A stretch of DNA of 64,000 bases from Bacillota bacterium (GTDB lineage Bacteria; Bacillota; Limnochordia; Darwinibacteriales; JAAYFS01). The notes under the pieces are model-generated. The model worked only from the letters and a program-made list of their open reading frames with translations. It made no database searches and had not been told where the DNA came from. The position numbers and the translations under genes are program-made. How positions within the stretch are numbered: the stretch's first letter is position 1; every line of letters begins with the position of its first letter. Where the stretch lies: positions 1 through 64,000 of the forward strand of contig JAAYFS010000015.1 of the NCBI GenBank assembly GCA_012728115.1, in the 5' to 3' direction. Positions 1 through 64,000 of the stretch are shown here, one piece after another.

Positions 1-812
1 AACCCCTTAGTGAAGGCACGTCCACCCATAGCCATCATTTTGACACCGGTGATGCCCCGTTTTTGGATTAAAGCGATATCTGTACTACCGCCACCTATAT
101 CGATTACTAATGAGCCAAATTCGTAAGCCTCATCGGTTAACGAACTCGATGCAACAGCATATGGTTCCGCAACTAATCCAAGAAGGTCTAATCCTAATCG
201 CCCAGCAATAGTACGCATTGCAGAGGCATGAACTAATGGAGCAAATGTCATAAAAATAGTAAGTTCAAGATTACGTCCGTGAAAATCTAAAGGATTTGTT
301 ACTGGATACCCGTCGATCGTAATTGACACCAGACTGGAGTGTACTAATTCGATATCCATTTTCGGATAGTTTAATTTCTGAATGATACTCTCCATTACGT
401 CTTTTAGTGCTTCTTTCTGTGCTTCTTTTACGAACATTTCCAGTTCAGGTAATGTTATGGGTCTATCTGGTTTAATACGTTGTTTTTCAATTGTTCTGGC
501 AATTCCATGGACAAATTGACCCGCTAAACCGATAACAACTTCGGTTGGCTTAACCCCTGCCACAATTGAACCTTGAGTTATCGCTTGCCTGCAACAGCAG
601 GTTACTCCTGAAATACTTGCTACCGCTCCGTTTTCCATATCAGCATAATCCTGACGCGCCCTACCAACACCGATCACTTTAGAGTTTGTTCCATCCATCT
701 CGATATAGATTGCCTTAACATACTCGGTGCCGATATCCAAAGCTAACCTGTACTTCGGCCCTTCTTCTTGGCCTTGAAATAGATTCATCCGTCGAATCAG
801 ATTTCTTACCAT
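1..812 (-). CDS. FtsA-like / SHS2-domain actin-fold ATPase, 3' end truncated by window edge
   Basis: Own translation of the minus strand: MVRNLIRRMNLFQGQEEGPKYRLALDIGTEYVKAIYIEMDG... ...EPYAVASSSLTDEAYEFGSLVIDIGGGSTDIALIQKRG; LALDIGT and VIDIGGGSTDIAL are actin-fold phosphate-binding motifs. Not in the ORF track because it runs off the edge. Confidence 0.8.
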   Translation of the reverse strand, partial: MVRNLIRRMNLFQGQEEGPKYRLALDIGTEYVKAIYIEMDGTNSKVIGVGRARQDYADMENGAVASISGVTCCCRQAITQGSIVAGVKPTEVVIGLAGQFVHGIARTIEKQRIKPDRPITLPELEMFVKEAQKEALKDVMESIIQKLNYPKMDIELVHSSLVSITIDGYPVTNPLDFHGRNLELTIFMTFAPLVHASAMRTIAGRLGLDLLGLVAEPYAVASSSLTDEAYEFGSLVIDIGGGSTDIALIQKRGITGVKMMAMGGRAFTKG

Positions 813-957
813 TTTAACCCTCGATTCTTCAAAGATTTTCAAAGATTTTCAAGACTCAAAAAACTCTCGGCATATTAACCCCTTACTAAACAACGTTTAT
901 TGTTCATTAGGGTAGTCCATTCGTTACGAAAATTCTCGCAACGAATGGACTACTTTT

Positions 958-1218
958 TCACATTTTTTCGAGATAAGATTTCAACATTTCTTCCAAGACT
1001 TGATCTCGCTCAAACTGAGTGATCATTGTCCTCGCATTTTTATAACTAGTGATAAATGTTGGGTCGCCAGAAAGCAAGTAGCCTACTATTTGCCCAACTG
1101 GGCTATAACCCTTTTCCTGAAGTGCTTGGTAAACATTGCAAAGGACATCTTTCATCGAATCTGGACATGTTCGTAGACTTTGATGAAACTTGGTAGTATT
1201 CCAATTCGCACTGTCCAT
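958..1218 (-). CDS. ireB: IreB/YrzL family regulatory phosphoprotein (DUF965)
   Basis: ALQEKGYSPVGQIVGYLLSGDPTFITSYKNARTMI signature; adjacent to alaS as in many Firmicutes. Start taken at MDSANW. Confidence 0.88.
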   Translation of the reverse strand: MDSANWNTTKFHQSLRTCPDSMKDVLCNVYQALQEKGYSPVGQIVGYLLSGDPTFITSYKNARTMITQFERDQVLEEMLKSYLEKM

Positions 1219-1273
1219 CCAGATCCCCCCCAACTCCGCAATATTACCTTACACATTCGCTACTTGTTTTAAT

Positions 1274-3919
1274 TTACCTTTTTTCTGATTCCAGAATTAG
1301 GCGTTTAACTTCTTCTAGCGCTTCACCTAGCTTTTCAGGTAACCTTCCTCCCGCTTGCGCCATATCAGGACGCCCGCCTCCGCCGCCACCGCAGATCTTA
1401 GCAGCTACTTTAACTAGCTCGCCAGCATGATAAGGCTTTTGAGCGATACTCTTACTAATCATTGAGAGTAAGTACACTTTATCATCGGTGCTAGAACCTA
1501 GGAAGACGATAGCTGGATCCAGTTTGCTACGGATTTTATCGCCAAGCTCACGTAAATCTTCAGGAGTAAAATCATTGACATCGCTAACTACTACCGAAAT
1601 CTCTTCAATTTTTGTAGCAGATTGAATTAATCCATCCACTAAACTCTCCGCGTCTTTGCGTTTCAGATTCTTGATTTCAGTCTCCAATGCCTTTCTTTGT
1701 TCTAAAAGTCTTTGGACCGTTGAAAGAAGGTCTTCAGGTTTTGTTTGTAGCTCTTCGCATACGTTTTCTAGGATCTTTTCTTTCTCGTCGACATATTTTA
1801 GCGCATACTTGCCTGTAACAGCCTCAATTCTGCGAACACCAGCCGCAACGCTACCTTCGCTCACTATTCTAAACAGGCCAATATCACCCGTGCTTCCCAC
1901 ATGAGTACCACCACATAACTCCATTGAGTAGTCACCAATCTTGACTACTCTTACCTTAGAGCCATATTTCTCACCAAAAAGTGCGGTTGCGCCCATTTCT
2001 TGTGCTTTATCAATCGAGGTTTCGATCGCTTCCAGAGGAATGTTTTTCATAATGGTTTCATTAACTAACCGTTCTATTTCAAAAAGTTGTTCCTTGGTCA
2101 AAGCCTCAAAATGAGTAAAGTCAAATCTAAGTCTTTCGGGGGCTACGTAAGAACCAGATTGATTAGCGTGTTCCCCAATGATTTGTTTTAATGCCTTATG
2201 TAGTAGGTGAGTAGCTGTGTGGTTGCGAGCTGTATCTAAGCGTTCTTTTTGATATACGCTAGCGATAACTGTATCGCCTACTTTAATCTGACCCGAAGAT
2301 ACTACTCCTTTATGAACCACTATTCCCTCAAGAGGTTTTTTGACATCTTCTATACTGATTTGTCCATCTTTTGAAGTAATCGTACCAGAATCCCCTACCT
2401 GTCCACCACCTTCGGCATAAAAAGGAGTTTTCTCTAAAACTACTGAAACTTTTTGTCCTTGGTTCACAACATCAACTTGTTGATCATCAACCAAAAGGGC
2501 AACAACCTTGGTACTGGTTTCTAAGGAGTTATATCCAATAAATTCTACCTCAACTTGCTCACGGATATCCTTATAGGCGTCAACATTAGTTCCGAGATAA
2601 CCATAGCTTGTCCGTGCAGATCTGGCCCGTTCTCTTTGTTGTTCCATCGCCTGTTGAAAGCCATCTTCATCCACCTCAATATCTTCCTCAGCTGAAATCT
2701 CCTTGGTCAATTCCACTGGGAATCCATAGGTATCATATAGTCGGAAAACATCAGTACCAGGAAGAACTTTGTCACCACGTTCCTTTAATCGTTCGATTAG
2801 TCTTTCTAATAAGACGATACCTTGATCAAGGGTTTCTTGGAAACGCTGTTCCTCAATACCGATTACTTTCTTAATGTATTCAGCATTACCTTCTAATTCT
2901 GGATACCCTGTCTTCATCTGCTTAATAACTACATCCACAATTTTATTTAAGAATGAGCCCTCAATTCCTAAAAGTTTTCCATGACGAGCGGCTCTTCTTA
3001 ATAATCTGCGAAGCACATAACCGCGCCCTTCGTTGCTAGGAATAACACCGTCATGAACTAAGAAGGTCATCCCGCGCACATGGTCGGTGATAACTCTTAA
3101 GGACACATCTTTCTTTTCATCTTCGCCGTACTTAGTACCAGCTAAGCGAGCTACTTCATCAACTATCGGATAAATTAGATCTGATTCAAAAATACTCTTA
3201 ACCCCTTGAGTCAATACGGCAACACGTTCAAGACCCATCCCGGTGTCGATGCTCTTTGATTCTAATGGGGTACGTTTACCAGTTTCATCTTGATGGAATT
3301 GGATAAACACCAGATTCCAAAATTCCATAAATCGTTCACATTCGCACCCAGGTTTACAGTCAGGGTTATCCGCACAACCATACTCCTTACCACGATCAAT
3401 ATATATCTCAGAACAGGGTCCACATGGTCCAGTACCTGTTCCCCAAAAGTTATCTTCTTCCCCTAGTCTGATAATTCTTTCGGTTGGAACTTGGATCTTT
3501 TTATTCCAGATTTCGAACGCTTCATCATCTTCATGATAAATACTTACCCACAGCGATTGCTTTGGGAATTTCAAACGTTCAGTAACAAACTCCCAAGCCC
3601 AAGTAATAGCCTCTTCTTTAAAATAGTCTCCGAAGGAGAAGTTACCGAGCATTTCAAAGAATGTTCCGTGGCGATCAGTCTTACCAACATTCTCGATGTC
3701 AGGTGTTCGAATACATCTCTGACAGGTAGATACCCTTTTACTTTCTGGTTTTTCATAACCTAGGAAATAACGCTTGAATGGAACCATTCCAGCGACAGTT
3801 AATAATAGTGTAGGATCATCATGGGGAACTAGCGAAGCACTCGGTAGAATCTGATGTTGCTTCTCCCTGAAGAATTCTAAAAACATTTGTCTGATTTGAT
3901 CAACCGTATATTTTTCCAT
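1274..3919 (-). CDS. alaS: Alanine--tRNA ligase
   Basis: MEKYTVDQIRQMFLEFFREKQHQILPSASLVPHDDPTLLLTVAGMVPFK, C-terminal CGGGGGGRPDMAQAGG; start moved to MEKY (ORF track gives an upstream extension to 3997). Confidence 0.97.
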   Translation of the reverse strand: MEKYTVDQIRQMFLEFFREKQHQILPSASLVPHDDPTLLLTVAGMVPFKRYFLGYEKPESKRVSTCQRCIRTPDIENVGKTDRHGTFFEMLGNFSFGDYFKEEAITWAWEFVTERLKFPKQSLWVSIYHEDDEAFEIWNKKIQVPTERIIRLGEEDNFWGTGTGPCGPCSEIYIDRGKEYGCADNPDCKPGCECERFMEFWNLVFIQFHQDETGKRTPLESKSIDTGMGLERVAVLTQGVKSIFESDLIYPIVDEVARLAGTKYGEDEKKDVSLRVITDHVRGMTFLVHDGVIPSNEGRGYVLRRLLRRAARHGKLLGIEGSFLNKIVDVVIKQMKTGYPELEGNAEYIKKVIGIEEQRFQETLDQGIVLLERLIERLKERGDKVLPGTDVFRLYDTYGFPVELTKEISAEEDIEVDEDGFQQAMEQQRERARSARTSYGYLGTNVDAYKDIREQVEVEFIGYNSLETSTKVVALLVDDQQVDVVNQGQKVSVVLEKTPFYAEGGGQVGDSGTITSKDGQISIEDVKKPLEGIVVHKGVVSSGQIKVGDTVIASVYQKERLDTARNHTATHLLHKALKQIIGEHANQSGSYVAPERLRFDFTHFEALTKEQLFEIERLVNETIMKNIPLEAIETSIDKAQEMGATALFGEKYGSKVRVVKIGDYSMELCGGTHVGSTGDIGLFRIVSEGSVAAGVRRIEAVTGKYALKYVDEKEKILENVCEELQTKPEDLLSTVQRLLEQRKALETEIKNLKRKDAESLVDGLIQSATKIEEISVVVSDVNDFTPEDLRELGDKIRSKLDPAIVFLGSSTDDKVYLLSMISKSIAQKPYHAGELVKVAAKICGGGGGGRPDMAQAGGRLPEKLGEALEEVKRLILESEKR

Positions 3920-3999
3920 AATTGCCTTAACGGACTGCCTCCCAATTATCATTTTAATAACTATTCCTATATTATCCAATGCTAAATAAGTTGTCAACT

Positions 4000-5001
4000 C
4001 TATGGTCTATGGCGTGGCAGGACCAAAAAGTGCATTAATAGTACTCTGATCATTGCCGCGAATGGAACAGCGAGAAGCATCCCGACGATTCCAAGTAATT
4101 CACCGCCCGCCAAAATGGCAAAAATTACAGCTAGTGGATGAAGTCCGACTCTTTCTCCGATGATCTTTGGACCAATCACATTTGCTTCAATTTGATTAAC
4201 TACTATGAAAATTACGATCACCCAAAGGATCGCCATCGGTGATTTTAATACTGCTAACGCTAACGCAGGGATTATTCCGATAATGGGGCCGAAATACGGG
4301 ATAATATTGAACAAACCTGCAAGGATGCCAATGAAAAGGGCATAACGAATACCAACCAGGGCTAAGCCCGCGGCAATCAATCCGCCCACGATCATCGAAA
4401 CAAAAAGTTGACCGCGAATAAAAGCATTAAGTATCTTATTAAACTCATTTATTAGTTGCGAAACCTCGGTTTGATAGCCAATAGGAATATAGAGCGAAAA
4501 TCTCTCTCTTAGAGCTTCAGAGTCGCGTAAGACGTAAAACGCTAAGAATGGTGCGATCGCTAAGCTGAATAAATGTGAAACCAATCCGAGTAACAATTGA
4601 GCGACCCGTGTAGCTAGGTTTTCTAAAAGCAACTCAATTCGTCTAATTACTAAAGTAACACCCTCATTAAGACTCTCTGGAATCTTTATTCTCCTAAGCC
4701 CTTTCAATGCATCTTGCCCCAATTCCTCGATTTTTTCGGTTTGCTTAGGCAAGATCATTAAGATGTCGTCGATCTCTGCAACTAGTTGGGGTACCAAAAA
4801 CGAAACTAGAATTCCAATGATGGTTGCGAAAATTAAATATACAATTAAAATTGCTGCTGGACGCGGCATTTTCTTTTGTTCAAATACATTTACCAAAGGA
4901 TGTGCAATATAGGCAATGATCGCTGCGAATGCGAAAGGGGGAATCACTATCTTAACCCGATAAACAAAAACGATGCCTGCAAGAAAGAGTATTACTAGCA
5001 C
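4000..5001 (-). CDS. AI-2E family transporter (YdiK/PerM-type membrane protein)
   Basis: Multiple TM helices; FNIIPYFGPIIGIIPA and GPKIIGERVGLHPLAVIFAILAGGELLGIVGMLLAVPFAA family motifs. Confidence 0.92.
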   Translation of the reverse strand: MLVILFLAGIVFVYRVKIVIPPFAFAAIIAYIAHPLVNVFEQKKMPRPAAILIVYLIFATIIGILVSFLVPQLVAEIDDILMILPKQTEKIEELGQDALKGLRRIKIPESLNEGVTLVIRRIELLLENLATRVAQLLLGLVSHLFSLAIAPFLAFYVLRDSEALRERFSLYIPIGYQTEVSQLINEFNKILNAFIRGQLFVSMIVGGLIAAGLALVGIRYALFIGILAGLFNIIPYFGPIIGIIPALALAVLKSPMAILWVIVIFIVVNQIEANVIGPKIIGERVGLHPLAVIFAILAGGELLGIVGMLLAVPFAAMIRVLLMHFLVLPRHRP

Positions 5002-5071
5002 TATTTTTCGATTTACCCCAATTCTTTCACGTCCTTAATCAATTATCGATCAAAAATATTTTGGTATGATG

Positions 5072-5098
5072 AAAAAAGAGGTTGGGTATCCAACCTCT
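5072..5098 (-). terminator. Intrinsic terminator of the 71-aa ORF
   Basis: GAGGTTGG-GTAT-CCAACCTC stem followed on the minus strand by a T-run; overlaps stop codon 5097..5099. Confidence 0.75.
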
Positions 5099-5312
5099 AG
5101 TGGCGCATCATCTCCATTCGTTCATCCATCATGTTTCTTCCTGCTCTGTACATGTTACCGATTCTCGACATACTTGAGCGGGCTGTGTTCAACCAGCGAC
5201 GACCCCTGTAACGAAGTCGCCTCTCGGTTCTATTATCCAATGTTGCTAAGTAATAAATTCCTGCGGCAACTCCAATTAGACCTAGAAAATACATTGTTCG
5301 TTTCGAAAACAT
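5097..5312 (-). CDS. Small single-TM basic protein, hypothetical
   Basis: 71-aa ORF, N-terminal TM (MYFLGLIGVAAGIYYLA) and Arg/Met-rich tail; followed by a terminator. Confidence 0.65.
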   Translation of the reverse strand: MFSKRTMYFLGLIGVAAGIYYLATLDNRTERRLRYRGRRWLNTARSSMSRIGNMYRAGRNMMDERMEMMRH

Positions 5313-5372
5313 AGTATCACCTCTTGCTTATATTATTAGTTGCTCTTTGATTTGCTATACCTGCGGATAATA

Positions 5373-5412
5373 GAAAAAAGCGGTTGGAACTGTAAGTTAG
5401 TTCCAACCGCTT
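5373..5412 (-). terminator. Intrinsic terminator downstream of mcp
   Basis: AAGCGGTTGGAAC ... GTTCCAACCGCTT perfect 13-bp stem with T-run on the minus strand. Confidence 0.85.
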
Positions 5413-5462
5413 AAACAATCTTTATTAAATTGGCAGCAAGTTCATAGCGAAAAACTTTCCGC

Positions 5463-7442
5463 TTACACTGTGAATTGATCCATCATTTCTTTTAGGGAAG
5501 TTGCGATTTGGGCAACTCGTTCAGCAGCTGAAGCAATTTGTTCAACCGAAGCAGATTGTTCTTCAGTGGTTGCACTAATTTCTTGAGCCCCTGCAGCCAA
5601 TTGCTCGCTAGCGGTTGCTACTTCAGTAATACCAGCGGTCAGTTTTTCAACTGCATTGGAAATTTGCTCAAACATCTTTCCGCTTTCAGTAACAACTGCC
5701 ATACCTTCTTCTACCTTCTTAGCACCATCATTAGCTTGACTAACTGCTTTTCTAGTAGAATTTCTGATTTCCGTTACTAACTGCGTAATCTCGCCAGCTG
5801 CTTCTCTGGATTGATCAGCAAGCTTCTTAACCTCTTCACTAACTACAGCAAAGCCACGTCCATGTTCACCAGCACGAGCAGCTTCAATCGCTGCATTAAG
5901 TGCAAGCAAGTTCGTTTTATCTGCGATGTCCGTAATAATATTAACAATACCTTCGATTTGATCAGATTGAATTCCAAGTCGATTGATTCCTTCTGCTAAG
6001 TCTTTTACGGTATCACTAATTTCTGTCATCGCTGTAGCTGTAGTTTCAGCTTGTTGTACTCCAGAGAGGGAAACCTCCTTGGTTTGTACCGCTAATTCAG
6101 CTATCTCCTGGCTATTGATTTTCACTGAATCCACTGAGCTTGTGAAGGCATTGGTGCTGCTAGCCACTTCTTCTACTGAAGCACTTGTTTGCTGAGCAGA
6201 AGAGGACATTTCTTGTGCTGATTCGTAGACAGTATCTACTGCCTGAGACACATCTTGAATTAAGCGTCTAAGGTTAACCAGCATGTTGTTAAAGAATTGT
6301 TCCATCTTTCCGATTTCGTCATTTGATGTGATACTAGTTACTTTAGTTAAATCACCTTGCTCAGCTGCTTGGATGGCGACTAACAGAACCTCTATCGCAT
6401 TGGTAATCTTAGTAGCAAACCGCAAGAATACCAACACACCTACTATCGCAACTAATCCAACGATGATAAACAAAATATTTCTAAGTCCAAAGGTGCCAGT
6501 AATTGCTGAGAAAGCTTCATCCTCATTGATTTCAACTACCAAACCAGCGAGAGTATTACCTATTTGGATAACTTCTAAACTACCAAGAACTCTTTGATTA
6601 GAAAAGTCATCCCAAAAATCTTGACCAACGAAACCTAATATATCTTCGGCTGAATAGCCACTACTTTCATAATCAGCAAGCCTTTTTTGAAGTAAAGATA
6701 CTGCATCAGATTCAATGGTTGTTGCTAGAACGATTCCTTCTTGATCGCTCCACGCCTTAGGGCTGGTAAGAAGGATTCCTTCGGCATCAAATAGGTAAGC
6801 ATCTATGTATCCACCTAGTTCTTCAACAGAAGCGAGGACTCGATTTTGGATCGCATCAGCGGAAATTCCTAAGGAAAGCACTCCCACTATGTCACCAGTG
6901 GTTCCCGCTGCTCTGATGAGGTGAGAAACTATCATTACATTATCATTTACAATTTCTGAGAAATGCATGTCAGACCATGATGATAGTCCAGAACGAACAT
7001 CCTGATAGAATTGTTCGGAACTCATGCTATTTCCAATCATGCTCTCTACAGTACTGTAAACTACTCCTCCTGTCCAGTCTAAGACTAATACGAAGGAGTA
7101 TCCATATTCGTTAACTAATCTCTCCGCTAATGGCGCTAAGGCCGTATCTCGTCTATTCACCCAGGCATTATTCCTTAAACCCCACTGCCTTAATGTGTTC
7201 ATCGATTCCCATACATCACGTGAGGTAGCAATAATTTGCACTTCGTTTAATTTGTTTTCCATGAAATCATTGAGTTGGTCTGAAACGCTTGTTAGATAGA
7301 GTTGGTTTTTGGCAAAAATCTCTTGTTGGATATTCCTCTTGCCCATTTGGTAAGTCACAACACTGATCACAATCATTGGTATCAATCCGATTCCGATGAA
7401 AAAGAACAACAACTTGGACTTTAGACGCAGGTTTTTAAACAT
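5463..7442 (-). CDS. Methyl-accepting chemotaxis protein (Cache-type sensor, HAMP, MA domain)
   Basis: Two TM helices and MA hairpin [40 protein letters not shown]. Confidence 0.96.
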
Positions 7443-7572
7443 TGTCAGGCCTCCAATTCGACAAATTCAAAAATGATAAAGCAAAGAGATAATTTCCTAA
7501 AGATAATTACTTAATACGCTGTTTACTTCACAAATCCTTCCTGAATTCTCATTTATTGGTAGAAGGAGGCAT

Positions 7573-7610
7573 AAAAAAAGTGACATTTCTTAGGAAATGT
7601 CACTTTTTTT
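7573..7610 (-). terminator. Intrinsic terminator encoded in the 3' end of nifU
   Basis: AAAAAAAGTGACATTTC-TTAG-GAAATGTCACTTTTTTT, 17-bp perfect stem; nifU stop codon lies in the loop. Confidence 0.85.
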
Positions 7611-7967
7611 CGATTTATAATCTGCGATAGCTTTTTGCAGAGCATCCGCAGCTAGGTTCGAGCAGTGCATCTTCACTGGAGGTAGACCATCAAGTGCTTC
7701 GGCAACAGCCTTATCAGTGATCTTTTCTGCTTCCTCGATAGTCTTACCCATGACTAATTCTGTAATCATACTAGAAGTGGCGATAGCCGCTCCACAACCG
7801 AAAGTCTTAAACTTAATATCAACTATTACGTTATCTTCAACCTTAATCCACAATTTCATTATATCGCCACAACGAGCATTTCCAACTTCGCCTATTCCGC
7901 TAGCATCAGGAATCTCACCGACATTGCGTGGCCTTTGAAAGTGATCCATTACTTTTTCTGAATACAT
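7590..7967 (-). CDS. nifU: Iron-sulfur cluster scaffold NifU/IscU-like
   Basis: MYSEKVMDHFQRPRNVGEIPDASGIGEVGNARCGDIMKLWIKV; cluster-ligand Cys in GNARCGD, FGCGAA, MHCSNL. Confidence 0.95.
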   Translation of the reverse strand: MYSEKVMDHFQRPRNVGEIPDASGIGEVGNARCGDIMKLWIKVEDNVIVDIKFKTFGCGAAIATSSMITELVMGKTIEEAEKITDKAVAEALDGLPPVKMHCSNLAADALQKAIADYKSKKSDIS

Positions 7968-7987
7968 CTAAATTCCTCCCTCTTCAC

Positions 7988-9145
7988 TCACCCATTGTAT
8001 AGTGGGGACATATCCCGAAGCCTTTGTACAATTTCCTCAAGTTTTTCGACCACATAATCCACTTCTTCAGCCGTGTTTTCCTTACCTAAGGTAAGTCGTA
8101 AGGAACCATGGGCGATTTCATGGGAAAGTCCAATTGCTAGGAGAACGTGCGAAGGATCTAGTGAACCAGATGTACACGCCGAACCACTTGAGGCCGCTAT
8201 TCCATTCATGTCGAGATTGAGCAAAAGTGATTCCCCTTCAATAAATTCAAAACAAACATTAACATTATTAGGTAAACGATGAGTTCTACTTCCATTGAAC
8301 CGGATATGTGGGATCGACTCCAAACCTTTAAATAGTCGTTCTCTTAACTCTTGTACTTTTTGATTAACTTCCTTTTGCTCAGCAACAGCTAATTCCACTG
8401 CTTTTGCGAATCCAACAATTCCAGCAACATTTTCAGTTCCTGCTCGCCTCTTTCTTTCTTGACCGCCACCATGGATCAGAGTCCCGAGGCGAACTCCTTT
8501 TCTAACATAGAGAGCTCCAACACCCTTGGGTCCATAAAGCTTGTGAGCGGAAAAAGTGAGCAGATCTACATTAAGTTCGTTAACGTCGATTGGCAAAACT
8601 CCAACTGTTTGTACAGCATCCGAATGAAAAACTATGTTATGTTTCTTAGCAATCTCGCCGATCTCTTTGATTGGTTGAATCGTACCGATCTCATTATTAG
8701 CATGCATAATTGTTATCAGGATGGTCTCATCGGTGATCGCATTTTCTAAATCTTTTACATCAACCATACCTTCCGAATCAACTGGTAAGTACGTTACCTT
8801 AAAGCCATGTTTTTCCAAGAATTTAACTGAATCCAAAACCGCATGATGCTCGATTGCCGAAGTAATAATGTGTCGCCCTTTATCTTTCAAAGCTAATGCC
8901 ACACCCTTAATCGCTAAGTTATCTGATTCAGTTCCACCACTCGTAAAAACTATTTCTTGGGCAGTGGCACCGATACAGTTAGCAATAATTTCGCGTGCGT
9001 CATCTATCGCTTTCCGAGCCTCTCGACCATAAGCATAGATGCTCGAGGGATTACCCAACTTCTCGGTTAAATACGGTTTCATTTCCGCAAAAACTCGAGG
9101 ATCAACTGGTGTTGTTGCAGCGTGATCAAAATATACTTGTTTCAT
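7988..9145 (-). CDS. nifS: Cysteine desulfurase NifS/IscS
   Basis: MKQVYFDHAATTPVDPRV, PLP-Lys SAHKLYGPKGVGALYVRKG, catalytic SSGSACTSGS; start moved to MKQVYF. Confidence 0.96.
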   Translation of the reverse strand: MKQVYFDHAATTPVDPRVFAEMKPYLTEKLGNPSSIYAYGREARKAIDDAREIIANCIGATAQEIVFTSGGTESDNLAIKGVALALKDKGRHIITSAIEHHAVLDSVKFLEKHGFKVTYLPVDSEGMVDVKDLENAITDETILITIMHANNEIGTIQPIKEIGEIAKKHNIVFHSDAVQTVGVLPIDVNELNVDLLTFSAHKLYGPKGVGALYVRKGVRLGTLIHGGGQERKRRAGTENVAGIVGFAKAVELAVAEQKEVNQKVQELRERLFKGLESIPHIRFNGSRTHRLPNNVNVCFEFIEGESLLLNLDMNGIAASSGSACTSGSLDPSHVLLAIGLSHEIAHGSLRLTLGKENTAEEVDYVVEKLEEIVQRLRDMSPLYNG

Positions 9146-9164
9146 AAGAACACCTCTCACTAGC

Positions 9165-9617
9165 TTAGATGTGATACATAAAAGAATCATCCTGTGCTTT
9201 TAGGCGCATCGCTTCATGGCACAGCATTTCCAATGTAGTATTATCCAATACTTCTTCCATACTATCACGCAGTTTAGTCCACAGTACTCTAGTAGCACAT
9301 AGCTTGTACTGATTACAAGTTGATTCTTCACCTGGTTCAACACATTCCATCGGTGCTATCGGACCCTCGAGTGTGCGGATAATATCGCCGATTGTCGTCT
9401 TATGAGGAGGATTTGCCAAAAGGTACCCTCCTTGAGCACCACGGACGCTTGATACCAGACCAGCCTTTCTTAAAGCACCCATAAGCTGTTCTAAATACGG
9501 CTCGGAGATCTCTTGACGTTCAGCAATCATTTTCAAAGGGATAGGTCCTTGACCATAATGAAGAGCTAAATCAAACATCGCTCTCACACCATACTCACCA
9601 CGAGTAGAAATCTTCAA
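9165..9617 (-). CDS. Rrf2 family transcriptional regulator (IscR/CymR-like)
   Basis: MKISTRGEYGVRAMFDLALHYGQGPIPLKMIAERQEISEPYLEQLMGALRKAGLVSSVRGAQGGY; three Cys in CVEPGEESTCNQYKLC. Confidence 0.93.
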   Translation of the reverse strand: MKISTRGEYGVRAMFDLALHYGQGPIPLKMIAERQEISEPYLEQLMGALRKAGLVSSVRGAQGGYLLANPPHKTTIGDIIRTLEGPIAPMECVEPGEESTCNQYKLCATRVLWTKLRDSMEEVLDNTTLEMLCHEAMRLKAQDDSFMYHI

Positions 9618-9698
9618 CCATCTTCCCCCTCCCTATTGCTTTTTAATCCCGAGTATTTCCGTCGGTTTTCTTTCTTCTTAATAATAGCACGGGCATGA

Positions 9699-11024
9699 TT
9701 AGCTGTCAACTTTTTTCAAAAAATCCATTCTTTCTTTAATGTATTTTTCTCTCCCCTGCTCAGAGGGTGTATAAAGCCTTACATCCTCAAGCCCTTTTGG
9801 TAGGTACTGTTGCTTAACAAAATGGTGTGGATAATCATGAGGGTATTTATAACCTTTCCCATGGTTTAAATTCTTTGCGCCTGGATAGTGAGCATCCCGT
9901 AAATGGTTCGGAACTTCGTAAAAGCCCTTACTATGCACCAAATCGATCGCTTTATCGATCGCACTTATCACCGAGTTACTCTTAGGTGCAGTAGCGATAT
10001 GAATAATAGCCTGGGCGATTGGAATACGAGCTTCTGGCATTCCTAGCCATTCGAGTGCATTTGCTGCAGCATGAGCAACCAACATTGCGGTTGGATCCGC
10101 CATTCCAACATCTTCTGACGCATGTACAATGATTCTCCGAACAATAAAGCGGGGATCTTCGTTTGCATAAAGCATTCTCGCAAACCAATACAATGCTGCA
10201 TCAGGATCACTACCGCGCATCGATTTGATAAAGGCGGAGATGGTATCATAGTGACTGTCACCCGATTTGTCATAACGAACTCGCTGCGTTTGCACCGCAT
10301 CTTCAGCAAGCTCAGCAGTGATTACTCTTATTCCTTCTTCGTTCGGAGGAGTTGTTAAAACTGCAAACTCAAGTGCATTAAGTAATACCCGTGCATCACC
10401 GCCCGATGTTCGGATCAAATGTTCAAAAGCCTCATCACTAACCTGTGGATTATATGGTGCAAGGCCATTGCTTGCTTTAAGTGCATTTTCCCCGATTTTT
10501 CTTAGGTCGCTTGCAGTTAAAGTTCTTAATTGAAAGATTCTTGAACGACTCAACAGGGCAGCGTTTACTTCAAAATATGGATTTTCAGTTGTAGCAGCGA
10601 TTAAGATCACTTGTCCATCTTCAACTGCTGGCAATAAAACGTCCTGCTGACCCTTATTCAGACGTTGGATCTCGTCGATAAAAAGAATGGTTTTCTTACC
10701 AAAGAAGGCTCTGGTTTCTTTGGCTTTTTCGATGATCGCCTTTAACTCTGCAACCCCAGTAGTTGTTGCACTTATTTTCTGAAATTCAGCTTTTGTAGTT
10801 TGGGAGATTACGTAAGCCAGGGTGGTTTTCCCAGTTCCTGGTGGCCCATAAAGGATCAAGGATGATATTGTATCGTTTTCGATCGCTCTCCTGAGCAGTT
10901 TTCCTTCCCCAAGAATATGCTCCTGACCCACAAATTCAGCCAAACTTTTCGGTCTCAGTCGGACAGCCAATGGGGCATTAACCTCTTGATTTTCGCCAAG
11001 GGTAAAGAGATTCATATTATTCAC
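9699..11024 (-). CDS. rarA: Replication-associated recombination protein RarA (MgsA)
   Basis: RPKSLAEFVGQEHILGEGKLLRRAIE, Walker A YGPPGTGKTTLA, IDEIQRLNKGQQD, YEVPNHLRDAHYPG. Confidence 0.95.
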   Translation of the reverse strand: MNNMNLFTLGENQEVNAPLAVRLRPKSLAEFVGQEHILGEGKLLRRAIENDTISSLILYGPPGTGKTTLAYVISQTTKAEFQKISATTTGVAELKAIIEKAKETRAFFGKKTILFIDEIQRLNKGQQDVLLPAVEDGQVILIAATTENPYFEVNAALLSRSRIFQLRTLTASDLRKIGENALKASNGLAPYNPQVSDEAFEHLIRTSGGDARVLLNALEFAVLTTPPNEEGIRVITAELAEDAVQTQRVRYDKSGDSHYDTISAFIKSMRGSDPDAALYWFARMLYANEDPRFIVRRIIVHASEDVGMADPTAMLVAHAAANALEWLGMPEARIPIAQAIIHIATAPKSNSVISAIDKAIDLVHSKGFYEVPNHLRDAHYPGAKNLNHGKGYKYPHDYPHHFVKQQYLPKGLEDVRLYTPSEQGREKYIKERMDFLKKVDS

Positions 11025-11793
11025 CTCGAGTGTGTTTCTCCAGAATATCTCTAACTACCACACTTGCCATAACCAATCCTGCTACTGGCGGAACAAATGG
11101 ACTACTGCCTGGAATCGACTTACGCATTGTGCAGTTAAATTCCACTTCTCCTTTGTTGGTGCAAACACAGTTTGTTTTACAATCTGGTCCGCCTTCCTGA
11201 AGCGGTAACGGTCGTTCAGTGGAAAATACCACCTTAACTCCCTTTGTTATTCCTTCTTTTCTTAATCTCTGCCTAACGGCCCTTGCGAGAGGGCACGTAT
11301 GCGTTTCCGAAATATCACCAACTTCAAACTTAGTCGGATCTAGTTTGTTACCTGCTCCCATAGCGGAAACCAAATGAATATCCTGCTCATAGCAGCGTTT
11401 AATCAAATCGATTTTCGCTGACAGAGTGTCGATCGCATCGACTACGTAATCGTATTCCGAGGATAAGAGGAATTCAGCGCGTTCTGGTTTGTAAAATTCT
11501 TTAAATGTGATTACCTCACATTTTGAATTAATATCCTTAATTCTATTCTTCATTACATCCACTTTGGGTTGACCGATCGTGGATTGGAGGGCAATTATTT
11601 GGCGATTAATATTAGTTAAACAAACATCATCATAATCAACTAGGATTAATTTACCAACACCACTGCGCGCTAAGGCTTCAGCAGCGTAACCGCCTACACC
11701 GCCGATACCGAAGACAGCGACCGTTGAGCCTTTCAAAGCTTCGAGTCCTTCTTTACCAATAATCAATTCTGTTCTACTAAATCGATGTAACAT
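11017..11793 (-). CDS. tcdA: tRNA threonylcarbamoyladenosine dehydratase (ThiF/E1 family)
   Basis: RTELIIGKEGLEALKGSTVAVFGIGGVGGYAAEALARSGVGKLILVDYDDVCLTNINRQ. Confidence 0.93.
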   Translation of the reverse strand: MLHRFSRTELIIGKEGLEALKGSTVAVFGIGGVGGYAAEALARSGVGKLILVDYDDVCLTNINRQIIALQSTIGQPKVDVMKNRIKDINSKCEVITFKEFYKPERAEFLLSSEYDYVVDAIDTLSAKIDLIKRCYEQDIHLVSAMGAGNKLDPTKFEVGDISETHTCPLARAVRQRLRKEGITKGVKVVFSTERPLPLQEGGPDCKTNCVCTNKGEVEFNCTMRKSIPGSSPFVPPVAGLVMASVVVRDILEKHTRGE

Positions 11794-11804
11794 GTTAAAT
11801 CACC

Positions 11805-11849
11805 TCAAAAAAATTCCTCATAAAGGGCCACTACCCTTTATGAGGAATT
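11805..11849 (-). terminator. Intrinsic terminator of the 6S RNA candidate
   Basis: AATTCCTCATAAAGGG-CCACTA-CCCTTTATGAGGAATT 16-bp perfect stem with T-run on the minus strand. Confidence 0.85.
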
Positions 11850-12050
11850 AATGCCGTGTGTCCCCCACCATGCCGCTATTTGCTGACCTGAATGAACCTG
11901 CTCTCCAGCAGGTGGGTATCTTCCTACTGCTTTCTTGCTTCCACTCAAAGTGGCATGCATTCCACCAGTAGAGTCAGATTCCCTTTGTTATGGTGTTGGC
12001 TCATAACAAAGCCAGCTTGATCACGAGCACAGCAGGGCCTCCGTCTGCTT
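11850..12050 (-). ncRNA. ssrS: 6S RNA (SsrS/BsrA-like) candidate
   Basis: Structured non-coding ~200-nt tract ending at a strong terminator, located between aspS and tcdA, the position of B. subtilis 6S-1 RNA (bsrA, aspS-yrvM); extended imperfect long-hairpin character (GCC..TGTG / CACACGGC; TTTGTTATG / CATAACAAA). Confidence 0.75.
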
Positions 12051-12163
12051 AAGATAATATCATAAATCTAAGTCCAATTCAACCAAAAAGCCCTTCAAAT
12101 TACAGGGATAAATGCCAATCCTTGTTCATATATTTAGTTAGATACTTGAAAGGAAGGGATAAA

Positions 12164-12439
12164 ATGAACCCTTTATTGGAAACCGTGTTAACGATCGCCA
12201 TTTTGGTTGAAATTATCACCAACTTTGTCAAAAAGTTAATCCCATCACTGGATAAACAATATATTACAGTGATTGCAGGAGCAATCGGTATTTTTCTCTC
12301 ATGGGTTACCCAAACGGGGATCTTTTCCTCACTCCAGATCCATGTCGCACTGCATGAAATAGACTATATTTTGACAGGCATCATTGTATCACGCGGAGCG
12401 AATATAGTCCATGATCTTGCTAAACGACTTAACTTTTAA
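12164..12439 (+). CDS. Small holin-like membrane protein
   Basis: RBS AAGGAAGGGAT then ATG at 12164; MNPLLETVLTIAILVEIITNFVKKLIPSLDKQYITVIAGAIGIFLSWVTQTGIF...DYILTGIIVSRGANIVHDLAKRLNF, the pattern of small phage-holin-like proteins; ORF track start (12122) is upstream. Confidence 0.65.
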   Translation: MNPLLETVLTIAILVEIITNFVKKLIPSLDKQYITVIAGAIGIFLSWVTQTGIFSSLQIHVALHEIDYILTGIIVSRGANIVHDLAKRLNF

Positions 12440-14198
12440 TAATTAAGTTTAACTCCTGCAACTGTCTTGGCGAAACATTTCCTGGTGCTTCGACCATTAA
12501 GTCCGTTGCACTCGCTGTTTTTGGAAAAGCAATTACGTCTCGGATAGTACTTCTACCAGCAAGTAACATTATGATTCTATCCAATCCAAAAGCGATACCT
12601 GCATGGGGAGGCGCTCCATAGCGATATGCCTCGATCAGGAAGCCAAATTGTTCTTGGATTTGTTCGGACGAAAATCCGAGCACCTTAAACATCCGTTCTT
12701 GAAGCTCACTATGCGAAATTCTAACGCTTCCACCGCCCAATTCGGTACCATTTAATACCAAGTCATACGCTTTCGCACGCACTTTTCCAGGCTCGGTTTC
12801 AAGTATGTCGACATCGCTATCCAAAGGAGCGGTAAATGGATGATGAACAGCTACATATCTTTTTTCCTCTTCATCATATTCCAATAGTGGCCAGTCCACC
12901 ACCCAGAGGAAGTTCAACTTATTCTCATCGATTAAGCCTAGTTTGTTTCCTAAAAAGAGACGTAATCTACCAAGAACAACAGAAGTAACTTCAAAACTAT
13001 CTGCTACTAATAACAAGAGGTCCCCTTCTTCACCACCTAAAGCTTCAACTATCGAGGAAATCTCGTTTTCGGTAAGGAACTTAGCAACAGGGGATTTCAC
13101 TGTTTCGCCGATAACCATCCAAATTAGCCCCTTAGCACCCCATGAGGAGGCCATTTCCACCAATTGATCAATTTCGCGTCTAGCAAAGGTTGCCCCACAG
13201 CCCTTAGCATTGATGCCGCGGACCACTCCACCATTTTTAATGGTTTCAGAAAAAACCTTGAATCCAGAATCCTTCAGATTCTCCCCTACATCCTTTAACT
13301 CCATTTCAAATCTAGTATCAGGACGGTCAGAACCAAAACGATCCATCGCCTCTTGATAGCTCATTCTTGGTATTGGCGTAGGAATTTTTACACCCCTGCA
13401 CTGTTCAAAGACTTCGATAATCATTTTTTCCATTATTTCAATGATGTCCTCACGATCAACAAAGGACATTTCGATGTCTACTTGAGTAAATTCCGGTTGC
13501 CTATCAGCTCGCAAGTCTTCGTCTCTGAAGCACCGAGCTATTTGGTAATAGCGCTCAAAGCCAGCAAGCATCAGCAATTGCTTAAACATTTGCGGACTTT
13601 GGGGTAAGGCATAGAAATTGCCTGGATGCACTCTACTCGGTACGATGTAGTCTCGTGCCCCCTCTGGAGTCGACTTGGTAAGCATCGGAGTTTCAATTTC
13701 ATAGAAGCCGTTTTCATTGAGGAAATCTCTAATAATACTAACAGCTTTATGCCTAAGTTTAATACATTCTTGGAGATCGTTCCTTCTCAGATCAAGGTAA
13801 CGATATTTTAAACGAATGTTTTCATCAACATCCACGTCTCGATCGATCGGAAACGGTGGCGTTTTTGCTTCGGATAAGACTTTAAAATCCGTAATTAATA
13901 CTTCAACTTCGCCGGTCTTCATCGCTTTATTTTCTTGCCCTTCAGGACGCATTACTACTTTACCCGTAACTGATAGCACAAATTCACTCCGAAGTCTTTC
14001 TGCCAGCGCAAATAATTCCTGCGCTAAAAGGTCTGGATTAAACACGATTTGCACCAAGCCGTCCCGATCCCTTAAGTCTACGAAAATTACACCACCATGG
14101 TCCCTGCGTCGATTGACCCAGCCATTTAACGTTATCTCCTGATCAACTAAACTTCGATCAACTTGTCCACAACTATGAGTTCGCTTCCATTGAACCAT
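12429..14198 (-). CDS. aspS: Aspartate--tRNA ligase
   Basis: MVQWKRTHSCGQVDRSLVDQEITLNGWVNRRRDHGGVIFVDLRDRDGLVQ; FRDEDLRADRQPEFTQVDIEMSF; GIAFGLDRIIMLLAG. Start placed at MVQW, preceded by GGAGGAGAAAAAG. Confidence 0.96.
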   Translation of the reverse strand: MVQWKRTHSCGQVDRSLVDQEITLNGWVNRRRDHGGVIFVDLRDRDGLVQIVFNPDLLAQELFALAERLRSEFVLSVTGKVVMRPEGQENKAMKTGEVEVLITDFKVLSEAKTPPFPIDRDVDVDENIRLKYRYLDLRRNDLQECIKLRHKAVSIIRDFLNENGFYEIETPMLTKSTPEGARDYIVPSRVHPGNFYALPQSPQMFKQLLMLAGFERYYQIARCFRDEDLRADRQPEFTQVDIEMSFVDREDIIEIMEKMIIEVFEQCRGVKIPTPIPRMSYQEAMDRFGSDRPDTRFEMELKDVGENLKDSGFKVFSETIKNGGVVRGINAKGCGATFARREIDQLVEMASSWGAKGLIWMVIGETVKSPVAKFLTENEISSIVEALGGEEGDLLLLVADSFEVTSVVLGRLRLFLGNKLGLIDENKLNFLWVVDWPLLEYDEEEKRYVAVHHPFTAPLDSDVDILETEPGKVRAKAYDLVLNGTELGGGSVRISHSELQERMFKVLGFSSEQIQEQFGFLIEAYRYGAPPHAGIAFGLDRIIMLLAGRSTIRDVIAFPKTASATDLMVEAPGNVSPRQLQELNLIIKS

Positions 14199-15468
14199 CT
14201 TTTTCTCCTCCATGGCCTATTAAATATTCTTTTATGTCACCTAGACTTACTAGTTCTTCCTGTCCTGTAACCATTGACCGTACCTTAACTTGATTACTTG
14301 CTATTTCTTCTTCGCCGATAACAATCACGAATTTTGCTCCAAATTTGTCAGCAGCTTTCATTTGGGCCCTTAGACTCTTTTCCATGTAATCAAACTCAGC
14401 CCAAAGACCAGCTTGACGAAGTTCATACGCCAATTTTACCGCCTCTGTCTTGGTTTGTCCACCAAACTGTGCGATATAGCAATCAGGAGTCCGTTGGTCT
14501 GCTACTTCCATATTCTGGTTTTCTAAAGCCAGAACTAATCTTTCTAACCCTGCTGCAAATCCGACTGCTGGATGTGGTTGCCCGCCAACTTCTTCGATTA
14601 AACCGTCATATCGGCCACCTCCACCGACCGCATTTTGGGAACCTAGTCCGACAGAGATAATTTCAAATACAGTGCGAGTATAATAATCAAATCCGCGCAC
14701 CAAACGATTATTAAGAGAGTAGTTAATGTTTAGAGCATCCAAATACTCTTTTACTTTAGAAAAATGCTCAGAGCAATCAGTACATAAATAGTCTACTAAA
14801 ACTGGGACATCTTTTGTTAACTCTATACATTCTTTGACTTTACAATCAAGTATTCTTAAAGGGTTTTTATCAAATCGCGATTGACAACTAGGGCAAAACT
14901 TATGTATATTCTCTCGCAACGAGTCCTTCAAAGCCTCACGATAGGCTGTCCGACACGAAGGACAACCGATGGAATTAATTTGTACTTCAAAGTCCTTTAA
15001 TCCGACCGCTTTGTATACCTCAATTGGGATCAGAATCATTTCTACGTCTAAAGCTGGATCAGCACCACCCAAGGCTTCAATTCCAAATTGATTGAACTGA
15101 CGGTATCTACCAGCCTGAGGTCTTTCATAGCGAAACATTGGACCAACATAGTAAACTTTAGCAGGTAAGGTTCCCCCATACAATTTGTTTTCTAAAAAAG
15201 CCCTAACAACTGGAGCGGTTCCTTCTGGACGTAAAGTAATACTCCGCTGGCCCCGATCGGTAAAAGTATACATTTCCTTTTCCACAATATCAGTTGCTTC
15301 ACCGATACCGCGTTCAAATAATTCTGTATGCTCAAAGATTGGTGTTCTAATCTCCTCATAGCCAAATTGATGACATATCCTTCTTATAGTATCCTCAATT
15401 TTATGCCAAATGCCAATTTTCGCCGGCAAAATATCATTTGTGCCGCGTGGTCTAGTTGTAATCGCCAT
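14173..15468 (-). CDS. hisS: Histidine--tRNA ligase
   Basis: MAITTRPRGTNDILPAKIGIWHKIE; LRPEGTAPVVRAFLENKLY; GRYRQFNQFGIEALG; LVRGFDYYTRTVFE. Start moved to MAITTRP, preceded by GGAGG. Confidence 0.96.
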   Translation of the reverse strand: MAITTRPRGTNDILPAKIGIWHKIEDTIRRICHQFGYEEIRTPIFEHTELFERGIGEATDIVEKEMYTFTDRGQRSITLRPEGTAPVVRAFLENKLYGGTLPAKVYYVGPMFRYERPQAGRYRQFNQFGIEALGGADPALDVEMILIPIEVYKAVGLKDFEVQINSIGCPSCRTAYREALKDSLRENIHKFCPSCQSRFDKNPLRILDCKVKECIELTKDVPVLVDYLCTDCSEHFSKVKEYLDALNINYSLNNRLVRGFDYYTRTVFEIISVGLGSQNAVGGGGRYDGLIEEVGGQPHPAVGFAAGLERLVLALENQNMEVADQRTPDCYIAQFGGQTKTEAVKLAYELRQAGLWAEFDYMEKSLRAQMKAADKFGAKFVIVIGEEEIASNQVKVRSMVTGQEELVSLGDIKEYLIGHGGEKDGSMEANS

Positions 15469-15595
15469 TAGATATCTACCTCCAAAACCAATGCTGTAAA
15501 TATTCAAACAAGCGAGTGGCGGGATTCCACCACTCGCTTTCCAGTACAATGGTCAATAACCTTTACTGGTTAAAAATCTTTACTGGTTAAAAATA

Positions 15596-17098
15596 CTACT
15601 TACTATCTTCGCTTGTTTCGTCAACTTGATCCTCGACTTGATCTTGAGTTTGATCGACGTTAGTTTCTTCTTGTGAGTTTTGTTGCGATTTTTCTAATAG
15701 TTCTTTTTCTCTCGCTAAAACTTCTTCGATCTTTGCTTCTAACTCTTGAGCTTCTTCAGTACGTTCAAGTCTATTCAAAAGATTTGCAGCTTGCATCATC
15801 ACGTACACATCATTTGGTGCTAGTTCAATTACGCTATAATAAGCATCCACTGCATCGTCTAAATTACCTAATTGTTGATTGATCTGAGCGAGGTAATAGA
15901 ATAATACTGGATCATGAGTTACTTTTGCAGTAGCTTGTTTAAATTGTTCTAAACCATCTTCAGCTCGTTCTAGTTCTAGATATAACTCGCCGAGAGTAGC
16001 GTTAAGGTATCCGTCATTTGGACGTTCTTCGATGGCTAAGAGATAATGTTCGATAGCCTTATCTGTATCACCATCGAGGTAGTACTTAAAGGCTAGAATC
16101 TTATTATCCTTAATAGTAACCTTCGCATTATCCCGAAGTTCTTCGTACCATTCCATCATTAAACGCTGAATCTCCATATTTTTTGCATACTCACGGAGAG
16201 ACTCTTTCTCTTCTTCATACTCGCCGACTAGATTGTAGCGATCGGAAACATAAATGATATGGTAACCAAATTGAGATTTTACCAAACCGCTAATCTCGCC
16301 AGCTTCCAATGCGAAAGCGGCTTCTTCGAATTCTTTCACGAATTCGCCGCGACGTCTCTCACCAAGGTTTCCACCGTCTTCAGCACTGCCATCTTCACCA
16401 TAGAGCTTGGCCAATTCGGCAAAATTCTCTGGTGTAATTTGAGCTAGAATTTCCTCAGCTCTAGTTTTTGCCTCTTCGAGATTGTCTTCGTCGGCTCTAA
16501 TTAGGATATGACTTACCTCGATAGTTTCATTTGCATGTCTTACTTCTTCATACAACTCTTTTAATGTTTCCTCAGTAATAGCGATATCGCCCGTGATTTG
16601 CTGTTGTAACTTAGTTATCTTTACGTCTTCCGCAAAGTATTCACGAAGATAATCATTTGTTAAACCCACCATGCTTAACCATTGTTCGAAAGTCTCTTCA
16701 TCTCCAAAAGTGGATTCTTTCCACTCAGCAATTGCTTCTTCAACCTCAGCTTTCGAAGCTTTAATTTTTCTTTTATTAACTTCTTGCCTTACAATAATCT
16801 CGCCGATCAAATCCTCAAGAGCGTTCATTTCTAAAAGCTGATAAGTCCGACTATCAATATAACCAAGTTGTTGTTCGTAATTAGTTAACAACGAATAAAG
16901 CGCTCTAGAGAACGTATTATAACTGATCTCCTCGCCATTAACAATAGCAATCGCCGCTTGGGCTGAAGCTTGTTGGCCTCCCCATAACCCGAGGAGCGAA
17001 CCTCCTGCCAAAATGCTACCGCCGAGCATACCAAAGATTAAAATCGCAATTAGAAACTTTGTCGAATTGCGCATTTTACTAAAGAGCACATTAACCAT
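15596..17098 (-). CDS. Membrane-anchored PpiC/SurA-type peptidyl-prolyl isomerase with C-terminal TPR repeats
   Basis: N-terminal TM anchor; rotamase segment IEVSHILIRADEDNLEEAKTRAEEIL..FAELAKLYGEDGSAEDGGNLGERRRGEFVKEFEEAAFALEAGEISGLVKSQFGYHIIYV; TPR-like repeats after ~residue 310. Confidence 0.9.
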   Translation of the reverse strand: MVNVLFSKMRNSTKFLIAILIFGMLGGSILAGGSLLGLWGGQQASAQAAIAIVNGEEISYNTFSRALYSLLTNYEQQLGYIDSRTYQLLEMNALEDLIGEIIVRQEVNKRKIKASKAEVEEAIAEWKESTFGDEETFEQWLSMVGLTNDYLREYFAEDVKITKLQQQITGDIAITEETLKELYEEVRHANETIEVSHILIRADEDNLEEAKTRAEEILAQITPENFAELAKLYGEDGSAEDGGNLGERRRGEFVKEFEEAAFALEAGEISGLVKSQFGYHIIYVSDRYNLVGEYEEEKESLREYAKNMEIQRLMMEWYEELRDNAKVTIKDNKILAFKYYLDGDTDKAIEHYLLAIEERPNDGYLNATLGELYLELERAEDGLEQFKQATAKVTHDPVLFYYLAQINQQLGNLDDAVDAYYSVIELAPNDVYVMMQAANLLNRLERTEEAQELEAKIEEVLAREKELLEKSQQNSQEETNVDQTQDQVEDQVDETSEDSK

Positions 17099-17177
17099 TC
17101 CTTTCCATTATCCAAAAAATAAAAACAATAATTCCAACGATAATCAACGTTATTGTACTACTAAACGCTAGGACATG

Positions 17178-18683
17178 TCAAACAGAGAAGTATTTCACAA
17201 GTTGGCTTTTTTTGTCTGCAATTATCTCCTGAATACTCTTTGCGTAAGTAGCAGGACATTTCGGGTTAGCATGTCTTGAAATCCTTCGCCCATTAATCCC
17301 CCCAATGAATTTTGTTATCGCTCCTCCCCCTAAACCGATGATGCTTTGTTTTTCTTCAATCATTTGGATATTGTAGATTGATTCGGTTCCAAGCGGCGCA
17401 AAACCTATGTTTTCTAAATCGCTAAGAATATATCTTTGGCGATATAGATAGTAAGGTTCCATTCCCCATTCACTAGCATACTGACTTGCTAAAGCAAGCA
17501 TCTGTGCTCCTTCTTGTTGAGCCAAATCTAGCTCATCGAAAATCTGGCGCCAATCAGCTGCCCGCTTCATCGCTAAGCTATGAACGGTAAGGTTATCTGG
17601 TTTTAGAGGCTGCAATTGGGTAAGAGTGTATTCCACGTCATATACTCGTTCGCCTGGTAAACCGAGAATAATGTCCGTGTTTATCAAAAAACTACCATAC
17701 GAGCGACAATTTTCAAAAGCTACCAGTACATCACCAACAGTGTGACTTCTTCCAACACGGTCCAGGGTCTTTTGGCGCATAGTCTGCGGGTTAATACTTA
17801 CTCGGGTCACATCTGCTTGCGCAAGGATGTGCACGGTATTCTTGGTAAGGGTTTCGGGTCGACCAGCTTCAACTGTGAATTCTTTGTACGATTCTCCGAA
17901 ATATTCTTGAACTAATGCTAATAAAATCTCTAAGTTCCGACCTCTTATGGTAGTGGGGGTCCCTCCACCAAGATAAATAGACTCGACAGGTACGGCTAGA
18001 TCTTTTAGCAACGTGCCAATTTCTTTGATTTCGCAACAAAGAGCCTCAAAAAAGTCCGCTACCAAATGTCCATGACTTTTAAGTGGATAGGCGGCGAAAG
18101 AACAGTAACCACAACGTGTAGGACAAAATGGAATTCCTAAATAAACACTAATTGGTCCTTTGGGGGATGGATGAAAAAACTCTCGCTGTTTATCGGCGAC
18201 TTGAAAAAGTAAGTCGATCTTTTCTTTTGAAACTTGATAAATATCGCTCAAAAAGTTAGCGATATCCTCCTTAGACTTCCCTTCGTCATACAATGCATGT
18301 ACCAATTTGGTAGGCCTTACACCTACCAAGGTACCCCAGGGACTCGGCGGGATATTATAGGCTAGTGAAATCACCGCAAATACTCCCGCTCTGATACGCT
18401 CTCTTGTTCTTAAACGTTTTTCGTCCTCCGCAAACCGCTCTGTATCTACATAGGATTTCTTACCTTCCAAACCCTCAAGTTCCACAGTTACGCAAATACT
18501 TTGCTCCTTACTCTTAACTTCAACAGAAATTTTACGCCCCTTACCAAACTTTGCATCAGGTAGGAGGGATGCAATTGCTCTTCGAACCGTATTTTCATAC
18601 CCCGATGGCGCTTCAATTTGGAAACTTTCCTCCAAAAATTGTTGCGGAATAGGCATAATCTTAGAATTCTCCTTTAGAATCAA
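17178..18683 (-). CDS. hemZ: Coproporphyrinogen dehydrogenase HemZ-like radical SAM protein
   Basis: Radical SAM motif [51 protein letters not shown]; gene order dtd-hemZ. Confidence 0.88.
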
Positions 18684-19110
18684 GCATTAGGGTTACAGGT
18701 CCATCGTTTAATAATTCGACCTTCATATCTGCCTGAAACACACCAGTTTCCGTCGGAACACCAGCTGCTTTGAGACAATCCACGAAGTACTGATAGAGTC
18801 TTTCTGCATCTTCTGGCGTCGCGGCTTTTGAAAAACTAGGCCTCCGACCTCTCCTACAATCACCAAATAAAGTAAACTGGGAAACCACTAAAGCTTCCCC
18901 TGCGATATCTTTCAAAGATAAGTTCATTTTACCTACAGAATCCGAAAAAATTCGCAAATTCGCTATTTTATCTGCTAGGAATTCTGCATCCTTCTCTGAA
19001 TCATCTCCGCCAACACCAAGTAAAATCAATAACCCGTCCTCAATTTTGCCATGAATTTCTTGGGCAACTTTAACTGAGGCATAGCGAACTCTTTGAACAA
19101 CAGCACGCAT
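18661..19110 (-). CDS. dtd: D-aminoacyl-tRNA deacylase
   Basis: [48 protein letters not shown]. Confidence 0.96.
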
Positions 19111-19137
19111 CTATATATTCAACTCCTGAAAGATTTA

Positions 19138-21270
19138 TTAGGTTGGATTTGCTCTTCGAACACTAATCACACCATCAACTTGACGAAGGCGATTCATCAC
19201 CATGTTCATATGATCTAAGTTACGAATATCAACCACTAAATGGATATTCGCCAGTTCATCCCTTCCTTTTCTGGCGTTTACCGCTTCAATATCTGTATTT
19301 ACCTCTGTAACACTGTTCATCAACTTTGCTAAAAGATTAACCCGATCGATCGCTGTGATTTCAATTTCCACAGGATATGAACCTGTTTCTTTTGTTCCCC
19401 AAGAAACTTCGATTTGGCGACCATCATTACTAGCAATACTAGCGATATTCGGGCAATCGGTTCGATGAATCGATACGCCTCGTCCTCGAGTGATATAACC
19501 TACAATATCATCGCCAGGAACAGGATTGCAACATTTGGAAAATCTAACTAATGGGTTATCTATTCCCTTGATGACAACGCCCTTAGTGTCGCGCGAACGT
19601 TTCTTAGCGACTTTGGGAATGGACTTTTCTTCTACTTCTCTTCCGATTATTTTCTGCAATATTTGTTGCGGGGATACTCTACCAAAACCAACACTTGCCA
19701 GTAAATCTTCTGCGGAAGCTACTCCATAGCGCTTGGCGATCTCCACCAATTTTTCCTCGATTAAGATTTCTTTCGGTTCGAGATTAGCTTTTTTAATTTC
19801 CCTTTCTAAAGCCTCTTTTCCACGTAGAACATTCTCTTCGCGTCTTTCTTCCTTCAGCCAGCTACGAATCTTATTCTTCGCCTTGGAAGTCTTAACAAAA
19901 TTAAGCCAGTCTTGGCTAGGGGAAGCATGCCTGCTGGTAAGGATTTCCACAAACTCACCGTTCTTTAATTCATAATCCAATGTAACGATTCGACTATTTA
20001 CCTTGGCTCCCACGCACCTAAGACCGATATCTGTATGAACATCGAAAGCAAAATCCACTGGCGTTGAACCCTTTGGTAAAGACTTTACATCTCCTTTAGG
20101 AGTAAAGACAAAAACTTCATCTTCAAATAAATCGATTTTTAACGAATCCATGAATTCTTCAGGATCCTTCATCTCCTGAAGCCACTCTACTGCTTCCCTG
20201 AGCCACTGGATTTTGTGATTGTAACTTTGAGCCTTTGATTGCCCTTCTTTATATAGCCAGTGAGCAGCGACTCCTTTTTCCGCGATTCGATGCATTTCCC
20301 AAGTACGAATTTGGATTTCATAAGATTCACCATTAGGTCCAATCACGGTTGTATGCAAGGATTGATACATATTGGACTTAGGCATGGCAATATAATCCTT
20401 GAATCGCCCAGGTATCGGTTTCCACACGGTATGGATTATGCCCAACACCGCATAACAATCTTTAACCGAATCAACGATCACCCGAACTGCCATGAGATCA
20501 TAGATTTCATCCAACGTTTTATTTTGCGACCGCATCTTCTGGTAAATGCTATAAAAATGTTTTGGGCGCCCTTGGATATCGCAGTTTATCCCAACCTCAT
20601 CGAGTTTAGTTTTCACGATATTCATCACGTTTTGGAGTTCGCCCTCACGTTCTTTACGCTTTTTCGAGATACTGTTGACCAAAGCATAGTATTCTTCTGG
20701 CCACAAGTAGCGAAAAGCAATATCTTCCATTTCAAACTTGATTGTCCAAATTCCTAGTCTATGAGCTAACGGAACGTAGATATCAAGAGTTTCTTCGGCG
20801 ATCTTTTTTTGTCTCTCTTCGCTTAAATGCCTAAGCGTTCGCATATTATGCAAGCGATCAGCTAGTTTAATCAGGATCACTCGAATATCCTTAGCCATAG
20901 CGAAGATCATTTTCCGGAGATTCTCCGCTTGACGTTCGAATGTGTTTTTAAATGGAAGTTGTTCAAGCTTGGTAACACCATCAACTAACATTAAAATTTG
21001 GGGACCAAATTCATCTTTAAGTTGCTCTCGTGTTACACTCGTGTCCTCCAGGACATCATGAAGAAGACCCGCAACGATGGTTTCGACATCGAGTTCAAGT
21101 TCGGCCAAAATACAGGCAACCTCAAAAGGATGCTCAAAATATGGCTCGCCCGATTCCCGCAACTGCCCTTCATGAGCATTTTTGGAAAACTCGTACGCCC
21201 GCCGTATTAGGTCATGATTAACCGAAGGGTAATATTTGGTTACCTGTTCAATTAAAACCTTCAGGTCCAA
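19138..21270 (-). CDS. relA: Bifunctional (p)ppGpp synthetase/hydrolase RelA/SpoT
   Basis: HD domain LLHDVLEDTSVTREQL, synthetase YQSLHTTVIGPNGESYEIQIRTWEMHRIAEKGVAAHWLYK, TGS and ACT domains. Confidence 0.97.
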   Translation of the reverse strand: MDLKVLIEQVTKYYPSVNHDLIRRAYEFSKNAHEGQLRESGEPYFEHPFEVACILAELELDVETIVAGLLHDVLEDTSVTREQLKDEFGPQILMLVDGVTKLEQLPFKNTFERQAENLRKMIFAMAKDIRVILIKLADRLHNMRTLRHLSEERQKKIAEETLDIYVPLAHRLGIWTIKFEMEDIAFRYLWPEEYYALVNSISKKRKEREGELQNVMNIVKTKLDEVGINCDIQGRPKHFYSIYQKMRSQNKTLDEIYDLMAVRVIVDSVKDCYAVLGIIHTVWKPIPGRFKDYIAMPKSNMYQSLHTTVIGPNGESYEIQIRTWEMHRIAEKGVAAHWLYKEGQSKAQSYNHKIQWLREAVEWLQEMKDPEEFMDSLKIDLFEDEVFVFTPKGDVKSLPKGSTPVDFAFDVHTDIGLRCVGAKVNSRIVTLDYELKNGEFVEILTSRHASPSQDWLNFVKTSKAKNKIRSWLKEERREENVLRGKEALEREIKKANLEPKEILIEEKLVEIAKRYGVASAEDLLASVGFGRVSPQQILQKIIGREVEEKSIPKVAKKRSRDTKGVVIKGIDNPLVRFSKCCNPVPGDDIVGYITRGRGVSIHRTDCPNIASIASNDGRQIEVSWGTKETGSYPVEIEITAIDRVNLLAKLMNSVTEVNTDIEAVNARKGRDELANIHLVVDIRNLDHMNMVMNRLRQVDGVISVRRANPT

Positions 21271-21291
21271 TGGTCCACCTTCTCCTTACAA

Positions 21292-21810
21292 CTAGTCATC
21301 ATACTGAACTAGAGTTAAAATATCGTAATCCTTGAGATTCTTACGGCCTTCTAAAGCCGAAAGCTCTACCAAGAACGCAAATCCAGCGATTTTTCCACCT
21401 AATCTTTCAATTAAGTTTGCCGCGGCAGCGATTGTACCGCCTGTCGCTAGCAAGTCATCAACCAAGAGTACATTTGATCCTGGTTTAAAAGAATCAGTAT
21501 GGATTTCCAATGAGTCCGTACCATATTCTAATGCATAATCCACCTTTAAAACGTCTCCAGGTAGTTTTCCAGGTTTTCTGATTAGAGTAAAACCTAATCC
21601 CATTTCATAAGCTAGAGGAGCCCCAAGGAGAAAACCTCGGGATTCAACTCCGACAACCATATCGATCTTTTTATCTTTAAAATACTCAGCCATAGTTTTA
21701 ATTACATACCTAAAAGCTTCGGCGTCTTTTAGAAGGGTAGTAATATCTTTAAAACTAATACCTGGCTTAGGAAAGTCTGGAATAACCCTTATCTTTTCTT
21801 TGAGATTCAT
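21292..21810 (-). CDS. apt: Adenine phosphoribosyltransferase
   Basis: MNLKEKIRVIPDFPKPGISFKDITTLLKD; VLLVDDLLATGGTIAAA; start moved to MNLKEK. Confidence 0.96.
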   Translation of the reverse strand: MNLKEKIRVIPDFPKPGISFKDITTLLKDAEAFRYVIKTMAEYFKDKKIDMVVGVESRGFLLGAPLAYEMGLGFTLIRKPGKLPGDVLKVDYALEYGTDSLEIHTDSFKPGSNVLLVDDLLATGGTIAAAANLIERLGGKIAGFAFLVELSALEGRKNLKDYDILTLVQYDD

Positions 21811-24376
21811 TAGTGAAAAAGCCCCTTTCCAAACAGTTTCGCAAAAACATAATAATTTGGTTACGTTTTTCCATACCTTCATTATACAGAACTGACCAAG
21901 TCAAGTCTAGTTTATTATCGGGTTTTGGCATGAGTTTGATGGTATTTTCGTTCATTGAAACTAGACCCAACTCATCAAAAACTCCAATCGCGTACGCCAC
22001 CCCAGGTGCCAGATTGAGGCTCGAGCTTAAAGTTACTAATTCTTCCTTTGTATAACTATCCTGCTTGCTTCTTACTAAAGCTAAGTATAGCTTTGCGAGG
22101 TCATTTCGGTCCAAAAAGGTATTGCGCACATAAGCCGCAAGTTCCGCTAAGTCCCGACTCCCGTAGAGAGCGTGGATTTTTCCATCTTTTTTTAGGATTT
22201 CTTCGAAAGTGAAAAAAAATGACTTAGAATACGGTAGATCAGATATATAAACCGAATCAGTTTCCCAGCGAATATAGGAAATAAAGCTTGGGTCGGTTGA
22301 AACTAACCAAGTTATTTGGTTAGTTACTAGTAACTCTTTTAACTCACTTTGTTCCTCATCAGACAGTAGTTCATGATAAAATCCTATATGGTCAGCAACG
22401 CCAAGAAATCTGATTCTTAACTCACGGCAAAGCTCTAGTGCTTTTAATGGAGTGCTTACATAAATAACAGCTTTCTCTTTGGCACTGGAGTGTTCTAAAA
22501 TATAACTCACTTTATCAAATTGACCGCGGGCATCAACCACCTGCCTATTTATCTTAAGTTCCCCCACAGAATCTAATGTCTCACTAGTCTTGGATTCTAA
22601 ATAAAGTTTTTGAACCAAGGAATATTCAGGTGGGAAATCCCAAGGATAGTTTTGGATCATCCATTTTTCAATAAAGGTGGTTTTATTATCTCTACTGCGC
22701 ATATCTCGAAGAACCAACTGGACACAGCGCCGATTATTCCACTCATTAATTTGCGGATCAACTAAAAATTCTACACTTTCTTGATGTTTTTTGAGATAAT
22801 CTACTTGTTCACCCATATTAAAACCGATTGCATCAACGATTTTACCTGTATGGTCCTGTAACTTACACTTTAAGTGCTTGTTATCCTTACCCACCAAAGT
22901 AAAATCAACGATTGATGTATTCACCTGCAATACAGGTTTAGGATTACCCATGCCATACGGTTCAAGTAGTTCAAGTTCCTCAATAAAACTCTCTGTTACG
23001 TCACTAAGCGCCATTACAGCATCGATTTTTTTTAAAGGAATATAATCTTCTGCAGTCAAGGTTTCATCGGCGATTCTAACCAACCTCTGGCGAAACTCAT
23101 CGATTCTATCGCTCTGAATCGTTAAGCCAGCAGCCATCTCATGTCCGCCAAATCTGTCAAGAAGATCACTACAACTTTTGATCCCTTGAAAGATATTAAA
23201 TCCTTCAATGCTGCGAGCAGATGCTTTTCCAACACCTTCCTCAATCCCAATGACCACGGTTGGGCGATAGAAAGCCTCAACCAGCCTGGATGCCACAATA
23301 CCAATTACTCCAGGGTGCCAACCTTCACCATCAACAACGATGGCTGCATCTTTTTCCCAACCGTTTTCGATCACTTTCTTCTTTGCTTCGGTAAAGATCC
23401 GTGATTCCATGGATTGCCTAGCTCGATTTTCCTCTTCCAATAATTGTGCCAATTCTTCCGCTTTTTCTTCATCCTCTGATAGTAATAAATCCACTCCTTT
23501 AGTTGGATCTCCCATCCGCCCAACTGCATTGAGACGTGGACCAAGCCTGAAAGCTAAATCTACTGCGTCAATCTTGGAATTTAAGCCTGCAACTTTAATT
23601 AATGCTTTTAACCCTACTTTATCGGTTTGGTTCAACCGCTCTAAACCATACTTAGTGTAAATCCTGTTTTCATCTAATAATGGTACAATATCAGCTACTG
23701 TACCAAGCGCCACAAGATCGAGATGTTTCGAACAGTCTATCTCATAAATACTAGCCAAGGCTTCCACTAGCTTGTATGCCACTCCCACTCCCGCCAAGTC
23801 CTTGAATGGATAAGTACAATCATTCCGTTTCGGATTTAGAACCGCTATCGCATCAGGTAGTACATCGCCAGGTTCATGATGATCCGAAATGATAACATCT
23901 AGTCCTAGACTATTAGCATAAGCTACTTCATCGTACGAAACGATTCCACAATCAACCGTAATCAACAAGTCATTGCTCTGCGATAATTCCATAATCGCTT
24001 CCGAGTTAAGCCCATAACCTTCTTCCATCCGGTGGGGAATGTAAAAGGAGATTTGGTTCGGGCAAAGTCCTCTAAAAACTCTGACCAATAATGCGGTTGC
24101 GGTCTGCCCATCTACATCATAATCGCCATAGACTGCAATACGTTCCTTTCTCTCAATAGCCAACTTAATCCGTTCAACTGCTTTATCCATGTCTTTAAGA
24201 AGAAATGGAGAATGTGTTTGATTTAACGTTAAATTTAAAAAAGATTGTGCTTTTTCAACACAATCAATACCTCTGTTAAGTAGGATACGAGCGATAATCG
24301 GTGATATATCTAAGAGTGAAGCTAATTCCTTTGCCCGAGCATCATCCGCTGGGGCGACCCATCTTTTTGGTTCCAT
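21767..24376 (-). CDS. recJ: Single-stranded-DNA-specific exonuclease RecJ
   Basis: IAVYGDYDVDGQTATALLVR, DVIISDHHEPGD, LALGTVADIVPL, FGGHEMAAGLTI. Confidence 0.95.
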   Translation of the reverse strand: MEPKRWVAPADDARAKELASLLDISPIIARILLNRGIDCVEKAQSFLNLTLNQTHSPFLLKDMDKAVERIKLAIERKERIAVYGDYDVDGQTATALLVRVFRGLCPNQISFYIPHRMEEGYGLNSEAIMELSQSNDLLITVDCGIVSYDEVAYANSLGLDVIISDHHEPGDVLPDAIAVLNPKRNDCTYPFKDLAGVGVAYKLVEALASIYEIDCSKHLDLVALGTVADIVPLLDENRIYTKYGLERLNQTDKVGLKALIKVAGLNSKIDAVDLAFRLGPRLNAVGRMGDPTKGVDLLLSEDEEKAEELAQLLEEENRARQSMESRIFTEAKKKVIENGWEKDAAIVVDGEGWHPGVIGIVASRLVEAFYRPTVVIGIEEGVGKASARSIEGFNIFQGIKSCSDLLDRFGGHEMAAGLTIQSDRIDEFRQRLVRIADETLTAEDYIPLKKIDAVMALSDVTESFIEELELLEPYGMGNPKPVLQVNTSIVDFTLVGKDNKHLKCKLQDHTGKIVDAIGFNMGEQVDYLKKHQESVEFLVDPQINEWNNRRCVQLVLRDMRSRDNKTTFIEKWMIQNYPWDFPPEYSLVQKLYLESKTSETLDSVGELKINRQVVDARGQFDKVSYILEHSSAKEKAVIYVSTPLKALELCRELRIRFLGVADHIGFYHELLSDEEQSELKELLVTNQITWLVSTDPSFISYIRWETDSVYISDLPYSKSFFFTFEEILKKDGKIHALYGSRDLAELAAYVRNTFLDRNDLAKLYLALVRSKQDSYTKEELVTLSSSLNLAPGVAYAIGVFDELGLVSMNENTIKLMPKPDNKLDLTWSVLYNEGMEKRNQIIMFLRNCLERGFFTNESQRKDKGYSRLS

Positions 24377-24498
24377 TATGTTCCCTCCACAAACTCTACT
24401 TCTACATGGTCACCCTATCTCCTGCCGATCAATCCCTTGATTTTTCGGTTCACCAATAGTATCATAAAATAATCAAACAAAGAGAGGAGTCACATAAA

Positions 24499-25392
24499 TT
24501 GGATGTCTTAGAAAGCATACTAATATCGGAAGAGCAGATTCAACAAAGGGTCCGCGAATTAGCCCAGCAGATAAATAAAGACTATGCGGGTAAGACGGTA
24601 CATTTATTATGTATTCTCAAAGGCGGATTAATGTTCCTGACTGATTTAGCAAAACATCTTACCATGCCAGTTACCTTTGATTTTATCGCTATTTCAAGCT
24701 ATGGTGATGCAACAAAATCGTCTGGGGTTGTCCGCATAACCAAAGACCTTGAACAAAGTATCGAAGGTAAGCATGTAATAATTGTGGAAGATATCATTGA
24801 TACTGGGCTCACATTAAGCTATCTAGTAAAAAATCTTGAAAGCCGTAATCCAGCCAGTGTCAAGATCTGCACTTTATTAGACAAACCCGAAAACCGCGAC
24901 GTGGAAATCCCTGTAGACTATGTGGGTTTTCAGGTCCCCAACCTCTTCTTAGTTGGCTATGGACTAGACTTTCAAGAATTATACCGCAACAATCCATATA
25001 TTTTTGTTTTAAAACCAGAGTACTACACCGATAAAAATCTTCCTGAACGGAGAATCGAAATCAACAACCAAAGTCCCATAATACCAGCGATAAAGAAACC
25101 TGACAATCCGATAAGAGGTACTTGTAAAAATCGCGGTCCACTATCGATAGAGAATAATAGCGACGATCCTACAATCAATGCACCAGTAATGAGACCGAAA
25201 GCTATTCGGTTTGAAATAATGTCCAACCTGTTTATGAAGTTTTCTAAACCTTCGTGCTGGAATCTGATTCTTAATTCGCCCTCGTCCATGGTGCGAAGTA
25301 CTGAATCTAGATTCGAAGGCAATTTACTTAAGGTTTCGAGCCATTCGGTTGAGGAACGAATACCGCGCTCAATCACAGAAGTTGGGCTGTAA
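24499..25392 (+). CDS. hpt: Hypoxanthine phosphoribosyltransferase with anomalous C-terminal extension
   Basis: TTG start; [77 protein letters not shown]. Canonical domain ends near 25026; the rest is antisense to ubiB. Confidence 0.85.
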   Translation: MDVLESILISEEQIQQRVRELAQQINKDYAGKTVHLLCILKGGLMFLTDLAKHLTMPVTFDFIAISSYGDATKSSGVVRITKDLEQSIEGKHVIIVEDIIDTGLTLSYLVKNLESRNPASVKICTLLDKPENRDVEIPVDYVGFQVPNLFLVGYGLDFQELYRNNPYIFVLKPEYYTDKNLPERRIEINNQSPIIPAIKKPDNPIRGTCKNRGPLSIENNSDDPTINAPVMRPKAIRFEIMSNLFMKFSKPSCWNLILNSPSSMVRSTESRFEGNLLKVSSHSVEERIPRSITEVGL

Positions 25393-26702
25393 TACTCTTT
25401 CATCCAGTTCTTGGCATAGGGTTCTGCTACTTCAACCACGTTAAAATCAGGCACCAGAGCAGAACCCGTACCTTCTAAAGTGATAAGTGCTTTCGAAAGA
25501 AGTAAGAATTCGTTAGGCATCCTAAGGGGATGCTTTCTTACTAGTTCGAGTAAGTCTTCGATAATTTGGCTAAAATCCAGTTCCTTAAGGGTCTTTCCAT
25601 AATGATAATCCATTACTTCTTCTAAATCCAATACCAACTCTCTGCTCGGCTTAGCAATAAAAGCTTCTAGCTCCATGAGGATCTTTATGATGTCCTCGCT
25701 CTTCTTCTTAACTACCGCGACAAGCAAACGTGCTAAAGTTTGCATCGTTTTTTCGTCGATTCTACCCATCATACCAAAATCAATAATTCCTAATCTGCCA
25801 TCTTTTAAGACAAGTAAATTACCTGGATGCGGATCGGCGTGAAAAAATCCGTCCTCAAAAACTTGTTTCATAAAAGCGTGGGCAGCAATGTTTCCGATTT
25901 TCGCTATATCCATCTTACTTTGCTTAAGAGTAGCGATCTCACTTAGTTTATGACCATCAAGAAATTCCATCGTTAAAATCTTCTCGGTCGTAAACGACCA
26001 ATAAACCTCAGGAACCTTCACATTTTCCACATTTCTAAAGTTATACCTAAATCTTTCTATATTTCTTGCTTCCTTGGTATAATCAAGCTCTTTTTGAAGC
26101 ACGCGAGAAAATTCACTTACCATACCGATCACGTCGATATTATTTTTTGCTAAACGTTCGTTCACCGAGCGTGCCAAACTATACAGGATCTCTAAATCAG
26201 CTGTGATCACCTGCCGAACATTTGGTCGCTGAACCTTAACTACCACCTCAGTGCCATCACGCAATCGTCCTCTATGTACCTGCCCGATCGATGCGGCCGC
26301 TAAAGGTTGAGGTTCAAAGTAGTCGAAAACTTGATCTAAACTACATTTTAGCTCGCCTTCAATCTGTTTTTGTATTTTTAAAAACTCTACAGGCTGAACA
26401 TCGCTCTGGAGTTTTTCTAGTTCCTTAATTATATCTGGTGGGATAAGGTCTGGTCGGGTACTAAGTATTTGCCCGAATTTAATAAAGGTAGGTCCCAGCT
26501 CTTCAAATACCAACCGAATACGGGTTGCGAGCGACAAAGATGAATCTTGAGCCTTGTACGATTGGATTCTGCGGAAAGGAGGCAAGATATGGATTAAATC
26601 TGCTTGTTGGATAAGATAACCAAATCCATGGCGCAGCAAAATCTCTCCAATCTGCCTATATCGTCTTAAGTTTTGGTAACGCCGATTGAGCAAAAACGGC
26701 AT
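25023..26702 (-). CDS. ubiB: ABC1/UbiB-family atypical kinase (AarF-like)
   Basis: [87 protein letters not shown]; start moved to MPFLLNRR. Confidence 0.94.
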
Positions 26703-26736
26703 GTTCTCGCCTCCATTTTTCCGTTTTACTTCATTT

Positions 26737-27093
26737 TTATTCTTCAGAACCCTCTTCTGACTGTGTTTTTGGTTGTTCTTCGGATTCCTCTGGGGAAACA
26801 CCTAGTCTTTTCTCTAACTCTCTAACCCGATTTTCTAACTTACTAAACTCTTCTCGCGAAACTACTCCAACCTCTGTTTTTAATTTTTCTATTTCTTTCT
26901 GAATTCGGTCACGAATGTCCTCTTTTTCCTTTTCAATCCTTTTCATCCAAGTATTGAGTAACTCCTGACCTTCCGCTCTGGTTATTTCGCCGTCATTAAC
27001 TAGGTCCTGAACAATCTCCTCTGCCTTTTCCTTGGTAAGTACTGCTAGCCCCAAACCAGTAACCGCCAACCTTTTGAGTGTTTCGTACAACAC
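26737..27093 (-). CDS. Phasin-family coiled-coil protein
   Basis: GLGLAVLTKEKAEEIVQDLVNDGEITRAEGQELL plus Glu/Lys coiled coil; upstream of ubiB. Confidence 0.8.
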   Translation of the reverse strand: MLYETLKRLAVTGLGLAVLTKEKAEEIVQDLVNDGEITRAEGQELLNTWMKRIEKEKEDIRDRIQKEIEKLKTEVGVVSREEFSKLENRVRELEKRLGVSPEESEEQPKTQSEEGSEE

Positions 27094-27157
27094 TTCACAT
27101 TCCTCCTAGGCAAGGTTTTTAAAGATTTTATATAAGTATACCACAAACGATAGGGAA

Positions 27158-27188
27158 AAAATGACGTTAACCAAGTGGATTAACGTCA
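27158..27188 (-). terminator. Intrinsic terminator downstream of the P-loop gene
   Basis: TGACGTTAA ... TTAACGTCA with T-run on the minus strand. Confidence 0.75.
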
Positions 27189-27224
27189 GTGCGGTGAATA
27201 AGCAAAGGAATAAGTATTAAAGTA

Positions 27225-27599
27225 TTATTCATAAAAAGATTTTGCTCGCAATTCACTGAGAGCTGTTTCAATTAATTCTTCGGGTAAAAAACCATCCGTT
27301 GTAATAAATATATCTGCGTTTTCGCGTGCATCTTTGAGGATTTCTTTTTGGCGGTTATGGGTTTCAATCCCCCACCGAACAGCCTTTCTTTGTTTGGTTG
27401 TTTCATATGTGCACTCTAAGTATATCAATACATCAGGGTTTTTACGTCGCCAAAACCTCGGACTAACAGAATGCTCTTGAGCAATACTATGCGCATTCAA
27501 ACCCAGCTTTCGCAAACCATTTTGTAAAGTAGTCTTACCTGCCGCACATACTCCAACGATTATGATCAATGGACGCCTATCGCCATTACTACTTGTCAT
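27225..27599 (-). CDS. Small P-loop nucleotide-binding protein (kinase-like)
   Basis: Walker A IIIVGVCAAGKTTLQNGL; RKAVRWGIETHNRQ; 124 aa. Confidence 0.6.
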   Translation of the reverse strand: MTSSNGDRRPLIIIVGVCAAGKTTLQNGLRKLGLNAHSIAQEHSVSPRFWRRKNPDVLIYLECTYETTKQRKAVRWGIETHNRQKEILKDARENADIFITTDGFLPEELIETALSELRAKSFYE

Positions 27600-27618
27600 T
27601 TAGTTCACATCCATCTAT

Positions 27619-28323
27619 TTAGAAAGGATAAGAAACCATCATTCTTCTAATGCCTAGCTCTTTATCTCGATCATACACAGCTAAGGCAGCTACAAGCATA
27701 TCGTCTTTCGGCTTTCCTTTTTCCGCTTGGATCGCATAGTCGATCAGTCTATCTGCCACAGTTTGCGGACAATCCTGATGTTGAGCAATAATTTTTTGGA
27801 CTTCCTCTAACGAAAACAGATACTCTCCACTATATCGACCTGCATGCACCACTCCATCGGTAAAACCGACTACCATCGTACCTGGATACATCGGCCAATG
27901 AGAGATCGAAGGGCGATTATGGCGATGAACTCCGATCGGAGTAACATCTGAATCTAGACAACTCGATCCGTCAATTTGCATTATAATAACGGGGCAATTA
28001 GAGTTTCGCGAAACAACAAGCACTCGATGATCTAGATCCGCAGTTAAAACAGTTAAAGTCGCCGATACTTTGCCATCCCGCAGAGTATAAAGATAATCGC
28101 TTGCGGTTCGCATCACTGCACCATCTCTGGCACCTTCCGCAATGAGATTAGCCGCTTTAATCGCAACTTGATGGCTAAGTCTTTTTGCACTCCGTCCATG
28201 CCCTTGACCATCGACAATAACGATCGACATTCCGCCCCGTGGTCTTTCTACCACTTCGACTGAATCGCCGCTCCCCCCAACGGCATACTTGCCAACCTTA
28301 GCAATTCCGATTCGAATCTCCAT
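27619..28323 (-). CDS. SpoIIE/PP2C-type serine phosphatase
   Basis: SIVIVDGQGHGRSAKRLSHQVA, VVGFTDGVVHAG, KPKDDMLVAALAVY metal-binding Asp motifs. Confidence 0.85.
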   Translation of the reverse strand: MEIRIGIAKVGKYAVGGSGDSVEVVERPRGGMSIVIVDGQGHGRSAKRLSHQVAIKAANLIAEGARDGAVMRTASDYLYTLRDGKVSATLTVLTADLDHRVLVVSRNSNCPVIIMQIDGSSCLDSDVTPIGVHRHNRPSISHWPMYPGTMVVGFTDGVVHAGRYSGEYLFSLEEVQKIIAQHQDCPQTVADRLIDYAIQAEKGKPKDDMLVAALAVYDRDKELGIRRMMVSYPF

Positions 28324-28347
28324 CTGTTCTTCAATCCAATCCTGTTA

Positions 28348-28902
28348 TTACTTTAACCAGCCAAAAGAGTTCACTGCCTGGATCCAATAGGCTGCATAAT
28401 CACCATCATACTTGCTGTTATCAATTATGTATGCAAGGTACACTACATAATCACCTTTTTGAAAGAATACGGTACGCAACATCCAGGTTTTACTGTCTAG
28501 ACCAGTTCCTCGAAATGCGTAAAAATGAGCAGTCTCGTCGTTGCTGGTAGTGATTTGTCTATCAGCAATTACACTCTTATTACTAAAGGCTGGTTTAAAC
28601 CTAGCTTCAATGCTATCTTGAACGGCCTTGATATTCTTACTCTTAATCACACCGACTTCCATAATAATTGAAGCGTTATTGAAAGTCATCTCGAGTATCT
28701 TTGCCCCAAAAAGATTCTTCTGGACATAACGTTCAGCTGAGGAAGGTACGAGCACTTCAAAATAAGGTTGTTCCTCGATAAAATACCAATAATTATCTAA
28801 GTCTGAAAGATATAATTCGCCAGCAAACGCATAATCTCCAGCAAGATTTATCAGGGATAAAAGAACTAGTGCTAAAGCAGACACTGAAAACAGTTTTTTC
28901 AA
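28348..28902 (-). CDS. Secreted/exported hypothetical protein
   Basis: Probable TTG start giving LKKLFSVSALALVLLSLINLAGDYAFAGE signal peptide; the ORF-track extension to 29031 crosses the yajC terminator and is unlikely. Confidence 0.65.
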   Translation of the reverse strand: MKKLFSVSALALVLLSLINLAGDYAFAGELYLSDLDNYWYFIEEQPYFEVLVPSSAERYVQKNLFGAKILEMTFNNASIIMEVGVIKSKNIKAVQDSIEARFKPAFSNKSVIADRQITTSNDETAHFYAFRGTGLDSKTWMLRTVFFQKGDYVVYLAYIIDNSKYDGDYAAYWIQAVNSFGWLK

Positions 28903-28948
28903 AACAATCCCTCTTTCTAAAAATAGTGATATAATTTTGGGGAATAAC

Positions 28949-28975
28949 AAAAACCACCAGGCACGGGTGGTTTTT
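28949..28975 (-). terminator. Intrinsic terminator of yajC
   Basis: AAAAACCACC-AGGCACG-GGTGGTTTTT. Confidence 0.8.
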
Positions 28976-28981
28976 ATTATA

Positions 28982-29272
28982 CTATTTTGCCACAGAAGCG
29001 ATACCAGAGCGGGTAATTTTGATTTCAACATTTTCAGCTACTTTGAGTGTGACTACATCATCTTTTATGGCTGTAATCTCTCCGTGTATTCCACCCAGGG
29101 TAACAACTTTATTACCTTTCTTCAAAGAACCTAACATTTCTTGTCTTTTTTTCTCCTGTTGTTGCTGTGGTCTAAGTAAGAAGAAATAGAAAACAAGAAA
29201 CATGATGCCAAAACTAACTAACAAAGATAACCACCCTGCAGTTGCTGGAACGGGTTCAACTTCTAAAAACAT
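28982..29272 (-). CDS. yajC: Preprotein translocase subunit YajC
   Basis: FGIMFLVFYFFLLRPQQQQEKKRQEMLGSLKKGNKVVTLGGIHGEI. Confidence 0.95.
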   Translation of the reverse strand: MFLEVEPVPATAGWLSLLVSFGIMFLVFYFFLLRPQQQQEKKRQEMLGSLKKGNKVVTLGGIHGEITAIKDDVVTLKVAENVEIKITRSGIASVAK

Positions 29273-29344
29273 AGTAAACCCCCTTTCAATAGTGTTACAT
29301 ACTATTCTTCGTGAATTTCTGACAATTTCCTGCCTATTCCTTAT

Positions 29345-30457
<1,113 letters not shown>

Positions 30458-30476
30458 CTAAAAAACGCTCCTACAT

Positions 30477-31505
30477 CTATTTTATCAACATTGCATCACC
30501 AAAGCTGTAGAATCTGTAGTTATTCTCAATCGCTTCATGATAAGCATTCCGAATGGTATCAACTCCCGCAAAAGCAGAAACCAACATTAGAAGACTTGAT
30601 CTTGGTAAATGAAAATTCGTAATCAAGGCATCGATAATTTTGAAACGATAACCAGGATAAATATAAATATCGGTCCAACCAGAACCACCTTTGATCGAGC
30701 CATCATCATTCGCTAAGGTCTCTAGAGTTCGTGCCGTTGTGGTGCCAACTGCAACGACTCCTCCTCCTTTTTGTTTTCTTTCGTTGATTATCGCTGCATT
30801 TTCTTCACTTAGATAGTAGTATTCAGAGTGCATTACATGTTCTTCGATATTTTCAGTTTGAACTGGTCTAAAGGTTCCTATTCCGACATGCAATGTAAGG
30901 GGAACAATTGCGATCCCTTTTTCTTTTATTTTCTCCAATAACTCTTCCGTAAAATGTAACCCAGCAGTTGGAGCAGCAACCGAACCCGAATGCGAGGAAT
31001 AAACTGTCTGATACCGTTCTGAGTCATCGAGCTCCTCGTTTATGTATGGTGGTAGAGGAGTCTTACCAAGTTCATTTAGAACCTCTTCGAATTCACCTTC
31101 AAATACAAATTCCACTATCCTACCACCTGTATTAGTAACGTCCTTAATTTTGGCTTGTAATTTGCCTGCAAAATCAATTACCATTCCTGCCCTGGCTCTT
31201 CTGCCTGGTTTTACTAAGACTTCCCAACTATTATCACTAAAAGGCCTTAGTAGTAAGAATTCCACTTTACCCCCTGAATCTTGTCGTCTTCCAATGAGGC
31301 GAGCTGGGATCACTCGTGTATCGTTTATTACGAGACAATCGCTCTCGGATAACTCTTCGAGTATGTTATAAAAACGCTTATGAACAAAATGATCAGAATT
31401 TTGAAACCGCTCTAAAACCATTAACTTCGAATGATCCCGGGGTTCAACAGGCTTTTGTGCGATAGATTCTTCTGGTAATTGAAAATCGAATTCTTCTATT
31501 CTCAT
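30477..31505 (-). CDS. queA: S-adenosylmethionine:tRNA ribosyltransferase-isomerase
   Basis: [66 protein letters not shown]. Confidence 0.97.
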
Positions 31506-31517
31506 TGCTATTATGTT

Positions 31518-32501
31518 TTACTCCCCTCTTAAGGTCGTTTGGAAAAATATACTTCCAGACTCTCCTCTATCTGTTAATGAAAACCTCGATGAATCTGAAG
31601 TAACGCTTTCCCGACTCCAAGAAGGAGGTGCAAAATTAGGACGATTGATTACAAATTCATACTTGCGCTCGTCTCCATCCTTCTCCATCGTAGCCGAAAT
31701 TGTTGTTACTTCATCTTGTTCTGGTTGGAATTGTTCCATTACTACTTGGAGAGAGCCTTCCGCTTCATATTCTTCTGGCATTACATGAGTAGCTATATAA
31801 TGTGCTGGTGACATCCCAGCTTCACGCGCCAAATCACGGATTTCTGGTGGGATCTGAACGATCCTAACATTCGCTTGATAGACCTTATTGATTGTCTCTA
31901 CTATCTCCTCATCAATTTCATAAAACTCTGTTCGTGTTGTGCTTGCAAGCATTTCTACTGTTTCTGCCCTTAAATTCTCATTCGTTGCAGTAACAGGATC
32001 TTCCAACTCGTGATTCCTTGCTATCGTTACAACAATCTCGTTTTCTCCAACTTGGAGATATCCATCCATTTCAGCTCGGTTTCCGATCGTTTCGATAGCT
32101 TGCTCAAAAGTTTTACCGACAACTTTGACATTCCTAAGAAGTTCTTTGCCATCATCATTCAAGCCCTCTACCTTAATAACACGTTGGTGTTTGTTTAAGG
32201 TCAGCTCCACGCTGGGGTTGATATCCACCGTTATGTAATAAGCTGCTAGTCTACCGCCAGGGATATAAAATTGAGTTCCATACAATCCAGCGGAAACGAG
32301 AGCAAGAAATATCATGGCAACTACTGAATACATTAAGGTGTTGGACCTAGTCCGATATGGGAAGTAAATTTCTTCACCTACACAGACTGGTTTTGTACAC
32401 TTTACTCGTAAGAATTCTCCTTGGAAAGTCATGACGACCACTTTGTTTTTGGGTGCAATTTCTACGACTATCCCTTTCCCCCGCATCATGGCTTCCTCCA
32501 A
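31518..32501 (-). CDS. rsgI: RsgI-like anti-sigma-I factor
   Basis: RsgI N-terminal region, one TM (SVVAMIFLALVSAGLYG), then AAYYITVDINPSVELTLNKHQRVIKVEGLNDDGKELL; directly after sigI. Confidence 0.85.
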   Translation of the reverse strand: MEEAMMRGKGIVVEIAPKNKVVVMTFQGEFLRVKCTKPVCVGEEIYFPYRTRSNTLMYSVVAMIFLALVSAGLYGTQFYIPGGRLAAYYITVDINPSVELTLNKHQRVIKVEGLNDDGKELLRNVKVVGKTFEQAIETIGNRAEMDGYLQVGENEIVVTIARNHELEDPVTATNENLRAETVEMLASTTRTEFYEIDEEIVETINKVYQANVRIVQIPPEIRDLAREAGMSPAHYIATHVMPEEYEAEGSLQVVMEQFQPEQDEVTTISATMEKDGDERKYEFVINRPNFAPPSWSRESVTSDSSRFSLTDRGESGSIFFQTTLRGE

Positions 32502-32503
32502 TC

Positions 32504-33250
32504 TTAAACCTTTTTTAAATACTCTTGCAGAAAGTAGAATTCCCCAATTAAGATTAAGGTTAGGGTAATGATATACTTTCTTTGCCGTTCGAGAGTTTTA
32601 CGACTGACGCTTACCCTCTCTTGCAATGCCTTTAATGGCAATGCCCGCCTTTTCAACAAATACTCCTTCAGTTTTTCATCTTCAGCCATGGTTCTTGCTA
32701 CTTCTAGAGCCCTTCTGCGAGCGTCTTCATGTTTTGGTGAGATTTTTACTAGTTCTGAAAAACTGATTCCATAATCACTGAGCATTTGGTTTAATCTAAA
32801 GATCTCTTCTCTATACTCTTCGCCCTCCCGTTGTCTCTGTTGTTCATATAGAGCATTTCGTAACTCTATTCGGTTGATTGTCCCAACCTCGTTGTCATCG
32901 TCCTCAAACGAGGATAATGGTATCTCTGAATGCTTAGAACTCCTTTTGCGGTAGTAGTCTACCATGCGACGTTTAATGACCATTTCCGCAAAACTTAAAA
33001 ACGATGCACCTGCATTACTATTATAAGCACTGATGGCTTCATTAAATGCCATCATCGCAATACTTGCTTCATCATCACGACCCAGGACAAGGTACTTTTT
33101 TGCGCTACCAGAGGCGACTCTTAAATAAAATGGACGATAATCTCTTAATAATTGCTCACGCGCTTGTTTGTCTCCCTCTTGAGCTTTGGCAACCAAGTAA
33201 CCTATTTCGGCCTTTTGTTCCTGCTGCAAAACTGGATCCATTACCATCAT
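32504..33250 (-). CDS. sigI: RNA polymerase sigma factor SigI
   Basis: DEASIAMMAFNEAISAYNSNAGASFLSFAEMVIKRRMVDYYRK, VSRKTLERQRKYIITLTLILIGEF. Confidence 0.9.
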   Translation of the reverse strand: MMVMDPVLQQEQKAEIGYLVAKAQEGDKQAREQLLRDYRPFYLRVASGSAKKYLVLGRDDEASIAMMAFNEAISAYNSNAGASFLSFAEMVIKRRMVDYYRKRSSKHSEIPLSSFEDDDNEVGTINRIELRNALYEQQRQREGEEYREEIFRLNQMLSDYGISFSELVKISPKHEDARRRALEVARTMAEDEKLKEYLLKRRALPLKALQERVSVSRKTLERQRKYIITLTLILIGEFYFLQEYLKKV

Positions 33251-33298
33251 TTTTCCTCCTTGTAAAGAAGTTCGCCGTGCAAAAAAATTTAAGGGGTT

Positions 33299-34183
33299 CT
33301 ACTCATATCCCAGACTTTTTAACATCCGAGCCTTATTGCGCCAATCTTTGTTAACCTTTACCCACAAATCTAGGTAGACTTGTGTTCCCAATAGTGCCTC
33401 AATCTGGTGTCTCGCGCCTGTCCCAATTGTTTTCAGCATCCGTCCTTGTTTTCCGATCACAATTCCTTTTTGAGAATCGCGTTCTAAATAAATGGTTGCA
33501 CGAATTCTCACAAGATCCTTGGTTTCATCATTTACCATTTCATCAACATCGACGGCCACCGAGTGAGGAATTTCTTGATGGGTATTGAGTAGGATTTGTT
33601 CTCTAATAAATTCAGCCACGATAAATCTCTCTGGGTGATCTACTACCCAGTCATCTGGATAATACTTCGGCCCCTCGGGTAAGAGTTTGACGATCGAGCT
33701 AACTAAAACATCCAGATTGCAATGATTTATTGCTGAAAAAGAAATGATTTGATTAAAAGCTAGTTTGGATTCTATTTCTTTTTGGAACTCGGAAAGTTCT
33801 TCAACAGTTACCAGATCCGACTTATTGATCCCTAAGATTATTGGAGAATCGACTTTATTAAGATATTCAACTATTCGATCCTCTAACTTGGTCCATCTCC
33901 CCGCTTCGACAAGAAATAACACGACATCTACTTCTTGCAAAGCATTGATCGCAACTTTCACCATGTATTCACCAAGTTTATGTAATGGTTCGTGAATACC
34001 TGGAGTATCCAAAAAGACAATCTGACTATCATCTTTTGTTAAAATGCATTGAATAGTATTACGCGTAGTTTGTGGCTTATCGGAAACGATAACAACCTTT
34101 TGCCCAATTAGAGCGTTTAATAACGTAGATTTTCCTACATTTGGTCGACCAACTACTGCAACAAAACCTGATTTAAACGACAT
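33299..34183 (-). CDS. era: GTPase Era
   Basis: FVAVVGRPNVGKSTLLNALIGQKVVIVSDKPQTTRNTI, DTPGIHEP, GINKSDL, KH domain KGIVIGKQGRMLKTIG. Confidence 0.96.
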   Translation of the reverse strand: MSFKSGFVAVVGRPNVGKSTLLNALIGQKVVIVSDKPQTTRNTIQCILTKDDSQIVFLDTPGIHEPLHKLGEYMVKVAINALQEVDVVLFLVEAGRWTKLEDRIVEYLNKVDSPIILGINKSDLVTVEELSEFQKEIESKLAFNQIISFSAINHCNLDVLVSSIVKLLPEGPKYYPDDWVVDHPERFIVAEFIREQILLNTHQEIPHSVAVDVDEMVNDETKDLVRIRATIYLERDSQKGIVIGKQGRMLKTIGTGARHQIEALLGTQVYLDLWVKVNKDWRNKARMLKSLGYE

Positions 34184-34208
34184 AAGATCCTCCTTTTGCT
34201 TATGCCCA

Positions 34209-34661
34209 TTACAACTGCTTTTGTAGGACTAAACGATCTTCACCCTGACCATATTCGTTTGGGCAAAATTCCGCTTGGATAAACCCAAGTTTTCGATAAA
34301 GACGGAGTGCTCGTCCATTTTCTGGACCCACTGTTAGTTTGACTAATTCAATTCCTTCTTCTTTTAATTTCGCTAGACTTTTTTGCATCAGTTTGGTTCC
34401 TAGACCTTGACCTCTTAATGGTTGTTTTACGGACAAAGCGAATAAATACGCCATTTGCGGATTTGTGAAATCCCGCATATATTCTGCAGAAGCGACTACT
34501 TCACCATCTGAATTCATAAGCACGTACACTTTACCATATCGAATGAACGGGACTAGAAACCATTCGTTCATCGCTCCTTCACCAAAGGCTTCGGTTTCGA
34601 TTTCTTGAACTTGGTAAATTACACTATAATCTATTTCGTTGATCTCTTTGAAAAAATACAC
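34209..34661 (-). CDS. GNAT family N-acetyltransferase
   Basis: LFALSVKQPLRGQGLGTKLMQKSLAKLKEEGI, NGRALRLYRKLGFIQ. Confidence 0.85.
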   Translation of the reverse strand: MYFFKEINEIDYSVIYQVQEIETEAFGEGAMNEWFLVPFIRYGKVYVLMNSDGEVVASAEYMRDFTNPQMAYLFALSVKQPLRGQGLGTKLMQKSLAKLKEEGIELVKLTVGPENGRALRLYRKLGFIQAEFCPNEYGQGEDRLVLQKQL

Positions 34662-34672
34662 TTAATCCCACC

Positions 34673-35098
34673 CTAGTTTGTGTCCAAGCTAAAACTTAAT
34701 GGTAATAATTCGGAAATCGAAAATATTTCGTAATCTCCTTTTAGATTAGCTAGGCAAATTTGAACATCTTTTGTGAAAAAATCCGAAAGTACTTGGCGAC
34801 AAATTCCACACGGACTACATACTCCTTCCGTATCGGCCACCACAGCTAGTGCTAAAAAATCTCGTTCACCTTCAGATATCGCTTTAAAAACCGCTGTACG
34901 TTCTGCACAAATCGTAGCGCCAAAGGATGAGTTCTCGATATTGCAACCATGAAAAATTCTGCCTCGCTTAGTTAAGAGTGCTGCTCCAACCTTAAAATTG
35001 GAATACGGAGCGTAGGCCTTTGTTCGAGCATATTCTGCTTCTTCGATTAGGCTGCGAAAATTTATGTCGTGACGTTGTTCCATTATTTTAACCTCCAA
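34673..35098 (-). CDS. cdd: Cytidine deaminase
   Basis: AYAPYSNFKVGAALLT, GCNIENSSFGATICAERTAVFKAISEG, SPCGICRQVLSDF. Confidence 0.95.
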   Translation of the reverse strand: MEVKIMEQRHDINFRSLIEEAEYARTKAYAPYSNFKVGAALLTKRGRIFHGCNIENSSFGATICAERTAVFKAISEGERDFLALAVVADTEGVCSPCGICRQVLSDFFTKDVQICLANLKGDYEIFSISELLPLSFSLDTN

Positions 35099-35139
35099 GT
35101 CACCTACTTAAATTATAACAAATTAATCAAAAATTTCCC

Positions 35140-35832
35140 TCAGCCCTTTAATTGGAAAAATAACAATGTGACTAGAGTACCTAGGATAGCGCCAACAATT
35201 ACCTCCCACAGGGTATGGATTTTACCTTCAACACGGCTTTGGGCTAAAAGTATCGCCAAAACGTACCCCAAAACCACTACAAAACCTTCCCCAACAAGAA
35301 AAATCGCAGTTGCTATACTAAAGCCCACTGCTGCATGTCCTGATGGCATTCCGCCCTGGAGAAACCTCGTATGTCCTCCAAATGCTTTGGTCATAATCAC
35401 TAGCGAAATTACTACTACCAAAGAAAAAATGATTAAGTGCGAGTTCATTAAACTATGGCGTACAACCTCTGGCCTAAAATTCAAAATTCTTTCACTAAAA
35501 ATCAAGTAACCAACAAAAACAGAAATCATAGAAGTAACCAACACCGCACCTGCCGCGACATTTTTGGCAACCCGAGCGATCGGATGGTATTCTTGCGTAA
35601 CAAGGTTGACCACTTCTTCGATTGCGGTATTAACCATTTCGGCGGAGATGACTGATCCAATAGTAAGTAATAAAATCAAAAGTTCTAAACGTGAAATGTT
35701 TAGTAGTATCGAAAGAATAAAAACCAAGAGTCCAGTAATAAAATGAATCTTCATATTTCTTTGGGTTTTAAAAGCAAAAATAATACCTTGGATCGCACAA
35801 CTAAAACTTTCACTCAAATTCTTAGTTCGCAA
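35140..35832 (-). CDS. Undecaprenol/diacylglycerol kinase (DgkA) fused to PAP2-type phosphatase
   Basis: N-terminal DgkA (AIQGIIFAFKTQRNMKIH, AEMVNTAIEEVVNLV) and C-terminal PAP2 motifs (GGMPSGHAAVGFS, SRVEGKIHTLWEVIVGA). Confidence 0.88.
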   Translation of the reverse strand: MRTKNLSESFSCAIQGIIFAFKTQRNMKIHFITGLLVFILSILLNISRLELLILLLTIGSVISAEMVNTAIEEVVNLVTQEYHPIARVAKNVAAGAVLVTSMISVFVGYLIFSERILNFRPEVVRHSLMNSHLIIFSLVVVISLVIMTKAFGGHTRFLQGGMPSGHAAVGFSIATAIFLVGEGFVVVLGYVLAILLAQSRVEGKIHTLWEVIVGAILGTLVTLLFFQLKG

Positions 35833-35868
35833 ATTCCTGCCCTCCTTAGAAACCTATCCTTCGGAGAG

Positions 35869-36330
35869 CTATTCTCTCCTTCCAAGCCTTTCTAATCCAA
35901 CCATTGCCATAATACACTCTTCTTTATTGCGCATCAGATTGCGTTCATCCTCATTTTCATGATCATAACCGAGTAAGTGTAGCATTCCATGGGCTACCAA
36001 GTAGCCCACTTCGCGCTCCATGCTATGTCCATACTCCCCCGACTGCTCAAGAGCCTTTTCTAATGAAATAACAATATCGCCTAAAACAGGTTCTATTCCT
36101 GGAAAATCATCGTCCATTTGCGGGAAAGACAAAACGTCGGTCGGGTAATCTTTGTCTCGATACTGTTTGTTTAGGTCTTGTATATACTCATTGTCAACAA
36201 AAGTAATACTTACTTCAACTTCTAAATCAACTTCTTCTAACTCCAATGTAGCAATAACTACTTTCTGGATCAACGATTCAAAATCCCCAAATGGAACCTT
36301 ATTCTGCTGGTTGTTGATGTGGATTTCCAC
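35869..36330 (-). CDS. ybeY: Endoribonuclease YbeY
   Basis: YRDKDYPTDVLSFPQ, GDIVISLEKALEQ, YLVAHGMLHLLGYDHENEDE. Confidence 0.96.
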   Translation of the reverse strand: MEIHINNQQNKVPFGDFESLIQKVVIATLELEEVDLEVEVSITFVDNEYIQDLNKQYRDKDYPTDVLSFPQMDDDFPGIEPVLGDIVISLEKALEQSGEYGHSMEREVGYLVAHGMLHLLGYDHENEDERNLMRNKEECIMAMVGLERLGRRE

Positions 36331-38485
36331 TTTTACTTTTCTTCCCTTCGATTTCTTCTCGCGTTATGTTTTCTGGATATTCAATCCTTGGATGGAATAT
36401 CCCCGCTAAAACATGAACAAAAGCATCAGCTATCTTGTCCAAATCCCTGAATGTTAGTTCACATTCATCGAGCTGTCCACTGTTTAAACGTTCCTTAATA
36501 ATCTTTCGAACCAACCCTTCAATTTTGCCAGGTGTCGGTTTAGGAAGTGCCCTTACTGCAGCTTCAACCGCATCAGCTAAGGATACGATCGCTGTCTCTT
36601 TCGACTGTGGTCTTGGACCAGAGTAACGATAATCTTCTTCCTCGATATGTTCATTTTCGTTACTAGTCTCCACCGCTCGATGGTAGAAGTATTTCACTAA
36701 ATCAGTACCATGATGTTCAGCGATAAAGTTGGTAATTTCGTCTGGAAGATTATATTGTTTCGCTAATTCCAAACCATCTTTGACATGGGCAGTAATAATC
36801 AGAGTTGATAAAGATGGTGATACTTTATTATGTGGATTTTCCATTCCCACCTGATTTTCAACAAAGAAGTATGGACGTTTGATCTTCCCAATATCATGAA
36901 AGTTTGATCCTACTCTTGCTAACAGACCATCTGCACCAATGGCATCAGCTGCTGCCTCAGCCATATTCCCAACGATAATGCTGTGATGATAAGTTCCAGG
37001 CGCTTCCATCATCAATCTTTTTAATAATGGGTGATTTGGATTTGATAGTTCCAATAATTTGATAGCAGAAGTGATTCCAAAAACACTTTCTAAATATGGT
37101 AAAAAGCCGATCGCAATAATGGATGAGATAATTCCATTTAAAACACCTAAGTAGCTATGAATTAGTAGGGAGGTATCCTTTTGAATAAAAGATAGTATTA
37201 CGATCACGATGAAGTTCACCGCACCGACAATAAAGCCAGCGCGCATCAAATCTCCTCTTTGACCAACCTTAGAAATACCAAAAACTCCGCTTAATCCTCC
37301 TGCCAGAGCAAGAATAATAAACGTCGAGTTAAACCCTGTTACAATCCCAACAACAACTCCAAGTACCAAAGTTGCCACAATCGCTAGGCGTGAATCAAGC
37401 AGAACAGTAATAAGGATACTGGCAAGCGCAACAGGTGTTAATAATGAGGCATCTTCCCAATGAATGGTCGCCAGAATTTTAGCTATGAAAGAAACCACAA
37501 GAATGATCACACCCAATAATGCTAGTTGAGCTTCATTCTCAATAATTTCGGGTTTATTTTGATATAAATAGATACCTAGACTTGCTAATAACAGTAATAC
37601 GATCGCCAATAGCCCTAGGTAAGATAAGTAATCCGTTGGACTGCGATACAAACCTAGATCTTGCAATATTATTATATGTTCCTCACTGACTACCTCACCA
37701 TTTCGCACAATTATTTCATTGGCTTGAACATATACTGGTTCGACTTGTTCACTGGCATCTTGCTTGATCTGTTCAATTTTCTGAACATTAACTGTTAAAT
37801 TTGGTTGAATGATTTGTTGTCCCAAACTATAAGTTACCTGTTGTAATCTAGAAGGGATCTGAGTTTCACCAATCAATTCAGGAACCTTATTACGTACAAC
37901 TTGCAAATCACGTTCGGGAATCTTTTGGTTCATTAATTCAAGCAAAATTTGGCGAGTTTGCGCAGCAAAAGACTGAAAATCCTCCAATGAATGTGCGAGA
38001 ACAAGCCGGATCGCATCAGAACTTAGCTCAATCCCCCAATTTTTATGTAAGCCAAATTGAATCTCTTCGACTGATAAGGGCTGTTGTGCTTCCTGGTTTT
38101 CTTCAGTTGTTTCCTCACTAAAAAAACCTTGCCTTAAAGTCGTAAAAGTACCATCGATTCTTTCTTCTGCGCGAATGATGGTCGCATAGTTCAAATCATA
38201 ATTATCCAGATCTTCAAGGGCCTCAACCTCAGCCTTTTCAGCCCGCTCACGCTGCAAGCGCTCAGTCTCAGGCCTATTGACAATCGTTTTTGGTGAAACG
38301 ATATCACGTGGACTAACTTGTCCAACTTCCAAGTCGACTTCACTAGGCAAGAAATTTATTGCTAAGATTGCAAATAATCCAGCACATACTAAAACTGCCA
38401 GTATCCACTGGCGAACACTATTCCTATCTAATATGGCATCTATATATTTTTTCGCATCTTTCCATCCTTTACGTTTCTTAACCAC
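36299..38485 (-). CDS. pgpH: 7TM-HD family phosphohydrolase (PgpH-type)
   Basis: Extracellular domain, 7 TM helices, HD motif GSNFHDIGKIKRPYFFVENQ, AEHHGTDLVKYFYHRA. Confidence 0.93.
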   Translation of the reverse strand: MVKKRKGWKDAKKYIDAILDRNSVRQWILAVLVCAGLFAILAINFLPSEVDLEVGQVSPRDIVSPKTIVNRPETERLQRERAEKAEVEALEDLDNYDLNYATIIRAEERIDGTFTTLRQGFFSEETTEENQEAQQPLSVEEIQFGLHKNWGIELSSDAIRLVLAHSLEDFQSFAAQTRQILLELMNQKIPERDLQVVRNKVPELIGETQIPSRLQQVTYSLGQQIIQPNLTVNVQKIEQIKQDASEQVEPVYVQANEIIVRNGEVVSEEHIIILQDLGLYRSPTDYLSYLGLLAIVLLLLASLGIYLYQNKPEIIENEAQLALLGVIILVVSFIAKILATIHWEDASLLTPVALASILITVLLDSRLAIVATLVLGVVVGIVTGFNSTFIILALAGGLSGVFGISKVGQRGDLMRAGFIVGAVNFIVIVILSFIQKDTSLLIHSYLGVLNGIISSIIAIGFLPYLESVFGITSAIKLLELSNPNHPLLKRLMMEAPGTYHHSIIVGNMAEAAADAIGADGLLARVGSNFHDIGKIKRPYFFVENQVGMENPHNKVSPSLSTLIITAHVKDGLELAKQYNLPDEITNFIAEHHGTDLVKYFYHRAVETSNENEHIEEEDYRYSGPRPQSKETAIVSLADAVEAAVRALPKPTPGKIEGLVRKIIKERLNSGQLDECELTFRDLDKIADAFVHVLAGIFHPRIEYPENITREEIEGKKSKSGNPHQQPAE

Positions 38486-38508
38486 AATGATCCCCCTTTG
38501 GGATTGCT

Positions 38509-39474
38509 CTATTGATCTTCCTTTTCCGCATACCTTTCGTACGCTTCGATAATTCTTTGGACAAGTGGGTGACGCACCACATCACTGCCAGTGAGATAAG
38601 AAAAACCTATCCCAGGTATATCTTTTAATATTCTCTGAATTTTTATCAGTCCTGAATTCTTTCCTCTTGGAAGATCGATCTGTGTAATATCTCCCGTAAC
38701 AATTGCTTTCGAGCCATAACCCAATCTAGTCAAAAACATCTTCATTTGTTCAGGGGTTGTGTTTTGGGCCTCATCAAGAATAATGAACGAGTCGTCTAAA
38801 GTTCGTCCACGCATATAAGCTAGTGGCGCAATTTCTACTACTCCTCTTTCTCGATATTTCTGATAGACTTCTTGCCCAAGGATTTCGTATAACGCATCAT
38901 ACAATGGGCGTAAGTATGGATCTACTTTACTTTGTAAATCGCCTGGCAAAAACCCAAGATGTTCGCCCGCTTCTACTGCTGGGCGCGTTAAAATTATTCT
39001 TTGGACTTCCTTTCTTTTCAAAGCAGCGATCGCCATTGCCATCGCTAAATAGGTTTTTCCTGTTCCAGCTGGTCCGATAGCAAAAACTATTTCGCTACGC
39101 TGCACTAATTGATAATATTGTTTTTGACCAGCAGTCTTAGGGCGAATCTGTTTCCCTCTCGCAGTAGTTACGATGACTTCTGAACCGATCTCACGCATAG
39201 TGGTTAATTGATCAGTATTTCGAACTAATTGAGTTGCATAGTAAGCCTCTTGTGAGGTGATATCATGGTCCAAATCCACTAAGTTCTTCAGTGCATCACT
39301 AGCACGCTTTACCGCTTCGGGTTCACCAATAATTACCAATTCCAATCCTCGGGGAATTATCTGAACATCTAATTCTTCCTCAATTAACTTGAGGTTTTCA
39401 TCTCCTCTTCCACTAAGTGCTTGAGCTTGTTCATTATTCTTTAATTTAATTACCTCTTCGACGATTTCCTTCAA
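38509..39474 (-). CDS. phoH: PhoH family ATPase
   Basis: FAIGPAGTGKTYLAMAMAIAALK, ILTRPAVEAGEHLGFLPGDL, DSFIILDEAQNTTPEQMKMFLTRLG; probable TTG start near 39474 with RBS GGGGG. Confidence 0.93.
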   Translation of the reverse strand: MKEIVEEVIKLKNNEQAQALSGRGDENLKLIEEELDVQIIPRGLELVIIGEPEAVKRASDALKNLVDLDHDITSQEAYYATQLVRNTDQLTTMREIGSEVIVTTARGKQIRPKTAGQKQYYQLVQRSEIVFAIGPAGTGKTYLAMAMAIAALKRKEVQRIILTRPAVEAGEHLGFLPGDLQSKVDPYLRPLYDALYEILGQEVYQKYRERGVVEIAPLAYMRGRTLDDSFIILDEAQNTTPEQMKMFLTRLGYGSKAIVTGDITQIDLPRGKNSGLIKIQRILKDIPGIGFSYLTGSDVVRHPLVQRIIEAYERYAEKEDQ

Positions 39475-39538
39475 ACCCAATCCCCCTACATAGCAATTCC
39501 TTAGCTTTATTATATGCAAAATAAACCAGTGATGCAAA

Positions 39539-40717
39539 TCATTCCTGCTTTGCAGAAGCGAACGCACCGATATCATCTTCGAGCTCGACCAACAAGCCAA
39601 TTCGTACGCCATAATCATCTACGATTGTATATTCTCGAATTTGCGTCTCTGTAATTTTGTGCTTTTCAATACCTTCAGCTTCCAGCATCTCCCACGCTCT
39701 CATTAATGCTAATGCACGAGCTTCCTCCTCTGGAATCACTACTGTTTCATAAACGACCTCGTAATATACTAGTTTGGTTGTTTGTAATAACTGAAAGCCA
39801 TTAACAATATCAAGTTTCCAATCTGATTTTTCAACCACATAGTTTTCAAACGGTGGTTTTTTCCTAAATCCTAGTTCTTTTCCCCCTATTTTTAAAACGT
39901 ATCCAGTGTGAGAATTCCCTGTACGTTGTTGGATTATGCGATAAAAGGCCGCTTCCCCGATCGCTTCATACCACACCCTTGCTCGAACCAACCCCTCAGC
40001 GCGACCATGTTGCTTTCGACCATACTGATCATAGTATTCTCCTGAGATCAGTACATCTCCTTTGCGAACAGTATCACCCACTCTTACTTGCGGGATACCA
40101 CGAAAAGTCATCACCTGCGTAATGATCCCATCGCGTGCTGCGATTACATCACCCACCAATTGAGTACTCGGATCGGGCATAGATTTTTCGACGATTTGGA
40201 TCTTCGCTAAAACTCCCCGAACACTGATTCCAACCCAAGCTATCTCACTTATTTCACTCATAATTTGGTTTTCGATTGAGCGCGGTGACAAATCTGTTTT
40301 TCGAGTTCCCACCTGGACACCCTGATCGATCAATATTTCAATGACTTCTTCTTTACTCACTTGCTCAAGCCCAGTAATCTGAACAAACCAAATGAATCCT
40401 GATAAGTAATACAGTAAGATTGCGAAAACAATAAATCCGATAAATAAAAAATACCTAGTTTGGGCTTTATTTAAATAGAAAGGAAAACCGTACTTACCCA
40501 CAATATTTATACGGACGGGAAGATCCCTTACTAATGGTCTGATTTTCCGAAACCCTTTGATACTTATTTTTGCGATCAAAGTATCTACAGATAATCTTTC
40601 GATATCCCAGAGATCCCAATCGGCATCAAGAATTCGATTAAAGAGGATTTCTACACCTGGTCCTTTAAACTTGAGCACTAAGTATCCTGTTAACCAAGCC
40701 CAGAGTCTCTGTATCAA
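39539..40717 (-). CDS. yqfD: Sporulation protein YqfD
   Basis: Single TM and conserved IVEKSMPDPSTQLVGDVIAARDGIITQVMTFRGIPQVRVGDTVRKGDVLISG. Confidence 0.9.
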   Translation of the reverse strand: MIQRLWAWLTGYLVLKFKGPGVEILFNRILDADWDLWDIERLSVDTLIAKISIKGFRKIRPLVRDLPVRINIVGKYGFPFYLNKAQTRYFLFIGFIVFAILLYYLSGFIWFVQITGLEQVSKEEVIEILIDQGVQVGTRKTDLSPRSIENQIMSEISEIAWVGISVRGVLAKIQIVEKSMPDPSTQLVGDVIAARDGIITQVMTFRGIPQVRVGDTVRKGDVLISGEYYDQYGRKQHGRAEGLVRARVWYEAIGEAAFYRIIQQRTGNSHTGYVLKIGGKELGFRKKPPFENYVVEKSDWKLDIVNGFQLLQTTKLVYYEVVYETVVIPEEEARALALMRAWEMLEAEGIEKHKITETQIREYTIVDDYGVRIGLLVELEDDIGAFASAKQE

Positions 40718-40728
40718 GATTAACCCTC

Positions 40729-41001
40729 CTAATCGATCGAGAATTCGATATCTAATAAGAATCCTTGGATTGTTATTTCTTCTTTGTATAGGCGTTTTAG
40801 CCTAAGTTTCCGTCCTCTTAGAATTAACGTTATACCTTTATTTCCCCTAATACTGATCTGCTCAGTTGTATATTCAAGGAGGCCTCGATGGTTTTCGATG
40901 GTTGCCTCCATGTTTCCAATTATCTCAATCTTTGGTAAAGACATCATAATATCTGATGGGAGTTCGAGAATGTCTGTCATTGCTTTTAAGAGTTTGGCCA
41001 T
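40729..41001 (-). CDS. yqfC: Sporulation protein YqfC (YabP-like)
   Basis: LELPSDIMMSLPKIEIIGNMEATIENHRGLLEYTTEQISI; next to yqfD. Confidence 0.9.
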   Translation of the reverse strand: MAKLLKAMTDILELPSDIMMSLPKIEIIGNMEATIENHRGLLEYTTEQISIRGNKGITLILRGRKLRLKRLYKEEITIQGFLLDIEFSID

Positions 41002-41071
41002 TAACCTACCTCCTAACCCTGGTTCTTATAAAACCTATGCATAGATCCGATAAAAAAACACTTCTACAACA

Positions 41072-41100
41072 AAAAACCTTGGTTCAGCACCAAGGTTTTT
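41072..41100 (-). terminator. Intrinsic terminator
   Basis: AAAAACCTTGGT-TCAGC-ACCAAGGTTTTT; minus-strand T-run. Confidence 0.8.
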
Positions 41101-41120
41101 CACTGTTCTCAGTTCAGTTC

Positions 41121-41570
41121 TCAGCGAACCTTCCAAGCACTTTTGGCTCGCGGTTCCCCGATAATTTCTTTTAGAAGCATAGCTTCTGCTAATTTATTAG
41201 AATTCAATCTAATTCGTAGTTTTTGTTTTGGTAATGGTTGCACCCTTACCGCGCTTTCGACTACACTATCCTCTTCATCATCGTTATTCCAACCACCTAA
41301 ATCATCATCCCAAATTTCTTCATCGAAACTATCCTCATTCATAGTTACCGAAACTCTAGGCTCTTGAACCGTTTGAGTTTCTGTGACAATTCTAGACTCA
41401 AAACTAGATTCTGCTGGAATGAAGTCTTTTACTGTTTCCTCTGAATTAAATTCGGGTGTAGTTTTCCCAGTCGCCTTTACATCCTGTTTTTTCTGTTGTT
41501 TATCTACTAGTTTGGCTAAAGCGCTGATGATTAGTATGATAAGGTAAAAAATCGAAAAATAATCTTTCAA
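41121..41570 (-). CDS. Hypothetical protein with N-terminal TM and acidic low-complexity region
   Basis: 149 aa; conserved-looking C-terminus NKLAEAMLLKEIIGEPRAKSAW; located after floA. Confidence 0.7.
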   Translation of the reverse strand: MKDYFSIFYLIILIISALAKLVDKQQKKQDVKATGKTTPEFNSEETVKDFIPAESSFESRIVTETQTVQEPRVSVTMNEDSFDEEIWDDDLGGWNNDDEEDSVVESAVRVQPLPKQKLRIRLNSNKLAEAMLLKEIIGEPRAKSAWKVR

Positions 41571-41603
41571 TATCTCACCACCCTAATGTCAAAAGGGGCT
41601 TTC

Positions 41604-42596
41604 TTATGAACCACTCTTATCTGAATTTTTATCGTCTTCGATCTCTCTACTGAGCGATTCTCTCATTTTGGTATCGGACTTGATATTCTGGATATTGTAG
41701 TAATCCATAATTCCGAGTTTTCCCTCACGCAATGCTTGTGCCATTGCACGAGGAACTTCAGCTTCTGCTTCAACAACCATTGCTCTCATCTCTTGAACGC
41801 GAGCTTTCATTTCTTGCTCTAAAGCTAGAGCAGCAAAACGTCTTTCAGCAGCTTTTGCTTGAGCAATGTTTTTATCTGCTTCCGCTTGGTCAATTTGTAA
41901 ACGCGCACCGATATTGCGACCTACATCAACGTCAGCGATATCGATCGATAGGATCTCAAAAGCTGTACCAGCATCAAGACCCTTACTTAAAACAGTTTGA
42001 GAGATAAGGTCTGGATTTTCCAAAACCTCCCCATGCGAATTCTGCGAACCAACGGTAGAGACAATACCTTCTCCCACCCGAGCGATAATAGTTGCTTCAC
42101 CCGCCCCACCAATTAATCGGTCAATGTTCGCGCGAACAGTAACGCGTGCCCTAACGATTAATTCAATTCCATTTAACGCAACAGCTGATATGGCTGGAGT
42201 TTCGATCACTTTTGGGTTAACACTCATTTGGACAGCTTCAAAAACATTTCGGCCAGCCAGATCAATGGCAGCGGCTTTCTCGAAATTCATAGGGATATCT
42301 GCCCTATGAGATGCAATCAAAGCGTCGATAACTCTATCAACCTGACCCCCCGCAAGGAAGTGAGCTTCCAGCTGGTTAATCGAAACCGCCAAACCTGCTT
42401 TTTGGGCTTTAATAAGAGGTATAATAATGCGTGAGGGGGGGACACGACGTAATCTCATTCCAACTAAAGTAAAGATACCGACCTTTACCCCTGCAGCCAA
42501 CGCTGAAATCCACAATCCGATTGGAACAAAGGTAAAGAACAACGATAGACCAATAACTATCAATAAGATAATAAACACGATCAACAATGGTTCCAT
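41604..42596 (-). CDS. floA: Flotillin-like protein FloA
   Basis: [77 protein letters not shown]. Confidence 0.95.
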
Positions 42597-42619
42597 TAGT
42601 TTTCCTCCCTATCCGTTTT

Positions 42620-43954
42620 TTAAGTAGAAACTTCTCGAACTACGATACGTATACCTTCCACATACACTACTTCAACAGGAACATCGTTTTTGATAAATCC
42701 TCCATCAGAAACAACACTATATCTCTGTCCTTCTATTAAAGCGGTTCCACTTGGTCTTAATGGAGTAACTGTAACACCTCGCTTTCCTACTAAATCATTA
42801 TAAGTCGGAGTACCCTTATATCCCGATTCTTTATCTTCGCGATGTTCTAATACCAATCTTCGCCAAACCCGAGACTGGGTAAATCTCCGCCAGAATAAGA
42901 CAATTACCAAAATGGAGATAAGTAAAGCCAAAACAATACTCCATAAAGCGGAAGTAATACTTCCAAACGCCAAGAACAAGCTAACGAATAGCGCGATTAT
43001 TCCCAAGATGCCGACGATCCCAAACCCTGGCACAACAAAAACCTCTACTGCAATAAGCCCAAGTCCGACAATAAATAGGATGATAACTTCTAAGCCAGCC
43101 AACCCTATAACCAACCTCCCCCCAAAAAATAGTACTAAAGCAATAACTCCAACGGTACCTGAAACGCCCCATCCAGGGGACATTACTTCGAAAATAATGC
43201 CTAAAAATCCAATGGCCAGTAACAAAGAACTCATCAAAGGGCCTGTAAGAAAACTTGCTACTCGTTCCGCCCAATTTGGATAGTATTGAATAATCGGTAA
43301 TTCATCAAGTCCAAATTCCTTCAATACCTCATCTCGGGATGAAGTGATTAAATCGGCGTATCCTAATTCGAGAGCCTGATGAGCAGATAGAGCTAAAATT
43401 TGCTCGGAAGAAACAAGTCCAGGAATTTCGACATTAATATCCACCATAGCAGCCGCGATCTGCGGATCCCTTCCGTAAACCTCAGCAGTAGATTCAAACT
43501 CAGCACGCAATGCCGAAACAGTTTTCTCGTCAGTGGGTTGTGGCTCGGCAGCGCCAATCGAACTACCTGGGTACATTGCGATATGAGGAGCAGCTAGCGT
43601 AATTAAGGCTCCCGCTGACCAAGCGCGATTTTGAACATACACAACCACAGGCATTTTCATTCTTATTATTAGATCGCGAATCTCAGTGGCTGCATCCACC
43701 CTTCCACCAAAAGTATCGATCTCAATAAGAACAGCGGAATTAGATTTTTCTGCGTCCTTTAATACTCTCGCCACAAATCCTGCCTCACCTGGAGAAATAT
43801 CTCCCTTGATCGGTAAGACATAAATCGCCTCTGGTGTACTAGCAGCTATTTGCACAGGAGCAATTACCAGTAACGAACAAAGCATTAAGGTCAACATAAA
43901 AATTACTCTATCTTTCATGCTGTTCACCCACTTTCCTTGTTTCCCACTTTTCAC
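42620..43954 (-). CDS. nfeD: NfeD-type membrane-bound ClpP-class serine protease
   Basis: IEIDTFGGRVDAATEIRDLI, NRAWSAGALITLAAPHIAMYPGSSIGAAEP, C-terminal NfeD OB fold. Confidence 0.93.
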   Translation of the reverse strand: MKSGKQGKWVNSMKDRVIFMLTLMLCSLLVIAPVQIAASTPEAIYVLPIKGDISPGEAGFVARVLKDAEKSNSAVLIEIDTFGGRVDAATEIRDLIIRMKMPVVVYVQNRAWSAGALITLAAPHIAMYPGSSIGAAEPQPTDEKTVSALRAEFESTAEVYGRDPQIAAAMVDINVEIPGLVSSEQILALSAHQALELGYADLITSSRDEVLKEFGLDELPIIQYYPNWAERVASFLTGPLMSSLLLAIGFLGIIFEVMSPGWGVSGTVGVIALVLFFGGRLVIGLAGLEVIILFIVGLGLIAVEVFVVPGFGIVGILGIIALFVSLFLAFGSITSALWSIVLALLISILVIVLFWRRFTQSRVWRRLVLEHREDKESGYKGTPTYNDLVGKRGVTVTPLRPSGTALIEGQRYSVVSDGGFIKNDVPVEVVYVEGIRIVVREVST

Positions 43955-44013
43955 TTCAATTATATACTATTACGCAGAATAAAGTCTATCATTCAAGCCT
44001 TTTCTAAGCAAAA

Positions 44014-44041
44014 AAGCTCGATATCAAAAGATATCGAGCTT
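44014..44041 (-). terminator. Intrinsic terminator of rpsU
   Basis: AAGCTCGATATC-AAAA-GATATCGAGCTT with minus-strand T-run. Confidence 0.85.
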
Positions 44042-44047
44042 GTCTAG

Positions 44048-44224
44048 TTAGCTAAACTTTCTTCTCCTTGCTGCCTCACTTTTTTTCTTTCTTCGTACAC
44101 TTGGCTTATCGTAATACTCTCTCTTCCTGTACTCTGACAAAACGCCAGACATCCGAACACTCTTCTTAAAACGGCGCAAAGCGTTATCGAGGGACTCGTT
44201 CTTGCCAATCTTCACTTCTGCCAT
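44048..44224 (-). CDS. rpsU: 30S ribosomal protein S21
   Basis: Own translation: [58 protein letters not shown]; 58 aa, absent from the ORF track; GGAGGG RBS upstream. Confidence 0.97.
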
Positions 44225-44325
44225 CTATATCCCTCCCTCCGAACAAATCAGTAAACTATGCAATCATTATTAATTATAAACGATTCTCTGAAGGAGGTCA
44301 ACGAATTTTATTCGGATGAAAGAGG

Positions 44326-44685
44326 TCATTTAAATGAATCCTCAGACCGCTTACTATCCACAACTCGTCCTGTATATTGAGGGAAATCGCAATACAACAC
44401 CAATTCACCTATTAACCTCTTGGTCGTGATAGTCCAAGTTTCCGCTTCTTTAACTTCTCTAAGCACTTTCAAGAATCTATTTCTGTTAAAGGGATTAACC
44501 CGAGATAGCCTACCAACACTAATCAGATGTATCCCTCTATCTTTAATTTTCATTAAGCACGTAAAACAAACAATATGTACTTTTTCTGCGTTATCCTTTG
44601 AAGTATTAGTTTGGTCGACTACTAGTTCACCTTTCCAATTCCTTATTTCACCCTTGCAATGTTCACAAACTGGGAATTTGGACAC
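44326..44685 (-). CDS. Hypothetical protein with paired CxxC (zinc-finger-like) motifs
   Basis: VCEHCKGEI ... HIVCFTCLMKI; 119 aa. Confidence 0.55.
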   Translation of the reverse strand: MSKFPVCEHCKGEIRNWKGELVVDQTNTSKDNAEKVHIVCFTCLMKIKDRGIHLISVGRLSRVNPFNRNRFLKVLREVKEAETWTITTKRLIGELVLYCDFPQYTGRVVDSKRSEDSFK

Positions 44686-44830
44686 CTATATCCACCTCTC
44701 AATCTATAAGATTGTATCTTGGATAACCATTCATATATTAAGTTGCTTTGGAGGGTGAAAAAGTCAACTGCAAGTAACATTTTTTTATAATTTTCAGCAA
44801 AAAATAAGATGATTCCTTAACAAATGTATC

Positions 44831-45777
44831 CTAGAGTAACTTATCAATATGATCTAGGTACCAATTAATTCTCTCTAGCGCACTACTTAAGTACTTAGTA
44901 ACTATATCAACTCTTGATGAATCCTTTTGAATACGAATACCATAGGTTTCGATCCAGAGCCTAGATAACGGTAATAGATAAACATCTTCTTCGGCGAGAG
45001 CCATTGGTCCATTATGGTTTAGATATTCTTCCATAAACTCAACGTAGAATTTTTTATTTAACTCAAAATCTCTCGCATTCCAATTCCGCGACCACATTTC
45101 AAGCGCAATTGCTAAGTCAAACTTAAGAGGATGGTTGATCCAAAAGCCGAAATCCACTACTTGCTGTATTTCGTCACCAGCAAAAATGGTATTACTAGCA
45201 TGGAAATCAGCATGACATAAACCACGTTTTAATGCCTTTATATTATCAACCACATTTTCAATTAAATGAGAAACAGTTTGCTTAAATTCTATTAAAACAC
45301 TGCCTGGGCGATTCAACTCCTCTGAAAATAACCACGGTCCCAACAAAGAATTAAGTGGATCATGATCATACATCCAGTTAATTGTATTGCAATATGGAAG
45401 ATCCAAAGGTCTTTCTGGTCCTTTAAGCACGAGTGCTACTTGCTGAAACCTAGCAAAAACCCTTGCAGCATTCTTTAATCTATTTGGTGTAACTTCTGGT
45501 GCATACCACTCATTTTGAAAATCCTCAATGCAATCATCAACGTACGAATAATAAGTAATAAACCGATCGCCACAAATTATTGGTTTGGAAATCGGGATCT
45601 GAATCGGAATGCCAGATTCAAATAAAACATGACACAGATTATGGATATAGTTTACTTGCTCTAGTTGGTTCAAATTAAAAACTCGACCCACTCTTTTTTA
45701 TCTTTTTCCAGCCAGGTTCTTTTAACTGTACCTACAAAACCTTGTTCGGGAATGATAGGGTTAGTAGTTTCGTTCAT
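44831..45777 (-). pseudogene. APH/CotS-like phosphotransferase, probable frameshift near the N-terminus
   Basis: Kinase core GLCHADFHASNTIFAGDEIQQVVDFGFWINHPLKFDLAIALEMWSR in the 44831..45691 frame. An RBS+ATG peptide MNETTNPIIPEQGFVGTVKRTWLEKDKKEWVEFLI* starts at 45777 in another frame and overlaps its start. Confidence 0.5.
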
Positions 45778-46172
45778 TATCCCACCTCGTCGCTTAGAAG
45801 TAAACTGTTCCTTAACTAATTTTTTCTATACTTAGACACTAAATCATAAGAACCTTCATGTTTCCCCTCTGATTTTAGTACTTATTCAAATATTGTAAGC
45901 GTCAAAGTGATCACACCTATCGCCCCTTTGAAACGATGAGATAGTGAATCCATCATATCCAAGTGCTTGATGTTTCCATAGTTGAAAAGACTTAAATACG
46001 AACTATGGGCTGAACGTTTGCTTATTGGTCACCCCCAGGCAATAGATTTATCTGGCAACCTTAAAACCTGTTGAATAGTGGCCTGTTAAGATGCTATCGA
46101 GAAAAATGATCAAAGAAGAAGAAAAAATCGTTTCACCAAAAACATGTTACAATGCGGCTTAGCTAAGAAACC

Positions 46173-46219
46173 AAAAATGCACTTAGGAGTAGATCACGGA
46201 TCATACTCCTAAGTGCATT
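46173..46219 (-). terminator. Intrinsic terminator of the pflB-pflA/crp operon
   Basis: AATGCACTTAGGAGTA ... TACTCCTAAGTGCATT 16-bp perfect stem and minus-strand T-run, 35 bp after the fusion gene stop. Confidence 0.88.
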
Positions 46220-46253
46220 CATCCTCTAATAAATCTATGCTTAATGTTGCAGT

Positions 46254-47756
46254 CTAAAGGACATAACTTTCTAATGCTTCAAGGTCCTTAACAATAATAA
46301 CCTTATTACCTACCAACTCAATATATCCTAGTTCTTTAAACTCCCCTAGTTTTCTAGTTATGGTTTCGCGCCTTAAACCAGAATAGTTTCCTAATTCTTC
46401 TCGGTTCATTGACAACTCTAACCTAATACCCTCATCGATCTCGACTCCGATTCGTTTTACAAGTTTGAGCAATAAACCAGCAGTTTTCATTGAAGCATTA
46501 CTGGTAGAAAGTCTTTGAATCAAATCTTCGGCCCATCGAATCCTCTCAAAGCTTTTTACTAATACACTTCTTAAAACTACTGGCGAATCATAGAAGTATC
46601 TGTCAAAAGTGACTTTCGGAATGGCAACCACCTTGCAATCTGTAAGTGCTTGCCCAACATACCGATAAGGTGTTTCAACTAAGAGATTTAATCCCCCAAC
46701 AAAATCACCATCACGATAAATGTAAAAGATCTGCTCTTCACCATCGATGGTATTATTGAATATTTTCATTTGCCCTTTATAAATAAGGTACATAAAATCG
46801 GGTGAATCGCCAGTCTTAAATATATAATCTCCAGCTTTAATGTTCGACAATATCACTTGATTCAAAACATCTTCCACATCATCTTTATCTACATCGCTTA
46901 ACAGGGGCAGTTTTTTTAGCTGCGACAGCATTTCAGCTCGTTCTTCCTCTGAAGCCATCTCCCTATCTTTTAATAGCTTATAATGCTCTTGCTTTTTTAT
47001 TTCATTCTCTTTTCTTTCTTGACGCAAACTCTCCGCAAAGAGTTTATTCGCCAAAATCTCAAAGTCCTTGGCTTTTTCCGTATCCATAGGTTCTACTCCC
47101 TCTAATCGATAGGGTATCCCTAACTCGTGATATTTTTTGACACCTGAAGTATGGTAAGGTAGAATTTCTATTCGATCGACACGATGGTTAATAGGCTTTA
47201 TGGTCTGAACCAAGCCTTTCATTGCTTGTTCATTGTCAGTAAAACCAGGCACCATTACATGACGAATCCAAACCTGACCTTGGAAACCATAGGAATCTAG
47301 GTTGGTAATAAAGTCTAGGTAGGTATCAAAACCGTTGATAGTTGTTAATTCTTCAAAAGATTCGCTATCAAAAGCCTTAACATCGAGAATTAGAGTATCA
47401 ACCAATGGAAGTATTTTCGGATAGTAGGTGGGATTACCAAACCCAGAGGTGTCTATACATATATTATAACCTTCTTGCTTAAGAATTTCCAATGTATTAT
47501 ATAGAAACTCTCCTTGCAACAAAGGCTCTCCTCCAGAAAAAGTTACCCCACCTTCAGCCCCATAATAAGGTTTATATCGTCTAACGATCTCGAGCACTCT
47601 TTGGGGTGTTATTTCCTGGCCTCCCACTCGTTTGAGAGTATCTGGATTGTGGCAGAAAGCGCATCTTAGAGGGCAACCCTGGAGGAAAAATACTGTTCTA
47701 GTTCCTGGTCCATCTACTAACCCCATTGTTTCGATTGAATGTAGGAAGCCTTTCAT
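46254..47756 (-). CDS. Fusion: pyruvate formate-lyase activating enzyme (radical SAM) + Crp/Fnr-family transcriptional regulator
   Basis: Residues 1-~245: GLVDGPGTRTVFFLQGCPLRCAFCHNPDT, GGVTFSGGEPLLQ, IDTSGF, WIRHVMVPGFTD (PflA). Residues ~278-500: cNMP-binding-like barrel and HTH LSMNREELGNYSGLRRETITRKLGEFKELGYIELVGNKVIIV (Crp/Fnr). One uninterrupted frame. Confidence 0.93.
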   Translation of the reverse strand: MKGFLHSIETMGLVDGPGTRTVFFLQGCPLRCAFCHNPDTLKRVGGQEITPQRVLEIVRRYKPYYGAEGGVTFSGGEPLLQGEFLYNTLEILKQEGYNICIDTSGFGNPTYYPKILPLVDTLILDVKAFDSESFEELTTINGFDTYLDFITNLDSYGFQGQVWIRHVMVPGFTDNEQAMKGLVQTIKPINHRVDRIEILPYHTSGVKKYHELGIPYRLEGVEPMDTEKAKDFEILANKLFAESLRQERKENEIKKQEHYKLLKDREMASEEERAEMLSQLKKLPLLSDVDKDDVEDVLNQVILSNIKAGDYIFKTGDSPDFMYLIYKGQMKIFNNTIDGEEQIFYIYRDGDFVGGLNLLVETPYRYVGQALTDCKVVAIPKVTFDRYFYDSPVVLRSVLVKSFERIRWAEDLIQRLSTSNASMKTAGLLLKLVKRIGVEIDEGIRLELSMNREELGNYSGLRRETITRKLGEFKELGYIELVGNKVIIVKDLEALESYVL

Positions 47757-47782
47757 AACATCCCTCTTTTCTTAGCTAATTT

Positions 47783-50062
47783 TTAAACAAATTCATGGAA
47801 GGTTCGATTGATTACATCGAGTTGATGTTCTCGATTAAGTTGATTGAATCGAACTGCATATCCAGAAACTCGAATAGTTAGATTTGGATATTTCTCTGGA
47901 TTTTCCATAGCTTCTAGCAGAAGTTCCTTATCCATCACGTTGACGTTTAAGTGGAAAGCATCTTGGTTGAAGTAGCCATCTAAAATATTTGTTAGATTGG
48001 TTACTCGTTCTTCTAAATTCTTTCCTAAAGCGGAAGGAATGATCGAAAAAGTATTCGAAATTCCGTCTTGGTTTACTCCTTTATATGGCAGTTTTGCCAC
48101 TGAATTTAAAGAGGCAAGAGCACCTGATTGATCTGCCCCATTCATTGGATTTGCTCCTGGCGCAAAGGGTTCGCCCTTCTTGCGTCCATCAGGAGTAGTA
48201 CCTGTCTTCTTACCATAAACCACATTAGAAGTAATGGTTAGGAGTGAGAGAGTGTGTTCTGCATCGCGATACGCAGGTATCTTCCTTAAGGCTTCCATAA
48301 AGTACTCGCTAACCTTAATCGCAATCTCATCTGCCCGATCATCATCATTGCCATAGCGCGGGAAGCTACCCTCAACTTCAAAATCTACTGCAATTCCTGC
48401 TTCATTTCTAATTGGTCTTACTTTTGCGTACTTTATCGCTGATAGAGAATCCGCTACAATTGAGATTCCTGCTACCCCGAAAGCGATAAATCTGTGTACG
48501 ATCGGATCGTGAAGGGCCATTTGGCTTGCTTCATAAGCATATTTATCATGCATGTAATGAATGGTGTTCATCGTTTCAACATAGATTTTCGCTAGCTTAT
48601 CCATAACCTTTTTGAATGATTCAAGCACAGTCTCATAATCTAAAACTTCATCGGTTATTGGTTCGATTCCAGGGATAACAGTAACATATTCCCCTTTGTT
48701 TTCATACTTTTTTATCTCATCTACTCCACCATTAATCGCGTAGAGTAATGCTTTAGCAAGGTTTGCCCGAGCGCCAAAATATTGCATTTCCTTACCGACT
48801 CTCATCGCGGATACGCAGCATGCAATTGCGTAATCATCTCCGTAGATCGGACGCATTAGATCATCGTTTTCGTATTGAATCGATGCGGTTTTAATACTCA
48901 TTAAAGAGCAGTATTCTTTAAACTCTCTTGGTAATTTATCTGACCATAATACTGTCATATTTGGTTCAGGTGAGGTACCCAGATTGATCAGTGTGTGTAA
49001 AAACCGATAAGCTGTCTTAGTGACTAATGGTCTTCCATCTTCACCAACACCACCGATGGATTCGGTAACCCAGGTTGGATCGCCAGCGAACAATTCATCA
49101 TATTCTGGAGTTCTAAGATGTCTAACCAAGCGAAGTTTAATCACCAATTGGTCGATCAATTCTTGAGCAGTCTTTTCATCGATTAAACTTAACGCCAAAT
49201 CTCTTTGGATATAGATATCAAGAAAAGCGGTGTTGCGGCCAAAACTCATCGCTGCCCCATTGTTCTCCTTAACAGCAGCGAGATACCCGAAATATAACCA
49301 TTGCACTGCTTCATGAGCATTTCGGGCAGGTCTGCCAATATCATAGCCATATTTTGCTGCCATAGATTTTATCTGGTCAAGGGCGCGAATTTGTTCCGAA
49401 AATTCCTCTCTTAACCTGATGGTTTCTTCAGTTGCTGGCGCATCATAATTGTCTTTATCTTTAATTCTCATTTCCTTCAAATAATCAATTCCATAAAGTG
49501 CGACACGGCGGTAATCGCCGATAATTCTACCTCTGCCATAAGCATCAGGTAAACCCGTGAGTAATCCTACCGAACGGACTGTTCGCATTTCTTTGGTATA
49601 GGCATCGAAAACGCCTTGGTTGTGAGACTTCCGATACTCATTAAATTTCTTTTCCATATCCGGATCCATTTCAAGACCGTAGGCATCCAGTGCATTTTTC
49701 ACCATCCTAAAACCGCCATATGGATTCATAATTCTTTTTAATGGCGCATCGGTTTGGAGTCCAACGATCAACTCTCTATCTTTGTCTATATAACCTGGTA
49801 GGAAATTATCAATTCCACTGAAACGTTCTAGATCGACACTGATCGTTTTATTCCTTACCTCGTTTTGGATCATTTCATTTACTTCATCCCAGAGTTTAAG
49901 AGTATTCTCTGAAGCTCCTTCCAGGAAACTTTCATCACCATAATAAGGTTCATAGTTGGCCTGAATAAAGTCTCTCACATCGATCCTTTCCGACCAACGA
50001 CCAGGTTTAAAGCCTGTCCAAGCTTCCGCCATCTCTTTGCGGTCAAATAGATTCTCTCTCAT
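47783..50062 (-). CDS. pflB: Formate C-acetyltransferase (pyruvate formate-lyase)
   Basis: Catalytic Cys pair [18 protein letters not shown]; glycyl-radical motif [30 protein letters not shown]. Confidence 0.97.
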
Positions 50063-50146
50063 TTCTACGTTCCCCCTCCGCCTATAAAAACAACATCCGA
50101 TGATGTCGATTCTTGATATTGATAACTGATATGTCTTAGTAACTTT

Positions 50147-50152
50147 ATTATA
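50147..50152 (-). promoter_or_regulatory. Candidate -10 box for pflB
   Basis: TATAAT on the minus strand (CAAACTTATAATAAAG); hexamer 17 bp upstream is CAGCGT, a poor -35. Confidence 0.6.
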
Positions 50153-50173
50153 AGTTTGAACCTTAAAAAACGC

Positions 50174-50189
50174 TGTGACCTAAATCACT
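50174..50189 (-). promoter_or_regulatory. Candidate Crp-type operator upstream of pflB
   Basis: TGTGA-CCTAAA-TCACT (plus strand), 9/10 to TGTGA-N6-TCACA; centre 50181.5 = -41.5 relative to predicted +1 at 50140. Confidence 0.65.
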
Positions 50190-50387
50190 TTTTCTTGATT
50201 TAACAAAAAAATTGCATCTATATTCAATGGGATAAACTGGCACACTGAAGGTTGAGTACCAGTTCAGGAATCTTTTCGCATTTAAAGGCAGGACATAAAT
50301 TTTATATCCCGAATTCTCGATTTAACATCACAAAAACAGCTTGGAATCAGTATCATGATTATTTAATCAAATAGAGGAGGACAAATA

Positions 50388-51227
50388 GTGGAAAGAACCT
50401 TTAAACGACGAATTCAAGGGAAGAAAACACGGGATGGCGCTGGAGTAAAGTTGCTGAGAGTATTAGCCGACAATACCGTACCACAGTTCGATCCAATTCT
50501 ATTGCTCGATTCATTCGATAGTACTAACCCTGAGGACTATACCGCTGGTTTTCCGATGCATCCGCATCGGGGAATTGAAACTATTAGTTACGTGTATCGT
50601 GGTTCAATGACTCACCGTGATAGTCTGGGTAATGAGGATACGATTAGCGATGGCGAAGTTCAATGGATGACCGCTGGCTCAGGTATTCTCCATGAAGAAA
50701 AATTGCCAGCAACCGAAAGATTGCTTGGAGTTCAACTCTGGCTTAATCTCCCAGCAAAGGACAAGATGGTTCCTCCTGCTTATCGCAGTATCAAAAACTC
50801 TGAAATTGAAGAAATCCCCATTGAGAACGGTAAAATTCGCTTGCTTGCTGGTGAATATGAAGGACATAAAGGATATATGAGCAAGTATCTTCCTTTGGAC
50901 TATTATGATATCCACCTTGAACCCGAAGGCTCGGTTACGATAAATACTGAGCGAGAAAGATCGATCATGCTTTTTACCCTTGTAGGAAATTCAAGGATTT
51001 CAGGTAAACTAGTCGGAGAAAAGACCGCTGTAAAGCTTACTCCTGGAGATTATGTGGAAATCCAAGCGCTAGACAAAAACGTCCAAGTACTCTTTATCAG
51101 TTCAATCAGTCTAGAAGAACCTGTTGCTTGGGGTGGTCCAATAGTAATGAATACTTTAGAAGAGTTACAACAAGCCTTTAACGATTTGAGAAACAACACC
51201 TTTTTACAAGATAAAATTTCTTACTAA
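50388..51227 (+). CDS. Pirin family protein
   Basis: DPILLLDSF..GFPMHPHRGIETISYVYRGSMTHRDSLGNEDTISDGEVQWMTAGSGILHEE; RBS GAGGAGG. Confidence 0.94.
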   Translation: MERTFKRRIQGKKTRDGAGVKLLRVLADNTVPQFDPILLLDSFDSTNPEDYTAGFPMHPHRGIETISYVYRGSMTHRDSLGNEDTISDGEVQWMTAGSGILHEEKLPATERLLGVQLWLNLPAKDKMVPPAYRSIKNSEIEEIPIENGKIRLLAGEYEGHKGYMSKYLPLDYYDIHLEPEGSVTINTERERSIMLFTLVGNSRISGKLVGEKTAVKLTPGDYVEIQALDKNVQVLFISSISLEEPVAWGGPIVMNTLEELQQAFNDLRNNTFLQDKISY

Positions 51228-51296
51228 TTTAGAATCCCAGGCACTTAATTTCGCCTGGGATTCAAGGTTTAAAAGGGAAAACAGGTTTTGTGAAAT

Positions 51297-53027
51297 TTAT
51301 GCTGGAACTGTATTTTCAGCTACTTGATATAACTGATAGTAGTAACCTTTCTTTTGGATTAGTTCATCATGCGTTCCCGATTCAATGATCTGTCCTTCAT
51401 GAATCACATGGATCGCATCGGCATTCTTGACAGTACTTAGTCGATGTGCGATTAAAATTACAGTCTGATCTTTTGCTGCATCGATCATTTGCTGCACATT
51501 CCTTTCGGAAATTGTATCTAATGATGAAGTTGCTTCATCCCATATAGCGATTGTTGCCTTCTTTAAGATGGCTCTTGCGATCGCAATTCGTTGTCTTTGA
51601 CCGCCACTAAGCATTGTACCTTCCTCACCAAGATCAGAATCATATTGATCTGGTAATTCCATAATAAAATCATGAGCATCAGCTATCTTGGCGGCCTTTA
51701 TAATCTCCTCCAAAGAAGCATTGGGATAACCATAACTAATATTCTCCTTTATCGTTCCTGAGAATAAGTATGGTTCTTGAGGAACATATGCGATGATTTT
51801 TCTAGTATCATCTATGTTTAAGTTTTTTCCTTCGATCAATAATTCGCCGCTATCTGGCTGATAAAGCTTCAAGATCAGTTTAGCAATTGTAGATTTTCCT
51901 GAGCCTGTCGCACCTACAAAAGCGTGTGTCTCTCCAGGCTGAATCTTTAATGATACATTTTCTAAAACTTTAGTTTGAGTTTCATAGCCAAAATCTACAT
52001 TTCTAAACTCGATATCTCCTAAGGCTTCTTCGGTAAGGACATCACCAGTAAATATATCTTCCTGCTCGATTTCATAAACTTCGAAAAACCGATCGGCCGA
52101 GCTAATATTACTTTCCATCCTGGCAAAATGTTGCGGAATCATCTTAAAAGAGGCAATTAACATATTGATTCCAAACATAAGAGCTGTCACATTACCAAGA
52201 GGCGCCCTACCGCTAATATAAAGGAGCCCTCCGATAATCACACTAACAACCTGGGCAATTAGGCTTGCCCCGCCTGAACCAATTTCAAGGAAAAAGTTCA
52301 GAATAGTATTCTTTAGTTCTCTAACAATAATATACCAACGATTAGACATATGCTTGTCACGTTGCTTATGTTCGAGACCATAGGCTTTAACCACCTGGAT
52401 CCCTCTAAGAACATCTTGTAAATCTGAATTGATGACTGCTCGTCTTTCATTCACTTCCTTTGAAACTTGGCGAACTTTTGGTCCAATTACTTTGCTCACT
52501 AAGAAAGCAAATGGAAGACTAGCAACTGCAACCACAAACAAAATTGGATGGATCCAAATAACATAAATGGACATTAGGGTAGCTTGCAATATACATGTTA
52601 GGAGCGATATTGAAGTATTTGTTAATAACCCTATTGCATTGGGAATATCGCTATTGAGTCGCGACATTAAGTCTCCCGAATGGTACTTATCAAAACCATT
52701 TCTTTTGGCCGCGAGAATCTTACCTAATAATCTCTTGCGTAAGGCGTTGTGAGCTAGATAATCAAACCGATCTTTAAGATAAACATTAACGAGATAAACT
52801 AGCAGAAAGAAAGTAATGCTAACAACCCAAACAACTGACCAATAACGAACTAGGTGTATATCGCCAGCCGCTACTCCATTAAACAACTCACGAGCAAAAT
52901 AAGCTGCACCGACTTGCACTAAAGCTGAACTCAATATCTCAGTTATAGCAGTTAACCAAAAGATTTTCTCATATGGATGGATCAATGGATAGAGTTTTTT
53001 CAAATATGTCCGCAACCGCTTAATCAT
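51297..53027 (-). CDS. ABC transporter, permease/ATPase half (exporter type)
   Basis: Walker A FVGATGSGKSTIAKL, signature MLSGGQRQRIAIARA, Walker B ATIAIWDEATSSLD. Confidence 0.95.
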   Translation of the reverse strand: MIKRLRTYLKKLYPLIHPYEKIFWLTAITEILSSALVQVGAAYFARELFNGVAAGDIHLVRYWSVVWVVSITFFLLVYLVNVYLKDRFDYLAHNALRKRLLGKILAAKRNGFDKYHSGDLMSRLNSDIPNAIGLLTNTSISLLTCILQATLMSIYVIWIHPILFVVAVASLPFAFLVSKVIGPKVRQVSKEVNERRAVINSDLQDVLRGIQVVKAYGLEHKQRDKHMSNRWYIIVRELKNTILNFFLEIGSGGASLIAQVVSVIIGGLLYISGRAPLGNVTALMFGINMLIASFKMIPQHFARMESNISSADRFFEVYEIEQEDIFTGDVLTEEALGDIEFRNVDFGYETQTKVLENVSLKIQPGETHAFVGATGSGKSTIAKLILKLYQPDSGELLIEGKNLNIDDTRKIIAYVPQEPYLFSGTIKENISYGYPNASLEEIIKAAKIADAHDFIMELPDQYDSDLGEEGTMLSGGQRQRIAIARAILKKATIAIWDEATSSLDTISERNVQQMIDAAKDQTVILIAHRLSTVKNADAIHVIHEGQIIESGTHDELIQKKGYYYQLYQVAENTVPA

Positions 53028-54778
53028 GATGCGACCTCTCCTTCTTGCCCATGATATAATTGAGCGTACATCCCGCAGTTCTCCAATAGATATTTATGAT
53101 CCCCTTGGGCAACCACTTTACCGCGATCAAGGACATAGATGGTATCCGCTTTCTGAAGCTTTGTTAAGCGATGAGCAACCGCCACGATGGTTTCAACTTT
53201 GGTATACTGTTCCAAACCTTGATACAACTTAAACTCCGTATCGTTATCCAACGAACTTGTAGCCTCATCCAAGAGTAAAATCGGTGCCCCTTTTAATAAC
53301 GCTCTAGCGATTCCGATCCTTTGGCGCTGACCACCTGAGATGTTCATTCCATTTTCCCCAACTACTGTATCGTAACCTGAGGGAAGCTCAGAAATGAAAT
53401 CTTCTACCAAGGCAACCTTAGCAGCCCACTTCCACTCTTCTTCTGTGGCATCTGGTTTTGCGACTAGAATATTTTCTAATACAGTACCAGAAAAGAGATA
53501 TGGTTCTTGTGGAACATAAGCAATCAGATTGCGCCATTCGTTTAGATTGTAAGAGAACATATCTTGCCCATTGATTAAAATTTCTCCGTCCTGCGGTTTA
53601 AAGAAACCCAAGATCATTTTTAATATAGTACTTTTTCCACAGCCACTAGGTCCAACGACACCTACATGAGTTCCGTGCTTGATTTGAAGTCTTACACTAT
53701 CTAGTGCTTTTGTAGTTTCATAGCAAAAACTAGCATTTTGAATTTCGATACTTAGCTCCTCAGGCAAGGTTTTATCACCATATTTTTCTGGTTCGGTGTC
53801 TAGAACCTCGAGGACCCGTTCTGTAGCTGCAGCCCCTTGTTGAAATCCGTAAACTATGTTTGGCATACGAAAAAATGGTTCGGTGATTCCTGGAACGATT
53901 GAGAGAAAGGCAATCACGTCACCTAAACGCAGAACACCTTTCAATATAAGATGGGCACCAACTAATGCAGGTATTAGAAGTGAACAGTTCGCTACCAGAC
54001 TCACACCAAAACCTAGGATCAATTGAAGTTTAGTTCTTTTTAAACCTACCTCAACTTGTTGATCATATCGCTTCTGCACTTTTCTAAGAAGCAAGTCCCT
54101 AATGCTATAAGCCTTAACTACATTTGTACCTTTGACCACATCATTGGTTAGGCTGTAGAGTTTTGACCAGATATCATGTACTTCTTTTGACGCCTCTCTA
54201 ATTTTCTTACCGAGAAAAACATTTAAAGCTAAGGGAAGTGGAGCAAATACTAAAGTGGCAACCGTGATTTGCCAATTGACTAAGAATCCATAAATAGTAA
54301 CCGCGATCGCATCTATTGGAAATTGCAGTAATGAGATAACTTGATTTCCGATAATCCCCCTTACTGACCCCAAATCATTGGTTAAACGAGCAATCATATC
54401 TCCAGAGTGGTTCTTTTGAAAATAGTCCATCGGAAGGGAGGTTATATGCCTATAAAGATCCCGTTCTAAATCAAGTGAACTTTTGGCCGAGAAAAGATTT
54501 ACTACATATGTTTTAGCAGATCTCAGAATAGAAGCACCTAAAAAGACCACAATCACAATTAAGCTGTAGTAAAAAAGTCCACCTTTATCCAATTCCTCGA
54601 TAGCATAAAAAACCTTTCTCATCATCTCACCAGTGATTGGAGCCATCAATGAATTGGCGAAAACCAGAATCAAAGAACCTAAAGCAAGGTACCAATAGGA
54701 TAGAATATATCTACTTAATCTTTTATACATGCTTAATAAAGGATAACGCTTTTCCACTGGACCACCCCAATACTGCAT
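53024..54778 (-). CDS. ABC transporter, permease/ATPase half (exporter type)
   Basis: Walker A VVGPSGCGKSTILKM, NISGGQRQRIGIARA, ILLLDEATSSLD; overlaps the next gene by 4 nt. Start may be an internal GTG (VEKRYPLL). Confidence 0.95.
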   Translation of the reverse strand: MQYWGGPVEKRYPLLSMYKRLSRYILSYWYLALGSLILVFANSLMAPITGEMMRKVFYAIEELDKGGLFYYSLIVIVVFLGASILRSAKTYVVNLFSAKSSLDLERDLYRHITSLPMDYFQKNHSGDMIARLTNDLGSVRGIIGNQVISLLQFPIDAIAVTIYGFLVNWQITVATLVFAPLPLALNVFLGKKIREASKEVHDIWSKLYSLTNDVVKGTNVVKAYSIRDLLLRKVQKRYDQQVEVGLKRTKLQLILGFGVSLVANCSLLIPALVGAHLILKGVLRLGDVIAFLSIVPGITEPFFRMPNIVYGFQQGAAATERVLEVLDTEPEKYGDKTLPEELSIEIQNASFCYETTKALDSVRLQIKHGTHVGVVGPSGCGKSTILKMILGFFKPQDGEILINGQDMFSYNLNEWRNLIAYVPQEPYLFSGTVLENILVAKPDATEEEWKWAAKVALVEDFISELPSGYDTVVGENGMNISGGQRQRIGIARALLKGAPILLLDEATSSLDNDTEFKLYQGLEQYTKVETIVAVAHRLTKLQKADTIYVLDRGKVVAQGDHKYLLENCGMYAQLYHGQEGEVAS

Positions 54779-54861
54779 TTGCTTAGATTGTAACTGAGTT
54801 TGGGAATAAATAACTCTAGCTACAGACGGTATTTTGTTCCGCCTAAAGACCGATTTTACGT

Positions 54862-54898
54862 AAAAAAAAAAGCTCCGCAGACCAATTACTGCAGAGCT
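54862..54898 (-). terminator. Intrinsic terminator of the solute-binding protein gene
   Basis: AGCTCCGCAG ... CTGCAGAGCT, minus-strand T10. Confidence 0.82.
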
Positions 54899-54904
54899 AA
54901 TGTC

Positions 54905-56260
54905 TTACTGATTTTGAATCCTATCTAAATATCTTTGTAATGCTGGTTCAGCCATCCTCATAACCTGATCAGCACGTGCTCGTTGATTAATGATTCGGTT
55001 GATTTGATTCATTATATCCGAGCGAGTAGCAAACTCCAACTCATACTCTGGGGCGGGTATCCAATTGTTCATAAGGTGATTGTATGTTCGAAATACATCG
55101 CCGCCTCTACCTACCTGCTGAGCTCTCAGTGCCACAGATTCTTCCTGCTGATCAATTTGAAAAATTTCTCGGAAAATGGCGAGAACTGCCTCTGGCTCTT
55201 GCTCTAAAATTGAGATTCCTGTCAGATTCATTGACCACGATTTAATCACATGATCTTGATTAACATCACCTTTTGGCAATAGCACCATGCCCGCGTCGAT
55301 AATAATTCGGGACTGCTCTCTAAAGAGTACTTCAAACAATGGAGTAACTAGCATAGCAATACCACCTTCATTGAAAACCTCGAAGGGGGATCTTCTATAG
55401 AGTAGTTCGGAATAAGCCGAGCGTTCAATAAAGATTAAGTTTTGATATACTTGCAGAGCACCAATTGTCAGCGGATTGTTTCCAGCAAATTCGAGACGAT
55501 CCCCTGTCTGTCTCAAAAGAGGAAAACCAGCTGCATCTAGTGCTACGACCATTGTATACGCATTATCTAAACCTGCGATACCGAATTGGTCTGTCTTTCC
55601 ATCACCATCGATGTCTCTAGCAGCTTGTGAAGCTAAGGTCATCATCGCATCCCATGTCCATTGACCTGATTCCTGTAGTTCATAAGGGGTGATTAGACCA
55701 AGTTTATCAAAGATTTCTTTATTCCATAGAACAACTAACGCGAACTCGTGAGGATAAACTTCACCGCCACCTGGAATTATTGGTGCAGGTACGGTTATTT
55801 GCCGCCCATTATGTAATAAAGCGTCTCTAATTGGACGATACATCTCTGGTAACTCATCTAGATATTCTGAACCAAGAATGGTATCTAGCGGATAAAAAAC
55901 ATTGGCTTCTTTAAACATGGAATAAACATCGCTATCTCCAGGAAAATCAAAAATGTCGATCTTTCCACTTAAAATTGCATTAATAATGTCTTGATACATA
56001 TTTCCCGAACGTCTACTAAAATCAACTATTTCCATAAGATCGACGAACTCAAATTCGAAATTATATTTTTCTTCTAGCTCCTCGATTCGATCTAATAACG
56101 CTTGATCAAGTTCAACTCCCCCCAAGGCAACAAGGGGCAAATACCGAATCGTTCTTCCACCTAGATCATAATCTTCCGCCTGAACTACCGCCCCAAGTAA
56201 CAGAACCACAGCTAACATGGTTGAAAGAAACAGAAAAAACTCTTTTTTTCCCCGCATCAT
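54905..56260 (-). CDS. Extracellular solute-binding protein (family 1-like)
   Basis: Signal peptide (FLFLSTMLAVVLLLGAVVQAE); WNKEIFDKLGLITPYELQESGQWTWDAMMTLASQAARDIDGDGKTDQFGIAG. Confidence 0.85.
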   Translation of the reverse strand: MMRGKKEFFLFLSTMLAVVLLLGAVVQAEDYDLGGRTIRYLPLVALGGVELDQALLDRIEELEEKYNFEFEFVDLMEIVDFSRRSGNMYQDIINAILSGKIDIFDFPGDSDVYSMFKEANVFYPLDTILGSEYLDELPEMYRPIRDALLHNGRQITVPAPIIPGGGEVYPHEFALVVLWNKEIFDKLGLITPYELQESGQWTWDAMMTLASQAARDIDGDGKTDQFGIAGLDNAYTMVVALDAAGFPLLRQTGDRLEFAGNNPLTIGALQVYQNLIFIERSAYSELLYRRSPFEVFNEGGIAMLVTPLFEVLFREQSRIIIDAGMVLLPKGDVNQDHVIKSWSMNLTGISILEQEPEAVLAIFREIFQIDQQEESVALRAQQVGRGGDVFRTYNHLMNNWIPAPEYELEFATRSDIMNQINRIINQRARADQVMRMAEPALQRYLDRIQNQ

Positions 56261-56340
56261 TTTCCCTCCTATAAATTTCTCTCTACTTATTAAGTTGTTT
56301 TAGAGTTCTATTAAATCAAAGTTTGAGGAAAAAATTTATA

Positions 56341-56368
56341 AAAAAAGACGCCCAGTTGGACGTCTTTT
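56341..56368 (-). terminator. Intrinsic terminator of hit
   Basis: AAAGACGTCC-AACT-GGGCGTCTTT plus T-run (minus strand), overlapping the hit stop codon. Confidence 0.8.
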
Positions 56369-56705
56369 AGCCTGGAGGCCATTGTAATTTGCGACCGCCA
56401 AGAATATGATAGTGCAAGTGGCCTACTGTTTGCCCCCCATCCGCTCCACAGTTAACAACCACTCTAAATCCATCACCAAGCTCGAGTTGGGAAGCTATCT
56501 TCTTGATAGCTTCATGAATTTCCCACACTATCTCTTTATCTTCACCTGTTATACTCGTTATATCAGTAATATGTTTTTTGGGAATAACTAAGACATGGAC
56601 AGGAGCTGCTGGCGCAACATCCTTGAAAGCTAGAACCGAATCACTTTCCCAGACAATAGTTGATGGAATCTCTTTGTTAATAATCTTGCAGAAAATACAA
56701 TCCAC
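56367..56705 (-). CDS. hit: HIT-family protein
   Basis: (V)DCIFCKIINKEIPSTIVWESD; HVLVIPKKHI; GQTVGHLHYHILGG; GTG start inferred. Confidence 0.93.
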   Translation of the reverse strand: MDCIFCKIINKEIPSTIVWESDSVLAFKDVAPAAPVHVLVIPKKHITDITSITGEDKEIVWEIHEAIKKIASQLELGDGFRVVVNCGADGGQTVGHLHYHILGGRKLQWPPG

Positions 56706-56724
56706 TACAAACACCTCCGAAAAG

Positions 56725-58023
56725 TTATGCCAAAAATTCACCTTCAATCCCGTCTTCATTAGCAGAAAGTACCCTTACCTTAATTAGCTTTCCAACCCAA
56801 TCCCCTTCATTTGGGAACTTGATCTTAGTTCGAATATAGTTCCCAGTCAACCCTACGCCAATCACTCCCTCATTTTCTTCGACCAGCACTTCTAATACTT
56901 CATTCACAAAAGAGGAATGAAATTCCTTCCCAAGTCTAGTCGCCAGATCAATTAACGCCTTACTTCGCTGCTCTTTTTCATTTTTAGGGACTTGATTAGG
57001 CATGGTCGCTGCAGGAGTTCCACTTCGTGGGGAATATTGGAAAACATGTACTCGGCTCAACTTCATTTTCTCCGCAAATGCTAAAGTCTTTGCGAATTCT
57101 TTCTCATCTTCTCCTGGAAAACCTACAATCACATCGGTAGTAATGCCGATCCCTGGAACCATCTGCCGAGCTTTTTCCACAATGTGCTCGAAATCGTCAG
57201 TCGAATATCTTCTGCGCATTAAACTAAGAATGGTATCACTTCCACTCTGTAAAGGGATGTGTAAATGAGGACAGATTTTTGGATTAGCGGCCATCATTTC
57301 CAAGAAAGAATCCTCAATCTCGTTTGGATCGATCGAGCTTATTCTCACCCGTTTGATTCCTGGAACTTCACTGATAAGCTTAACTAAGTTTTCCAAGGTG
57401 ACAGGAGGATTCAAATCCCGTCCATACAACCCAAGATGCACCCCTGTCAACACTATCTCTCGATATCCTTGATCAGAAATTTCTTTTACTTGACTCAACA
57501 CATTATCTACTAACCGACTGCGAGATTTTCCTCTAGCATAGGGAACTTTACAATAAGAACAGAATTGATTGCACCCATCTTGTACCTTAATGGTTGCCCG
57601 AGTGCGTCCTTCAAATTGCACTACAGGTATTTCTTCAAATTCATCTAGCTCAAAGATATCTTTAACGAGCGATTTTTTTTCGTCGATATTAAGACTCTCA
57701 ACTAAATCTACAATCCCTTGGCGGTCTCGAGTTCCAAGAACAAGGTTCACACCTTCGATCTCGATCGCTTCTTCAGGAGAGGTTTGCGAATAACAGCCCA
57801 TCACTACTACTTTTGCTTGTGGATTTTGCCGATGAGCTCGCCTGATCATTTGACGTGATTTACGATCCCCGACATTGGTAACGGTACAAGTATTAATTAC
57901 GTAAATGTCCGCTACTTCATCGAAGTCTACGATTGTGTATCCGCGTGATTTGAATTCGTTGATTACTGCCTCAGTATCATATTGATTTACTTTACAACCG
58001 AGGGTATGAAATGCTACTTTCAT
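56725..58023 (-). CDS. mtaB: tRNA t6A37 methylthiotransferase MtaB
   Basis: MKVAFHTLGCKVNQYDTEAV, radical SAM KVQDGCNQFCSYCKVPYARG, HLHIPLQSGSD, VIVGFPGEDE. Confidence 0.96.
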   Translation of the reverse strand: MKVAFHTLGCKVNQYDTEAVINEFKSRGYTIVDFDEVADIYVINTCTVTNVGDRKSRQMIRRAHRQNPQAKVVVMGCYSQTSPEEAIEIEGVNLVLGTRDRQGIVDLVESLNIDEKKSLVKDIFELDEFEEIPVVQFEGRTRATIKVQDGCNQFCSYCKVPYARGKSRSRLVDNVLSQVKEISDQGYREIVLTGVHLGLYGRDLNPPVTLENLVKLISEVPGIKRVRISSIDPNEIEDSFLEMMAANPKICPHLHIPLQSGSDTILSLMRRRYSTDDFEHIVEKARQMVPGIGITTDVIVGFPGEDEKEFAKTLAFAEKMKLSRVHVFQYSPRSGTPAATMPNQVPKNEKEQRSKALIDLATRLGKEFHSSFVNEVLEVLVEENEGVIGVGLTGNYIRTKIKFPNEGDWVGKLIKVRVLSANEDGIEGEFLA

Positions 58024-58769
58024 CCTAAATCACCCCATTTGTATCCGACCAGGGCTAATGCTACTAATCCTGCTGTTTCAGTCCGCAAAATCCGTGGTCC
58101 AAGAGTAATTGTTGTCGCACCAGCCTCAACCAATTGGTCGATTTCGGGTACCGAAAATCCACCTTCAGGTCCGATCGCGATCGAAATCGCTTGCGGTGGA
58201 GGCACTATTTCAAGATCCTTTAGCCCTTGTTTTTCCTCTAATTCGTAGGGAACCAGAAATAGTTCGGTCGCATCTTTTTGCTTAACGTACTCTACCATTT
58301 CGTTAATTGTAGAAGGTAAACTTACAGTTGGGATTATTTCCCGTTGATTTTGCTTAGCTGCCTCTTTGGCAATCCGTTGCCAACGTTCAACTCGTTTTTC
58401 TTCCTTTTTCACATCGAGTTTGACTACTGTGCGTTCAGAAAAAAACGGAACTATTTTAGTTACACCTAATTCCACTGCTTTTTGGATGACAAGATCCATT
58501 TTATCACCTTTGGCAAGTCCCTGGAAAAGAGTTAATGCTACAGGCGACTCGGTATTTACTTCTAATTTCTCAATAATCTCCCCGATCACTTTTGAATCAT
58601 CGATTTTATTGACTTTGGCTCGATATGTTGATCCCATCCCTGCTGTAACAAAGATGATTTCACCTAATTGAATTCGAAGCACCCTAACTAAATGCCGATA
58701 ATCATCGCCAAGAATCTTCACTTTGTCGTTAATGATTTGATCGGGAGTGACAAAAAACCTATGCGCCAT
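58020..58769 (-). CDS. rsmE: 16S rRNA m3U1498 methyltransferase RsmE
   Basis: MAHRFFVTPDQI, LFQGLAKGDKMDLVIQKAVELGV, SIAIGPEGGFSVPEID. Confidence 0.95.
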   Translation of the reverse strand: MAHRFFVTPDQIINDKVKILGDDYRHLVRVLRIQLGEIIFVTAGMGSTYRAKVNKIDDSKVIGEIIEKLEVNTESPVALTLFQGLAKGDKMDLVIQKAVELGVTKIVPFFSERTVVKLDVKKEEKRVERWQRIAKEAAKQNQREIIPTVSLPSTINEMVEYVKQKDATELFLVPYELEEKQGLKDLEIVPPPQAISIAIGPEGGFSVPEIDQLVEAGATTITLGPRILRTETAGLVALALVGYKWGDLG

Positions 58770-58770
58770 C

Positions 58771-59700
58771 TTAAACCTCCTTCAAGCTAAAGCAAAAAGC
58801 AACCCATTCAGCTTCTCTATCTTCAAATTGGAGGTTAAATCCGTATTCCCCTGCTTTCTCTAAAACCTCTTTTGCCCGCTCGTCAATAATGCCTGAAGCG
58901 ATGAATAAACCATTCTCTTTTAGTTTGGTCACCACATCTGGTAAGAGGCTAAGAATCACATCCGCAATGATATTAGCAATGATAATATCCGCTTTACCAG
59001 ATAAGGAATCGAGCGAACCATGTTTAATTGTAACATCTACCTCATTAAATCGACAGTTTTCATCCGCAACTTCAACAGCTACTTTATCAGTATCTACCCC
59101 AATTACGGTTGATGCACCAAGTTTTGCTGCGGCGATCGCTAATATTCCCGAGCCAGTTCCAATATCCCAGACTACTTTTCCTTTTAAATCAATATTTTGG
59201 AGTTGCTCAAGCACCATACAAGTAGTAGGATGACCACCTGTACCAAAAGCCATGCCAGGATCAAGTTTTACTACTACCTCATTGTCTAAGGGGTCGTAAC
59301 TCTCCCAGCTAGGTTGAATAACGATGTTTCCGATATGTTCGGTATGGTAATGCTCTTTCCACGCGGTTGCCCATTTTTCCTCATCTACCGAGCTTGTCTC
59401 GATTTTGATCACACCTGTTTCTAAACCGAAACTTTTCAGTTTCGTTAGTCTTTCGGTTAGTGCTTGTAGTTCGTCTTGGGACAAATGCTCGGAATAGAAA
59501 GCTTTGATAACTATGTAATCATCGTTTTCAACTGGGGTATCAGGAAAGTAATCTCCCCAATTATTAGCTTTCGCTTCTGCAAAAAGATTCGGATCATCGA
59601 TAACTAAACCACCAGCTCCAAGATTGGTTAAAATTTCCGCGGCTGCCTCTTGGGATTCTCGATGGATTTTCACTTTTACTTCTTGCCATTGTCTAGGCAT
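58771..59700 (-). CDS. prmA: Ribosomal protein L11 methyltransferase
   Basis: LDPGMAFGTGGHPTTCMVLEQL, VWDIGTGSGILAIAAAKLG, IIANIIADVILSLLP. Confidence 0.96.
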   Translation of the reverse strand: MPRQWQEVKVKIHRESQEAAAEILTNLGAGGLVIDDPNLFAEAKANNWGDYFPDTPVENDDYIVIKAFYSEHLSQDELQALTERLTKLKSFGLETGVIKIETSSVDEEKWATAWKEHYHTEHIGNIVIQPSWESYDPLDNEVVVKLDPGMAFGTGGHPTTCMVLEQLQNIDLKGKVVWDIGTGSGILAIAAAKLGASTVIGVDTDKVAVEVADENCRFNEVDVTIKHGSLDSLSGKADIIIANIIADVILSLLPDVVTKLKENGLFIASGIIDERAKEVLEKAGEYGFNLQFEDREAEWVAFCFSLKEV

Positions 59701-59728
59701 CTCTCATCCTCCTAGTTTGTGAATAACC

Positions 59729-59774
59729 GAAAACGCCTACCAAAAGCTCCAAGAAAAGAACCTGGTAGGCGTTT
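59729..59774 (-). terminator. Intrinsic terminator/attenuator after dnaJ
   Basis: AAACGCCTACCA ... TGGTAGGCGTTT 12-bp stem, minus-strand TTTT. Confidence 0.7.
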
Positions 59775-59779
59775 GAATA

Positions 59780-60913
59780 TTAACGCAAAGCGTCTTTTAC
59801 TCGCTCAAAGAAACTTTTTGCTTCGTCAGGGTTATTCTCTCCACTTTCTTTAGCAAACTGACGCAAAATTTCTTTTTGCTTTGGAGTAAGCTTGGTTGGG
59901 ACCACTACCCTTATGTGGCAAAGTTGATCACCTTTGCCGTATCCTCGCAGATCCTGAATACCTTTACCACGCAATCTCATAATCTTCCCGTTTTGCGTTC
60001 CTTCAGGAATGCGCATTTTAACTGGCCCCTCTAAAGTCGGAACTTCAATCTCATCACCTAAAGCAGCCTGCACAAAACTTATAGGGACTTCACAGATGAT
60101 GTTATTATCTTGCCGTTTGAAAAATTCATGAGGCCGTACATGAACCAGGATTTGCAAATCACCTGCTGGTCCTCCTCTGAATCCTGCTTCTCCTTTGCCA
60201 GCCACCCTGATTATCTGCCCATTATCGATGCCAGCAGGAATCTTGACATTGATCTTGCTGATCTTTCTCTCTCTACCTGAACCATGGCATTTTGTACAGG
60301 CCTTTTCGTACGTTTTCCCTTCACCGCCACAGCGCGAACAAGTCCTTGTAGAGGTGACCCTACCAAAAGGAGTTTGTTGAGCAAAACGTACCTGTCCAGT
60401 ACCATTACAATCAGGGCAGGACTTAATCGGTGTACCTGGCTCCGCTTGATTACCATGGCAGTGAGAGCAGAGGTCGGTACGAGGAATTTCGATCACCTTT
60501 TCCGCTCCGCAAGCAGCCTCCTCGAAATCAATCGTTAGATCATAACGAAGGTCTGCTCCTCTTTGGGGTCGCAAATTATCTCGTCCGCCGCCACCACCAA
60601 AGAACATATCGAAAATATCACCAAGGTCATCAAATGGTGTACCGCCAAAACCTCCGAAGCCACCAAAACCTCCAGAACCCGTTCCAGCATTGTCAAATGC
60701 AGCATGACCGAATTGATCATACTTTGCTCGCTTATCTGGATCACTTAATACTTCATAGGCTTCGTTAATTTCCTTAAATCGCTCTTCTGCCCCAGGTTCA
60801 TTATTTACGTCAGGGTGATATTCCCGAGCCAAACGTCGATATGCTTTTTTAATCTCGTCCTGGGAAGCACCGCGAGAAACACCTAGAATCTCATAATAGT
60901 CTTGTTTGGCCAA
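59780..60913 (-). CDS. dnaJ: Chaperone protein DnaJ
   Basis: J domain [32 protein letters not shown]; four CxxCxGxG repeats. Confidence 0.97.
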
Positions 60914-60933
60914 GAATTACACCCCCTTGCAGC

Positions 60934-62793
60934 TTATTTATCGCCATCACCATTCTTTTTTGCGTCATCCGCTTCTGTGTATTCAGCATCAACAACATTA
61001 TCGTCATTTACCCCACTTGCTTGCCCTTGTTGCTCGCCTTGCTGCGCTTGGGCTTGTTGTTGGTAGATCGCTGTCGAGATTTCATGCAGGGCGGAGTCTA
61101 AAGCTTTCATTTTTTCTTTGATCTTTTCGATATCGTCACCCTCAAGGGCTTTGCTTAACTCTTCTTTTGCTTCATTTACTTTCTGCTTTTGGTCTTCAGT
61201 TACCTTGTCACCAAGCTCATTGATGGTTTTATCTACAGCGTAAATAGCATTATCCGCTTGGTTTCGGATTTCAATAGCCTCCCTGCGTTTCTTATCTTCT
61301 TCCGCGTGCGCTTCAGCGTCCTTGACCATTTTATCAATATCTTCTTTAGAAAGTCCACTAGCAGAGGTAACTGTGATTTTTTGTTCTCTGTTTGTACCCA
61401 AATCCTTAGCAGAAACATTTACAATACCATTTCTGTCGATATCAAAGGTAACCTCAATTTGTGGAACCCCTCTTGGAGCTGGAGGAATACCTGTTAATTG
61501 GAACCTTCCAAGGGTGACATTATCGGCAGCCATTGGTCTTTCGCCCTGCAACACATGAATATCCACAGCGGGCTGGTTATCGGCTGCAGTAGTAAAGATT
61601 TGAGTCTCTTTACAAGGAATTCTAGTGTTTCTTGGAATAAGAGTGGTCATAACTCCGCCAAGAGTCTCAATACCTAGCGACAATGGAGTTACGTCAACTA
61701 GAACTAAACCCGCACCCTTTTCGAATTCTCCAGATAACATACCAGCTTGAACAGCAGCACCAAGCGCTACGCATTCATCGGGGTTAATACCTTTATATGG
61801 TTCTTTACCTAACTCTTTTTGAATCATTTCTTGCACTGCTGGTATTCTTGTAGAACCGCCAACTAAAATAACTCGATCGATTTGGTGAGGTTCCAATCCA
61901 GCGTCTCTTAAAGCTTGCCTTGTTGGACCCATAGTAGCTTCAACAAGATCCGCAGTTAATTCATTAAATTTTGCCCTTGTAAGACTAATATCCATATGCA
62001 ATGGACCAGCTTCACCAGCGCTGATAAAAGGAAGATTGATATTAGTTGATAGTAAGCCAGACAGTTCAATCTTAGCTTTCTCAGCCGCTTCTTTTAAGCG
62101 CTGCATAGCCATTGGATCTTTAGAAAGATCAATACCATACTGCTTCTTAAACTCGGAAACTAAATAATCCATTATTCTTTGGTCAAAATCGTCGCCACCA
62201 AGTTTATTATTTCCACTGGTAGCTTTAACTCCAACGTATCCTTCATCTAATTCTAGGATGGAAACGTCAAATGTACCACCACCGAGGTCAAAGACCAATA
62301 CGGTTTGTTCGTTATCTTTGTCCAAGCCGTAAGCAATTGATGCTGCTGTTGGCTCGTTAATAATCCGTAAAACTTCTAAACCAGCGATAGTACCAGCATC
62401 CTTAGTAGCTTGCCTTTGGGCGTCGGTAAAGTATGCTGGCACAGTGATAACCGCTTGCTCTACAGTTTCACCTAAGTACTCTTCAGCTTCCTCTTTTAAT
62501 TTTCTTAAAATCATCGAGCTGATTTGCTGGGGGGTATAATCTTTCCCATCAATATTAACCTTGTAATCAGTTCCCATATGACGCTTTATAGAAGTGAACG
62601 TTCTTTCGGGGTTGGTAACCGCTTGCCTTTTAGCAGCTTGCCCGACAAGACGCTCGCCGTTTTTCGTAAAAGCAACAACAGATGGAATAGTTCTTGAACC
62701 TTCCGAGCTAGGAATGATTACAGGTTCTCCACCTTCCATCACTGCTACAACTGAGTTAGTTGTTCCCAAATCGATTCCTATAACTTTTCCCAT
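60934..62793 (-). CDS. dnaK: Chaperone protein DnaK
   Basis: [48 protein letters not shown]. Confidence 0.98.
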
Positions 62794-63422
62794 TATTCAT
62801 CCTCCTCGTTATGTTTTGCACCGACTTCAACCATACTGGCCCGAATAACTTTCCCTTTAAATAAGTACCCTTTTAATAATTCTGAAGTAACAACCAGCTC
62901 ACCATCACTATCAGAATTCATCCTGACCGCTTCATGAAAATTCGGATCAAATTGTTCGCCTAAGGCATTTATTGGTTGTAACCCATGATCCTCAAGGGTT
63001 TTAAGTAACTGTTGAAAAATCATTTTTACCCCAGAGACAAAGGAGGAGTCTTCTGGTGCGGCATTGATAGCTCTTTCAAAATTATCAATAACAGGTAAGA
63101 GTTCTAAAACTAATGATTCATTTGCTTTAGATCTAATGTCTTCAATCTGATTTTGCATTCTCTGGCGATAGTTATCGAAATCAGCCTGTAATCGCAAAAT
63201 CTTATTCACAAGATCTTCTTTTTCTTTAGCAAATTCGTTGAGCAAATCCTGTACTTCAATAACCACCGCTGAATCTACCGAGTCATCGCAGTCGCATGGT
63301 TTGTCGGTTGCTTCTTCTAATAATTCTTCTGCTTCTTTAGCTTCATTGTCTAAAGCCTCGTTCTGACCACAAACCTCACAGGTTTCATCGGTCTGTTGCA
63401 TCTTATCCTTTTTGTTTGTCAA
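62793..63422 (-). CDS. grpE: Nucleotide exchange factor GrpE
   Basis: [53 protein letters not shown]. Confidence 0.95.
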
Positions 63423-63497
63423 TTCTACACCTCCAGAATATCATGAAAGCTACGTCAAGAAGGCGTTGTCGATAGATTCAACAACACCTTCCGAATG

Positions 63498-64000
63498 CTA
63501 TTTCGCAAACTCCGTGAGTATTTCACTCAAGGTATCCGCTATAAACTCAACCATCGAAAACATCTTGGAATACCTCATTCGGGTTGGCCCGATCACCCCG
63601 ATCGCACCAATTACTTCTCCACCAATATGGTAGGTAGCTGTTACTAAACTACACTCCTGGATTTCAGGACGCCCAATTTCAGTGCCTATCACCGCGTGAA
63701 CCCCAGAAGATTGTGCTGAGTCTTTAATGATACTTAGTAGCACTCCTTTTTCTTCTAAAATACCTAATAGAGACTTAGCTCTATTTAAGTCCTTGAATTC
63801 AGGTTCATTGAAAATGTGGATTGCACCATGAAGATGGATAGAATCCTCCCGATTCTCCTCTAAACCGTCAGCAACGATCTCAATCAAAGCAGTGCCGATC
63901 TCGTCGAATTCCTCGATCATTTCCCGAATTAGCGAAGCGCCTAATTGACGATACGTGATCCCACTTAGCTTTTCATTGAGCAAGGCTGATATGTTGTTCA
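63498..64000 (-). CDS. hrcA: Heat-inducible repressor HrcA, N-terminus outside the window
   Basis: Frame open to the edge (..NNISALLNEKLSGITYRQL); HIGGEVIGAIGVIGPTRMRYSKMFSMVEFIADTLSEIL; upstream of grpE. Confidence 0.93.
   Translation of the reverse strand, partial: NNISALLNEKLSGITYRQLGASLIREMIEEFDEIGTALIEIVADGLEENREDSIHLHGAIHIFNEPEFKDLNRAKSLLGILEEKGVLLSIIKDSAQSSGVHAVIGTEIGRPEIQECSLVTATYHIGGEVIGAIGVIGPTRMRYSKMFSMVEFIADTLSEILTEFAK

Follow-up and report, generated by a model that had tools for sequence, protein, structure and literature searches.

A pflB-pflA::crp operon joins a predicted activase and a Crp-type regulator in one polypeptide

The window, by which we mean the whole 64,000-nt stretch of DNA analysed here, carries on its minus strand an operon whose first gene is pflB (47783..50062), encoding the glycyl radical enzyme pyruvate formate-lyase; its product passes the formate C-acetyltransferase equivalog TIGR01255 (1195.7 bits). 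After a gap of 26 bp comes pflA::crp (46254..47756, minus strand), a single, uninterrupted ATG-to-stop frame of 500 codons with a GAGGG Shine-Dalgarno sequence just before its ATG. The plus strand across the same interval contains many stops. A terminator follows on the minus strand (46175..46220), recognised by folding as a long, near-perfect hairpin with a U-run (-42.7 kcal/mol, z -5.2, 141 nt folded). The first-pass annotation had described a single 500-codon frame with a PflA module, a linker and a complete Crp/Fnr module, lying 26 bp downstream of pflB and ending at a strong terminator, and this description was borne out on the minus strand. Elsewhere the window encodes a 6S RNA (11858-12041, minus strand; RF00013, 94.2 bits).

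The fused protein matched Radical_SAM (residues 24-176), Fer4_12 (14-121), cNMP_binding (305-387) and HTH_Crp_2 (426-497), all above the Pfam gathering scores. Its PflA module (residues 1-232; 47061..47756) also passes the NCBIfam PflA equivalog TIGR02493, at 243.5 bits over residues 5-232 against a cut-off of 231.75. The nearest solved structure is that of E. coli PFL-AE (PDB 3c8f/3cb8; TIGR02493), with which this half shares about 34% identity over 243 aligned columns, the radical SAM fold, the CxxxCxxC motif and a gene position directly 3' of pflB. The cluster-binding motif, CPLRCAFC in the fused protein (47652..47675), supplies Cys28, Cys32 and Cys35. These cysteines are invariant among 23 aligned fusions, as are S74, G75 and G76 of the SGGE SAM motif, while E77 is nearly so. 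From the family and the intact residues we infer that the PflA half is a pyruvate formate-lyase activase. Apart from an NrdG-like protein, no second PflA-like activase was matched in the same genome.

A charged, fast-evolving linker, mostly helical by prediction (residues 233-282; 46911..47060), leads to the Crp-type effector domain and dimer helix (residues 283-420; 46497..46910), which match PF00027 and carry a conserved EQIFYIYRDGDFVGGLNLL in the alignment. The C-terminus is a Crp-type winged helix-turn-helix (HTH; residues 426-497; 46266..46481; PF13545, PF00325). Within it, RETITR of the recognition helix (residues 463-468; 46353..46370) aligns with RETVGR (180-185) of E. coli CRP.

The fusion recurs in independently assembled genomes

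We searched 40 relatives together with the genome of the window. Full-length frames without an internal stop were found in 19 genomes of the order, the window's own included; those of the relatives are 74-81% identical to the window copy, and further copies are pieces cut at contig ends. The first-pass annotation had proposed looking for the fusion in related genomes, its absence from all close relatives counting against it. The fusion or contig-end pieces of it were found in 24 of the 37 genomes of the same order, and in none of the remaining 36 genomes of the class. The bifunctional architecture that it had described is therefore real and conserved.

Distant fused copies emerged when genomes were scanned with the Crp half and when profiles were searched around distant matches: they lie in Clostridia bacterium DTU065 (L068), a Gallicola MAG (L067), a Christensenellaceae MAG (L070) and G485. 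Many more occur among relatives of Mageeibacillus sp. UBA5442, one of which (G700) is a genome in a single contig of 1.81 Mb. One further copy lies in a 6.8-Mb MAG labelled Chloroflexota (L062); this fused operon is nested among the copies of the window's order, by transfer or misbinning. Wherever enough upstream sequence is available, pflB precedes the fused gene. One fused copy (L049:107-952, G036) has a 609-residue frame, in which an apparent in-frame insert breaks the regulator match before the last 35 residues. No match was found in viral contigs scanned with the regulator of the Mageeibacillus UBA5442 locus (L069), and searches of open-licence papers on the fusion, its parts and its operon returned no description of the fusion.

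An assembly or sequencing artefact could in principle have joined two genes, and a few genomes do have separate tandem genes (L069, L095, L151, L152). Against this, the stop-free full frame recurs in many independently assembled genomes, on contigs as long as 1.13 Mb and 1.81 Mb, and we regard an artefact as ruled out, its probability being negligible.

Promoters of crp-linked pflB genes carry a GTGA-N6-TCAC site at -41.5

We compared the regions upstream of pflB at 38 loci with a linked crp gene (33 fused, 4 separate tandem, 1 convergent). The core GTGA-N6-TCAC was present at 37 of them, comprising every fused and every tandem locus, and was absent from the sole convergent locus (L155). In the window the predicted operator GTGATTTAGGTCAC (50175..50188, minus strand) lies 22 bp before the -10 box TATAAT (50147..50152, minus strand), which places its centre at -41.5 if the -10 box is taken to begin at -12. 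No TTGACA-like -35 hexamer is paired with this -10 box. Across the 37 sites the eight core bases and the outer G (TCACNG) are invariant and position 5 is T in 33. The distance from the core to a TATAAT-like box is 22 bp in nearly all, 21 in four and 23 in one. By mononucleotide shuffling, the chance of the core in a 400-bp region is about 0.5%. In class II CRP- and FNR-dependent promoters the activator site is centred at -41.5, and by its sequence the pflB promoter has this class II activator geometry.

As controls we took the promoters of seven pflB genes from the same class that have no crp linked to them; these genes belong to another PflB subclade, and one has just 184 bp upstream. None of the seven showed the operator at this spacing (Fisher exact p about 2e-7 against the crp-linked loci, ignoring the relatedness of the genomes). 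Six lacked the core altogether; in the seventh (L189) it occurs twice in Rex-like form, and the nearer site lies downstream of a TATAAT. The association of a class II-type GTGA-N6-TCAC site with crp-linked pflB promoters is a new observation.

Genome-wide, a stricter form of the pattern was found in 22 of 24 genomes with the fusion and in 6 of 17 others. The extra strict matches inspected in relatives lie in coding sequence, except for a second pflB copy in G020. This copy (L174, G020:C121), on a separate contig, has a promoter with the operator and a truncated pflB, and is either a duplicate or a sign of strain mixture. The genome of the window has just five GTGAYN4RTCAC sites, roughly the background of a reversed-pattern control; one is the pfl promoter and two are inside genes. 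With loose sites at control level and the inspected extra strict sites coding apart from the second pflB copy, a wide regulon was set aside.

One site in this genome, GTGATGAATATCAC (L160:1501-1514; G000:C4:4489-4502), lies 3 bp past a TATAAT and just upstream of porG-porD-porA, encoding pyruvate:ferredoxin oxidoreductase, in a repressor-like position at an enzyme that competes with PFL. We treat it as a lead only, because comparable, Rex-like sites are present in por promoters of relatives that lack the fusion. No close homologue of this PorG was found in the fused relatives searched, and repression of the por operon by the fusion was set aside on these two grounds. An intergenic site, GTGATTAAGATCAC (L161:1501-1514; G000:C22:25486-25499), lies upstream of an Xaa-Pro peptidase-like gene, 22 nt 5' of TAATAA.

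The regulator half keeps the DNA-reading residues of CRP and a distinct effector pocket

In E. coli CRP, R180, E181 and R185 of RETVGR read the half-site TGTGA (PMC11253593). The fused proteins have RETITR at 463-468, with R463, E464, T465, T467 and R468 invariant, so that the recognition helix carries the GTGA-reading residues of CRP. The match predicts a GTGA half-site, as the promoters show. The first-pass annotation had suggested that the Crp half regulates its own pflB operon; with these residues and an operator in 37 of 38 crp-linked promoters, nearly always at -41.5, this is now very probable. Because the HTH is nearly invariant among the fusions, the Crp half does not appear to have decayed.

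The pocket motif (E/D)Q(I/L)-YIY--(G)DF(V/I)GG-N-L----Y-Y is common to the fused and tandem members and to most of the stand-alone proteins closely related to them, and its segment VGGLNLLVETPYRYVGQAL is by eye unlike that of CRP. Because the motif does not differ between fused and stand-alone proteins, the regulator probably responds to a signal of its own that does not depend on the fusion. The four cluster cysteines of FNR are absent from the regulator, C374 being the sole cysteine in residues 233-500, and oxygen sensing by the Crp half through FNR-type cysteines was ruled out on this ground.

Both halves are under purifying selection and the linker is variable

In pairs with an estimable dS, dN/dS was about 0.05-0.09 for the PflA half and about 0.015-0.03 for the Crp half, values indicating purifying selection on both halves, the second being the more strongly constrained. 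In most pairs the linker changes faster; its length ranges from about 44 to 72 residues across clades, and its sequence differs too. An AlphaFold2 model of the fused protein (pLDDT 78.7, pTM 0.56; relative placement of the halves unreliable) predicts a single helix, 226-264, made up of the C-terminal helix of PflA and its continuation in the linker. CRP proteins were the top Foldseek matches, alongside PFL-AE 3c8f.

An internal start in the linker could yield a free Crp regulator beside the fusion, with the regulator acting alone. We scanned every linker for such starts against synonymous shuffles. In two copies (L143, L147) the linker reads AAGGAGGTAACC...ATG, with a perfect Shine-Dalgarno sequence (AAGGAGGT) shortly 5' of a junction ATG in the same frame (dG -12.6), and the L070 junction has a GTG start (dG -9.1). 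The starts in L143 and L147 nevertheless fell below significance (fractions 0.105 and 0.145), the best start in the window is weak and at chance level (dG -5.7, fraction 0.655), and nothing was seen in most copies of the window's clade. For that clade a free Crp protein was accordingly rejected, and two products are improbable for the fusion as a whole. The Shine-Dalgarno sequence and ATG of L143 and L147 are possibly a relic of a separate crp start, or the start of a second product.

Unfused relatives suggest an older pflB-pflA-crp operon

In three genomes, G414 (L095), G670 (L151) and G676 (L152), pflB, pflA and crp are separate neighbours. In Mageeibacillus UBA5442 (L069), pflA ends in TAG TAG and crp has its own AGGAGG and a GTG start. 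In the tree of the regulator half the fused copies group together, and the state changes twice; overall support for the fused clade is moderate (90/78), and L095 falls outside. L069 is probably a re-split gene because it is nested, with strong support, among the fused copies. The simplest reading is that neighbouring genes of an older pflB-pflA-crp operon fused once, that the fusion was transferred between lineages and that it was split once later.

The pflB of Mageeibacillus UBA5442 (L069:1920-4190) has two in-frame stops (TAG, TAA), each at a tyrosine of its relatives, reflecting decay, assembly error or recoding. Stand-alone close paralogs of the regulator were found away from pfl at L153, L156, L157 and L158; the genomes of L156-L158 carry the fusion as well as the separate paralog.

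A proposed role for the fusion

We propose that the fusion probably serves its own pfl operon in two ways, as a dedicated activator of its transcription and as the activase of its product. This reading is favoured because of the operator at -41.5 in crp-linked pflB promoters, the lack of that arrangement in the seven controls and the RETITR match. The C-terminal Crp half would bind GTGA-N6-TCAC in place of a -35 box at the pflB promoter and, once bound, would turn on the pflB-pflA::crp operon, itself included, while the N-terminal half would activate PflB. A small ligand occupying the effector pocket of the Crp half would most likely govern DNA binding. Adjacent crp probably joined pflA within the older operon, and the main effect of the fusion would be to hold activase, regulator and substrate at a fixed ratio and to keep the three linked during transfer of the operon, not to act as a strict mechanical switch. 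As a caveat, other Crp/Fnr proteins of the same genomes could read the pflB site.

The fusion could alternatively be a moonlighting regulator gated by state, as the first-pass annotation had suggested for DNA binding. Whether the Crp half can dimerise or bind DNA would then depend on the activase half, be it on the cluster, on SAM or on engagement of inactive PflB, so that the need for activation would feed back on pfl transcription. The covalent joining has been retained across diverse lineages, the predicted helix is continuous from PflA into the linker, and a Crp dimer would be expected to bring two activase domains towards dimeric PflB. Yet the linker varies in length and sequence among clades, and the predicted placement of the domains is uncertain (pTM 0.56). 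Unfused tandem versions retain the same promoter site, stand-alone members keep the effector-pocket motif, and L069 has kept the operator although its genes are split again. We therefore consider such gating unlikely. A self-sensing activase, whose Crp half would be gated by the O2-sensitive cluster, SAM or unactivated PflB in the activase half, and in which pflB transcription would be set by the PflB still needing activation, seems rather unlikely too; if true, a transcription factor would here take its own protein substrate as effector.

It is also conceivable, if distinctly doubtful, that the site is read by another Crp/Fnr protein or by Rex, with the fused Crp half acting elsewhere or decayed. 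These genomes do contain additional Crp/Fnr proteins, and the Rex consensus, TTGTGAA-N4-TTCACAA, shares core and spacing with the site, Rex-like versions of which occur at L189 and in por promoters. The pfl site, however, is GTGAT..RTCAC with A-rich flanks, not TTGTGAA, and its fixed -41.5 placement with no -35 box is activator geometry; on these two counts Rex was judged an unlikely reader. The site moreover tracks linked crp genes, and the near-invariant HTH speaks against decay.

Relation to known systems and significance

The PflA proteins known to us are all single-domain; unlike them, the fusion bears a complete transcription factor. With Crp/Fnr regulators such as CRP, FNR, MtbCRP and GlxR it shares the effector domain, dimer helix, winged HTH, RETxxR and a GTGA-N6-TCAC site at the class II position, but it is without the cluster cysteines of FNR, and its effector pocket differs in sequence from that of CRP. 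It is joined to an enzyme of its predicted target operon and appears to be a local regulator, not a global one.

PutA combines a flavoenzyme with a DNA-binding domain and acts as a repressor. Trigger enzymes and PutA have been named in the context of single-target regulators (PMC8249747). Like them, the fusion is predicted to hold a pathway enzyme and a regulator of the same operon in one polypeptide, here a protein-activating radical enzyme with a predicted activator rather than a flavoenzyme repressor. As to DNA binding that depends on the substrate or redox state of the enzyme, the variable linkers and the unfused versions with the same site lean indirectly against strict coupling in the fusion.

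As a way of joining enzyme and regulator at the pyruvate node, the fusion would be new; it occurs in several Bacillota groups of fermenting anaerobes, many of them from anaerobic digesters. It would form a compact autoregulatory module with a defined predicted operator, brings to light a Crp subfamily whose effector pocket awaits characterisation, and lets one ask whether transcription can read the activation state of a glycyl radical enzyme.

What the first reader, a model, noticed from the sequence alone, without database searches (positions are those of the whole stretch)
50147..50189. Textbook class II Crp-type promoter geometry at pflB
Seen: TGTGACCTAAATCACT (50174..50189) and a minus-strand TATAAT (50152..50147). 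If +1 is 7 nt past the -10 box (50140), the dyad centre (50181.5) is exactly at -41.5. The hexamer at the -35 position (CAGCGT) is poor. Known: class II CRP/FNR activation uses sites centred at -41.5 and weak -35 elements. Inference: the fused regulator, encoded in the same operon, activates its own operon.
Basis: partly seen in the sequence, partly recalled or inferred. Interest (0 to 1): 0.75.

Follow-up and report, generated by a model that had tools for sequence, protein, structure and literature searches.

The report
Self-activating pfl operon, activase-regulator fusion
In this anaerobic bacterium the enzyme that switches on pyruvate formate-lyase is fused to a Crp-type gene regulator, and the DNA in front of the operon carries a binding site, kept at one exact position across more than 50 bacteria, through which that regulator most likely turns on its own genes.

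Summary
On the minus strand, GTGATTTAGGTCAC (50188-50175) lies 22 bp before TATAAT (50152-50147). With +1 at 50140 the dyad centre (50181.5) is at -41.5, and the -35 hexamer is poor. It is not chance. In 20 of 20 pflB promoters from the window's order whose start is visible, the dyad is perfect. The -10 box sits at the same 36-bp phase in 19 of 20, and the inferred +1 is always a purine. The exact composite occurs once in this genome. All 16 exact hits in 37 genomes of the order precede pflB.

Outside the order, the same layout precedes pflB wherever a Crp gene follows pflA, fused or separate: 52 of 53 visible loci in all. Only 1 of 50 pfl operons without a linked Crp has it. The fusion is real and conserved, with an intact activase. 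Its recognition helix keeps CRP's R180/E181/R185, which read GTGA. cAMP-pocket residues are lost.

Best explanation: the fusion is a dedicated, nearly single-target class II activator of its own operon. Related separate regulators carry an FNR-like cysteine cluster that the fused branch lacks. Binding, activation and the signal remain untested.

The parts
50175..50188 (-). GTGA-N6-TCAC dyad (GTGATTTAGGTCAC), predicted operator of the fused Crp domain; centre 50181.5 = -41.5
   Evidence: 20/20 in the order, 52 of 53 linked loci overall
50172..50173 (-). Conserved GC at -33/-32, just downstream of the dyad and inside the degenerate -35 hexamer CAGCGT (-35..-30); not mirrored on the upstream side, so more likely a sigma contact than part of the Crp site (inference)
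   Evidence: G at -33 in 20/20 in the order, 24/33 outside
50147..50152 (-). -10 element TATAAT
   Evidence: 47/52 within 1 mismatch at the exact phase; shuffled mean 1.2, maximum 6
50140..50140 (-). Inferred transcription start (A)
   Evidence: purine at this column in 51/52 promoters; no transcript data
47783..50062 (-). pflB, formate C-acetyltransferase (759 aa)
   Evidence: TIGR01255, 1195.7 bits against cut-off 994.2
47022..47756 (-). pflA part of the fusion: PFL-activating radical-SAM domain (residues 1-245) with CPLRCAFC and SGGE motifs
   Evidence: TIGR02493 243.5 bits (cut-off 231.75); fold match to PFL-AE 3c8f, TM 0.87 by target
46932..47021 (-). Linker (residues 246-275), charged, predicted helical, variable, no cysteine
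46257..46931 (-). Crp/Fnr-type part of the fusion (residues 276-500): cNMP-binding fold and HTH; recognition helix GLRRETITRKL
46175..46220 (-). Intrinsic terminator after the fusion gene (long stem followed by a run of T)
   Evidence: -33.8 kcal/mol for the stretch folded, z-score -5.8

Best explanation
pflB and a pflA-crp fusion form one bicistronic operon. Its promoter depends on class II activation: a dimer of the fusion protein's Crp domain binds GTGATttaGGTCAC centred at -41.5 and touches RNA polymerase there, replacing a missing -35 element. The fusion protein thus activates its own operon and little or nothing else (positive autoregulation), and it also makes the glycyl radical on PflB. 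Shown by sequence comparison: site, phase, conservation, linkage to the regulator, recognition residues, near absence of other targets, intact activase motifs. Inferred: binding, activation rather than repression, dimer state, and the signal. Most likely signal: not cAMP, but the redox, iron-sulphur or SAM state of the activase half, or simply protein level.
For: Site and phase conserved 20/20 in the order. Of 52 linked promoters with a site, 50 have a perfect dyad, 51 have their best -10 at phase 36, and 51 have a purine at +1. Linked Crp present: 52/53; absent: 1/50. All 16 exact composite hits in 37 genomes are pflB promoters. CRP R180/E181/R185 correspond to R463/E464/R468, invariant in the order; PMC1274295 links R180 and E181 to the G and A of the half-site. 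-35 at random level (3.44 mismatches against 3.33 shuffled). The genome's two other Crp-type proteins have QET and RPS in place of RET. Class II sites are centred at -41.5 (PMC7192510).
Against: No expression, start-site or binding data. One linked fusion locus (L126, a short metagenome contig) shows no site in 236 bp upstream of pflB. One control without a linked Crp, L158 (Clostridium thermopalmarium), has a dyad and -10 at the same phase. A repressor could also sit over a -35 region.
Confidence: 0.85

Rival explanations
1. The fused Crp domain binds this site but represses the operon by covering the -35 region.
For: The dyad overlaps -48 to -35.
Against: There is no -35 consensus to cover: TTGACA match is at shuffled level. 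The fixed helical phase to the -10 across 52 loci fits contact with polymerase better than occlusion.
Confidence: 0.07
2. Another Crp/Fnr-type regulator of the cell binds the site; the fused one acts elsewhere.
For: Two more Crp-type proteins are encoded in this genome.
Against: Their recognition helices (GVSQETLSRKL, SIPRPSLSREL) lack the R180/E181 pair. The site occurs with linked Crp genes and hardly ever without them, and no other abundant targets of the motif exist in the order.
Confidence: 0.05
3. A sub-hypothesis compatible with the best explanation: the fusion only co-produces two independent proteins in one chain. The Crp half is constitutively active or senses its own ligand, and the activase half plays no part in regulation.
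For: Separate-gene relatives have the same promoter layout, so fusion is not needed for the site. L135 is a separate pair nested among fused proteins. The linker is variable.
Against: The fused state is kept in all intact loci found in the order and in several other lineages. The fused branch lacks the Fe-S-type cysteines of related separate regulators, so some other input is plausible.
Confidence: 0.45
4. Chance resemblance without function.
For: The dyad alone is expected by chance at 1 mismatch in the window.
Against: Conservation, phase and linkage.
Confidence: 0.01

Closest known systems
E. coli CRP (CAP) class II promoters such as gal
   Same: GTGAN6TCAC dyad centred at -41.5 (PMC7192510), poor -35, recognition residues R180/E181/R185
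   Different: cAMP-pocket residues lost (E72, S83, T127, S128 become G, Y, A, E); one local target rather than a global regulon; fused to an enzyme
FNR (E. coli, A. fischeri; PDB 5cvr and 9qlt)
   Same: Best sequence match of the Crp part among solved structures (4e-20); likewise tied to anaerobic metabolism; many separate pfl-linked relatives have an FNR-like N-terminal cysteine cluster
   Different: The fused protein has no cysteine cluster in the linker; R in place of FNR's V at the specificity position, so GTGA rather than TTGAT
HcpR and Crp2/B. subtilis-type Fnr regulators with CRP-like motifs (PMC1274295)
   Same: CRP/FNR-family regulators of anaerobes, often beside their target, some reading TGTGA-N6-TCACA
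   Different: Targets are hcp and other redox genes; the main text does not mention pyruvate or formate genes; no activase fusion
PFL-activating enzyme PflA (PDB 3c8f)
   Same: Residues 1-245 pass the TIGR02493 cut-off; CX3CX2C and GGE motifs; same fold
   Different: Carries a C-terminal Crp-type regulator

Membership tests
Class II Crp/Fnr-type promoter | Activator dyad centred at about -41.5 | tested here: met
   with +1 inferred from the -10 box and the conserved purine
Class II Crp/Fnr-type promoter | Weak -35, recognisable -10 | tested here: met
   -35 at shuffled level; -10 within 1 mismatch in 47/52
Class II Crp/Fnr-type promoter | Activator binds and stimulates transcription | not testable with these tools
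   needs EMSA/footprint and transcription assays
Crp/Fnr superfamily | cNMP-binding-type domain plus Crp HTH | tested here: met
   PF00027 69.2 bits and PF13545 57.2 bits, both above cut-off; fold match
CRP (cAMP receptor protein) | Above the NCBIfam CRP equivalog cut-off | tested here: not met
   NF008732 55.7 bits against 266
CRP (cAMP receptor protein) | cAMP-contacting residues E72, R82, S83, T127, S128 | tested here: not met
   G, R, Y, A, E in the window (E. coli CRP sequence and residue roles from memory); only R82 is kept, and not outside the order
CRP (cAMP receptor protein) | Recognition residues R180, E181, R185 | tested here: met
   R463, E464, R468
FNR | N-terminal cysteine cluster for [4Fe-4S] | tested here: not met
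   no cysteine in the linker of any fused protein; only one cysteine (C374) in the window's Crp part
FNR | Above the NCBIfam Fnr cut-off | tested here: not met
   NF008365 80.7 bits against 228
PFL-activating enzyme (PflA) | Above TIGR02493 cut-off, CX3CX2C, next to pflB | tested here: met
PFL-activating enzyme (PflA) | Generates the glycyl radical on PflB | not testable with these tools
   enzyme assay needed

The most novel reading that the evidence does not exclude
The activase half is the sensor. Its SAM-bound [4Fe-4S] cluster, or its engagement with PflB, controls DNA binding by the Crp half, taking over the role of the FNR-like cluster found in related separate regulators. The enzyme that activates PFL would then directly report its own readiness to the pfl promoter.
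Probability: 0.3. Interest if true: 0.85.

Novelty: new variant of a known kind. Interest (0 to 1): 0.64.

Why it matters
It shows, by comparison across more than 50 loci, a dedicated class II autoregulatory circuit for pyruvate formate-lyase in anaerobic Bacillota, with the regulator fused to the enzyme that activates PFL. No description was found in the papers searched. The fused and separate versions, with and without an Fe-S-type cysteine cluster, make a natural series for testing how a regulator's sensor can be replaced by an enzyme.

Tried and rejected
Wider regulon: two pattern searches in 37 genomes gave non-pfl hits at or near control level; strong-looking extra hits turned out to be pflB starts on broken contigs (G016, G022, G029) or a second pflB copy (G020). 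Regulation by another Crp of the genome: recognition helices do not fit. Known RNA element in the leader: no Rfam match. Conserved leader hairpin: the window has a weak terminator-like stem, but leaders vary from about 13 to 78 nt, so not pursued. A single origin of the fusion: rejected by an AU test (p = 0.0035; 0.039 without L306), though long branches are present. cAMP as signal: pocket residues lost. Literature: eight searches for activase-Crp fusions or a pfl-linked Crp found no description; most subscription papers are not held. A class-level search around G402 gave nothing new.

Full report
What is there. The minus strand reads AAAAGTGATTTAGGTCACAGCG, then TATAAT 22 bp after the dyad, then the pflB start 126 bp from the GTGA. 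pflB (50062-47783) is a true PFL. After 26 bp follows a 500-residue ORF with a complete PFL-activase domain and a Crp/Fnr-type regulator. A strong terminator closes the unit at 46220-46175.

Is it more than chance? The dyad alone is not remarkable in 64 kb at 1 mismatch. The composite of dyad and -10 box is. In 37 genomes of the order it occurs exactly 16 times, always before pflB, once in this genome. In the 20 pflB promoters of the order that could be read, the dyad is perfect in all, phase 36 holds in 19 and phase 35 in one, and the predicted +1 is always a purine. Most bases between dyad and -10, and the leader, vary.

How far does it reach? The fusion is full length in many genomes of the order. 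The pfl-linked Crp also occurs at 43-59% identity elsewhere in the Bacillota, for instance in Neofamilia massiliensis. There it is either one ORF with pflA (L125, L127-L129, L131, L284, L285, L306) or two adjacent genes, pflA then crp (L130, L133, L135-L137, L226, L277-L283 and others). In a phylum sample of 399 genomes, Crp matches above 295 bits to the profile were pfl-linked, and the 18 checked at 227 bits or lower were not.

Linkage of site and regulator. Of 53 linked loci with pflB's upstream region visible, 52 have the site: 50 perfect dyads and two with one mismatch. The best -10 lies at phase 36 in 51 of these. TATAAT within one mismatch sits at that exact phase in 47 of 52, against a mean of 1.2 after shuffling. 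The exception is L126. Among 50 pfl operons whose pflA has no linked Crp, one (L158) shows the layout. Acetoanaerobium noterae, found later, has separate genes and the same layout. Related genomes are not independent samples, so these counts show a pattern rather than a probability.

The reader of the site. CRP residues R180, E181 and R185 contact the half-site, and R180/E181 go with G3 and A6 of the motif (PMC1274295). The fused proteins keep all three (R463, E464, R468). FNR has V at the first. The genome's other two Crp-type proteins have different helices. So the fused protein is the best candidate in this cell.

Activator or repressor? The -35 boxes match TTGACA no better than shuffled DNA (3.44 against 3.33 mismatches), while the -10 boxes are near consensus. 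In the order the best sigma-A promoter anywhere in 250 bp is much poorer (mean 3.6 mismatches) than in unlinked controls (2.1), which are partly more AT-rich. With the fixed -41.5 phase (class II, PMC7192510) this points to activation. A G at -33 is conserved on the promoter side only, probably a sigma contact (inference).

What does it sense? The cAMP contacts are lost. Many separate pfl-linked relatives have three or four N-terminal cysteines plus one at the start of the domain, in an FNR-like arrangement. On the tree of linked Crp domains this cluster changes once, and all fused proteins lie on the cysteine-free side. The fusion or its reversal happened more than once (single clade rejected, p = 0.0035). 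The activase carries its own CX3CX2C cluster motif. It is therefore possible, but not shown, that it supplies the sensing. The predicted model (mean pLDDT 84, pTM 0.54) has both folds joined by a long helix, with the relative placement uncertain.

Verdict. The kind of circuit is known (class II autoregulation). The activase-Crp fusion and its dedicated, conserved, nearly single-target circuit are, as far as the papers searched show, undescribed.

Noticed in passing
50091-50108 (-): Weak terminator-like hairpin with a T run in the pflB leader, between the inferred start and the ATG; leader length varies in relatives.
   Followed up: partly
L275 (G445:C50:16814-17464): A second, separate Crp close to the pfl-linked type in a genome that also has the fusion; not near pfl.
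   Followed up: partly
L098 (G020:C121): A second pflB copy with the same promoter layout in one genome; paralogue or mixed strain.
   Followed up: no
L002 (G000:C11:4771-5391): Another Crp-type protein of this genome with an N-terminal CHCHDRGTSC stretch, beside a metal-type P-ATPase gene; possibly metal or redox sensing.
   Followed up: no
7580-7603 (+): Long inverted repeat GTGACATTTCTTAGGAAATGTCAC followed by a T run; looks like a terminator.
   Followed up: no
L321 (NZ_CP154629.1): A 2.63-Mb record of Acetoanaerobium noterae labelled as a plasmid; its size and gene content suggest a chromosome.
   Followed up: no
50388-51227 (+): A pirin-like gene diverges from pflB; whether it shares the regulatory region is unknown.
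   Followed up: no
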